DNA from: a virus
IMG/VR virus record: IMGVR_UViG_3300031857_000619
Span: 1 to 36,325 of that record
Length of the DNA stretch: 36,325 bases
Strand: one strand, 5' to 3'
Positions 1 through 36,325 of the stretch are shown one piece after another. Each line of letters opens with the position of its first letter. The first letter of the stretch is position 1. The notes under the pieces were generated by a model that ran no database searches, was not told where the DNA came from, and was given only the letters and a program-made list of their open reading frames with translations. The position numbers were made by a program, and so were the translations under genes.

Positions 1-85
1 TAATTAAAAATTACGATATGTTGGAGGTCTGTGTGAGTGATACGCTTTCCTATACCCATGCGCACGAATTTCCGAACCCAAAATA

Positions 86-287
86 ATGAATGTGACACCC
101 CTCCGAAATTTTAAACAATCCCTTACTTCGCAGACGATTTTTAAGCGCACAAACGGACGGGCGAAAACAAGAAAGTGAAACAATAAGCCGCAAGGATATT
201 GAAGCGGACGAAGATAGACGGGCGCAAAAGGGGTCTAAAAACCTTGTTGACAGGGAAGCGCCCAATAAAGTGGACGTTAATTTTTAA
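86..287 (+). pseudogene. Possible small gene split by a frameshift
   Basis: An ATG at 86 opens a 30-residue basic reading frame ending at TGA 176-178. The +1 frame stays open across the same stretch and continues to TAA 285-287, giving a charged, acidic tail that reads like real protein (ISRKDIEADEDRR). Joined near the A-rich stretch at 164-176 they would make one protein of about 65 residues. This could be a decayed gene, a sequencing indel or a chance open frame. Otherwise I see nothing convincing in positions 1-342; the long opposite-strand frame at 50-265 looks like a shadow. Confidence 0.2.
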
Positions 288-342
288 CAAATGTTTTAAC
301 ATCTATTAACAAAAAGTATTACCTATATATAGTTAAACAAAT

Positions 343-350
343 TATTTTTG
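343..350 (+). promoter_or_regulatory. Candidate -7 box of the first early operon
   Basis: TATTTTTG fits the Bacteroidota -7 consensus TAnnTTTG and lies 34 nt before the ATG at 385. No clear TTTG -33 element is seen at the usual distance. Confidence 0.4.
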
Positions 351-384
351 CCCTATATTATTTAACTAAACAAAACTACTTACC

Positions 385-567
385 ATGAAAACAACTAAGA
401 AAACAACTAAGGCAACACCACAAGACAAAGCAAACTACATCATCGCAATGACTAAGGACATAGGCAGAGATTTTAAATACGCCATAGATACTGTCGTTTG
501 GTACACAATGACAGACAAAGAACAGGCGGAAGTGGAGAAGATAATAACCGAAAATTGGAGCAAATAA
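385..567 (+). CDS. Small hypothetical early protein (60 aa)
   Basis: A lysine/threonine-rich N-terminus (about residues 1-15) is followed by a predicted helical acidic C-terminal half. I recognise no family. The start is supported by an A-rich leader and by the promoter box at 343-350. It is the first gene of a group of three short genes that ends at the terminator at 1084-1111. A role early in infection is inferred from position only. Confidence 0.6.
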   Translation: MKTTKKTTKATPQDKANYIIAMTKDIGRDFKYAIDTVVWYTMTDKEQAEVEKIITENWSK

Positions 568-619
568 TTTTAACAGAAAAACAGACAGTCATTAATTAAC
601 CACTAAAAACAATACAACT

Positions 620-829
620 ATGAAAAACACAGTTAGAACATTATCAATTTTTATCTTCGCCTTCTATGGCTTATTCTTTGCCTATCTTGCAACTTCTATC
701 ATCGGAGGCTTCGCCCCTCAAGGGGTGACAGTTAGCATATTGACTTTTTTTATAAGTGTTTTATTATCTCTTGCTTGTGCCGTTGCTCTGTCTGCAATTA
801 TCACTACTGACAAACCAACCGCCCGCTAA
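620..829 (+). CDS. Small two-helix membrane protein (69 aa)
   Basis: Two hydrophobic segments are visible, roughly residues 8-29 and 36-61, separated by a short Gly/Pro-containing turn; the C-terminus is polar. This is the shape of a small inner-membrane protein. The start follows the leader ACTAAAAACAATACAACT, typical of this genome. Function is unknown; small early phage membrane proteins are sometimes superinfection-exclusion or host-takeover factors, but nothing here proves that. Confidence 0.65.
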   Translation: MKNTVRTLSIFIFAFYGLFFAYLATSIIGGFAPQGVTVSILTFFISVLLSLACAVALSAIITTDKPTAR

Positions 830-867
830 AGGGGACAAAATATTAACTAAACCAAAACAACAAACCT

Positions 868-1056
868 ATGAAAACAAAACACACAAGCGTAAGCAATAAC
901 ACGCTATTAGAAACAGCTAATCTGTTAGCGGAAATTTCATACCTTATCGAACGGGACTATTTGCACGTTTCTGAAAACATCAGCCCGTCAATAAAGAAAG
1001 CAATCGACCTAGAGATGGACAAGGTGCAAAAAGAAATTGAGCGCAGAGAGATGTAA
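868..1056 (+). CDS. Small hypothetical protein (62 aa)
   Basis: The protein is predicted to be all-helical with a charged C-terminus (residues 50-62 rich in K, E and R). No family is recognised. Its ATG follows an A/C-rich leader without Shine-Dalgarno. It is the last gene before a strong intrinsic terminator, so it closes the first early transcription unit. Confidence 0.6.
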   Translation: MKTKHTSVSNNTLLETANLLAEISYLIERDYLHVSENISPSIKKAIDLEMDKVQKEIERREM

Positions 1057-1083
1057 GCCATCTACGCCCGTCCTCACCTTCAC

Positions 1084-1111
1084 GCCTCACCCTAAAAAGT
1101 GGGGCTTTTTT
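1084..1111 (+). terminator. Intrinsic terminator of the first early unit
   Basis: A 7-bp stem GCCTCAC/GTGGGGC (1084-1090 with 1099-1105, one G-T pair) with an A-rich 8-nt loop is followed at once by six T residues. It lies 28 nt after the stop of the 868-1056 gene. Confidence 0.85.
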
Positions 1112-1142
1112 ATGCCCGTTATAAAAAGTAAAATGAATGTTG

Positions 1143-1160
1143 TATATTTACGGACGTAAA
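1143..1160 (+). promoter_or_regulatory. Promoter-like box with palindromic operator
   Basis: TATATTTA at 1143-1150 resembles the -7 box and overlaps the perfect palindrome TTTACG-GA-CGTAAA at 1147-1160. This lies 19 nt before the XRE regulator gene and just after a terminator, so it is a natural place for autoregulation. Binding by that regulator is inferred. Confidence 0.45.
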
Positions 1161-1179
1161 CGACACAAGCGGAAATTTT

Positions 1180-1428
1180 ATGACGTATCTGCACAACATT
1201 CGGGAGGTAAGAAGGCGCAAAAAAGTAGGTTTAATAGCCGTATCAAAGCAAGTAAACGCCCATCGTGACCGTATCAATAGGATAGAAACAGGGGACGTGA
1301 TACCCATTTTAGAGGGTATGGCAAGGGCTTTAAAACTCAATATTTGTCTTTTAACCGACCAAGAGGTCGAAATATTGGCGCAATTTCAATCAATTTTAGC
1401 CAAAAATGGGCAAAAACTAGGTAAATAA
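1180..1428 (+). CDS. XRE/Cro-type helix-turn-helix regulator
   Basis: This 82-aa protein has the layout of a compact HTH_3/Cro-CI domain. Helices 2 and 3 fall at about residues 20-37 (VSKQVNAHRDRINRIETGD), including the typical R-I-x-x-I-E-x-G turn, and are followed by a Leu-rich helix near residues 46-58. It probably binds DNA as a dimer and regulates the early region. It stands alone behind its own promoter-like sequence and palindrome (1143-1160), and the second DNA-binding gene at 1522 follows. The short C-terminal tail (about 60-82) could help dimerisation. Family assignment is firm; target and sign of regulation are inference. Confidence 0.8.
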   Translation: MTYLHNIREVRRRKKVGLIAVSKQVNAHRDRINRIETGDVIPILEGMARALKLNICLLTDQEVEILAQFQSILAKNGQKLGK

Positions 1429-1430
1429 GC

Positions 1431-1438
1431 TATTTTTG
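1431..1438 (+). promoter_or_regulatory. Candidate -7 box before the winged-helix gene
   Basis: TATTTTTG matches TAnnTTTG, 84 nt ahead of the ATG at 1522. A short palindrome CGCTT-AC-AAGCG lies downstream at 1486-1497 in the presumed leader and could be an operator. No clear -33 box is seen. Confidence 0.35.
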
Positions 1439-1521
1439 TGAGGTAATGACACACCCCTAAAAACTAGAGAATAAACGACAACAAACGCTTACAAGCGACT
1501 AAGTGAACAAATAGACTATAT

Positions 1522-1977
1522 ATGAAAGGAAGGCAGAGAATAGTAAAGGATATAAGAAGCCTATATATTGAAAATACCCCTTTTCGGGCGTTTCGTTCCT
1601 CAAATAAAGTGCCGTTGGCAGTTGACTTGTTTGCCGTCTTATTTGCCTTAAACCGCCTTGAAATCACTTTCATTCAATTTACGCTTCTCTTATCAATACA
1701 CGAGTTTAATATTTCCCTTGTCCCCGCTCGTCCGTCCGCTTTCTATGAGCTATTTATTAAGGGACAAGTAGCAAACAATTTTAAGACACTCAAACAAAAA
1801 CAATTGATTGAGCAGATACCATTCAATCCAATGCTAACACACACAGTAAAGAAGCCGAGCAAATGCTATCAATTGACGGACAAAGGGAAAAAAATAATAG
1901 CTTCATATACTTACCTAGTAAAGGACACACAGAAACAAGCGAAGAACGCACGACTGAAATACATAGACGGAAATTAA
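1522..1977 (+). CDS. Winged-helix DNA-binding protein (MarR/PadR-like fold)
   Basis: The 151-aa product has a helical N-terminal half. From about residue 75 it shows the pattern of a winged helix: a recognition-helix stretch (NNFKTLKQKQLIEQ), a strand-turn-strand wing, then YQLTDKGKKII, the 'L-T-x-x-G' signature common after the wing in MarR/PadR-type proteins (about residues 119-129). A basic tail follows. It sits between the XRE regulator and the long control region 1978-2278, so it may help switch the early operon starting at 2279. No ligand pocket can be judged. Confidence 0.6.
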   Translation: MKGRQRIVKDIRSLYIENTPFRAFRSSNKVPLAVDLFAVLFALNRLEITFIQFTLLLSIHEFNISLVPARPSAFYELFIKGQVANNFKTLKQKQLIEQIPFNPMLTHTVKKPSKCYQLTDKGKKIIASYTYLVKDTQKQAKNARLKYIDGN

Positions 1978-2039
1978 CAGTTTTTAACTTTTCGTTTCGT
2001 TTATTTTTTTATTGCTCCCTTTTCGCCCGTTCTCTTTCC

Positions 2040-2074
2040 CTTGTCTAAATTATTTTTTCGACTTGTCTAAATTA
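2040..2074. repeat. 13-bp direct repeat pair, candidate operator
   Basis: CTTGTCTAAATTA occurs exactly at 2040-2052 and 2062-2074, with starts 22 bp apart (about two helix turns). The pair lies in the 301-nt gene-free stretch 1978-2278 between the regulator genes and the next operon. Apart from this repeat and the promoter at 2190-2222, the stretch is T-rich without other visible structure. Confidence 0.45.
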
Positions 2075-2189
2075 GCTATTTTCACCTAGTGATTGAAAAA
2101 TATTTTTATTCTTGTAGCTTTATAACTGATTGATTTTCAGTATATTTTTTAGCTAGTTTATTTTTTAACAATTTATTTTGTGCTTCATG

Positions 2190-2222
2190 TTTGGAAGTCT
2201 GAAAAGTTTAAACATATATTTG
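2190..2222 (+). promoter_or_regulatory. Strong Bacteroidota-type promoter of the main early operon
   Basis: TTTG at 2190-2193 and TATATTTG at 2215-2222 are separated by 21 nt, an excellent match to TTTG-N19-21-TAnnTTTG. It lies 56 nt before the ATG at 2279 and is the likely start of the transcript that runs through the small-gene series. Confidence 0.8.
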
Positions 2223-2278
2223 CACCGTCAGAAAGGTAATACTTTCGATATTTTTAATAACTACTAAAAACAAAACAA

Positions 2279-2686
2279 ATGAAAAAGCAACAAAACACAG
2301 TTTTAGCAATATCTCAAATTGCTCAAAAAAATCCTCAAGGCTTCACAGTTGACCACAACTTGCGCCCTATTACTAACGGTTATTCAGTAGCCACTAAACA
2401 CACACAAAACTCTTTCGGGTTGACGGGCTTAGCCCATGTAGTGGCTATTGGCTTATTTCAAAACTTAGAAGGCTTCGATGGTGTAGGTGGTTGGCTCAAT
2501 ACTGACAACAATGAGTACTACTTTGACGCTATCAAAATTTTCAACACAGAAGCAGAAGCTAACTTTTACGCTTGGCAAAATGAGCAAATAAGTTTTTTTG
2601 ACCTCACTAACGGGATTGAGATAAAAACTACGTCCCCGACACTAACGGGAGCGATAGGGGCAAATGTAGGCTTCACAAGTAAGTAA
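2279..2686 (+). CDS. Hypothetical early protein (135 aa)
   Basis: This is the first gene after the strong promoter at 2190-2222, so probably strongly expressed early. The sequence is soluble and mixed alpha/beta. Features visible are an N-terminal basic segment, a central motif LTGLAHVVAIGLFQNLEGFD (about residues 48-67) and the aromatic stretch NEYYFDAIKIFNTEAEANFYAW, which suggests a compact domain. The leader is CTACTAAAAACAAAACAA. I recognise no family. A weak terminator-like hairpin follows. Confidence 0.65.
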   Translation: MKKQQNTVLAISQIAQKNPQGFTVDHNLRPITNGYSVATKHTQNSFGLTGLAHVVAIGLFQNLEGFDGVGGWLNTDNNEYYFDAIKIFNTEAEANFYAWQNEQISFFDLTNGIEIKTTSPTLTGAIGANVGFTSK

Positions 2687-2697
2687 AACAAACGGGG

Positions 2698-2725
2698 TGA
2701 AGTATCCGCACAACTTCAATTTTTT
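2698..2725 (+). terminator. Weak terminator or attenuator
   Basis: Stem TGAAGT/ACTTCA (2698-2703 with 2713-2718), 9-nt loop, then ATTTTTT. A 6-bp AT-containing stem is weak, so partial termination that lowers expression of the downstream genes is more likely than a full stop. Confidence 0.4.
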
Positions 2726-2745
2726 AAACTATAAAAACTAATCAC

Positions 2746-3072
2746 ATGAAAACAAAAAACATCAACTTTGAAGAAATCACCATTCGCCAACAAATAAGCC
2801 ACAGAGGCGGAGGTATAGAAATTGACCTTTCAAGTATAGCCAAAAGTTATGACGGGCAAAAAATGACCGCTTACCAAAACTATTTAGGCGGAGGTATGCT
2901 TGGAAAAATTGCCAACGACTGTACTATAAAAGAGTGGAGAAATAACCAACGCTTACTAGAAATAGCGGACGGGCTTTCGAGATACTTCCACGACTTAACT
3001 AACCATGACGAGGACGAATACGAAAGCGCAACCTTTGAGCAAAATCAAAACAGACCTTTATCAGCATATTAA
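2746..3072 (+). CDS. Hypothetical protein (108 aa)
   Basis: Two Gly-Gly-Gly turns are visible (SHRGGGIEI near residue 20, NYLGGGMLGKI near 48) with an acidic segment DEDEYES near 90. The ATG follows ACTATAAAAACTAATCAC, the recurrent leader of this operon. No family is recognised. It is flanked by other short early genes on the same strand. Confidence 0.6.
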   Translation: MKTKNINFEEITIRQQISHRGGGIEIDLSSIAKSYDGQKMTAYQNYLGGGMLGKIANDCTIKEWRNNQRLLEIADGLSRYFHDLTNHDEDEYESATFEQNQNRPLSAY

Positions 3073-3096
3073 TTAACAACATAAAAACTAGAAAAC

Positions 3097-3321
3097 ATGA
3101 CAAAAATCAAGCAAAACCTAGCAATTGACGGCAACTTTATTATCTCTTACTTGACAAAAGTAGCAGAGATACACCCCGACAAAATAGTGGAGTTGGGCAA
3201 ATTTAGCCACACTACTAGCAAACATATTCAGTATGTAGCAAAACTGAAAAATCTACCCGTAGTAAAAGCCACAAACACGCCCAACTTTATAAAACTAGCT
3301 TGGGGCGCAAAAGTAATCTAA
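3097..3321 (+). CDS. Small basic hypothetical protein (74 aa)
   Basis: A Lys-rich, predicted alpha/beta small protein with no recognised motif. It starts 25 nt after the previous stop, with the leader ATAAAAACTAGAAAAC. Its 3' flank holds the compact three-way-junction RNA fold at 3330-3371. Confidence 0.6.
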   Translation: MTKIKQNLAIDGNFIISYLTKVAEIHPDKIVELGKFSHTTSKHIQYVAKLKNLPVVKATNTPNFIKLAWGAKVI

Positions 3322-3329
3322 TCACAAAA

Positions 3330-3371
3330 ACGGGGACGGGTAAGCCGTAGTGTAGCGAAAACACACCCCGT
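3330..3371 (+). ncRNA. Compact three-way-junction RNA element
   Basis: Outer stem ACGGGG/CCCCGT (3330-3335 with 3366-3371) encloses two hairpins: ACGG-GTAAG-CCGT (3336-3348) and GTGT-AGCGAAA-ACAC (3350-3364). The first stacks directly on the outer stem and single unpaired A residues separate the rest. It lies between the stop at 3321 and the ATG at 3401. No poly-T follows, so it is not an ordinary terminator. It may be an mRNA-processing, stability or regulatory element. No known RNA class is recognised. Confidence 0.4.
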
Positions 3372-3400
3372 ACTATTTTCTAATCTCAAAAACCAAAACC

Positions 3401-3709
3401 ATGAGCAAAGTAACTAAAAAACAAAAAGCAATAATTGAAGCACACCTACGGGCTTCAATAAAGGACGATTTTGACATCAGTTGTCCGAAAGTAGGTGAAC
3501 AGTCTATGAAAACTATGGACGAGCTAAAAGAAGCCCTAGAAGAAGGGAAAACTATACACCAACTTCATAAGATAATAGAACAGAAGCACGTTTCAGTAAC
3601 TTCGCAACTTATGGCAGTCCCACAACTTATGGGACACATCTCCGAAGCGTACAGAAAAAGCTACACACGAGGTTTCAAAGATTTTTTAACTAGACTAAAC
3701 ATAAACTAA
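3401..3709 (+). CDS. Hypothetical protein (102 aa)
   Basis: A predicted mostly helical protein with a Lys-rich start (residues 1-12), an acidic middle (DELKEALEEGK near 46) and an aromatic basic C-terminus (YRKSYTRGFKDFLTRL). No family is recognised. It follows the structured RNA element at 3330-3371, which may control its translation, and it is followed after 2 nt by the next gene. Confidence 0.6.
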   Translation: MSKVTKKQKAIIEAHLRASIKDDFDISCPKVGEQSMKTMDELKEALEEGKTIHQLHKIIEQKHVSVTSQLMAVPQLMGHISEAYRKSYTRGFKDFLTRLNIN

Positions 3710-3711
3710 AC

Positions 3712-3939
3712 ATGGAAATCACAGTATTAGCACAGACAAGCCAACGCCACGCCAACAACTTCACCGAAAACTGTTTAGTTTTTGAAGCTACGGAATACGG
3801 CAAAAAAGTAGAAATAATAGTTGAGGGTGAATACGGACAGCGCACCTTCGGAATATACCTAAACGGGGAGCGCATGACAGCCACGACCAACTACCCAAAA
3901 GCAATAGGTCAAGCTATTTTAACACTAAACCAAAACTAG
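3712..3939 (+). CDS. Hypothetical beta-rich protein (75 aa)
   Basis: Short alternating strands (LVFEATEYGKKVEIIVEG, RTFGIYLNGERMTATTN) suggest a small beta fold followed by a C-terminal helix. It begins 2 nt after the stop of the preceding gene, so the pair is probably translationally coupled. Function unknown. Confidence 0.6.
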   Translation: MEITVLAQTSQRHANNFTENCLVFEATEYGKKVEIIVEGEYGQRTFGIYLNGERMTATTNYPKAIGQAILTLNQN

Positions 3940-3945
3940 AAAACA

Positions 3946-4146
3946 ATGGAAACTAAAATTAGCAGAACAGACTTTAGATTTATCCCATCAGGTTATGGAC
4001 ACTATAAAGTAACCTACACAAGCCCAAAGACGGGCAAAGAATGGACAAAAACTACTAGTAATATGTCGTTGATTGATGCGACTAAAAACGCACAAGAACC
4101 GAAGCAAAAAGACCTTAATTTATTAAAATCACTTTGCAAAAACTAA
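3946..4146 (+). CDS. Hypothetical protein (66 aa)
   Basis: It contains a strand-turn-strand stretch (GHYKVTYTSPKTGKEWTKTTS, about residues 18-38) that looks like a small beta-hairpin domain, followed by a Lys-rich helix. It begins 6 nt after the previous stop. No family is recognised. Confidence 0.55.
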   Translation: METKISRTDFRFIPSGYGHYKVTYTSPKTGKEWTKTTSNMSLIDATKNAQEPKQKDLNLLKSLCKN

Positions 4147-4152
4147 AAAGCT

Positions 4153-4542
4153 ATGAACACAATTTACCGACTAATGAACCACGACAACACCGACCAAAAA
4201 CCGCAATTTGAGAAATTCGACCTTGATGAATTAAACGCAAAATTTGGCACAAGTTACACAAGTGTTGAAGATGCCACCTTCGCAGACCCCGAATATTTAT
4301 TCAGCACGGAGGAAATGTTACATCACAACAAAGACAAAAGCGAATTATCTGCAAAAATCGAACAGCTCCGCACAGAAGTGATAGAAGCCAACGAAAAATG
4401 GAAAAACACCATTGACGAAATCACAAACCAATTAGACTACAAAAACGGGAGCATTTTTAGCTACAATCGTGACCGACTGATGATGTTTGTAGATGGTATT
4501 GAAGAAACGTCCGAAATGGTATTAAATAACCCTAAAAACTAG
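4153..4542 (+). CDS. Hypothetical acidic coiled-coil protein (129 aa)
   Basis: The N-terminal half is acidic (FEKFDLDELNAKFG, residues about 19-32). Residues about 60-98 form a long charged helix with heptad-like spacing (LSAKIEQLRTEVIEANEKW), suggesting a coiled coil and oligomerisation. It starts 6 nt after the preceding stop. Function is unknown. Confidence 0.6.
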   Translation: MNTIYRLMNHDNTDQKPQFEKFDLDELNAKFGTSYTSVEDATFADPEYLFSTEEMLHHNKDKSELSAKIEQLRTEVIEANEKWKNTIDEITNQLDYKNGSIFSYNRDRLMMFVDGIEETSEMVLNNPKN

Positions 4543-4544
4543 AA

Positions 4545-4622
4545 ATGAAAACCAAGCCAAACACAGACTACACGCTATTCTTGCTAGTCATTATTTTACT
4601 CATTGCGATTTTCGCCTCATAA
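4545..4622 (+). CDS. Single-helix membrane peptide (25 aa)
   Basis: The frame begins ATG at 4545, two nt after the stop of 4153-4542, and encodes a polar N-terminus followed by one hydrophobic helix (LFLLVIILLIAIFAS) up to the stop. The ATG is preceded by TAAAAACTAGAA, the usual start signal. The size and the tight spacing argue for a real membrane micropeptide, but no homologue is recognised. Confidence 0.45.
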   Translation: MKTKPNTDYTLFLLVIILLIAIFAS

Positions 4623-4634
4623 AAACTGTTAAAA

Positions 4635-4748
4635 ATGAAAACTGTTATTGAAAAACTATACTTAATTACTTTTATTTGTGCGGTATTACTTATGAAGTAC
4701 CGCTATAAAGCATCAAGATTTATAAAAACTAAAAATAGATACCTATGA
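4635..4748 (+). CDS. Small membrane protein (37 aa)
   Basis: One hydrophobic segment (about residues 8-20, LYLITFICAVLLM) is followed by a strongly basic tail (KYRYKASRFIKTKNRYL), giving an N-out or inner-membrane-anchored peptide with a cytoplasmic basic end. It overlaps the next start by ATGA (4745-4748), evidence of translational coupling. Function unknown. Confidence 0.5.
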   Translation: MKTVIEKLYLITFICAVLLMKYRYKASRFIKTKNRYL

Positions 4749-4978
4749 ACAAGCTACAAATCATTGAAAACATCTTCGGGGAAAACTACACCCCTCATCT
4801 TTCAACATCAAAGTATATAAACGGGGGATTTTTCTATCGAGCATACCCAAGAAAACAATTTTGGATAAATAGCACCAACTTAATAAAAACAATCAAAAAA
4901 GCGGAGCAATACGGGGCGAGGATAGGGGTATGTTTCCAAGAAAAATGTTTCGATATTTACTTCACCGAAAATACATAA
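4745..4978 (+). CDS. Hypothetical protein (77 aa)
   Basis: Aromatic-rich small protein (GGFFYRAYPRKQFWINSTN near residues 27-45) ending with a Cys-containing strand. Its start overlaps the stop of the preceding membrane peptide, and the next gene begins 2 nt after its stop. No family is recognised. Confidence 0.6.
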   Translation: MNKLQIIENIFGENYTPHLSTSKYINGGFFYRAYPRKQFWINSTNLIKTIKKAEQYGARIGVCFQEKCFDIYFTENT

Positions 4979-4980
4979 AA

Positions 4981-5076
4981 ATGACACCACAAGAAATCAC
5001 CAACCTAGCCGAAGACCTAAAGGCTACAATGACCGACAACGAACTAACTATTTTAATCATAAAACTACAACAATGA
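4981..5076 (+). CDS. Very small hypothetical protein (31 aa)
   Basis: The frame starts 2 nt after the previous stop and ends in an ATGA overlap with the next gene (5073-5076). The peptide is helical and acidic (EITNLAEDLKATMTDNELT). The tight coupling on both sides supports translation; function is unknown. Confidence 0.45.
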   Translation: MTPQEITNLAEDLKATMTDNELTILIIKLQQ

Positions 5077-5210
5077 AAAAACCAACGAGCATTAAACTAG
5101 ACGAGGAACTAAAAATGAAACTCAAATCATCAGCAAAGAAAGACGGCAGAACCTTACACGGGTATATCTTGCAAATTCTAAAATTAAGTCAACAAGTTAA
5201 AAACGACTAA
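5073..5210 (+). CDS. Ribbon-helix-helix (Arc/CopG-like) DNA-binding protein
   Basis: The 45-aa product fits a minimal RHH domain. A short strand (TSIKLD, residues 5-10) is followed by helix A (EELKMKLKSSAKKDG) and the turn R-T-L-H-G leading into helix B (YILQILKLS). The pattern 'I-x-L-D-x-x-L ... A-x-x-D-G-R-[ST]-L' is typical of CopG/Arc-type repressors, which act as dimers with the strand in the major groove. It starts in an ATGA overlap. It may regulate the phage operon or a host promoter. Confidence in the fold is good, in the target none. Confidence 0.65.
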   Translation: MKKPTSIKLDEELKMKLKSSAKKDGRTLHGYILQILKLSQQVKND

Positions 5211-5211
5211 T

Positions 5212-5319
5212 ATGGCACTAACCATCCAAGACCTAGAGAAGCAAGCGGCACAAGAGGGAGTACCCGTGTACGTTATACTAGACAGAATTGTATTCAATTT
5301 AACTCATTCAAAAAACTAA
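5212..5319 (+). CDS. Very small hypothetical protein (35 aa)
   Basis: A short frame starting 1 nt after the stop of the RHH gene: an acidic helix (IQDLEKQAAQEG) followed by a beta-like hydrophobic stretch (VPVYVILDRIVF). It is supported mainly by its tight packing between coupled genes and its codon continuity with them. No family is recognised. Confidence 0.4.
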   Translation: MALTIQDLEKQAAQEGVPVYVILDRIVFNLTHSKN

Positions 5320-5322
5320 ACC

Positions 5323-5496
5323 ATGACAGAAGTAAAAATCTCAAAAACTATTGAACGCCCTGAAAATATTTCGTATCTTGCATGGGTTAATTATGTTCAA
5401 ACCGAACTACAAAAAACTCAAGAAAAGAATTTAAAAACCGAACTCCGTAGCATCCGATATGGCGGTAATTATATTTTGAAAATGGAAATGAGATAA
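5323..5496 (+). CDS. Hypothetical protein (57 aa) whose stop lies in an attC-like site
   Basis: The ATG follows AAAAAACTAAACC, the usual start signal, 3 nt after the previous stop. The product is a mixed charged peptide (residues 28-46 rich in K, E and Q). Its TAA stop (5494-5496) lies inside the left core ATAAC of the first attC-like fold, the same arrangement as in the two cassette genes downstream. It may be the remaining gene of an older cassette whose left border is gone, or a phage gene that ended at a site used for insertion. Confidence 0.55.
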   Translation: MTEVKISKTIERPENISYLAWVNYVQTELQKTQEKNLKTELRSIRYGGNYILKMEMR

Positions 5497-5582
5497 CGGT
5501 TGGGTGTATGAGAAGGTTTGCTTGTAGAAACTTTCAAATTACCACTACCGTTGATAGCAAACTTTCTTATACACCTTGTTAT
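5493..5582 (+). repeat. attC-like recombination site 1 (complete)
   Basis: Outer cores ATAAC (5493-5497) and GTTAT (5578-5582) are complementary. After asymmetric spacers of 5 and 2 nt, an inner stem pairs 5503-5522 with 5556-5575: 20 pairs, two of them G-T. The loop is 33 nt. This R''-spacer-L''-loop-L'-R' layout with unequal spacers is that of integron attC sites, folded from single-stranded DNA. No integron integrase gene is in the window. Confidence 0.65.
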
Positions 5583-6168
5583 AAGCCGTTTTAATTGAAA
5601 TAATTTAATAACTAAAAATAAATAATATGGGAAGCGTAATTGATTACATTGAATGTCCAAGATGCAAACAAGAGAATTGCATAGACGATTTTTACTACAA
5701 ATCGGGTGAAGAATATATCAACTGCCCCGATTGTGGCTACCACAGAGTATTCCACTACAAAAGGGATGAAAATGGTAAATTTTTAAAAAAGGATGAAGCC
5801 AAAGGGTATGAGTTTGAAAACTTAGTCCCCGAAGAAACCCACATTGAAAATCCATACGGAGCATATCGTGTCGAAACAACTCTCGGAGGAGCTACTTGTG
5901 GAACATTAGAAACGGATGATGATTATCAAAAGTTTGTTTCTGAAATAGTATCATTAACCAACCAAGAACATAATATAAAAGAAGTGGTGGTTAGTAAATT
6001 GGTTGGTGATAAAATTGAAAAGGATGTCGTGTTTCAAAATGGCTTATAATGTAAAAGTATTGCCGAAGGTGGGGCATAGTACCACAAATATTGATTAAAT
6101 CACTAAAGTTAAATAGAATGAATACAGTTGAAAATTTGCACGTCAACCCCACTTTCGGCAATACAGTG
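5579..6168 (+). mobile_element. Integron-like gene cassette 1
   Basis: The unit runs from the cut point in G/TTATAAGCC (5578-5587) to the G of G/TTAGCAGCC (6168). Its 3' core GGCTTATAAT (6041-6050) is complementary to its own first bases GTTATAAGCC in 9 of 10 positions, as expected when a cassette circle restores its attC. It carries one gene (5627-6049) in the forward direction with its stop in the attC core. About 590 bp is a normal cassette size. Confidence 0.6.
5627..6049 (+). CDS. Cassette-borne zinc-ribbon protein (140 aa)
   Basis: Residues about 10-40 hold a four-Cys zinc ribbon: CPRC near 10, then CPDCGY near 34, with an extra Cys between. The rest is a charged alpha/beta region without recognised domain, including a Thr/Gly-rich loop (TTLGGATCGTLETDD) near residue 90. 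The gene lies 40 nt inside cassette 1 with an A-rich leader (AACTAAAAATAAATAAT) and stops within the second attC-like site. Zinc ribbons mediate nucleic-acid or protein binding; the actual role is unknown. A defence or adaptive function would be typical for cassette cargo but is not shown. Confidence 0.7.
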   Translation: MGSVIDYIECPRCKQENCIDDFYYKSGEEYINCPDCGYHRVFHYKRDENGKFLKKDEAKGYEFENLVPEETHIENPYGAYRVETTLGGATCGTLETDDDYQKFVSEIVSLTNQEHNIKEVVVSKLVGDKIEKDVVFQNGL

Positions 6169-6177
6169 TTAGCAGCC
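6041..6177 (+). repeat. attC-like recombination site 2 (complete)
   Basis: Inner stem 6057-6074 pairs with 6147-6164 over 18 positions with one G-T pair. The outer cores are GGCTTATAAT (6041-6050) and GTTAGCAGCC (6168-6177), which pair partly, as expected for a hybrid site between two different cassettes. The long 72-nt loop contains the ATG at 6118. The downstream gene therefore seems to be started from within the attC. Confidence 0.65.
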
Positions 6178-6507
6178 GTTAATTCGGTTTTCACAAGGCA
6201 CAAACCATTTTTTAGGTTTTCGGGTGTCTTTTTGAAATACAAAATTGGGCGTGAAAAGTATTGGGTGAAAGTATATCCAATTGAGCAAAATAATTTAAAC
6301 TGCAAAGGACTTCACGTTTGTAGGGTAGATACAGAAAAAGACGATAATGTTTATTATGTCAAACCCGAAAACCTTGAAAAATGGTTGCAGTCGGTTAAAA
6401 ATCATTTAGAGTGGAAAAGAGATTTGTATAAAAAACAATTAAAGGCAGAAACAGAACAAGACTATAACTCAATTGAGCTGGCTCGTTTTATGGGTAGTCG
6501 GTTTTAA
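6118..6507 (+). CDS. Hypothetical cassette protein (129 aa) with attC-encoded N-terminus
   Basis: ATG 6118 follows ACTAAAGTTAAATAGA and is preferred to a TTG at 6091. The first 17 or so residues (MNTVENLHVNPTFGNTV) are translated from the attC-like loop and arm; the cassette proper begins at 6169. The rest is a soluble protein with aromatic strands (FLKYKIGREKYWVKVYP, about 40-56) and a charged helical C-terminus (LEWKRDLYKKQLKAE). No in-frame ATG exists inside the cassette, so the attC may supply the start codon. No family is recognised. Confidence 0.6.
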   Translation: MNTVENLHVNPTFGNTVLAAVNSVFTRHKPFFRFSGVFLKYKIGREKYWVKVYPIEQNNLNCKGLHVCRVDTEKDDNVYYVKPENLEKWLQSVKNHLEWKRDLYKKQLKAETEQDYNSIELARFMGSRF

Positions 6508-6518
6508 TGGCTGCTAAC
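6169..6518 (+). mobile_element. Integron-like gene cassette 2 (3' attC truncated)
   Basis: The unit starts in G/TTAGCAGCC (6168-6177). Its 3' core GGCTGCTAAC (6509-6518) is an exact 10/10 complement of that start, and it follows the gene's stop (6505-6507) immediately. No matching inner stem or right core is found downstream, so only the left part of its attC remains. The 5' flank GCCGTTAATT resembles GCCGTTTTAATT at the start of cassette 1. Confidence 0.55.
6509..6518 (+). repeat. attC-like half-site 3
   Basis: GGCTGCTAAC is the exact reverse complement of the 5' end of cassette 2. The remaining site (L'', L', R') is not recognisable in 6519-6800, so the block appears to have been cut here and rejoined to phage sequence. 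Confidence 0.5.
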
Positions 6519-6560
6519 TCGTAGATATATGAAACTTTGCCCACTAAAATAAAGTTGATT

Positions 6561-6782
6561 ATGAATGTTTTATGTAGTTACAAAACAAAGTGGAGGCACA
6601 AGGTTTATCATTACTATGTTTGGACTGAATGTAAAAAATTGATTAACTTAAAAACGAATAAAGAAATAAAGAAAACCATAAAAGGCGGTAAAGCGGGATA
6701 TTACATTAACCGCAATTTTGTCAGCCTAGAAAAACTAAAAAGCGAAATAGAACTAATACCAAAACAAAATTGTCCATTTTAA
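6561..6782 (+). CDS. Small basic hypothetical protein (73 aa)
   Basis: ATG 6561 after CCACTAAAATAAAGTTGATT is preferred to the upstream TTG at 6537. The protein is strongly basic, with a beta-type core (KVYHYYVWTECKKLINLKTN) followed by GYYINRNFVSLEKLKSEIE, a strand-turn-helix arrangement reminiscent of short DNA-binding modules found beside phage nucleases (NUMOD-like), though I cannot confirm this. It lies between the truncated cassette and the glycosyltransferase gene. Confidence 0.5.
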   Translation: MNVLCSYKTKWRHKVYHYYVWTECKKLINLKTNKEIKKTIKGGKAGYYINRNFVSLEKLKSEIELIPKQNCPF

Positions 6783-6797
6783 AAATCGAACATAACC

Positions 6798-8198
6798 ATG
6801 AAAGGAATACTAACAATAGCCGTAGGAGAACCCCTATACGGGCGGATGGCTACCGCACTAGCGGTGTCCATAAAACAGAACAGCCGAACACCGATAGGAA
6901 TTATCTATTCTAAGTCGGCATTTAAGGGACTAGAAGACTATCTAGCCGTGTTCGACCACCACATCTTAATAGAGGACAATGTAACGCCTAATAAGCAAGT
7001 AATGGAACTCAAGGTGTCGCTTGACTTGATGACACCGTACTCGGAAACCCTATTCCTAGACGCTGATACGATTATCAATCCGTCACATTCAGTTGATGAG
7101 ATGTTCTTGCAGAGTAGTGATTTTACGATGTTCAATATTGGTATCTCCCCCTTATCGGGCGAACCATCCCCAAAGTATCGGGCGTGGGCGAAGTATGAGG
7201 ACATAGCTAAGTTCTTCAACCTACCACTTGACACAAAAATACCACAAGTGAACTCGTCCGTTATCTTTTGGAGAGCAAGTCTAAATTCAAGCTATGTGTT
7301 TGGCGAAGCTAGAAAGGTGCTGAAATCGGGCTTTAAAGCAGAAACTTGGCGAGAGCAATTCCCTGACGAACTAGCTTTCAACATAGCGTGTGCCATCACG
7401 GGTGTTCTTCCTCACAAAAAGTCGTGGCGACCTATCTACCTACACATACTGAACGATTGGCGCAGTAAAGAGTACATCATTGATAAGTACATAGGGTTGT
7501 CCATCATTGGCACAGAAGTGAAAAGCACAGACATAATCAAAATATACAACGACTTCGTGTCCTACTATTTTGATATGGCAGGCTTCAAAGAGAAGTTCAC
7601 CTACACCCCGAAGCTAGCCGACAACAAACGGATAATTGGCTACTATCATGTTTACATGAAGAACGCTTGGAAGTCCATCGTGACCGAACAATACGAGATT
7701 ATGAAAAAGTCGGGTCTGTACTATGAACTTCAAGAAATCCACGTTGGGGTGATTGGGGCGCAAGAGGACACCAAAGAACTGATTGACATACTAGACGGAG
7801 ATAAGTTTAAGTTCCACTATTGGGGCGTGGAAGGCTACGAAAGACCTACCATCACCCTTATGCACGAATTATCTCAAACCGTGCCGAGTATCATTCTATA
7901 CTTCCACACTAAGGGAGCTAGTAAAGTGGCGGACAACGTGGCGGAATGGAGGGATGAGATGAATACACAAGTTTTGTTAAATTGGCGTGACTGCATTGCA
8001 CATATCAGAAATGGTTACGATACTTGCGGTGTGAATTGGATAGGCTTCTACGAGGGCAACTTTTGGTGGTCTAGGACTAATTATATCAGAAGATTGGACG
8101 CACCGAAAGTGGGTACACGATACGAGGACGAAGAATGGATAGCAAGTGGAACACCGAATTATATTTCAATACCATCAACTAAAACCAAATACCTATGA
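6798..8198 (+). CDS. Two-domain glycosyltransferase
   Basis: The 466-aa protein joins two sugar-transfer-type domains. Residues about 1-230 form a GT-A fold with the metal/nucleotide-sugar motif LFLDADTI (DxD at 88-90) and the early strand ILTIAVGEP. Residues about 275-466 resemble a second family with the block YFHTKGAS, then EWRDEM and GNFWWSRTNYI, seen in bacterial and phage glycan-modifying enzymes. Donor and acceptor cannot be read. It is followed by the DnaA-like gene in an ATGA overlap. Two more glycosyltransferases lie just across the convergence point on the other strand. Likely targets are virion proteins, modified DNA or host surface glycans; no base-hypermodification genes are seen here. 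Confidence 0.75.
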   Translation: MKGILTIAVGEPLYGRMATALAVSIKQNSRTPIGIIYSKSAFKGLEDYLAVFDHHILIEDNVTPNKQVMELKVSLDLMTPYSETLFLDADTIINPSHSVDEMFLQSSDFTMFNIGISPLSGEPSPKYRAWAKYEDIAKFFNLPLDTKIPQVNSSVIFWRASLNSSYVFGEARKVLKSGFKAETWREQFPDELAFNIACAITGVLPHKKSWRPIYLHILNDWRSKEYIIDKYIGLSIIGTEVKSTDIIKIYNDFVSYYFDMAGFKEKFTYTPKLADNKRIIGYYHVYMKNAWKSIVTEQYEIMKKSGLYYELQEIHVGVIGAQEDTKELIDILDGDKFKFHYWGVEGYERPTITLMHELSQTVPSIILYFHTKGASKVADNVAEWRDEMNTQVLLNWRDCIAHIRNGYDTCGVNWIGFYEGNFWWSRTNYIRRLDAPKVGTRYEDEEWIASGTPNYISIPSTKTKYL

Positions 8199-8698
8199 CA
8201 AGAGAAGACAAAATCGAAGAAGCATTTATGATTGTGTACACCTTAACAGGTATCACTCAAGAACAAATCAAATCAAAGAGTAGGCTAAGACCTATCGCTC
8301 AAGCACGACACTTATTCTGCTATATGCTACGCAAGCATTACTTGGACGGGATGTACCCGTTCACTCTAAAAGACATAGGAAAAGAAATCGGTGGTCGTCA
8401 CCACTCTACCATCCTAAGTTCACTCCAAGAAATCCAAGACTTATGCGATAGTGACGAGGAGGTAAGACTACAAGTAGCTCAAGCGGTGAGCATGGTTTCT
8501 GACTACGCAGAACCTTTGTTGCGCCAAAAGAATTATTCTGACTTTGTATCGGACGCTTACTCTGAATTGGTAAGACTGTACGCCATCACGGGCGAGAAAA
8601 ACCAAGCGGTGTTGAAAAATTTAAACACTCTGCTAAGAAAAATCGGATGCGAGAATACGGAGGTCATTAGTCTTGTCGCTTTGGCTCAAGCTAGCTGA
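8195..8698 (+). CDS. DnaA domain IV-like DNA-binding protein without AAA+ domain
   Basis: Residues about 10-85 match the C-terminal, DnaA-box-binding domain of DnaA. The basic stretch SRLRPIAQARHLFCYMLRKHY (29-49) corresponds to the conserved helix, and IGKEIGGRHHSTILSSLQ to the signature that reads GGRDHST in DnaA; here Asp is replaced by His at a base-contact position. There is no Walker A or B, so it cannot form the ATP-dependent initiator filament. Residues 90-167 are an extra helical part. It could mark a phage origin, load host DnaA partners or compete with host DnaA. It overlaps the stop of the glycosyltransferase gene (ATGA) and its end overlaps the opposite-strand gene by 66 bp. Confidence 0.75.
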   Translation: MTREDKIEEAFMIVYTLTGITQEQIKSKSRLRPIAQARHLFCYMLRKHYLDGMYPFTLKDIGKEIGGRHHSTILSSLQEIQDLCDSDEEVRLQVAQAVSMVSDYAEPLLRQKNYSDFVSDAYSELVRLYAITGEKNQAVLKNLNTLLRKIGCENTEVISLVALAQAS

Positions 8699-9283
8699 TA
8701 CGCTACCACTCCAAACTCTTTGACCGATAATGGGTTTCTGTATTATGTACGGAAGCCCATATTTTTTTACTAGCTTATTGTAAAAGTCGGTGTCCAATAA
8801 AGTAATCAGTCTAGTGTCCATCCTTACGTCCGTGTTCCACAGCCCGACCACCGATGGCATACCGATTGTATTAGAGTGGGTTAGGCGGTGGTGGAAATGA
8901 GGATTATTAACTCCCCACATAGGCAGTCCTCGCTCGTCAATTAAAGTGGATACTGACACTACCCACTTGTAGTTATCTAGGGCATCGCTGAACTCCTTTA
9001 GGGCGGTGTCGGTGAGAAATAAATCATCTTGATACATTATCTTTATCTTCCCTTTTAGTTGGTCGAGTAAAGCGTTAGTGTTGGCAGCCGTTCCTTTCTT
9101 ATCGCAGTAGGTGTGACCAAACCCATATCGGGCGCAAAGGTTCTCTATATGGGCTAGTTCGGAGTTGTCGCTTACCATAACGGCAAAGTCCACCCCTTTT
9201 TGAGCAGAGATGGACTTGAATAATAGGTCTAGCTTATCTAGTGTTCGGGTGTTCTTATAGTAGGTCGGGATGGCTATTGTCAT
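8633..9283 (-). CDS. GT2-like glycosyltransferase
   Basis: The 216-aa product begins with TIAIPTYYKNTRTLDKLDLL, the typical first strand and helix of family-2 GT-A enzymes. VSDNSE near 38-43 and a DxD-equivalent YQDDLF near 89-94 would bind the nucleotide sugar and metal. GVNNPHFHHRLTHSN (about 125-139) may belong to the acceptor site. At 216 aa it is a minimal catalytic domain with no membrane segment. Its start overlaps the stop of the next upstream gene (9280-9283). It is the last gene of the minus-strand series and its 3' end overlaps the DnaA-like gene. Confidence 0.75.
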   Translation of the reverse strand: MTIAIPTYYKNTRTLDKLDLLFKSISAQKGVDFAVMVSDNSELAHIENLCARYGFGHTYCDKKGTAANTNALLDQLKGKIKIMYQDDLFLTDTALKEFSDALDNYKWVVSVSTLIDERGLPMWGVNNPHFHHRLTHSNTIGMPSVVGLWNTDVRMDTRLITLLDTDFYNKLVKKYGLPYIIQKPIIGQRVWSGSVSASLSQSDKTNDLRILASDFS

Positions 9284-9621
9284 ATTGATTTTTTTATGTC
9301 GTTACATTGTTCTTCAATCTTCTCCACATCCTCCAAAGGTAGCAGAATAAGCACCGAGAAGATATTGGATAAAGCCATCATCTTTTCTTCGCTCATAGCC
9401 ATCTCCTGCTCAAAGGCTTTCCTAGAGTTTGGCATATAATCTTTTAATCGCTCAATTCCGTTCTTAAATCCGTTCACGAGCATGGCTAGGGTGTTTTTAA
9501 ATCCGCTATTCAGCCCCTTAAACTTCAAGAAAGTCTGATGCTCGATGTGTAGCATCTTCATTAAGTAAGTCTGTCTGAATAAACTCTGCGATAGTTCTTT
9601 GGCTAATTCTTCTTGGTTCAT
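9280..9621 (-). CDS. Hypothetical helical protein between glycosyltransferases (113 aa)
   Basis: The product is predicted to be all helical, with many Met, Lys and Leu residues and an acidic C-terminal stretch (PLEDVEKIEEQCNDIKK). Both ends overlap neighbours by 4 bp (ATGA), so it is tightly coupled between two glycosyltransferase genes and may act with them, for instance as an accessory subunit. No family is recognised. Confidence 0.6.
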   Translation of the reverse strand: MNQEELAKELSQSLFRQTYLMKMLHIEHQTFLKFKGLNSGFKNTLAMLVNGFKNGIERLKDYMPNSRKAFEQEMAMSEEKMMALSNIFSVLILLPLEDVEKIEEQCNDIKKSI

Positions 9622-10289
9622 GCTATTTTATTGTGTTCTAGTCTATAAAAATAATCGTTCTTAAATACATCGCCTTTCTCGATATACGGTGCTTGGACTA
9701 TGTTAATTCCGTGCTTCCGCATAGAGTAACAAAAAGCGGGTTGGTCGAAGTAGGAATATGTGATGTTAATATCCCACCAAAGGTCGAAGGCTTCGTTCAT
9801 TTTTATTCCGTTGTGCCTCATCCATATTCCGCACGACCATAACCCCCATTTAGTCGGGTGTCCTTGCTCCACATAGAACGCTCGTTCAAGGGGTAACTGC
9901 TGATTGGCGTACCTTGATGTCAAATACTCGTCTTTAGAGTTAATAACTACGTCTAATTCATCGTAGATACATTCTCGTTGATTATGTTTGCCAATAACTA
10001 TATCCCCACCGCTTTCTAGTAATCTAGTAGCCATATCTTTTAGGAACAACGGGCTTGTTATTTGTACGCTACCGTCCACCCAACAATGCAGGTCGTATTC
10101 CTTGAGTTCTTCCACTCTGTGCGATTGGCACTTGTAATACTTGGACTTTAGTCTGTCATTAAGATTAGGAAACGGTCTGCTGTTGTCCTCGTTAAAGAAG
10201 AAAGTCTTGTACTCAAACCCTTCTTGGGCGGGTACTTCTTTCGGGGTGTCGTGTCCTCCGAATACTGATGATAATAGTGCTATTTTCAT
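9618..10289 (-). CDS. DUF616-like glycosyltransferase
   Basis: The 223-aa protein starts MKIALLSSVFGGHD. It carries the block KYYKCQSHR followed by DLHCWVDGSVQI (about 52-78), which matches the DUF616/TOD1-like GT-A pattern (K-x-x-P/C ... W-[IV]-D-[GA]-[NS]), and FDQPAFCYSMRKHG near 180-193, typical of the C-terminal 'D-Q' segment of these enzymes. It is presumably metal dependent and cytoplasmic. It sits 11 nt after the primase-helicase gene and overlaps the following gene by 4 bp. Confidence 0.65.
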   Translation of the reverse strand: MKIALLSSVFGGHDTPKEVPAQEGFEYKTFFFNEDNSRPFPNLNDRLKSKYYKCQSHRVEELKEYDLHCWVDGSVQITSPLFLKDMATRLLESGGDIVIGKHNQRECIYDELDVVINSKDEYLTSRYANQQLPLERAFYVEQGHPTKWGLWSCGIWMRHNGIKMNEAFDLWWDINITYSYFDQPAFCYSMRKHGINIVQAPYIEKGDVFKNDYFYRLEHNKIA

Positions 10290-10300
10290 ATATATATAAT

Positions 10301-12202
10301 TTAAAATGGTGCTTCTTCTTCCCCGCTTTTCGGTTCGTTGTGATAAGATACTTCTCCAACAGCCCCGTAAAGGTCGGTGTAGTAGCAGTTCACGTTTCTT
10401 TCTAGTCTAATCGGTTCGCTCGTGATGTTACCGCCCGAAAATTTACTCTTAATCTTTCTAACGTGCCACTCGGTAATAAACCACTCCGTAGGGTGGCTAA
10501 TTCTTCTGTGCAAAGTAAGGAAATTATCGCACCGATTATTCCACATACTACCGTATTCAATGTCAGCCGCATAAGGGGCTTCGGGATAGCCGTTCTTCAT
10601 TCTCTTATTCGCCTCTGTGTTCGGGTGCGCCAAAGCAAATATACTTATCTTGGTATTCTTGGTGAATAACCTGAACTCCGTAGCCATGCGATAGTTGTAT
10701 CGGTACTCTCCGTATAATTTCAACTCTTTTACATCGTACTCAAGGGCGGACAAGGGGTCAATCAACAAGCCTGCGTAAGCCTTTTTCTTAGCCTCCTTTA
10801 TAGCCGAGTTGAGTACATCGTGGTAGGTGTATATTCTTTTGTTAGAAAACACCGTAAAATGCTTCTTAGCCCACGCCTTAGCTTGTATGTATTCGTTATT
10901 GTCAATCTTTTTAATTGGCTTGGACAAGTAGTATTCGATTATCACTTTGAATATCTCTCCAATATCGTTCTCCATCGAACACACCATCCAATTGAAGCCG
11001 TGTCTTTTACTTAACATAGTCAGCCACCATAGAAAACTATCGGTCTTTCCGATGTTCGCCATACCACCAATCATATTAAATGAAGCGGGTTTGAATACCC
11101 AACTAGCGTCTAACGATGGCATACCGATACCAACACCCATCTGCAACTCATCATTCCTATAAGCCTCTAGGAACTCGTCTGCTTCACTATCGTCTGCTAG
11201 GTATGTACCCGTTGTGTCGGCTTCAATCTGCTTATCTATCGCATCCAATTCGGGCATGGTATCTCCGTAGCCCATTTTCATCAACTCTTTAGCCGCTTCC
11301 GAGTAGGTTTCTTTGTTAAGACTGCCGTACTTGAGCATAACAAATACTTGTACGGGGTTGTATCCCTTGCTAGGCTCAAACTCACTTGATGAAGTAAAGC
11401 AGAAGAATATCCTCTTATCTGTGTGCCAATCTGCTGACGTTCTGCTATCCGTTTGCCCCGCCCGTCTGAACCTCATATTATTCCCCTCTGTTTCCACATA
11501 AGTCCATCCCGCTTCTTCGAGTAGTCTAGGAACGTCACCGTCCATATTGAAAGCATCAAAAGGGGACGAGGCTAACTTCTTGCCCCGTGCTATTGGTGCT
11601 AGAACTTCCTTCTTTGTCCAAAGATTTGTTTGGTCGAACTTCTTTAAAATGTTGTGGAGTTGTTCTCTCTCTTTTGGCGTGATGGTCGGTACGTCCTTGA
11701 ACGAGATTGATTTCTTGCTCGTAATCTGATACCCTTGTGTCGGGGCGCAGACTATGTACCCACCCTCGCCTCGTGTTTCAATCAGCACCTTCACCTTCTC
11801 CTTTGGATTGACCTTGAGTTCTTCTTCTGTGGCGTACCTTCTTGATAAGGCAATGTTCCCCTCAACCGCCTCGCACTTGTAATAAAAGTGGATGCCTTTG
11901 TTGGTTGACGTTTCTACTAGAAAGTTGTGGGCGAATGGCAACGACTTAATCTCTCCCTTAATTCTGTCGTATAGCGTACCCGTAACATCGTATTTTAAAT
12001 CAATATCAATCACTTCTAGGTTTCCGCTTACCTTACCACATATAAGTCCCACCCCGTGCGCTCCGAAAGCGTCCTTCTCTTTAGGTTCGATTAGTTTTTC
12101 TTGGGCTTTCTTCCAACTTCCTAAAGGCTTTTTCTTGTCATCGCAGAACGCTACCGAGTAACCCCAATTATAATATATCCTACCTGCTTCTATCAACGTC
12201 AT
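10301..12202 (-). CDS. Primase-polymerase/helicase replication protein
   Basis: The 633-aa protein combines two replication activities. Residues 1-175 form a prim-pol domain: catalytic DxD in VIDIDLKYD (66, 68), STNKGIHFYYKC with His105, and IETRGEGGYIVCAP (141-154). A linker domain at about 215-310 follows. Residues 350-633 form a RecA-like helicase of the DnaB type: Walker A GGMANIGKT (379-387), Walker B GLLIDPLSAL (Asp482), and a conserved IFALAHPN stretch. It would prime and unwind the phage replication fork. Its start overlaps the preceding gene (12199-12202). SSB-like and RecB-like genes lie upstream in the same direction. Confidence 0.9.
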   Translation of the reverse strand: MTLIEAGRIYYNWGYSVAFCDDKKKPLGSWKKAQEKLIEPKEKDAFGAHGVGLICGKVSGNLEVIDIDLKYDVTGTLYDRIKGEIKSLPFAHNFLVETSTNKGIHFYYKCEAVEGNIALSRRYATEEELKVNPKEKVKVLIETRGEGGYIVCAPTQGYQITSKKSISFKDVPTITPKEREQLHNILKKFDQTNLWTKKEVLAPIARGKKLASSPFDAFNMDGDVPRLLEEAGWTYVETEGNNMRFRRAGQTDSRTSADWHTDKRIFFCFTSSSEFEPSKGYNPVQVFVMLKYGSLNKETYSEAAKELMKMGYGDTMPELDAIDKQIEADTTGTYLADDSEADEFLEAYRNDELQMGVGIGMPSLDASWVFKPASFNMIGGMANIGKTDSFLWWLTMLSKRHGFNWMVCSMENDIGEIFKVIIEYYLSKPIKKIDNNEYIQAKAWAKKHFTVFSNKRIYTYHDVLNSAIKEAKKKAYAGLLIDPLSALEYDVKELKLYGEYRYNYRMATEFRLFTKNTKISIFALAHPNTEANKRMKNGYPEAPYAADIEYGSMWNNRCDNFLTLHRRISHPTEWFITEWHVRKIKSKFSGGNITSEPIRLERNVNCYYTDLYGAVGEVSYHNEPKSGEEEAPF

Positions 12203-12564
12203 AATGCTACTACCCTCCCGTTTATTGCGTGGTAATTATCTCTAAATGATATGTTTGGTGTTTCGTAGATAGTACCATGCTTAGTATTAATCTCCTTGAA
12301 CTTACTTTTGTTTTTCAGCAACCACTCTTGTTCGTCCTCTGTCATTTCGAGTTCGCCAATCGTATTGATAATGGGATACAACTTATTAAATCGGCTCAAT
12401 CGGAGTTCAAAGTTTATCCTTCCCTCGCTTGCTTCGTAGTAAAATTTCTTTAGTTGCTTGAAGTCAGCGATAATAGCTGAATGTTTGCCCCACATATTTC
12501 TAGTTACTACCACACAGAATGTAAACGGCATTTTGTCGTACAATATTTCTAATCTGTTTTTCAT
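12199..12564 (-). CDS. Hypothetical protein preceding the primase-helicase (121 aa)
   Basis: A mixed alpha/beta small protein (FCVVVTRNMWGKHSAIIAD near residues 15-33, acidic turn MTEDEQEW near 75). Overlaps of 4 bp with both neighbours place it in the replication operon. No family is recognised; an accessory replication function is only a contextual guess. Confidence 0.6.
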   Translation of the reverse strand: MKNRLEILYDKMPFTFCVVVTRNMWGKHSAIIADFKQLKKFYYEASEGRINFELRLSRFNKLYPIINTIGELEMTEDEQEWLLKNKSKFKEINTKHGTIYETPNISFRDNYHAINGRVVAL

Positions 12565-12833
12565 CTTCCAAAAGTTTTTCTAATCTGCAAATCCATTTCG
12601 TGCGCTTCGACTGCCGCATCGTATTCTTCCTGAATACTTTCGATTAATCTCCTCTTGAGTTGTTCGTCAATATTGTCGATTAATTCTTCCTCAATGAGCG
12701 TGTCAAAGCACTCGTCCTCTTCGTTTTCTACCGCTATTCTTATGATATAAATATCGGCATCATCGTATAGGTTGAAGTCTGCGGAGTAGGTCTTGCCTTT
12801 GGAGGTGAATAGGTGGTCTTCGTATCTTTTCAT
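12561..12833 (-). CDS. Hypothetical acidic protein (90 aa)
   Basis: Strongly acidic (VENEEDECFDTLIEEELIDNID, counted across about residues 34-55, is shown here only in part) with an N-terminal beta-like part (GKTYSADFNLYDDADIYIIRI). It overlaps the next gene by ATGA. Acidic small phage proteins sometimes mimic DNA, but there is no specific sign of that here. Confidence 0.6.
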   Translation of the reverse strand: MKRYEDHLFTSKGKTYSADFNLYDDADIYIIRIAVENEEDECFDTLIEEELIDNIDEQLKRRLIESIQEEYDAAVEAHEMDLQIRKTFGR

Positions 12834-12877
12834 AAGTTTATTTTAGTGATGCAATATTGATGAATAGTTTTGTACTC

Positions 12878-13123
12878 TCAAAGAGTTCTTGCCTCTTTAA
12901 CAAATTTTTTCAATTCCATATAATTAAATGGACAAAGAAATTCTTTTCCCGATGAAAACACCACAGAATATTCCGTGTCGCCCTCAAAATAAGAGCCAAT
13001 GCCGTCTATGTGGTAGAAAGTAATAGGCTTGATTTCTAAATCCTCTAAGTCCACTTCAAGTTCTAATTCAACAAGTTTCAAAGTGTCTTCACCGTAGTGA
13101 AAAATTGGTAGTTCTAGTTCCAT
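12878..13123 (-). CDS. Hypothetical acidic beta-rich protein (81 aa)
   Basis: The start at 13123 is chosen because it follows TAAAACTAAAAAA, the genome's usual signal, 10 nt after the previous stop; a longer frame from 13159 would overlap that gene. The N-terminal half is strand-rich and acidic (LVELELEVDLEDLEIKP). No family is recognised. Confidence 0.55.
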   Translation of the reverse strand: MELELPIFHYGEDTLKLVELELEVDLEDLEIKPITFYHIDGIGSYFEGDTEYSVVFSSGKEFLCPFNYMELKKFVKEARTL

Positions 13124-13133
13124 TTTTTTAGTT

Positions 13134-13523
13134 TTATCGTGTTTGCATTGATGCTTCAATTAATTTCTTTTCGTAACTGATTAAAGTCACTATACTCTGT
13201 CTGCGCTTGTCCAACTCGCTACCTTGTTCCTTGATTAACTCATAGATGGATAGTTCGGGGGCGCAAAGGGAGTTGATGTATTCCTTAGTGACCAATGGCG
13301 TGTAGCCCTTTTCAGCCGCTTCGGGTATCACTTCTTTTTTCTTCTGTTCCAAGTAGTATTTGGCTGACGCTTGCATCAAAGGGATATTAGAAGCCACGTT
13401 ACATACGTCCATTATGTGTTCTCGTAGCGCATCCACGTTGTCCGATGATAGCTGTAAGGTGAGTATCTGCTGTACTTGTTCAACGTACACTTTTAAGTCG
13501 TTGCTTGAAATTATTAGGCTCAT
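13134..13523 (-). CDS. Hypothetical helical protein (129 aa)
   Basis: Predicted almost all-helical, with amphipathic stretches (VEQVQQILTLQLSSDNVDAL, DKRRQSIVTLISYEKKLIEA). It is the first gene after the structured leader/RNA at 13535-13667, which ends with a terminator 12 nt before this ATG. Expression may therefore depend on read-through. Function is unknown. Confidence 0.6.
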   Translation of the reverse strand: MSLIISSNDLKVYVEQVQQILTLQLSSDNVDALREHIMDVCNVASNIPLMQASAKYYLEQKKKEVIPEAAEKGYTPLVTKEYINSLCAPELSIYELIKEQGSELDKRRQSIVTLISYEKKLIEASMQTR

Positions 13524-13534
13524 AATATAATTTT

Positions 13535-13561
13535 AAAAAGCGTTGGGTTCTCGCACCCAAC
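13535..13561 (-). terminator. Intrinsic terminator or attenuator
   Basis: Reading the minus strand, GTTGGGT-GCGAGA-ACCCAAC forms a perfect 7-bp stem (13561-13555 with 13548-13542), followed by GC and five T residues (13539-13535). Confidence 0.7.
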
Positions 13562-13667
13562 AAGCGGTCTAACTACCATTCCCGTATGAATGATTACAGC
13601 GCACGGGGTTTACCTATACTATACCCTATCAAAAGATGGGGGTTAAGAACATACTCGAAGTAACCTT
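13535..13667 (-). ncRNA. Candidate structured non-coding RNA or regulatory leader
   Basis: A minus-strand promoter box (13680-13673) and an intrinsic terminator (13561-13535) bracket about 130 nt without a gene. Within it are hairpins GGTTA/TAACC (13665-13661 with 13645-13641), CCCATC/GATAGGG with one bulged A (13640-13624) and CATTC/GAATG (13592-13577). This could be an independent phage small RNA or a leader that controls the gene starting at 13523. It resembles no RNA class I know. A degenerate tRNA was considered and rejected. Confidence 0.5.
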
Positions 13668-13672
13668 AATTT

Positions 13673-13680
13673 CAAATATA
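13673..13680 (-). promoter_or_regulatory. Candidate -7 box for the structured RNA
   Basis: TATATTTG on the minus strand fits TAnnTTTG exactly. No TTTG -33 element is evident at 19-21 nt. A start about 6 nt downstream would give the RNA at 13667-13535. Confidence 0.45.
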
Positions 13681-13735
13681 GCAAGTGTTATGGTAGTCTG
13701 TGATGCTTTGACTTTCATTTTTTCCTGCGCCTACC

Positions 13736-14110
13736 CTATAAATATCTTTCTAGTGCCGCTTTGATTGTAGCGTCAACTTGTTCTTTAGTTATTTTGTCGT
13801 TAGCAAGTAGTGTCATAGCACCCAAGTAGGCGAAACCTTTTTTCATGTCGTCCCATTTTGCGCCACCGCCTCCACCGAAACCACCGCCTGACTGAACGGG
13901 CTTGATGTTCCAATAGCCTTTGTCGTTTTGGGTGAGTTCCGCTTCCACTTCTTGTCCTACTACGAACTTGGTCTGTGGGTTAGACTTGCTCAAGTAGTTG
14001 TAGCTGTGAGGCTGACCTTTAATCTTGATGTTAAAGGAATAAAACTTTCCGTGTTTCAAATCTACTTCTTTTTGAAACGAGCTTTCTGTGATTGTTACTT
14101 TTTCTGCCAT
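13736..14110 (-). CDS. Probable single-stranded DNA-binding protein (OB-fold)
   Basis: Residues about 1-80 look like a short OB barrel (FYSFNIKIKGQPHSYNYLS, FVVGQEVEAELTQNDKGYWNIKP). A flexible glycine linker GGGFGGGGG (about 76-84) then leads to a helical C-terminal part. Linkers of this type are common in SSB proteins, though the usual acidic tip is absent. The gene follows the RecB-like nuclease by 11 nt and precedes the primase-helicase region, which fits a replication/recombination role. The assignment rests on fold pattern and context. Confidence 0.6.
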   Translation of the reverse strand: MAEKVTITESSFQKEVDLKHGKFYSFNIKIKGQPHSYNYLSKSNPQTKFVVGQEVEAELTQNDKGYWNIKPVQSGGGFGGGGGAKWDDMKKGFAYLGAMTLLANDKITKEQVDATIKAALERYL

Positions 14111-14121
14111 TTTTATTTAAT

Positions 14122-15153
14122 TTAATTGTTTACTTCTTCTTCTTCAATATCTGTCATGTCTGCAACAAGTTCCTTGATATTGAACCCCGCTTTCTCGATT
14201 TCTTCTAGGGCTATCTTGTTCTTGTCAGTCAGCACTATCGGTTTGCCCGTTGGGGTCGTTTCGCCTTTCTCAATCTTCTTTAATCTAGCTAATACAGCAT
14301 TTCTTGATGTGACCGTCTTGCTTACAAAAGCCCTATAATCTTCGGGTGTTTCAAAACCGTAAAGCAAAGTTAAGTAATTGCTGTATTCTACATAAAAATT
14401 TCTGTTAAATTTTCCTTCCCAAACAATTAAAGGTGATACGGGCGGTCTTTCGTTGTGTACCAAGTAATCGTACAACTCGTCAATAGTTCTTTCGTAGCGC
14501 ATCTCCAAGTCATTGTTAGGGTATTCAACTCGGACTTCTTCCATTAATGTATCATCCTTAGAAATATAGTCAACGTAGCCTAGTGGTAAATTCAAGCCTT
14601 TTAAATAGTGGTAGAGTTGTAGTTCGTGTCCTATAATTCGTCCACCTGTATGAACTTTATTAAAAACATAAGAAGAACAAGACTTACACTCTCTGACCAT
14701 AGGCGCAAAATCACTATCCCCATACATATTATTGAACCTATCAACAACATTTAATAAATAGTCCTTTACTGTACCTTCAAAAAATAAATTAGATATAAGG
14801 TATCTAGCCCTTTCGTAGTCGGGTTTACCGTGAACCAATAGGTCTAATTTACCCTTCACTTTAATTCTACCGTGCGTCCATACTTCTTCTTGTGAATTAA
14901 CATAAATACCCATAGCCTTGAAAGGTATAGCGTGTATCTCCTCCCAAATGTTCCCCGCTAAGAACTTTCTGCGTGAACGGGCGTTAGGTGGGTTCGTAGG
15001 TTTCTCGCCCTTCATCGAAAGGAAATTATCTACGGTAGGCTGATTTAGTTGTGATGCCCAAAGGTAGTCACGTTCTACTAGGGGTCGGTCAGGGCGTAAG
15101 GAAGCCATATTCCATACGTCACGCATTGAGAAGTCGGTTATCTTGTTATCCAT
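14122..15153 (-). CDS. Cas4/RecB-type PD-(D/E)XK nuclease
   Basis: The 343-aa protein shows the full set of RecB-family motifs in order: GNIWEEIHAIPF with His74, KGKLDLLV with Asp104, ECKSC with Glu155 and Lys157, and ELQLYHYL with Gln179 and Tyr181. This arrangement supports a metal-dependent exonuclease for recombination or DNA-end processing. Only Cys156 and Cys159 are close to the active site, so a Cas4-type Fe-S cluster with its C-terminal Cys triplet is not evident. Residues 260-343 are helical and charged. The neighbour downstream is SSB-like, so the two probably work together in recombination-dependent replication. Confidence 0.8.
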   Translation of the reverse strand: MDNKITDFSMRDVWNMASLRPDRPLVERDYLWASQLNQPTVDNFLSMKGEKPTNPPNARSRRKFLAGNIWEEIHAIPFKAMGIYVNSQEEVWTHGRIKVKGKLDLLVHGKPDYERARYLISNLFFEGTVKDYLLNVVDRFNNMYGDSDFAPMVRECKSCSSYVFNKVHTGGRIIGHELQLYHYLKGLNLPLGYVDYISKDDTLMEEVRVEYPNNDLEMRYERTIDELYDYLVHNERPPVSPLIVWEGKFNRNFYVEYSNYLTLLYGFETPEDYRAFVSKTVTSRNAVLARLKKIEKGETTPTGKPIVLTDKNKIALEEIEKAGFNIKELVADMTDIEEEEVNN

Positions 15154-15171
15154 ATTTACTATTTTAGTGAA

Positions 15172-15390
15172 TTATAAAATCTCTGATTGAAACTCATCGT
15201 TACTCACATTCGCTACTATGTAGTCCATAGCACCAAATAAGTTACGTTTCTCTAGTGGCTGATTAAGCGACTTCAATTCCTCAACATTTACTTGGTCTAT
15301 CGTAATAGATATGTCGAGGTTGGTAGAAAGCGGGAACAACTTCTTAATGTCGCTCTCAAATTGCTTTCTTAATTGATTGTAAGTATCCAT
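15172..15390 (-). CDS. Hypothetical protein (72 aa)
   Basis: The start at 15390 (MDTYNQLRKQFESDIKKLF) is preferred to a frame beginning at 15441, because a near-perfect promoter (15442-15411) lies inside the longer frame. The product is a small helix-strand-helix protein with no recognised motif. It is the first gene of the operon that continues into the RecB-like nuclease. Confidence 0.55.
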   Translation of the reverse strand: MDTYNQLRKQFESDIKKLFPLSTNLDISITIDQVNVEELKSLNQPLEKRNLFGAMDYIVANVSNDEFQSEIL

Positions 15391-15410
15391 ATAATGTTCG
15401 TTTGGTTGCA

Positions 15411-15442
15411 CAAATGTAGGTACTAAATGTAATACCAACAAA
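15411..15442 (-). promoter_or_regulatory. Strong Bacteroidota-type promoter of the recombination operon
   Basis: On the minus strand TTTG (15442-15439) and TACATTTG (15418-15411) are separated by 20 nt. The ATG at 15390 follows after a 20-nt spacer. It would drive the small gene, the nuclease and the SSB-like gene. Confidence 0.8.
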
Positions 15443-15472
15443 CATTATCAAATAATTCTTTGCAAAAAAATG

Positions 15473-15748
15473 TTAAACTATTATTGAGGTAACTTCGTAA
15501 TAAACATTTCCAAGTTCATCTGTTACCTTATCAATGCTTTCACCTTTTTTAATCTTAACCTTCTTAGGTTCAGAAAAAGTGTAGCTTCCTAGTTCCCATC
15601 CATCAGGAGTAATAGGTGTTTCTTTTGATTTAATAATGTATTTAGAGAATACTTTATTGCTTGATAGTTCTTTAAATGTAACAACTGTCTTCCAAAATGT
15701 AAGCAACATTCCTGTATTTTCTTTTGCTATTTGTGTTTCTATGTTCAT
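15473..15748 (-). CDS. Hypothetical protein (91 aa), late region
   Basis: Predicted strand-rich in its C-terminal two thirds (GWELGSYTFSEPKKVKIKKG, NVYYEVTSIIV). It starts 12 nt after the appendage gene with the leader TTATAAAAAC. Its position suggests a small virion or appendage-accessory protein, but no family is recognised. Confidence 0.6.
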   Translation of the reverse strand: MNIETQIAKENTGMLLTFWKTVVTFKELSSNKVFSKYIIKSKETPITPDGWELGSYTFSEPKKVKIKKGESIDKVTDELGNVYYEVTSIIV

Positions 15749-15760
15749 GTTTTTATAATT

Positions 15761-17293
15761 TTAGAATGTTACATAGGATAATACTCCTCCTGATAAAATT
15801 TGCTCAACATCTCCGTCAACTGCATCAAGAAGTGTAACAGATGGTGAAAAAGCCTGCATCCCCGCAGTAGATGTAAATGTTTTATTTTCAATACCTGCCA
15901 TAAATAAGTTTTGAAAAATGTCACCTGTTACAACATTTTGATATAAAAAACTAAAATTGTTATCTTCAAAAGTGCCATCAATATTATTTTCTACAAAAGA
16001 AACTCCTATATTACCCAAAAAATCATTACTTATATCATTTGAACTAATCTCTATTAAAGTATTATTTTGAACGTCCCCCTCAAATAGGTTGCTTTGAACG
16101 TATTTAATATTATTGTTTGTAAATTGAAGTAGACATAATTGGTCAACCAATATATCAATATTATTTACAGCAAATGTTTCTTGAAATGTTGATGCAACCC
16201 CAAGTGAAACTTTTGATATAGTACACTCTAATTGAAATACAACATTATCTAATTGATAAGGTAATCCAAGAGCTGCTTGACCTAATTCTAATCCTGAACC
16301 TACGCTTACATCAAAATTATCAAGAGCTAAATTAAATGGAGTGAAATCTTGAAATGCAAAACCTGTGTCAGTATAATTATTATAATCACTACTTCCACTT
16401 ACTGTTTCCCAACGTCTAAAGATGACATTTCTCCAATCGTAATCTCTATAAAGTTTTAAAAGAGTGTCGTAACGAGAAGTGATAACTCCTGTTGATTGAC
16501 CTAGTACGGCATCGTAATCTCTATCATTAAAAATAGGTTTCCAAGTAATTTTATCAGTTGGATAAACAGTTGACCAAATTTCCGTAGCAAGTTCAGAGCT
16601 TGAAACAGCTTGAACAAGCATTGGTTCTATTGCTCCTGTATGTATTTCTTCATCACCTATGCTATCGGAAAATTGAATATAATGAGCTGTTTGGAAATCT
16701 GTAATTTTATACCAACTTCCTGCTATTAATTGAGATGTGGATATTAATGTTTCAAGTTGACTGAATACTATATTTGTTGCAACTACACCATTTACATTGC
16801 TACTTGAATTTGATTGTAAATTATAGAACTCTAGTACCGTGAGATTATCCCCTGCGTTACCCTCTACTACTACGGGGTCAATAAAGAAATCAGTAATAGG
16901 CTTAAATGAAATAGTATTTAATGCCCCTATTGCGCTTCCCGATACTGTACCCGTGCCATCACCCGTGCTAATCACTTCCCAACCAAATAACTTACTCTCA
17001 ATGAGGTTGAAGTCGCCCGTGTAGGCAGAAGCATCTCTATCTACCTTAATGAATTTACCAAACCAAGCTGTAATATTAAACGGTGCGGTGCTTGTACCAT
17101 CCCACACCCATAAACTTATTTTTTGTTGCTCTTTATTTGCGCCCGCTTGTACAAGAATGGCATCTAAAGCAGCAGCCGTTCCACTATATTCTAGTAAGAG
17201 AACATCGCCCGCAAAAGGGGTTAATGTACCTGCTTGAGCAACAGATAATGGAATAGTGGTTAAGTCTGTTACGGTGCGTACATTAGGGTTCAT
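15761..17293 (-). CDS. Probable virion appendage (fibre/receptor-binding) protein
   Basis: The 510-aa protein is rich in Asn, Ser, Thr and short strands. An N-terminal part (about 1-130) has loops typical of virion-attached domains. A conserved-looking block SWYKITDFQT (about 190-200) continues to RDYDWRNVIFRRWE (about 282-296), a combination I know from fibre-like proteins of Bacteroidota and marine phages. Residues 330-480 have regular N-N-x and I-x-x-N repeats suggesting a right-handed beta-helix. It would contribute to host recognition. It is followed by a small gene and preceded by ferritin. Exact location in the virion is inference. Confidence 0.65.
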   Translation of the reverse strand: MNPNVRTVTDLTTIPLSVAQAGTLTPFAGDVLLLEYSGTAAALDAILVQAGANKEQQKISLWVWDGTSTAPFNITAWFGKFIKVDRDASAYTGDFNLIESKLFGWEVISTGDGTGTVSGSAIGALNTISFKPITDFFIDPVVVEGNAGDNLTVLEFYNLQSNSSSNVNGVVATNIVFSQLETLISTSQLIAGSWYKITDFQTAHYIQFSDSIGDEEIHTGAIEPMLVQAVSSSELATEIWSTVYPTDKITWKPIFNDRDYDAVLGQSTGVITSRYDTLLKLYRDYDWRNVIFRRWETVSGSSDYNNYTDTGFAFQDFTPFNLALDNFDVSVGSGLELGQAALGLPYQLDNVVFQLECTISKVSLGVASTFQETFAVNNIDILVDQLCLLQFTNNNIKYVQSNLFEGDVQNNTLIEISSNDISNDFLGNIGVSFVENNIDGTFEDNNFSFLYQNVVTGDIFQNLFMAGIENKTFTSTAGMQAFSPSVTLLDAVDGDVEQILSGGVLSYVTF

Positions 17294-17313
17294 TTTATGT
17301 GGTTTTTACTATG

Positions 17314-17321
17314 CAAATTTA
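17314..17321 (-). promoter_or_regulatory. Candidate -7 box of the appendage gene
   Basis: TAAATTTG on the minus strand fits TAnnTTTG, 20 nt before the ATG at 17293. No clear -33 element. Confidence 0.4.
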
Positions 17322-17327
17322 ATATTT

Positions 17328-17825
17328 TTAGGCTAACTTTTTTAATTTGCTATCCACAATCATACAGATGTTTTTGTTGTCTTTTTCGCTCTCCATCAAT
17401 GATAGCATATCTCCGTAAAATCCTACCGCTTCTACTTGGGTCTTGATGTAGAAGTTTAAGTGTTCGGCTATTTCAGGGTTCTCTAGCACTTCTTCTTTGT
17501 AAAATGACTTGTAGTAATCCAATAAGTCTTTTTCATTCTCAAAAGCTAGTTCTAATGCTTCGTATAATTCAGTAGGCACTTCCTTTTCAGGCGAAAGAGA
17601 AGGTAACTTCGCCATCACGCCCATATCATTGAGGAAATTAATATGCTTTAAGGCGTGGTCATCCTCCTCTTTGCTTTCAGCTAAGAAGTAATCCATCGCC
17701 CCAAAGTATCCCACCGCCTGCATACATATAGCTAGATGTTTATATAGGTAGAAGTGACCTAGTTCGTATTTAATTGCGGTTTCTATTTTGCTTGTGCAAC
17801 TCTTGTCTATTAGTGGTTTTCTCAT
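17328..17825 (-). CDS. Ferritin (FtnA-like, phage-encoded)
   Basis: The 165-aa length and four-helix pattern match bacterial ferritins. Ferroxidase residues can be aligned with E. coli FtnA: Glu21 (FtnA E17), Glu54 and His57 in EEDDHA (E50, H53), Glu98 in NEKD (E94) and Gln130 in TQVE (Q127). The position of FtnA E130 appears to be Ala133, so one iron site may be weakened. The C-terminal helix ends in MIVDSKLKKL, like the FtnA end helix. Ferritins oxidise Fe(II) and store the mineral in 24-mer cages. The gene sits between the giant ejection protein and the appendage gene on the late strand. It may limit oxidative damage, supply iron or be packaged; the sequence does not decide. Confidence 0.85.
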   Translation of the reverse strand: MRKPLIDKSCTSKIETAIKYELGHFYLYKHLAICMQAVGYFGAMDYFLAESKEEDDHALKHINFLNDMGVMAKLPSLSPEKEVPTELYEALELAFENEKDLLDYYKSFYKEEVLENPEIAEHLNFYIKTQVEAVGFYGDMLSLMESEKDNKNICMIVDSKLKKLA

Positions 17826-17829
17826 ACTT

Positions 17830-17837
17830 CAAAAGTA
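17830..17837 (-). promoter_or_regulatory. Candidate -7 box directly before ferritin
   Basis: TACTTTTG on the minus strand is only 4 nt from the ATG at 17825, so a transcript from here would be almost leaderless. The same geometry is seen before the holin gene. Confidence 0.35.
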
Positions 17838-17853
17838 GTGTTTTTTAGCTAAA

Positions 17854-20800
17854 TTATTTGTTTAATTCTTTTATTTGAACCTCCAAACTTTTTACGAAAT
17901 CTTTAGAGAACGGCAATTGCGTTCCTTGCGAATACAATAAAATATTTGTGGTATGTATAAAGTTCTTCAATAGCGATAATTGTGCTTGTTTGTCTTTAGT
18001 CAATCCCTCTACGCCTTTCTCTCTAGCTTCTTTAAGCAATGCTGTTACACCCTCCTCGCCTTTCACCTCTCGATAAAATATATCAGACGCTTCTTTTAAA
18101 TGAGGTATGACATTGTAAAATTCGGATTGCGCATCACTTTTACGGAAACTTTTTTTATTAAAGTACATATATAACTGCGCTTCGGCAAAATTGGCAAGGT
18201 CTTTCTTTTGCGTTTCGTCTAGCAAATTTGAATTATATAAAGCTATCACACTCAATCTTGTCATCATTTTACCCGCTTGAGAATATTTAGTTCCTGCTAG
18301 ATTTACTGCATTTGATAACGCCTCTTGTTTAGTGAAGTCTACAAATCCTTCTTTTGTAGATAATCGGTCTATTGTTTCTTTTGCTTCCTTTTTTTCATCG
18401 TCATCGCCAAAAGTTTGCTTCCACAAAGACTTAGTAATAGCATACATTCCTGTGTAAAGCATCATGTTAGTAACAACACCCATAGACCTTGCTGCACCGT
18501 CTATTCTGCCCTCATTTACTCCCGTAACCATTTGATTAATACCTCTAACTAATTCTTTTGTATCTCGATAAGGATAATTACTCAAAAACTTAGCTAAACT
18601 ACCTAAAGCGGTATCTGCTTTTAGTTTACCACCAAAAGGAGTAAGCACTATTTCTCTTCTTGCACCTCCCTTTAGCGTAGAACCTATTACCGTTTCTGTT
18701 TCTCTATCTGCATAAGATGAAGCCTCACGCATAGCATCTACATATTTAGGGTTTTTCAGCATAGAATTATTATAATTCTCACCTGTAAGTTCAGCAAATT
18801 TTCTATTAAAGTTTGGCATCCATATACCGCCCACCGCCATTGCGTTTGTCACACCGTTGATAACATCCACGCCACGTTTTAATAACCCTTCTCTCTGTAT
18901 TTGACCGTCTTTAGTTTCAATGTTTTTCATTGACCTAAATTCAGCGTGGTCTAGTGATGTACTTTCGGTGGCTTTCATTATATCGGTCATTTCACGATAC
19001 ATTGGATTAACTGTTTCACTAGGTAACGCAGTCAATAATCCTCTAAAAGACCTACCTCTTACCATCATTTGAGCGGTATTTGATACCGCTTCTGCTGCCA
19101 AACGGTAAGGAGTGGTAAGCATTTTCACATAAAGCCCACCTTGTATTTTATTAAACACAGGAGGTATGTCGCCCGATGATAAATGATACTGCATTATCCT
19201 ACGTTGGTCTTGTTGAAACTCGTTTAGCACATTAATATCTTCTCTGTTAGCTGCTAACTTAGCTTCTTCAAACACATCATTCAATTTATCCAATTCTTGA
19301 TTAATGTGGTAATCTTTTGCGGCTTCTTTAATTTGACGCTGAATGATTTTCTCCGCATTTAATAACATAGCACCGTTAGGCATATCTTTTTCTGCACGAG
19401 CGTAAGATGAACCTGCTCTCACTCCAATCTGTTCGCTTTCGTTAATCTGACCTTCGCCAACTCGTGTTCCTACATAATATCTTCTGATGTGTTTTGGATT
19501 TTTAGTAGCGTTTACGCCTCTTATGGCATTAGATGATGTAATCATATCACCTGTTTCTAAGTCAAGACCGTCAAATGAACTTTCTATTTTAGCTTGATTT
19601 ACGTCCAACACTTTGCCGTCATTAGCTTCCACGCTTTTCCAAACTTTATTGTAATCTAATTCGCCATTAATATCTAATAAATCAGGATTAGACTTCAATT
19701 TGTTATACACATCAGTCAAGATGCTTAACTCACCTTCTGTGGCGTAATTTTGACGCTCCTTAATGTCAGATAGTTGCTCACCAAATACATCTATTGGGTC
19801 TTTACCTTTAGCCATCATTTCAGCAGCGTGGTTAATCATGTGGCGAACCACACCCACCTTGACCATATCATACTCCCTTTGAGATACAACAGTTTTGCCT
19901 ACCTTACCATCTTTAGCATCTATCTTGTCTATCAATACAGGTTTTTTACCCGTAATTTTATAGAAGCTAGGTAAACTATCATACCACTTCTCATACATAT
20001 CATGCGTGGTTTCAGTATATTTTTTTAGCGCACGTTGTGTTCTACTTAACACGCCATTCCACAATGAATTATCTCCCGCTATTCCTAGTTCTGCTTCGTA
20101 TCTCGCAGGGTCATTTGTTTCAAATAAATCACGAAGTTTATCTAAGTTGTTTTTAAACTTATCTGAAATCTTAGCTACTTGTTTAGCTATCTTAACTCCT
20201 TGTCCTTGTGTTTCAATCTTGTTCATTACTTGTCTGAACTCATATTCGGGCATAAATCCATTACCCATTCGGTCAAGGACGGTGTTCAATTTATCCAAGT
20301 CAGAAACTTCCAATTTCTTAAACTTCTCAAAATTAACCGACATATTGCGCTTGAACTCTTGCCACAATTCTTTCTGCATTTTATTGAACCCACTATCATC
20401 AACCAATCTTGCTTTTGCTTGAGCATCGGCTATTTGTGCGGATTTTAGTTGTCCAATTTGGTCGCCATATTTTGCTTCATACACTCTCTTGCCGTTTTCG
20501 TGCTTGTATATTTGACTAATAGCGGTGTCGTAATCATCTTGCGTAATCGTACCTGATTGGACTAAATCCTTTAGCCTTGCCTTAATCTTGCTGATATTTC
20601 TAGTAAATGATTTGTAGCTATCAACATCAACTATATTATTGTCAAGAGCAGTCCAAGCCTTCATTAAGTCTTTTACCGTATTAATATTCATATACGGATT
20701 AGAAGCAGATTGTGATTGGTCGGCAACTCTTTCCGATAGCGTTTTACCCGAAGCATCAGTAGCTTCCATCAAAGAGTGGTCAGGTATTTTTTGATTAAGT

Positions 20801-23800
20801 GCCGCTACCGCATCAGAATATTCACTAAATGTGGCTTCATCTAGCAATAAGTTTCCGTCCTCATCAAATATTTCTGCGTCCAAAAACTTTCTTACGTCAG
20901 CCGTTTTTTCATTGTGGCGTTTCTTTCCTGCACCCTTTTGGTTACTACGCAAATCTTCTAAATCTTGCGCTAAATTTGCGTCTTTAATTATCTTATCAGC
21001 ATAATCAATAAACTTATCAAATTGAGCGTCCGTTGTGATACTAGCGGCTCTTTTTACCAATGCTTTTACTTGGCTTGGGCTAAGCGCACCCTTGATTTCA
21101 GCGTCATCCATAAAGTCTTTAATGGCTTTGGCTACATCCTTTTGCTTTGCTTTGTATTCTAGTAACTTCTCACGCACCTTTATTCCTCTGCGAATAGCTA
21201 CCTTTGCTATATCGGCTAGGTCGTAGTCAAGGTTGTCTTTATTAAAAGTTGTAAGACCCATTGCCTCGTCCCACGCTTGCTTGGCGTTTTTTGCACTCAA
21301 GCCAATGTTTTTAGCGAATTGCTTTAATGAAGTTCCACCTGCTTTCAAATAGGTTTTTGCTGCATTAACTAACGCTTTATGCAATCTATCTAACGCTTCT
21401 GCCGACTTTTCTCCTACGTTTTTAGCTGCAAAGCCTAAATTAGTTATATCTCCCGCATCTAACAAGTCTTGTACGGCTTTCCATACTTCTTCATTAGCTT
21501 TCTGAACTTCTGATTTACTATCGCTCCCTTTAGCCTTTTGTTGGTCAGCTAATTTTAAGCCTCGCTCAATCTTATCCATCTCCTTAGTGTCGGTAGCGTA
21601 GAATTTACCCATTGAAGTTTCAGTACCATCCGCATTTTTAACTATCAACTCAATGCCTTCTTCTCCATCAAGCATAGTAATAGGTCGTCTTTCTATTTCT
21701 GTCTTAGATGATGGAATAGAAGTATCACTCTTTAACGCTTCATCGTACTTGCCATCTAGCATATCAGCTAAGATTTCTTCTTTAGTACCCTTAACTTCTA
21801 CTCCTTTTTCTTCTAGCTTTTTAAGGTTAGTGTCGTAGTTGTCAATTAACTCTTTTGCTTTTGCCTCTTGTTCGCCAAATGCTTTGAGTGCCTTGTCCGT
21901 CTTTTTGTCGGTGCGTTGGTCTAATACGTCCTTAAATTTCTGTACCTGTTCGGTGGCTTGTTCAACTTTGGGTTCGGTTTGAGGTGTTTCTTTTTTTGTA
22001 GCACCCGCTTTTGCGTCAGGAGGAGGCGTTAAAGACGCTTGGTCTTCTAACTCAATAGATTTAGCCTTAGTAGCTTCTACTGCCTTATCGTAATCAGTAA
22101 CATATTCGCCCTTAGTATTATCATAATCAGGGAACTTATTGTAATCAGCTTCTAATGTTTCCCTGTTGCCGTCAAAATACATAAACACGACATCGGGTTC
22201 ATTTTTCAATATTGTTTTCTCCCATCCTTTGTCAGCAAATTCGGGGTTAAACTTCATTCTAAATGAAGGTTTAAATCCAAACCTAGAATAATACTTAGGT
22301 AAGTATCCATCATAAGCATCCGTAAATCTACCGCCTAATTTAATAGCGGTAATCAATAGGGGTTTTAATGAGTTCTCTCCTTTCGGCAAGTCTGCGTGAG
22401 CGAACCCACTACCTACATTACCATTGGCTTCAAGCATAACTCCTACCTTGCCGTCCTTGCTAACTAAAAGCACACCACCTTCGTCAAGAACTTTCTGATA
22501 TTCTTCTTTTGTCTTTAAAGCAACTTGTATTCCGTCATCGCCTCTACTTTCTTTAGCAGAAGATATTGCATCGAAGAACGCTTGAGCATCATCTATCTCA
22601 TACGCCTCTTTCCCATCAACAACATATTTGTTGGTAGGTTTTATCTCCTTCCCGTTTACTGTAACTCTATCCCCGTAGGCGTTTTCCATAGCCCAATCAG
22701 GTAGAAATCCTATCTTTTGTTCTGCAAATGGTCTTTTGTTTGGTTCGAGATAGCCTGCATCACCTTTCTTCTTAATGCTACCATCAGCATTTCTCATGTG
22801 ATTACCAAAATTAACCCAAGAGTTTTGACCTCTTGTTGTAGCGGTAAGTGCTTTCTGCGCCAATGGAGTAAACATACTCATGTGTACTCTCCAAGCGTTT
22901 TCTTCCCCTATTGCGCCAAAGCCGTTACCGTATTCAGAGTGACCGAACAAGTCGTGTACCGCCCTAATCAATTCTACGTTTGTTAATTTGCGACCATTCA
23001 CATCTGTGTACCCGCTATCTTGTAATCCGATATTATCTTGGTCGAATGTTCTCTTAGTTCCAAATGCGCCTTCTGATGCTTCAATAAGTATTCGCTTATT
23101 GTTTTTTACATCATTAAGCATCTTTTTGCTATCGCTATTATATGCTTTGCCTTCGGTAACTAATTCAAATTTAAAGCCTTCTTTTATTAGAGCATCGGCT
23201 TGTTTCTTGATTTCAGTAATTAATTGTTCAAAGCCTTTTTTTACTTCGGGATTATTTGGTTCGTGCTTCATCTCATTGAAAGCATCAGCTATTCTCTTTC
23301 CGTCCACATCCGATACCTTAGTAACAAGGCGTGGTGTTTTGGAGAAAAATCTATTAGCTTTTTTATAAGCATCAGCTATACCCGAAATAATTTTATTTGC
23401 ACCCGTTAGAACTTTATTAGGCTTGAAGTTATTTTTAGTAGTTGAAGAAGTGGTTGTTGCATTTGACAATCTAGTGCCATCAGGTAGCGTCATTTTAGTA
23501 GGGTCAAATAAACCATACTGTTGAGTGCCATACATTGTACCTTTTTTACCCGATAATTGAGGTATATCAAGTTGTTGAGTTGCCTCTTGTAATTTTAGTA
23601 ACTCTGCCTTAGTAAGCGGTCTTGATAATTCTAAAGACAAGAAAGGTTCGCCAAAATCGTCCACCATTTTTGTTTGGCTCAATATCTTAACATCTTTCGG
23701 TAAATTTGAAGCTACATCTCCTTCGGGTATTAATTCAGTAGTTTGCCCTATTTGTAAACCTACGTTTATAAAATTACCATCAGGAGCATTATCTATTTCT

Positions 23801-26800
23801 ACACCCTTCCCTTCTTGGTGTGGCATTTTAGTTAATTTACCCCAAGTTTTTTGTTTGCCTGTTCCATCAGTTGCTCCTTCACCCCCATCGGGCGCAATAG
23901 GGGTAACAACTTCTGCTTCCGTTACTGTTTCAGTAGGGGTTTGTACTGCTTCGACTTTTGGAGTTGTTGCTTCTAAAGCAGCTAGTTCTGCATCGTATTC
24001 TGCATTAATTTTTTCGCCTATTGTTTGATTACTACCAACTGTATAGGCTTCTTTAAGCCCTTCTTCATCATATTGGCTTAATGCTTCTTGTCTTCTTCTT
24101 TCTATATCAGCTTTCTTAGCTTCTAACTTCACTTCAACCGTTTCATCGGTTTTCTTCTGCGCCTCGACTACTTTTGTTTCTTCTTGAACGGGTGCTGTTT
24201 CAGTAGGCGTGGCTTCGCCTTTACCTATCACTCTATTAGCATCGTCAATAATTCTTTTCCCGTCTGCACTATCAGCACCAACAGCTATTACCTTGCCGTC
24301 TTCGCCCTTTAAATACACTACTCTCACCTTGCCGTCAGCATCTAGCTTAACCCCATCGGGGGCGTTCTTACTACTAGCAATTTGATATTTACCGCCTTTA
24401 TATAAAACATTAGTCCCGACAGCTATATCGCCACTTAGTAATTGAGAATTAGGTTCAGCAACCGTTTCGCCAACAACTTGCTCAAAACCTAAATTAGCCA
24501 AACTTCTAAAACTTGCACCTGCTTGTTTGTCTATAACTAAGCCCGCAGAATTTCCATCGGGAACAAACTCTACATCACCTTCTGCGTTCACAAACACAAG
24601 ACCCGTTCTACCGTCTTTATACTTTACACGGATAGGTTGGTCTGTAACTAATTTGGTTTTCCCGTCTTGATTGTTCTTTTGTCGTTGCTCTAGTTCCGCT
24701 AATTTTTCTTTATCGTATTCTTTATTGCTATCTCTAGCTGTTTGAAGTAGATTAAGTTCTTTGCGCTCATCGGGCGTTAAAGGAAACCCTGCTTCAACTT
24801 TTAGTTTAGCAGATAATTCGTTTATTTGTCTATCAAGTTCTCCAATAGTAGCAGGGGAAGCATTTTTCTTTTGCGCCTCTAGTTCGTCAATCTTAGTCTG
24901 CAAACTAATTACATCATCTTCTACGTCTTCATTCAGTTCTACGCCTTTTAATTTCTCTTGGGCTTTGGCACTTTTTTGAACGTCTTGTATAAATTGACTA
25001 GCATTTGCTTCGTTAGCTATACCTTGCTTAACAGCGTCATCTACTATTGCTTGTATATCTCGGAAAGAACCTTTAGCCATTGTGTTTACAATAGTTCCAT
25101 ATCCCCTCACTTTTTGACCACCCGTTATTGCTACTTTTGCACCTACGCTAAAAAATGCTTCTCCTACCATATTTTCAATGACACCTTCGTGCAATTTTCT
25201 ATCTAACCCTAATCGTTGAATATTTGCGTTTTGACCTGCGGCAACAAGCCCTGCCGTAACAGCATCAATTTGGGCTTCTTTTAAACCCGTTTTTACAGCC
25301 TGCTTAAACCCATTTGACACTATACCTGCTACGGGTTTTCCGCCTGCGGTTAATAAACCCGCCAATCCTTCTACTACTCCACCAACACCACCTGCTACTG
25401 CTTGCTTTTTAGCTAACGCTAACGCCTCTGCTTGAGTTCTGCCTTGTGACCTAGCTGTGGTATAAACATCTAAAAGTCCGCTACCAATACCCATTCTTCC
25501 ATAGTATAAAGCACCTGTACCCACACCGACTGCGGGGTTAGCACTAACTACACTTGTTCCGAAAGCAACCGCCATAGGCTCCACTTGACCACCAATCATA
25601 GTACCAATATCGCCACCAACCGTAGTTTCTGTTGGCATAGTGGCTTGTTCCATATAAAGATTTTCAAGAGATTTACCAAGTTGGTCGTCATCTCCCGACA
25701 AGTATAAGTCAGCTAAAGTATTGGATATTGTTGTTTGATTAATACCATCAAAGAAGCCTTTTGTAAACCCAACCTTCTCAAGTTTATCCTTGTTAAGGTT
25801 ATACATCTCTTTAATATTCAAATCAATTTGTGCCGCATTTTCTTTGTACTTAGCAATGCTACTAGATAATTCTTTTGACTTCATATCAGCCACTCCAAGA
25901 ACATCTCTTAACTTTACCTTACCCTCGTATGCCGCCTTTGCTTCAAAAGATTTCTTGCCTTTATTTACAATATCCTTAATCTGATTTTGTCTATTTACTT
26001 CTTCCGACATATCATCGGATGGCATATCAAAAGTAGGTATTGTAACGGTTGCATTGTATTCGTCTGTTTGGCTTACATCGGTATCTAATAAAGCATCTCG
26101 TTTAGCAATTAAAGCATTGTAAGCGTCTATCTGTTCTTTTGTTTTAGGCTCACCCATTGCCTTCAACTGCTCGTCAATAGCTGTCAATTCTTTATATTGA
26201 GGTAGCTTAGTGGCGAAATCAATTTGGTTAGAAAGGTTTTCTATCTTCTTCCCCTCTAGGAATACTTGGTCTTGTTTTGCAACAGTTTGTTCTTGTAGTT
26301 TTTTTGTTCTTACATATCGTGACTGATTAATGCCTTCTAAAGCCTTTTGAGCGTTTTCAGCATTAACTTTAATCTCGCCAAAAACGTCACCTTTAGCAAC
26401 ACCCATCTGCCTACTATCGTCACCAAGAGTAATAGGTTGTGACATACGGTCATCAATGCCATACACAATTTCTCTATCAGTTTGATTAGGGAATATTTGT
26501 AGTATTGGTTTGCCGTATCGGATTTTCGGATTTTCGACAGATTTATCTTCTTTGTATTTATCATATCTTGCCTTATTCTCTGCGCCACTACCATCAACCC
26601 TTGTTCCACTCACGGTAGAAGGCACGGATTGAGGCGTAGAAACGGTCTTTGAAACTTCTACGCTTCCACTTGTAGGTTCGTTTAGACTTTTTTTTTGACC
26701 GTATTTGGTCTTAAAGTCGTTTACAACAAATTGAATATCAGCATCAGCCTCTTTATTGGCTGTCATTTGCTGAACTATGCCGTCTAATTTCTTGCGGTCT

Positions 26801-26829
26801 GTTTCATTAAGTGTCAATTCGTCTGCCAT
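17854..26829 (-). CDS. Giant polyvalent ejection-type protein (2991 aa)
   Basis: The start ATG overlaps the stop of the upstream virion gene by one base. Visible parts in order: a short N-terminal helical module; a Gly/Ala-rich, membrane-prone segment (about 405-570); coiled coil (about 620-680); Thr/Pro/Glu-rich linkers (about 873-915, 957-993, 1600-1627). Then an uncharacterised globular domain with HDLFGH (1292-1297), GEENAW and TRGQNSW motifs that recurs in phage polyvalent proteins; a GNAT-like domain with YYSRFGF and PDVVFMYFDG (about 1455-1550); long helical regions; and a conserved C-terminal module from about 2570 with a hydrophobic stretch near 2787-2804. Proteins of this type are packaged in the head and injected with DNA. 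No RNA-polymerase or lytic-transglycosylase motif was recognised. Confidence 0.75.
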   Translation of the reverse strand: MADELTLNETDRKKLDGIVQQMTANKEADADIQFVVNDFKTKYGQKKSLNEPTSGSVEVSKTVSTPQSVPSTVSGTRVDGSGAENKARYDKYKEDKSVENPKIRYGKPILQIFPNQTDREIVYGIDDRMSQPITLGDDSRQMGVAKGDVFGEIKVNAENAQKALEGINQSRYVRTKKLQEQTVAKQDQVFLEGKKIENLSNQIDFATKLPQYKELTAIDEQLKAMGEPKTKEQIDAYNALIAKRDALLDTDVSQTDEYNATVTIPTFDMPSDDMSEEVNRQNQIKDIVNKGKKSFEAKAAYEGKVKLRDVLGVADMKSKELSSSIAKYKENAAQIDLNIKEMYNLNKDKLEKVGFTKGFFDGINQTTISNTLADLYLSGDDDQLGKSLENLYMEQATMPTETTVGGDIGTMIGGQVEPMAVAFGTSVVSANPAVGVGTGALYYGRMGIGSGLLDVYTTARSQGRTQAEALALAKKQAVAGGVGGVVEGLAGLLTAGGKPVAGIVSNGFKQAVKTGLKEAQIDAVTAGLVAAGQNANIQRLGLDRKLHEGVIENMVGEAFFSVGAKVAITGGQKVRGYGTIVNTMAKGSFRDIQAIVDDAVKQGIANEANASQFIQDVQKSAKAQEKLKGVELNEDVEDDVISLQTKIDELEAQKKNASPATIGELDRQINELSAKLKVEAGFPLTPDERKELNLLQTARDSNKEYDKEKLAELEQRQKNNQDGKTKLVTDQPIRVKYKDGRTGLVFVNAEGDVEFVPDGNSAGLVIDKQAGASFRSLANLGFEQVVGETVAEPNSQLLSGDIAVGTNVLYKGGKYQIASSKNAPDGVKLDADGKVRVVYLKGEDGKVIAVGADSADGKRIIDDANRVIGKGEATPTETAPVQEETKVVEAQKKTDETVEVKLEAKKADIERRRQEALSQYDEEGLKEAYTVGSNQTIGEKINAEYDAELAALEATTPKVEAVQTPTETVTEAEVVTPIAPDGGEGATDGTGKQKTWGKLTKMPHQEGKGVEIDNAPDGNFINVGLQIGQTTELIPEGDVASNLPKDVKILSQTKMVDDFGEPFLSLELSRPLTKAELLKLQEATQQLDIPQLSGKKGTMYGTQQYGLFDPTKMTLPDGTRLSNATTTSSTTKNNFKPNKVLTGANKIISGIADAYKKANRFFSKTPRLVTKVSDVDGKRIADAFNEMKHEPNNPEVKKGFEQLITEIKKQADALIKEGFKFELVTEGKAYNSDSKKMLNDVKNNKRILIEASEGAFGTKRTFDQDNIGLQDSGYTDVNGRKLTNVELIRAVHDLFGHSEYGNGFGAIGEENAWRVHMSMFTPLAQKALTATTRGQNSWVNFGNHMRNADGSIKKKGDAGYLEPNKRPFAEQKIGFLPDWAMENAYGDRVTVNGKEIKPTNKYVVDGKEAYEIDDAQAFFDAISSAKESRGDDGIQVALKTKEEYQKVLDEGGVLLVSKDGKVGVMLEANGNVGSGFAHADLPKGENSLKPLLITAIKLGGRFTDAYDGYLPKYYSRFGFKPSFRMKFNPEFADKGWEKTILKNEPDVVFMYFDGNRETLEADYNKFPDYDNTKGEYVTDYDKAVEATKAKSIELEDQASLTPPPDAKAGATKKETPQTEPKVEQATEQVQKFKDVLDQRTDKKTDKALKAFGEQEAKAKELIDNYDTNLKKLEEKGVEVKGTKEEILADMLDGKYDEALKSDTSIPSSKTEIERRPITMLDGEEGIELIVKNADGTETSMGKFYATDTKEMDKIERGLKLADQQKAKGSDSKSEVQKANEEVWKAVQDLLDAGDITNLGFAAKNVGEKSAEALDRLHKALVNAAKTYLKAGGTSLKQFAKNIGLSAKNAKQAWDEAMGLTTFNKDNLDYDLADIAKVAIRRGIKVREKLLEYKAKQKDVAKAIKDFMDDAEIKGALSPSQVKALVKRAASITTDAQFDKFIDYADKIIKDANLAQDLEDLRSNQKGAGKKRHNEKTADVRKFLDAEIFDEDGNLLLDEATFSEYSDAVAALNQKIPDHSLMEATDASGKTLSERVADQSQSASNPYMNINTVKDLMKAWTALDNNIVDVDSYKSFTRNISKIKARLKDLVQSGTITQDDYDTAISQIYKHENGKRVYEAKYGDQIGQLKSAQIADAQAKARLVDDSGFNKMQKELWQEFKRNMSVNFEKFKKLEVSDLDKLNTVLDRMGNGFMPEYEFRQVMNKIETQGQGVKIAKQVAKISDKFKNNLDKLRDLFETNDPARYEAELGIAGDNSLWNGVLSRTQRALKKYTETTHDMYEKWYDSLPSFYKITGKKPVLIDKIDAKDGKVGKTVVSQREYDMVKVGVVRHMINHAAEMMAKGKDPIDVFGEQLSDIKERQNYATEGELSILTDVYNKLKSNPDLLDINGELDYNKVWKSVEANDGKVLDVNQAKIESSFDGLDLETGDMITSSNAIRGVNATKNPKHIRRYYVGTRVGEGQINESEQIGVRAGSSYARAEKDMPNGAMLLNAEKIIQRQIKEAAKDYHINQELDKLNDVFEEAKLAANREDINVLNEFQQDQRRIMQYHLSSGDIPPVFNKIQGGLYVKMLTTPYRLAAEAVSNTAQMMVRGRSFRGLLTALPSETVNPMYREMTDIMKATESTSLDHAEFRSMKNIETKDGQIQREGLLKRGVDVINGVTNAMAVGGIWMPNFNRKFAELTGENYNNSMLKNPKYVDAMREASSYADRETETVIGSTLKGGARREIVLTPFGGKLKADTALGSLAKFLSNYPYRDTKELVRGINQMVTGVNEGRIDGAARSMGVVTNMMLYTGMYAITKSLWKQTFGDDDEKKEAKETIDRLSTKEGFVDFTKQEALSNAVNLAGTKYSQAGKMMTRLSVIALYNSNLLDETQKKDLANFAEAQLYMYFNKKSFRKSDAQSEFYNVIPHLKEASDIFYREVKGEEGVTALLKEAREKGVEGLTKDKQAQLSLLKNFIHTTNILLYSQGTQLPFSKDFVKSLEVQIKELNK

Positions 26830-28478
26830 TAGTAGTTATATTTCTTTCTTAAATCTTCTTGTTTCTTAGGTTCTTCATTTTTCGGTTGGGGTGTAGCTTG
26901 TGGTTTAAATATTTGCCCAATACCAACTTCTTTAGGCAATGCCTCTTCTCTACGAACTACTTTCAACCCATATATAGCATCACGCTGTTCTTGTTCTTCT
27001 TGGCTTAACGGTGCTACTTTACTTGCATCGAAGCCTGTCGCCCCTAAATAAGCATCGGGGAAATTATCTTTAACCCAATCCATTCCCGAAGTTCTGTACT
27101 TTTGTTCGTTTTGCCCTTTATAATTACCCGTTACAACATCATTGTATAATTGAGTTGCACTTGTGTAGGGTATGTAAAGGCTAGCAATTTCCATTTTACT
27201 TTCATCCCCTTTCGTCCTCTGATACTCTTTGTCGTAGGATTGAGAAGTCATCACCATGACACGACCATCGGGCATACGAATTACGTCTTTAATTTCATTT
27301 GGCAATATTTGTCTTTGACCGCTCTTATCGTTAAAATACTCATAAGTACCTAACTTAAATCCGTTCAATCCTTGCGCCCGAACTGCATTAACTTGTCGTC
27401 CACCATACTCAAGTCTAGCGGGCTTCAAGTATTCGGGTTTACCTTGCATAATACCCGAAACAAGTTTAACTAAACTCTCGCCAACTTTTTTAGCGTCTTG
27501 CTCACCTGCGCTATACATAAACTCTGCCTCTTGTTGCTGTTTGGGGCTAAACCCTAATTGGGTTCTTTTTTGACTACCAACATTGTATTTATCAAGTGTG
27601 CTTTGGCTGTAATAAACACTAATAGGGTCGTACACCTTTGCTTGGTCTTTAGTAGAGTATTTTTGAGATAATTCTTTTGCACGGTTCAAATAGTAGCTTT
27701 GTTCGCTTTCGGGTAGTTGACTATACTGCTCAAGCACATCATCCTTTATATCGGAATTAGCAAGCCATCCTTGCGCCAAATCCAATGATTTATTTTCGGG
27801 TAAGATTTCTTCTTTCTCAATCAATATACCCTCTCCATCGGGGGTTCGTCCGTACTCTTGTTTAACGGCAATAGGTTTTACCAAACCCGCCTTTTGCGCC
27901 TCGTCAAATAGTCTTAGCGTTTTTTCCTCTAGTGTTTTTTGAATTGGCATAAATGGGTTTTTACCCGCCACTTTATTTCTTGCTTCAATACTAGCTGCGG
28001 TTCTCATACCAACAATCCACTCGTCAAAGTATTTCTTGTCGTGCTTTGTCGGGTCGAAATCCTTGATAGCATTAGCAAGCATATCTTTGTGCATCGCACT
28101 TGCTTGGGCTTCTACTGAATAAAACCCTTGAAGTCTTTTCGCTTCCTTTTCGGCATCTCTAAATGCTTGGGTGTTCGGTTCTAGTGAGTACAACTTAGCG
28201 TTAGCGTCAATTAGTTTCCTCTTGCCGTCAATAAAAAAATCATTATCTTGGTCGTAAATTCCTTTAGCGTCAAAGTTTAAGTCAGCCACTAACTTAGCCG
28301 TATCTGCTTTTTGCTTTTCGGCTTGAGCTTGTTTCTGTTTAGCAAAATCGTCTAATTCTGCGTTTACTCTCATCTGAACCGTAAGTGGGTCGTATTGAGG
28401 CTTGTCAAATATAACCGCCCCTACCCCCGCACTTGCTTGGTTAGGTAACATACTTCCACTTGGCTGTACTATCTGCAT
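26829..28478 (-). CDS. Probable internal virion/ejection protein (549 aa)
   Basis: The product is mostly helical, highly charged and Gln/Lys/Ala-rich. Residues about 40-70 form a likely coiled coil (FAKQKQAQAEKQKADTAKL), and the C-terminus is Pro/Lys/Glu-rich and unstructured. No enzyme motif is seen. It lies 1 nt behind a smaller ejection-type gene and directly ahead of the 2991-aa gene with a one-base overlap. This three-gene order (small, medium, giant) resembles the internal core proteins of podoviruses such as T7 gp14-gp15-gp16. The analogy is by context and composition, not sequence. Confidence 0.6.
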   Translation of the reverse strand: MQIVQPSGSMLPNQASAGVGAVIFDKPQYDPLTVQMRVNAELDDFAKQKQAQAEKQKADTAKLVADLNFDAKGIYDQDNDFFIDGKRKLIDANAKLYSLEPNTQAFRDAEKEAKRLQGFYSVEAQASAMHKDMLANAIKDFDPTKHDKKYFDEWIVGMRTAASIEARNKVAGKNPFMPIQKTLEEKTLRLFDEAQKAGLVKPIAVKQEYGRTPDGEGILIEKEEILPENKSLDLAQGWLANSDIKDDVLEQYSQLPESEQSYYLNRAKELSQKYSTKDQAKVYDPISVYYSQSTLDKYNVGSQKRTQLGFSPKQQQEAEFMYSAGEQDAKKVGESLVKLVSGIMQGKPEYLKPARLEYGGRQVNAVRAQGLNGFKLGTYEYFNDKSGQRQILPNEIKDVIRMPDGRVMVMTSQSYDKEYQRTKGDESKMEIASLYIPYTSATQLYNDVVTGNYKGQNEQKYRTSGMDWVKDNFPDAYLGATGFDASKVAPLSQEEQEQRDAIYGLKVVRREEALPKEVGIGQIFKPQATPQPKNEEPKKQEDLRKKYNY

Positions 28479-28479
28479 A

Positions 28480-29391
28480 TTATTTTCCTAGTTTAAAACC
28501 CGATTTATTCAAAAAAGCAATAGCTTCTTCTATCGTTGCAAACCTACCCGCCTTAACAAGTTGGTCTGCTAAGTTAATTTCACTTGTTGCTTGTGGTGTA
28601 GTTGCAGTAGGCGTAATACTACCTATTTGCGCCCCCGCACCTGCGCCCGAACTAGAAGCACTACCCATATTTGCTACGGATGACATCCAATTATTACCCG
28701 TTGCGTTAGTTCCAAACAATGTATTTCTGCGTCTAGCATCAAATTCCGACTGCTTTAATTTGCCACTTGCTAAATCGTCTTTCAACGTCTTAATATCCGC
28801 ACCCGCACTAATTCCCTTACCCAAAGAAGTTCCCAATCCTGCCACCGTTGAACCAACCGTTTCCAATAAGTTCTGCTTGTTGGCTGTACTAGCTTGTTGC
28901 AATGCTTCTGCACTAGCCATAATTGCACGCTTTTCGGCTAATTGTTCTTGAATTAATCTCTCTTGTTCTGCCCCGACCCCTTTTAATTCTTGGATAGCGT
29001 TTTGTCGGTTACGCAATTTAAACTCACCTTGCGTTGCATCTAGGTTCGTCAATTCCTTGTTCTGATTTGCCAATACAGCAGAAATAGTGTTTGCAGCTAA
29101 AACTCCATTAACTCCACCTTCCCTAATTGAACGTAGTGCATTGGCTGAATTAGCGTCTATGTTTGCTTTAGCTGCCTCGTAGTTTGCCATAGGTTTTAAA
29201 GATAATAGCTCTGCTTCGTTTAAAGCAGTCATATATTCGGGACGTATCTCTCTCTTTTTTACGTTCTCCGCTTCTTTAATCAGTTTTTTAGCACGCTCTT
29301 TTTGCTCTTGTAATGCTATACCCTGACCAACAAACGAAGGGATTTGTGCTAATAAACTTAAGGCTGAAGTTGCTAATTGAGGAATGAACAT
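28480..29391 (-). CDS. Probable internal virion/ejection protein (303 aa)
   Basis: An N-terminal hydrophobic segment (LATSALSLLAQIPSFVGQGI, about 5-24) is followed by a long Ala/Glu/Gln/Asn-rich helical region (25-170) and a Gly/Ala/Ser-rich section (175-260). This composition matches small ejected proteins of podoviruses such as T7 gp14 or P22 gp7, which enter the cell envelope during DNA delivery. It has its own late-type promoter (29422-29404), identical over 19 bp to the one ahead of terminase. It is the first of three consecutive ejection-type genes. Confidence 0.6.
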   Translation of the reverse strand: MFIPQLATSALSLLAQIPSFVGQGIALQEQKERAKKLIKEAENVKKREIRPEYMTALNEAELLSLKPMANYEAAKANIDANSANALRSIREGGVNGVLAANTISAVLANQNKELTNLDATQGEFKLRNRQNAIQELKGVGAEQERLIQEQLAEKRAIMASAEALQQASTANKQNLLETVGSTVAGLGTSLGKGISAGADIKTLKDDLASGKLKQSEFDARRRNTLFGTNATGNNWMSSVANMGSASSSGAGAGAQIGSITPTATTPQATSEINLADQLVKAGRFATIEEAIAFLNKSGFKLGK

Positions 29392-29403
29392 ACTGTATTT
29401 TTG

Positions 29404-29422
29404 CTACAAAGATAACTATTTA
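29404..29422 (-). promoter_or_regulatory. Late-type promoter element of the ejection-protein genes
   Basis: On the minus strand TAAATAGTTATCTTTGTAG contains TATCTTTG (29414-29407). The same 19 bases occur before terminase at 32478-32460. The ATG at 29391 follows after about 15 nt. Confidence 0.6.
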
Positions 29423-29431
29423 TGGGTAAAT

Positions 29432-29863
29432 TTATTGAATAGGTTTAATTATAAACTCAATTCTTGGGTTAGCTTTATCTAAAAACTTATTCGCCACAAT
29501 CTTAACACATTTATTGTCGTTATCAATTGCTTTGACCTTTTGCAGACAATCCAATACTACCTTTAGTGAGTTGTCTAAGTCGGCACGTTGCGATGGGTAA
29601 TATACATCAATATCAAACTCAAAGTAACCGCTTATGTTTGCGTTACGATACTTGTTGCATTGAATAAAGAAGTCGTTTTCGTACTGCTTTAGTGCCTTTG
29701 TTTTAGCCAATGAGCCGTGACCGTTCAAGGAAATTATCTTATAGCAGTTGCTTTTGCTTGGTGGGTTTCCGTAAATTATTTGTTTATTATCCATATTAAA
29801 ATCATTCTTTGTCTTACTCAAGTTCTCTAGTAGCTTCTGATACTCTTGTGTTGATATTCCCAT
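29432..29863 (-). CDS. rusA: RusA-like Holliday junction resolvase
   Basis: The core begins with YGNPPSKSNCYKI (about 31-43), the RusA-type start, and carries RADLDNSLKVVLDCL (93-107), where Asp95, Asp97 and Asp105 match the acidic catalytic cluster; a further Asp pair follows at AIDNDNK (112-118). RusA enzymes are small dimers that cut four-way junctions with Mg2+, clearing branched DNA before packaging. The length (143 aa) is normal for phage RusA with an N-terminal extension; ATG at 29794 is an alternative start. It lies 6 nt after the preceding gene and just ahead of the virion genes. Confidence 0.85.
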   Translation of the reverse strand: MGISTQEYQKLLENLSKTKNDFNMDNKQIIYGNPPSKSNCYKIISLNGHGSLAKTKALKQYENDFFIQCNKYRNANISGYFEFDIDVYYPSQRADLDNSLKVVLDCLQKVKAIDNDNKCVKIVANKFLDKANPRIEFIIKPIQ

Positions 29864-29869
29864 AAATTA

Positions 29870-30268
29870 CTAAATAGCAAAATGAACGTATTTGCCAACA
29901 TAGCTTTCAAGTTCTTTGAATATTGAATGACCACCATTGTCAATAGCATAATCAAATCCGCCATAGCCACAAGTCCATTCTGAATAGCAACCGCTAACGT
30001 AGTCTGCGTATAACATTTGAGTTACAACTTCGGCAGATTGTTGTTCAAAGGTTTTGTCCTCTATTGGTTGTTCTTCTAATATGACATATCTAACTCCGTA
30101 ACGTGGGCTTTGCTTGTTGCCATCTTCAAAATAACCTTCACTATCTTGGTTAAATAGTTCTTCTAATTTATCATAAAGTGATACACCTCCAATTAGTATA
30201 TCCGTTACGCTTTGACAGCACGTTAACCATTTGCTTTCGCCTTGTGTAATAATTCCCTTTAATTCCAT
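29870..30268 (-). CDS. Hypothetical protein (132 aa)
   Basis: The protein contains several Cys and aromatic residues (WLTCCQSVTD near 14-23; YSEWTCGYGGFDYAIDNGGH near 97-116). No family is recognised. It has its own promoter box (30298-30291) and is followed after 6 nt by the RusA gene. Confidence 0.6.
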   Translation of the reverse strand: MELKGIITQGESKWLTCCQSVTDILIGGVSLYDKLEELFNQDSEGYFEDGNKQSPRYGVRYVILEEQPIEDKTFEQQSAEVVTQMLYADYVSGCYSEWTCGYGGFDYAIDNGGHSIFKELESYVGKYVHFAI

Positions 30269-30290
30269 ATTTTTTTGTTTTTGTTTGACA

Positions 30291-30298
30291 CAAATGTA
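30291..30298 (-). promoter_or_regulatory. Candidate -7 box
   Basis: TACATTTG on the minus strand, 22 nt before the ATG at 30268, identical to the -7 boxes at 15418-15411 and 33560-33553. No clear -33 element. Confidence 0.5.
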
Positions 30299-30332
30299 GT
30301 TCGATTACACCAATATAAATAGCCAAATAATG

Positions 30333-32444
30333 TTAATACTTCCGCATCTGCATAAACGACCTAAATGAAACAGGCTCTTTTTTAGTCCTAGTCTTTAACT
30401 CTCTAACAGGCATCAAGGTGTATGCACCTGCTACAAAGCTATCGAAAGGACTGATATTATCATAACCCACTTCACGGCAGTCCGTCAAGAAGTTAGGGAA
30501 CTTGCATCTATTACCGTGTGTTTCAATGTACCAATCCACACTCGCAAATAAGCTGTCCTTCATCGCCCCGCCTAGCGTGGTCGCCCCCGAATTAATGTTC
30601 TCTTTAATCTGTACCACGCCATCTTTCTTTACCAATTTCTTCCCGTAGTGCAAATACTTCTCGTACCCTCTGCGTACAAAGTGCTTTGAGATAATATCTG
30701 CGTTCATTTCGGGGTTGACCTTGCACGAAGAATAGATAGCCCACATCAGCATATCCTCTGCGAATAGGTCGGTAGTGGCGGGGCGATAAAGGTACTCCCC
30801 TACAAAGTCATCTGTAAGCCAATCTTTTTCTTCTTTCATTCCGTCTATTGATTGGTCAAAGTACATCCATTGATACCCTGCACCGTGAGAGGGTTTGTTG
30901 GAAGTGGTTACATTGTACTTAAAGGGGTCACAGCCAATCACAAACTTATCGAAGTTTAATGGTATCCTTTTCCCCCCGTTCTCCCCTCGCCTATTTGATT
31001 GTTCTTGGTCTAGCACATAAGCCATAAGCCATCGCCCGTTAGGGGTTGGTCGCCAAATCACTTCTGTATCTTCTTGACCGTCTTTCCACTCGAAGTTGCC
31101 ACGAACTTTCTCTCGTTCTTTATCAAAGGTGTAGTAGTCTAGTCTGTCGTTAATGACACCCAAATTGAAGTGACAACTATTGCCCGAATTTCTAAACGCT
31201 TCTGTTACGGTTCTAGGGTACTTTCTAATTCTGTCTTGGCGTTTCTTTTGGTCTTTTATGTCCTTAGTGCCACTCTCCAATAACTCCAATGCACCCATCT
31301 TGTGTAATCCCATTTCAATTTGTTCGTCCGTGCATTGACGTTTTCTATCCTCTAGCTGATACCCACTCGGATTTTCTACTATCGGAAACCCGAAGCGGTC
31401 AAAGATATAGCACTTGTGACTTGGCACAAAGAATTGAACCAATCCCGAAGTGGTTTGCCCTAGTTCGTTCATCTTCTTATCGTTGGGATTTCGAGAACTA
31501 TCCACCCAAATTTCTTTGTACTTTTCCATACCCCCTCGTGCGGCTTCCTCTAGCGTGGTGTCGGCTATTGCTTTCCCGATAATCTTTTCATCTTCCACCA
31601 AGCACTCTCTCGTCTTATCGTATATGTCAACGGGGTTAGTAGGCGGAACCATCTTACCGCCCTCATCTAAGAACCATCGGTGCAACTTCTGACTATCGTA
31701 TGCAGTCGCCACAGAACTTCTAAAGTCAATCCAACTATTTAACTCATCGGGGTTTTCTCCGTAGGTGGTGAATTGAATGTCATTCTTTAGTTTACCCGCC
31801 CTATCGTAGTAAGGTTTAAAGAAGAAAGGCAATTTACGGAAAGGGTTGACCACCGCCCTAGCAAATAGGGTTTCGGCATCTTTTTCGTTTTTGCTTTGCA
31901 ACCCACAGAAGGCGGCAGAATGGGACGTACAATATTCCAATAGAATAGCACACGCACGGTAACTTTTCCCCAATCTTCGTCTGCCTAGCGACTGCCCACC
32001 GAACACCATCGGGTCTTGTACCACCGCAAATTCCCACCAATAGTAGTAGTCCAAATCACTTTTACGGAACTTAGGCAACCCCGTGTCTAGGTGATAGAAA
32101 TTAAGGTAGAAGTAGTACACGGGCGGTATGTATAAAGGCATACCATTAATGAACACCCACTCGCCATTGATACGCTTATCCCAAACCATAGCAATGAAAT
32201 CCATACACTCCTTGTCCTTCATAGCGATAGCAAAGGCTTCATCCCTATCTAGCTTGTTTAGCTTTAATAATTTGTCGGGTATTCTGTCGGTGTGGTAGAA
32301 TTGCTTGAGTGGTTCTTTACCGTAATTCTTGAATGTTTCTAACTTTGGCGGTGTCGGTAGCTTGATGTAGTAGTTCTCTATTTCGGGAACATCATCGCAC
32401 AGAACTATGTGCTGTTCGTAGTCTTTGTAATCAGTAAACTTCAT
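30333..32444 (-). CDS. Terminase large subunit
   Basis: The 703-aa protein is the DNA-packaging motor. The ATPase has Walker A GRRRLGKS (154-161) and Walker B WFLDEGGK with Asp260-Glu261. The RNase H-like nuclease has FVIGCDPFKYN with Asp506, an acidic FAED near 561-564 and SPFDSFVAGAY with Asp668. It is longer than most large terminases (450-650 aa), with an N-terminal extension of about 140 residues. A 19-bp promoter identical to that of the ejection genes lies just upstream. An HNH-like nuclease gene precedes it. No small subunit is recognised. Confidence 0.9.
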   Translation of the reverse strand: MKFTDYKDYEQHIVLCDDVPEIENYYIKLPTPPKLETFKNYGKEPLKQFYHTDRIPDKLLKLNKLDRDEAFAIAMKDKECMDFIAMVWDKRINGEWVFINGMPLYIPPVYYFYLNFYHLDTGLPKFRKSDLDYYYWWEFAVVQDPMVFGGQSLGRRRLGKSYRACAILLEYCTSHSAAFCGLQSKNEKDAETLFARAVVNPFRKLPFFFKPYYDRAGKLKNDIQFTTYGENPDELNSWIDFRSSVATAYDSQKLHRWFLDEGGKMVPPTNPVDIYDKTRECLVEDEKIIGKAIADTTLEEAARGGMEKYKEIWVDSSRNPNDKKMNELGQTTSGLVQFFVPSHKCYIFDRFGFPIVENPSGYQLEDRKRQCTDEQIEMGLHKMGALELLESGTKDIKDQKKRQDRIRKYPRTVTEAFRNSGNSCHFNLGVINDRLDYYTFDKEREKVRGNFEWKDGQEDTEVIWRPTPNGRWLMAYVLDQEQSNRRGENGGKRIPLNFDKFVIGCDPFKYNVTTSNKPSHGAGYQWMYFDQSIDGMKEEKDWLTDDFVGEYLYRPATTDLFAEDMLMWAIYSSCKVNPEMNADIISKHFVRRGYEKYLHYGKKLVKKDGVVQIKENINSGATTLGGAMKDSLFASVDWYIETHGNRCKFPNFLTDCREVGYDNISPFDSFVAGAYTLMPVRELKTRTKKEPVSFRSFMQMRKY

Positions 32445-32459
32445 AATGTAATTTAAACA

Positions 32460-32478
32460 CTACAAAGATAACTATTTA
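32460..32478 (-). promoter_or_regulatory. Late-type promoter element of terminase
   Basis: TAAATAGTTATCTTTGTAG on the minus strand, with TATCTTTG at 32470-32463, placed over the end of the HNH-like gene and 15 nt before the terminase ATG. It is an exact copy of 29422-29404. Confidence 0.6.
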
Positions 32479-32921
32479 CCTTGAAAATACTCTTGCTTTA
32501 ATGCTTCTTCTAACTCAAATACCCATTTCCATTTCGGGTTGTCCCGTATCTTGTGCTTATAATTCTCCCAAAGTATGTGTTCATCGGGAGTTTTTAGTAT
32601 TATGTTTCGTTTGTCGTATTTGAATTTCCCATAGCAACCTTTTCCGATACAATGTGAAAATTGCCAATGCCACATTGGGTGTCCTTTTGGGAGTAAGGGT
32701 TCTCCGCTAACTTCACTTCGGTGTACTCGCTCTGACCATATTTCGTTATAGACTGCGATTTCGGATAGTTCGTTGTTGAGTAAACCAACTCTCTTGTTTT
32801 TCTTCGTTTCATTTGTTTTCCCCTTTTGCGCCCGACCATAGCACCCCATACACATTTTCTTTGCGTATATGTACTTTTCTTTCTCGCAAGACACACATAT
32901 TTTTTTCTTTCTAGGTATCAC
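32472..32921 (-). CDS. HNH-like endonuclease with zinc-binding Cys pairs
   Basis: The start is GTG at 32921. The N-terminus carries Cys pairs (CVSC at 9-12; CMGC near 23-26) that would bind zinc. The C-terminal part has HWQFSHCIGKG, then YDKRNIILKTPDEHILWEN, which fits the His...Asn...His spacing of HNH/NinG-like nucleases. HNH proteins often accompany terminase genes and help cut DNA at packaging in several phages. It stands directly before the terminase gene, whose promoter overlaps its last codons. The exact subfamily is uncertain. Confidence 0.65.
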   Translation of the reverse strand: MIPRKKKICVSCEKEKYIYAKKMCMGCYGRAQKGKTNETKKNKRVGLLNNELSEIAVYNEIWSERVHRSEVSGEPLLPKGHPMWHWQFSHCIGKGCYGKFKYDKRNIILKTPDEHILWENYKHKIRDNPKWKWVFELEEALKQEYFQGK

Positions 32922-32933
32922 AAAAATAGGGAT

Positions 32934-33260
32934 TTATTTTTTCATTAATCTTCTTTCCAATCGGTTTATCTTTCGGTCAACGCTAATCTGTATTCTTTCC
33001 TTACAAAGCATCAACTCCATCTGCGCCAACATTATCTTTACATCAGCGACTTCCGAACACAAATCGTTGTAAGCACGGATTTCCTTTAACTCCATCCACC
33101 AACTAGGTTTCGTGATAGTATGCTCAACAAGTCCACTTCGCTTCAATTTATTGATAGCTTGGATAAGTTCTGCACTTTCTTCAACTACCATATCTAACTG
33201 CGACCTAGTGCCGTATCTTGATATAGCTTTTTCTAAGATTTCAATTTGTTCGGGTGTCAT
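32934..33260 (-). CDS. MazG-like nucleotide pyrophosphohydrolase
   Basis: ATG at 33260 overlaps the stop of the previous gene by one base (TAATG); a longer frame from a TTG at 33266 is less likely. The 108-aa helical protein shows the MazG signature: EESAE (Glu27, Glu28, Glu31) and SEVAD (Glu70, Asp73), with YGTRSQL before it and KINRLERRL near the end. Such enzymes hydrolyse NTPs or dNTPs to NMP and PPi. In phages they clean the nucleotide pool or lower host (p)ppGpp signalling. The assignment is by motif spacing and length. Confidence 0.7.
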   Translation of the reverse strand: MTPEQIEILEKAISRYGTRSQLDMVVEESAELIQAINKLKRSGLVEHTITKPSWWMELKEIRAYNDLCSEVADVKIMLAQMELMLCKERIQISVDRKINRLERRLMKK

Positions 33261-33535
33261 TAACAAGCGGTATAAGTGTATTCAAAAGTTTCATCGTTGG
33301 TAAACAAATCAATGACCGCCTCTGTTGGAATTAGTACAATGTGATACGTTTCACTACCTCTTTTTTTGATGTAAAGTTTTGGCTTACCCAAGTCTTCGCT
33401 TGAAACTTCGACCATCATTTTATCGCTTATGTGCTTGGTTAAACAAAAGCCGTAATAGCCACTACGATTAAATTCAAGGCTATCAGACATATCGGTTCTC
33501 TTAAACCCTAGCTTAATGTATTCTTTGTAATTCAT
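33260..33535 (-). CDS. Hypothetical protein (91 aa)
   Basis: A small alpha/beta protein (DSLEFNRSGYYGFCLTK near 18-34; KPKLYIKKRGSETYHIVLIP near 52-71). The 'Y-I-K ... I-x-I-P' pattern recalls small phage accessory proteins but no family is recognised. It has its own promoter box (33560-33553) behind a terminator, and is coupled to the MazG-like gene by a one-base overlap. Confidence 0.6.
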   Translation of the reverse strand: MNYKEYIKLGFKRTDMSDSLEFNRSGYYGFCLTKHISDKMMVEVSSEDLGKPKLYIKKRGSETYHIVLIPTEAVIDLFTNDETFEYTYTAC

Positions 33536-33552
33536 AGTTGTATTTTATACCG

Positions 33553-33560
33553 CAAATGTA
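33553..33560 (-). promoter_or_regulatory. Candidate -7 box after a terminator
   Basis: TACATTTG on the minus strand, 17 nt before the ATG at 33535. The -33 region is T-rich but has no exact TTTG at 19-21 nt. Confidence 0.5.
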
Positions 33561-33596
33561 CTCCAAGTTACACAAACATAAAACACAAAGTATGTT

Positions 33597-33630
33597 AAAA
33601 GACAACGCCCCGTTTTTAGGCGAGGCGTTG
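33597..33630 (-). terminator. Intrinsic terminator
   Basis: On the minus strand CAACGCC (33630-33624) and GGCGTTG (33609-33603) form a 7-bp stem that encloses 14 nt; TCTTTT follows. It closes the single-gene unit 34157-33651. Confidence 0.75.
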
Positions 33631-33650
33631 ATTAGTTCAAAGGTAATAGC

Positions 33651-34157
33651 CTAGTCGTAATACTCGTAGTAGTAATCTACTGCTGTGGTTTGGTCGCCAT
33701 CAACGAACAACTGCTTCGCTTGCAACTCGAAAGCATCGCAATAAATGTCGGTTACGTCCTCGCTCGGTAGATACACCTTGCGGATAATCTTGTGTTCGTT
33801 AATCAACACAGGACGGCTAGTAATCGTGTTCTCGATGTTGCCAATCGCAATTAAGTCGGTGTACTTCACTACCTTATTCCCTGCGCTCTGTGCGTCCAAG
33901 ATAGCCTTAAATTGGTCTAAGGTCGCTCCGTTAGTCGGGAACAAGTAAGTTGTTCTGCGTAAGTTTAAGTGGCTCACTCCGCCCTCGCATACTTCAACTT
34001 GGAATACTTCCAAATTAGTTTGAGTGTCGGGGTTAATCCAAGTTTTTTCAAGAACAAGCAAAATGTTCTCAATGTTTAAGTCCTCGAAGCGCACGGGCGT
34101 GTTCGGGAAAACGTCTATCCAACCTGCGGTTGACGTTGCTATAAATGGTGCTGCCAT
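33651..34157 (-). CDS. Possible virion protein (168 aa)
   Basis: The protein starts MAAPFIATSTAGW, is strand-rich and fairly uniform in composition, and ends with an acidic, aromatic tail (VDYYYEYYD). It forms a transcription unit of its own between a strong promoter with palindromic operator (34213-34187) and a terminator. This points to high, separately regulated expression, as for a decoration or other abundant virion protein. The sequence matches no family I know, so the role is inference. Confidence 0.55.
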   Translation of the reverse strand: MAAPFIATSTAGWIDVFPNTPVRFEDLNIENILLVLEKTWINPDTQTNLEVFQVEVCEGGVSHLNLRRTTYLFPTNGATLDQFKAILDAQSAGNKVVKYTDLIAIGNIENTITSRPVLINEHKIIRKVYLPSEDVTDIYCDAFELQAKQLFVDGDQTTAVDYYYEYYD

Positions 34158-34186
34158 AGTTTCCTAAGTTTTAGGCGTTAATTAAT

Positions 34187-34213
34187 GTCACAAATATAGT
34201 AAACTTTTGTGAC
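34187..34213 (-). promoter_or_regulatory. Promoter box inside an 8-bp inverted repeat
   Basis: GTCACAAA (34187-34194) and TTTGTGAC (34206-34213) are a perfect inverted repeat with 11 nt between. The minus-strand -7 box TATATTTG (34198-34191) lies partly in one arm, so a dimeric repressor or activator bound here would control the 168-aa gene. Confidence 0.6.
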
Positions 34214-34217
34214 AATT

Positions 34218-34682
34218 TTAATTTGCAAATATTCCTAATATTACCCCTAACCCAAATCCCACAAGCAATCCGCCTACTCCGAACCCAAAAGACTTTTTAA
34301 TGGTTTGCGCCCTTTGAAATTTTATTTGCCCAATCATATTTTGCTTCTGCGTCTTTAGCGTCATTATCACGCTGTCTTGAGCAAAGATGGTTTCGTTTGA
34401 CTTGGCGATAAAGCTATTCATATCAATTATGCTAGCTTTTGATGTGCGCACAAATTCGTCACATATTTCTATTTTTTTCTCTAGCGTCTTGTTGTAGTAT
34501 TTGATTTCTTCACACTCGTCCAATTTCTCAACGACTGTAATCATGTCCTTAATGGCTACTACGGTGCTATCTTTTTGTGTGCTTTGACCATAACTTCGAT
34601 AGGCTATCAGCAGAGATATTAGCATAATTAGGGCGACTAGGTTTCCTTTTTTTGGTTTTAAGTACATTGGTGATACTATCAT
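34218..34682 (-). CDS. Spanin-like envelope protein (154 aa)
   Basis: An N-terminal hydrophobic segment (NLVALIMLISLLIAY, about 14-28) is followed by a periplasmic-type coiled coil (about 35-130) and a Gly-rich hydrophobic C-terminal segment (FGVGGLLVGFGLGVILGIF, about 133-151). Such a protein can span the envelope, as expected of a unimolecular or inner spanin that fuses membranes at the end of lysis. It overlaps the upstream Rz-like gene by 116 bp in another frame, as Rz/Rz1 pairs do. Assignment is by topology and location. Confidence 0.5.
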   Translation of the reverse strand: MIVSPMYLKPKKGNLVALIMLISLLIAYRSYGQSTQKDSTVVAIKDMITVVEKLDECEEIKYYNKTLEKKIEICDEFVRTSKASIIDMNSFIAKSNETIFAQDSVIMTLKTQKQNMIGQIKFQRAQTIKKSFGFGVGGLLVGFGLGVILGIFAN

Positions 34683-34932
34683 ATTTGTAGGTTAAGATTT
34701 CAAGTTTGTAAATTCCTTCTGTAACTTTCTCTTGTGCGCCATCGTATTCCACTTTCAAAGCTGACAACCGCTTCTCCTGCTCCGCCAACTTAATCTCGTA
34801 CTGCTTGGATAGCAAATCAAGTTCAACTTGCTTTCTTGACTTGCCAACCGATAACAAGATTAATGTGTACCCAAAAAATACCACAAGTACAATCGCAATA
34901 GGTTTCCAATATAGTTCTAAAAATCTTTTCAT
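34567..34932 (-). CDS. Rz-like inner-membrane spanin candidate (121 aa)
   Basis: The start ATG at 34932 (after GCTAAATAAAACT) is preferred to 34956. One N-terminal transmembrane helix (KPIAIVLVVFFGYTLILLSV) is followed by a long charged coiled coil and a basic end (KTKKRKPSRPN). This is the topology of i-spanins. It follows the endolysin and a 32-aa membrane peptide, and its end overlaps the next spanin-like gene. Family membership cannot be proven by motif. Confidence 0.55.
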   Translation of the reverse strand: MKRFLELYWKPIAIVLVVFFGYTLILLSVGKSRKQVELDLLSKQYEIKLAEQEKRLSALKVEYDGAQEKVTEGIYKLEILTYKYDSITNVLKTKKRKPSRPNYANISADSLSKLWSKHTKR

Positions 34933-34940
34933 AGTTTTAT

Positions 34941-35039
34941 TTAGCTTTCGCAACATTGCAAAGATAACAATACCAAACCTAAAATCACTAACATAATAAA
35001 CGTGGCGACTAGGTATGCGTATTGCTTAAATTCTTTCAC
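34941..35039 (-). CDS. Membrane peptide with C-terminal cysteines (32 aa)
   Basis: A GTG at 35039 overlaps the endolysin stop (GTGA) and opens a 32-codon frame ending at TAA 34943-34941, nine bases before the Rz-like start. It encodes a short polar N-terminus, a strong hydrophobic helix (LVATFIMLVILGLVLLSL) and QCCES. The Cys after the helix could be a lipoprotein acylation site, or the peptide may simply be a pinholin-like helix. Position in the lysis cassette and coupling support it. Confidence 0.45.
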   Translation of the reverse strand: MKEFKQYAYLVATFIMLVILGLVLLSLQCCES

Positions 35040-35557
35040 AGCCAAATGTAGTTAGTTCCGCTAATCAGTTGCTTTGTTTCAAATCGCTTCTTTGCTTCTG
35101 CAATAGTCAATCCAAATGTTTTTTGAAAGTGAGGTGTATCTTTAAAGTTGACCCAATCACCGCCCCATTCCCAACCGAATAACTTGAATACATAAACAAC
35201 CTCTAACCAATCAGCAACGTTATCACCGTCAAAGTCTATTTTATTATCCCATGAAGCGGTTTCGTGTGTGCCATTGCCGTCTTTATCGTGAAGCATAACA
35301 ATGTCAATAGCTAATCCGTAATTGTGCCATGATTGACCGCCTTTTGCGTTTGTTACTTTTGCTCCTTTTGTCGTGCGCCCTTGTGCGTATAGTGCATCTT
35401 GTTCGGCAAAGGTGCGAAGCGTAAACGCAAACCTGCAAAGCACTCGACCGTTTAAACGCTCACATATTTCTTCGTATATCTCTTTGGCTTCTTGCCTTAC
35501 TGATGGGTGTAATAATTCAATCCTTTGTAGGGTTAATGCGTCTTTTTTTACACTCAT
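35036..35557 (-). CDS. Endolysin, peptidase M15 (L-Ala-D-Glu type) with calcium loops
   Basis: The 173-aa enzyme has the M15 zinc motifs: SWHNYGLAID with His78 and Asp85 (76-85) and DTPHFQ with His143 (140-145); GWEWGGDW (128-135) holds the likely catalytic Glu130. The N-terminal block TLRTFAEQDALYAQGR is typical of the M15C family. Between the motifs lie DKDGNG (91-96) and an EF-hand-like loop at 108-119 (Asp108, Asp110, Asp112, Asp116, Glu119), suggesting calcium binding, as known for the T5 endolysin. It cuts the peptide stem of peptidoglycan. There is no signal peptide, so release depends on the holin gene, which overlaps its start. Confidence 0.9.
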   Translation of the reverse strand: MSVKKDALTLQRIELLHPSVRQEAKEIYEEICERLNGRVLCRFAFTLRTFAEQDALYAQGRTTKGAKVTNAKGGQSWHNYGLAIDIVMLHDKDGNGTHETASWDNKIDFDGDNVADWLEVVYVFKLFGWEWGGDWVNFKDTPHFQKTFGLTIAEAKKRFETKQLISGTNYIWL

Positions 35558-36027
35558 GCGTTTTCATTTTTAATTGATGCGTTTTTGTAGCTATCAATAT
35601 TGTTCAAAATATTCAGCAACAACCCTTGCGGGATAAACCCTATCAAACTTGCGTTCTTTAATGTGGAGATTATCTGAAACACCAAAATAGGCATGATTAT
35701 AGTTTCACTTAAAAAGAAGGCTGATGGATGCGCTTTTTCTACCGCCAACACCGTAAATAAAATAGTCGAATATGCAAATATGTAATAAACAATTTTTATT
35801 GCTTTTCTCGTGTGCCACACTTTGTTTTTTAAAGCAAGTATTGTTCCCATGACCCAATCTGAAACCACTACCACAACAACTCCCATAAATAGATTTGAGT
35901 TGTCTAGTACAATCAACTGACTATACCCTAATATAAATGAAAATGAAGTTATAATTAAGTTAAAAAAAAATTCCTCTATTGAGCGTAAATGAGCTATTGA
36001 TAGTATATTGTGGAACAGATTTTTCAT
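35554..36027 (-). CDS. Holin (phage_holin_4-like)
   Basis: The 157-aa protein has four predicted membrane helices (about 21-40, 45-65, 77-96, 105-122) and polar ends, with a V-V-V-V-V-S-D-W-V-M-G motif in the second helix, as in the toxin-secretion/phage-lysis holin family. It would form the lesion that lets the endolysin reach the cell wall. Its end overlaps the endolysin start (ATGA). An almost consensus promoter ends 4 nt before its ATG, so the message may be leaderless. Confidence 0.8.
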   Translation of the reverse strand: MKNLFHNILSIAHLRSIEEFFFNLIITSFSFILGYSQLIVLDNSNLFMGVVVVVVSDWVMGTILALKNKVWHTRKAIKIVYYIFAYSTILFTVLAVEKAHPSAFFLSETIIMPILVFQIISTLKNASLIGFIPQGLLLNILNNIDSYKNASIKNENA

Positions 36028-36031
36028 ACCA

Positions 36032-36062
36032 CAAATATAACTAATTTCAAATTATGTACAAA
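36032..36062 (-). promoter_or_regulatory. Near-consensus promoter of the lysis cassette
   Basis: On the minus strand TTTG (36062-36059) and TATATTTG (36039-36032) are separated by 19 nt. The ATG at 36027 starts 4 nt after the -7 box. Confidence 0.75.
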
Positions 36063-36065
36063 AGA

Positions 36066-36314
36066 CTATACATCCCATTTTCTGATAACTCCACTTGTAA
36101 GTAGTCTATCAAAAGTTTCTGCTTCTACAAACTTAAATTGTTGGTCTTTGAATAGCCTAAGTAGTTCGTATCCCTTTAGCACCCCGTCCTCGTGGACTAC
36201 TTGCCACACGATGAAATACTTAGCACCTTCTTTGGTTACTTGCTGATAGGTTTCGTACATATACGCACGAAGATTAACTAGCTTTTTAGGCTCTTCTGTT
36301 GTAGGAGTATTCAT
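36066..36314 (-). CDS. Hypothetical protein (82 aa)
   Basis: A short soluble protein with an acidic-polar N-terminus (TPTTEEPKK) and an alpha/beta core (KYFIVWQVVHEDGVLKGYELL, about 32-50, shown here in part) and basic end. It is complete in the window, 11 nt from its edge. It precedes the lysis promoter. No family is recognised. Confidence 0.55.
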   Translation of the reverse strand: MNTPTTEEPKKLVNLRAYMYETYQQVTKEGAKYFIVWQVVHEDGVLKGYELLRLFKDQQFKFVEAETFDRLLTSGVIRKWDV

Positions 36315-36325
36315 ACCTTATTGGT

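Follow-up and report, generated by a model that had tools for sequence, protein, structure and literature searches.

A segment of 1,021 bp in a phage genome (5498-6518 of the window, by which the whole analysed stretch is meant, 36,325 nucleotides of the IMG/VR record IMGVR_UViG_3300031857_000619) very probably consists of two mobile gene cassettes of an integron-like system that is borne by phages, whose cassettes are reversed and which serves the window phage in trans. The insert lies exactly between two copies of TAAC (5494-5497 and 6515-6518), with resident phage genes on both sides (Table 1). Sites, units, polarity, platform and exact-boundary exchange are read from the sequences themselves; all evidence is computational, and contigs of IMG/VR may be incomplete or wrongly binned.

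Table 1. Features of the cassette locus, in positions of the window
Feature	Position	Strand	Remarks
Resident phage gene, 57 aa	5323..5496	+	Stop TAA within left junction core; L005 copy 98% identical as far as TAAC
Left junction TAAC (target copy, R'' of attC a1)	5494..5497	+	End of L005 flank identity
attC a1, hairpin of cassette 1, on the 5' side of its gene	5488..5587	+	CM R1 48.9 bits
Cassette 1: stem + GTTATAAGCC + gene + GGCTTATAAT	~5498..6050	+	Bounds set by polarity test
Cassette 1 gene (product of 140 aa, N-terminus of zinc-ribbon type)	5627..6049	+	
attC a2, hairpin of cassette 2, with TAAT as degenerate left core	6041..6177	+	CM R1 32.1 bits; I2 inverted repeat
Cassette 2: stem + GTTAGCAGCC + gene + GGCTGCTAAC	~6051..6518	+	3' part recurs in L007
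Cassette 2 gene	6118..6507	+	ATG in attC a2 loop; frame passes right arm and R' core
Right junction TAAC + attI-like half site TAACTCGTAGATATATGAAACTTTGC	6515..6540	+	PWM of recombinase-linked attI
Resident phage gene after the insert, 73 aa	6561..6782	+	95% identical in L005

Two attC-type folds had been proposed in a preliminary description made from the letters of this DNA, and both are located where it had placed them, by an attC finder as well as by a covariance model of the attC family (CM R1), with E = 6e-9 for a1 and E = 1.3e-4 for a2 in a 466-kb search, the model having been built with a1 included and a2 left out. Like attC sites of integrons, they are imperfect palindromes with AAC...GTT outer cores; the stem of a1 has 21 paired positions and spacers of 4-5/1-2, while that of a2 has 18 positions that are 94% complementary, and the left core of a2, formerly given as TAAC, is actually TAAT. 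By chance such structures hardly arise, as 60 Markov shuffles of the window contained just 0.017 TAAC-stem-GTTA structures per window at a score of at least 10.5 and zero at 15 or above, and a1 scores 18.9 on the same scale. With its two attC sites and no integrase nearby, the window matches the definition of a CALIN (at least two attC, no integrase nearby), in a record that may be a fragment. An Rfam search of 5300-6700 gave no match, and a candidate for a third attC, at 6518-6620 behind cassette 2, was rejected, there being just a weak fold within the resident gene. The lengths of attC sites group near 46, 86 and 124 nt, with a spacing of ~38-40 nt.

The two units also have the complementary ends that are expected of a circular form. 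GTTATAAGCC (5578-5587) pairs with GGCTTATAAT (6041-6050) in 9/10 positions and GTTAGCAGCC (6168-6177) with GGCTGCTAAC (6509-6518) in 10/10, both as counted in the preliminary description, whose reasoning from circles holds: in 211 relatives, of the 6 positions that lie beyond the core a mean of 4.75 are complementary between unit start and unit end, compared with 2.28 across one stem within an array, and the circle signature is thus general in this attC family.

That the units are mobile had been suspected as well, and a comparison with related phages bears this out. In the sister phage L005, the left flank is 98% identical to the window up to TAAC and the right flank 96% from TAAC, and ~980 bp of different cassettes occupy the same site at which the window has 1,021 bp; the relatives thus differ exactly at the insert, and no ancestral genes are conserved across the junctions. 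The cassette 1 gene is found in three further viral contigs, each time with other neighbours; it is a single cassette in L003, is combined with another attC and a methyltransferase in L004, and stands in L002 (1864-2286) without any attC upstream, where it apparently is a fixed cassette. Of cassette 2, the 3' part recurs in L007, where a different attC and a DNA methyltransferase adjoin it. These swaps and recurrences indicate mobile units, and a turnover of cassettes at the phage locus. Cassette 1 has no match among isolated phages and only one weak partial match in plasmids, and genome searches that started from the cores mostly gave unrelated matches; of the five stretches that came from them, two were looked at, L015 with and L014 without the cassette architecture. 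Over 90 nt, the hairpin a1 shares 95.6% identity with an attC of L264, an array that bears a recombinase, and it is 85-94% identical to many other attCs; neither cassette gene of the window was found in any recombinase-bearing locus. Elsewhere in the window, a resident gene (33260-33535, minus strand) matches positions 6834-7119 of L005, where a cassette gene lies, with ~70% identity on the DNA level, and is a cassette-type gene without recognisable attC in the window phage.

The boundaries of the cassettes had been drawn with the gene first and the stem after it, and here hairpins and cores stand, but the order has to be turned round. The inserts of the window, L005, L003 and L015 all have a hairpin at the start and a gene and core at the end. 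The polarity test drew on 497 attC sites in viral contigs and related ones: where only the downstream flank was common to a pair at 90% identity or more, the stem was common too in 19/21 pairs, whereas it was common in only 1/11 pairs that shared just the upstream flank (Fisher p = 1e-5, the pairs not all being independent), and at 95% identity or more the stem goes with the downstream gene in 10/10 and with the upstream gene in 1/7 cases. In addition, 87/226 cassette genes have an in-frame ATG inside the hairpin with a frame that continues through R', and the gene of cassette 2 is such a case, which had been recognised before, but with a start that is now corrected to ATG 6118 inside the loop of a2. 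The linkage test together with the frames that begin inside hairpins means that the unit is a hairpin plus its downstream gene; the canonical polarity, with the attC 3' of its own gene, is rejected by the linkage test. Judged by this linkage, the cassettes of the family are gene-reversed relative to bacterial integron cassettes. In L233, L234 and L237, many long attCs encode a common N-terminus (MKDxKHIKxFNExxENLNISDV) that is fused to differing cassette genes, so that the hairpin there provides a start and a leader peptide.

It is the sense strand that folds better in 188/201 attCs, because the stems contain 618 G.T but just 25 A.C pairs, and G.T pairs turn into A.C on the other strand. In attC recombination IntI makes a strand choice, and by analogy the sense strand of these attCs is probably the one that is folded, cut and recombined.

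This attC type is present in at least 120 IMG/VR stretches, and several of the arrays are adjoined by tyrosine recombinases of ~270 aa. A search with one array-linked recombinase retrieved 178 viral contigs that encode it (~267 aa). The arrangement is very strict: 80 recombinase loci have 275 attCs upstream (316 kb) versus 1 downstream (435 kb) and none on the other strand, attCs lie upstream in 53/54 loci with at least 1.5 kb of upstream sequence, and all 193 matches of the covariance model on recombinase loci are on the plus strand. Terminase_6N is recognisable in 12/28 large recombinase-bearing records. The enzyme has the motifs R..K..HxxR..H..Y, scores 155 bits against the IntI profile TIGR02249 (cut-off 265) and finds its best NCBIfam profile in NF040815, 'site-specific tyrosine recombinase/integron integrase', with 172 bits (cut-off 220); its predicted fold (pLDDT 84) best matches the integron integrase 2a3v and then XerA. 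In a recombinase tree it forms a clade of its own, apart from the IntI of Bacteroidota, and only this separation of the phage clade from other IntI is used, since the branches of the flavophages are long and a misread frame underlies the row INTI_L044. An intI gene of the IntI family is lacking in the window, and the linked recombinase is below the cut-off. As the preliminary description had it, the phage contig has no integrase, and the array-linked recombinase was found neither in the window nor in the contigs of the relatives L005 and L006, all three of which may be fragments. The integrases of Freya and Ingeline were considered as well and set aside, being recombinase homologues of 37-39% identity with no attC nearby.

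Some 50 nt before the recombinase start there is a TAAC with a conserved TATTATATATAAACA-like half site after it, and this defines attI (TAAC, then TATTATATATAAACA); the sequence before the attI TAAC is unrelated between phages, the cassette core excepted. An attI beside a recombinase gene is therefore present in the relatives, whereas the window has just an attI-like half site and no recombinase. Exchange at this point can be followed in pairs of contigs: the platforms of L288/L289 and of L298/L299 are 100% identical, yet their last cassettes differ, and L253/L266/L267 have in common a near-identical cassette whose neighbour is attI in one contig but another cassette elsewhere, cassettes having been gained or lost at attI. 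All these breaks are at the TAAC core, and breaks of this kind between identical platforms are, by their sequence, footprints of site-specific exchange. The insertion site of the window, TAACTCGTAGATATATGAAAC, is second in attI likeness (PWM) among 297 TAAC sites, with a score of 14.6 versus a median of 23.4 for typical attI, and the insertion sites of L005, L003 and L015 rank 1 of 141, 1 of 171 and 1 of 100; those of L002 and L004 have a weak attI score (rank 7). Of all TAAC sites in the window, the one most like attI is TAACTTGAATACATAAACAACC at 35180 (plus strand), and it has no recognised cassette.

Ordinary phage mosaicism, in which small genes are swapped by homologous or illegitimate recombination and the hairpins are terminators or chance repeats, would agree with the free variation of small early phage genes and with the ability of hairpins after stop codons to end transcription, but it is very improbable in view of breakpoints at TAAC between platforms that are otherwise identical, of the rarity of such sites in shuffled sequence, and of a stem polarity and recombinase linkage that are near absolute. 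Equally hard to credit is a single-strand transposition of the IS200/IS605 type, with units that insert 3' of a TAAC target and carry a hairpin at the left end: the insertion at a tetranucleotide without duplication beyond TAAC, the left-end hairpin and the strand asymmetry of the hairpins would suit it, but what is linked to the arrays in nearly all loci is a tyrosine recombinase and not a reported HUH transposase, and the conserved attI half site by the recombinase and the 10-bp complementarity of the unit ends fit a site-specific recombination of circles.

With bacterial integrons the phage system shares folded attC sites with complementary outer cores, the circle signature at the unit ends, arrays of small genes, a tyrosine recombinase beside a divergent attI, and exchange at a G'TT/AA'C core. 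It differs from them in that the attC precedes its own gene, that the genes point toward the recombinase, and that the recombinase is carried by phages, belongs to its own clade and lacks the IntI-specific insertion of ~50 residues. The enzyme resembles Xer/XerA-type tyrosine recombinases in size and in its best profile, but is linked to arrays of hairpin cassettes, not to dif, and has its best fold match in an integron integrase. The recombinase-attI platform and the reversed polarity appear to be new, no open-access paper on either having been found in a search outside of which lay preprints and most subscription papers.

The preliminary description had taken a host integron for the source of the cassettes, and this is the point on which it is not followed. 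Cassettes of ordinary IntI integrons of Bacteroidota hosts, captured by the phage at a secondary, attG-like site, are conceivable, as IntI above the NCBIfam cut-off is common in Bacteroidota (105/395 genomes). Insertion at attG by IntI is known for other integrons, and the window is like such cases in having cassettes outside attI and joining at a short core, but its site resembles the attI of the phage recombinase and not that of IntI. Moreover, no attC of the family lies within 10 kb of the 20 Bacteroidota IntI genes examined, cassette 1 has no match in the bacterial genome collection, the stem-gene polarity is opposite to that of canonical cassettes, and the same attC sequences adjoin a distinct, non-IntI tyrosine recombinase in viral genomes. 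It is already known that phages have attC sites, including Polaribacter phage P12002L, and most of the phage attC sites assayed, among them attC2 of P12002L, are usable by IntI1 (Qi et al. 2023, PMC9892861). The CALINs and integrons of that study are like the present locus in that integrase-less virulent phages carry attC sites and methyltransferase cassettes, but there a bacterial IntI was assumed and no dedicated phage recombinase or attI was reported. The attC sites of P12002L were described there as divergent in direction, whereas the family model has three matches in that phage, all on the strand of the methyltransferase genes and two of them at the methyltransferase cassettes. An origin from host IntI integrons is on the whole unlikely.

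An integron-like system of Bacteroidota chromosomes with an Xer-type recombinase, of which phages would be but one carrier, is improbable too. Homologues of the recombinase with 35-56% identity (full-length up to 49%) are encoded in 101/395 Bacteroidota genomes, and in G113, G294, G033 and G051 such a homologue lies ~1-4 kb from an attC of the family; however, attCs of the family occur in just 17/395 Bacteroidota genomes screened and are mostly isolated ones, G113 looks like a prophage region, and arrays with recombinase are overwhelmingly found in viral contigs, though the genome search is less sensitive. The G113 locus (C1, ~249-255 kb, L098), on a Bacteroidota chromosome, is possibly a prophage; it has a recombinase homologue (47%), a methyltransferase and an attC, with several identical reverse transcriptases nearby that are like group II intron enzymes. 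At G294:C8, G033:C56 and G051:C46 the homologue is on the strand opposite to the attC, unlike the phage layout.

For the phage-borne system, we infer a mechanism in which circles, the strand used, the action in trans and the benefit would come together as follows. A cassette would be a circle in which a gene follows a folded attC, and a recombinase encoded by a phage would join it to a TAAC site, either attI or attI-like. As the sense strand would be folded and cut, the genes would come to face the recombinase and attI, opposite to the cassettes of bacterial integrons; phages with the full platform have the order (attC-gene)n - attI - recombinase. In the window phage the cassettes stand alone at an attI-like site, and the recombinase would have been provided in trans by another phage, co-infecting or resident. 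Because neither the window nor the contigs of its two relatives have a recombinase, the best reading is that the insertion was made by a recombinase of the array-linked family acting in trans, not by a host IntI integron. The predicted circle junctions are GGCTTATAAY-GGTTGGG and GGCTGCTAAC-GTAAAAG, and the empty site of the window would read GAGATAAC-TCGTAGATATATG.

What the cassettes carry is recognised by Pfam in only few of 100 cassette proteins from recombinase-bearing arrays, and these are N6/N4 and D12 DNA methyltransferases, a Lar-type restriction-alleviation protein, an RNA ligase and an exoribonuclease. The product of the cassette 1 gene weakly resembles Lar restriction-alleviation proteins (E 4e-4, under the Pfam cut-off). 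It is plausible that part of the cargo has an anti-restriction or counter-defence role.

In the current view, integrons are gene-capture platforms of bacteria, and attC sites in phages are stray pieces of them. It seems rather likely, if by no means certain, that phages own an independent integron lineage, with a dedicated recombinase, its attI, reversed cassettes and a pool that circulates among phages (DNA methyltransferases, Lar-like proteins, an RNA ligase and many unknown proteins) and from which phages without a recombinase are served in trans. If so, viruses would run a cassette exchange of their own, a natural set of attI x attC partners would be available for testing, there would be a second way to recombine folded single strands, one that does not need the IntI insertion, and the arrays would be a place in which to seek counter-defence genes.
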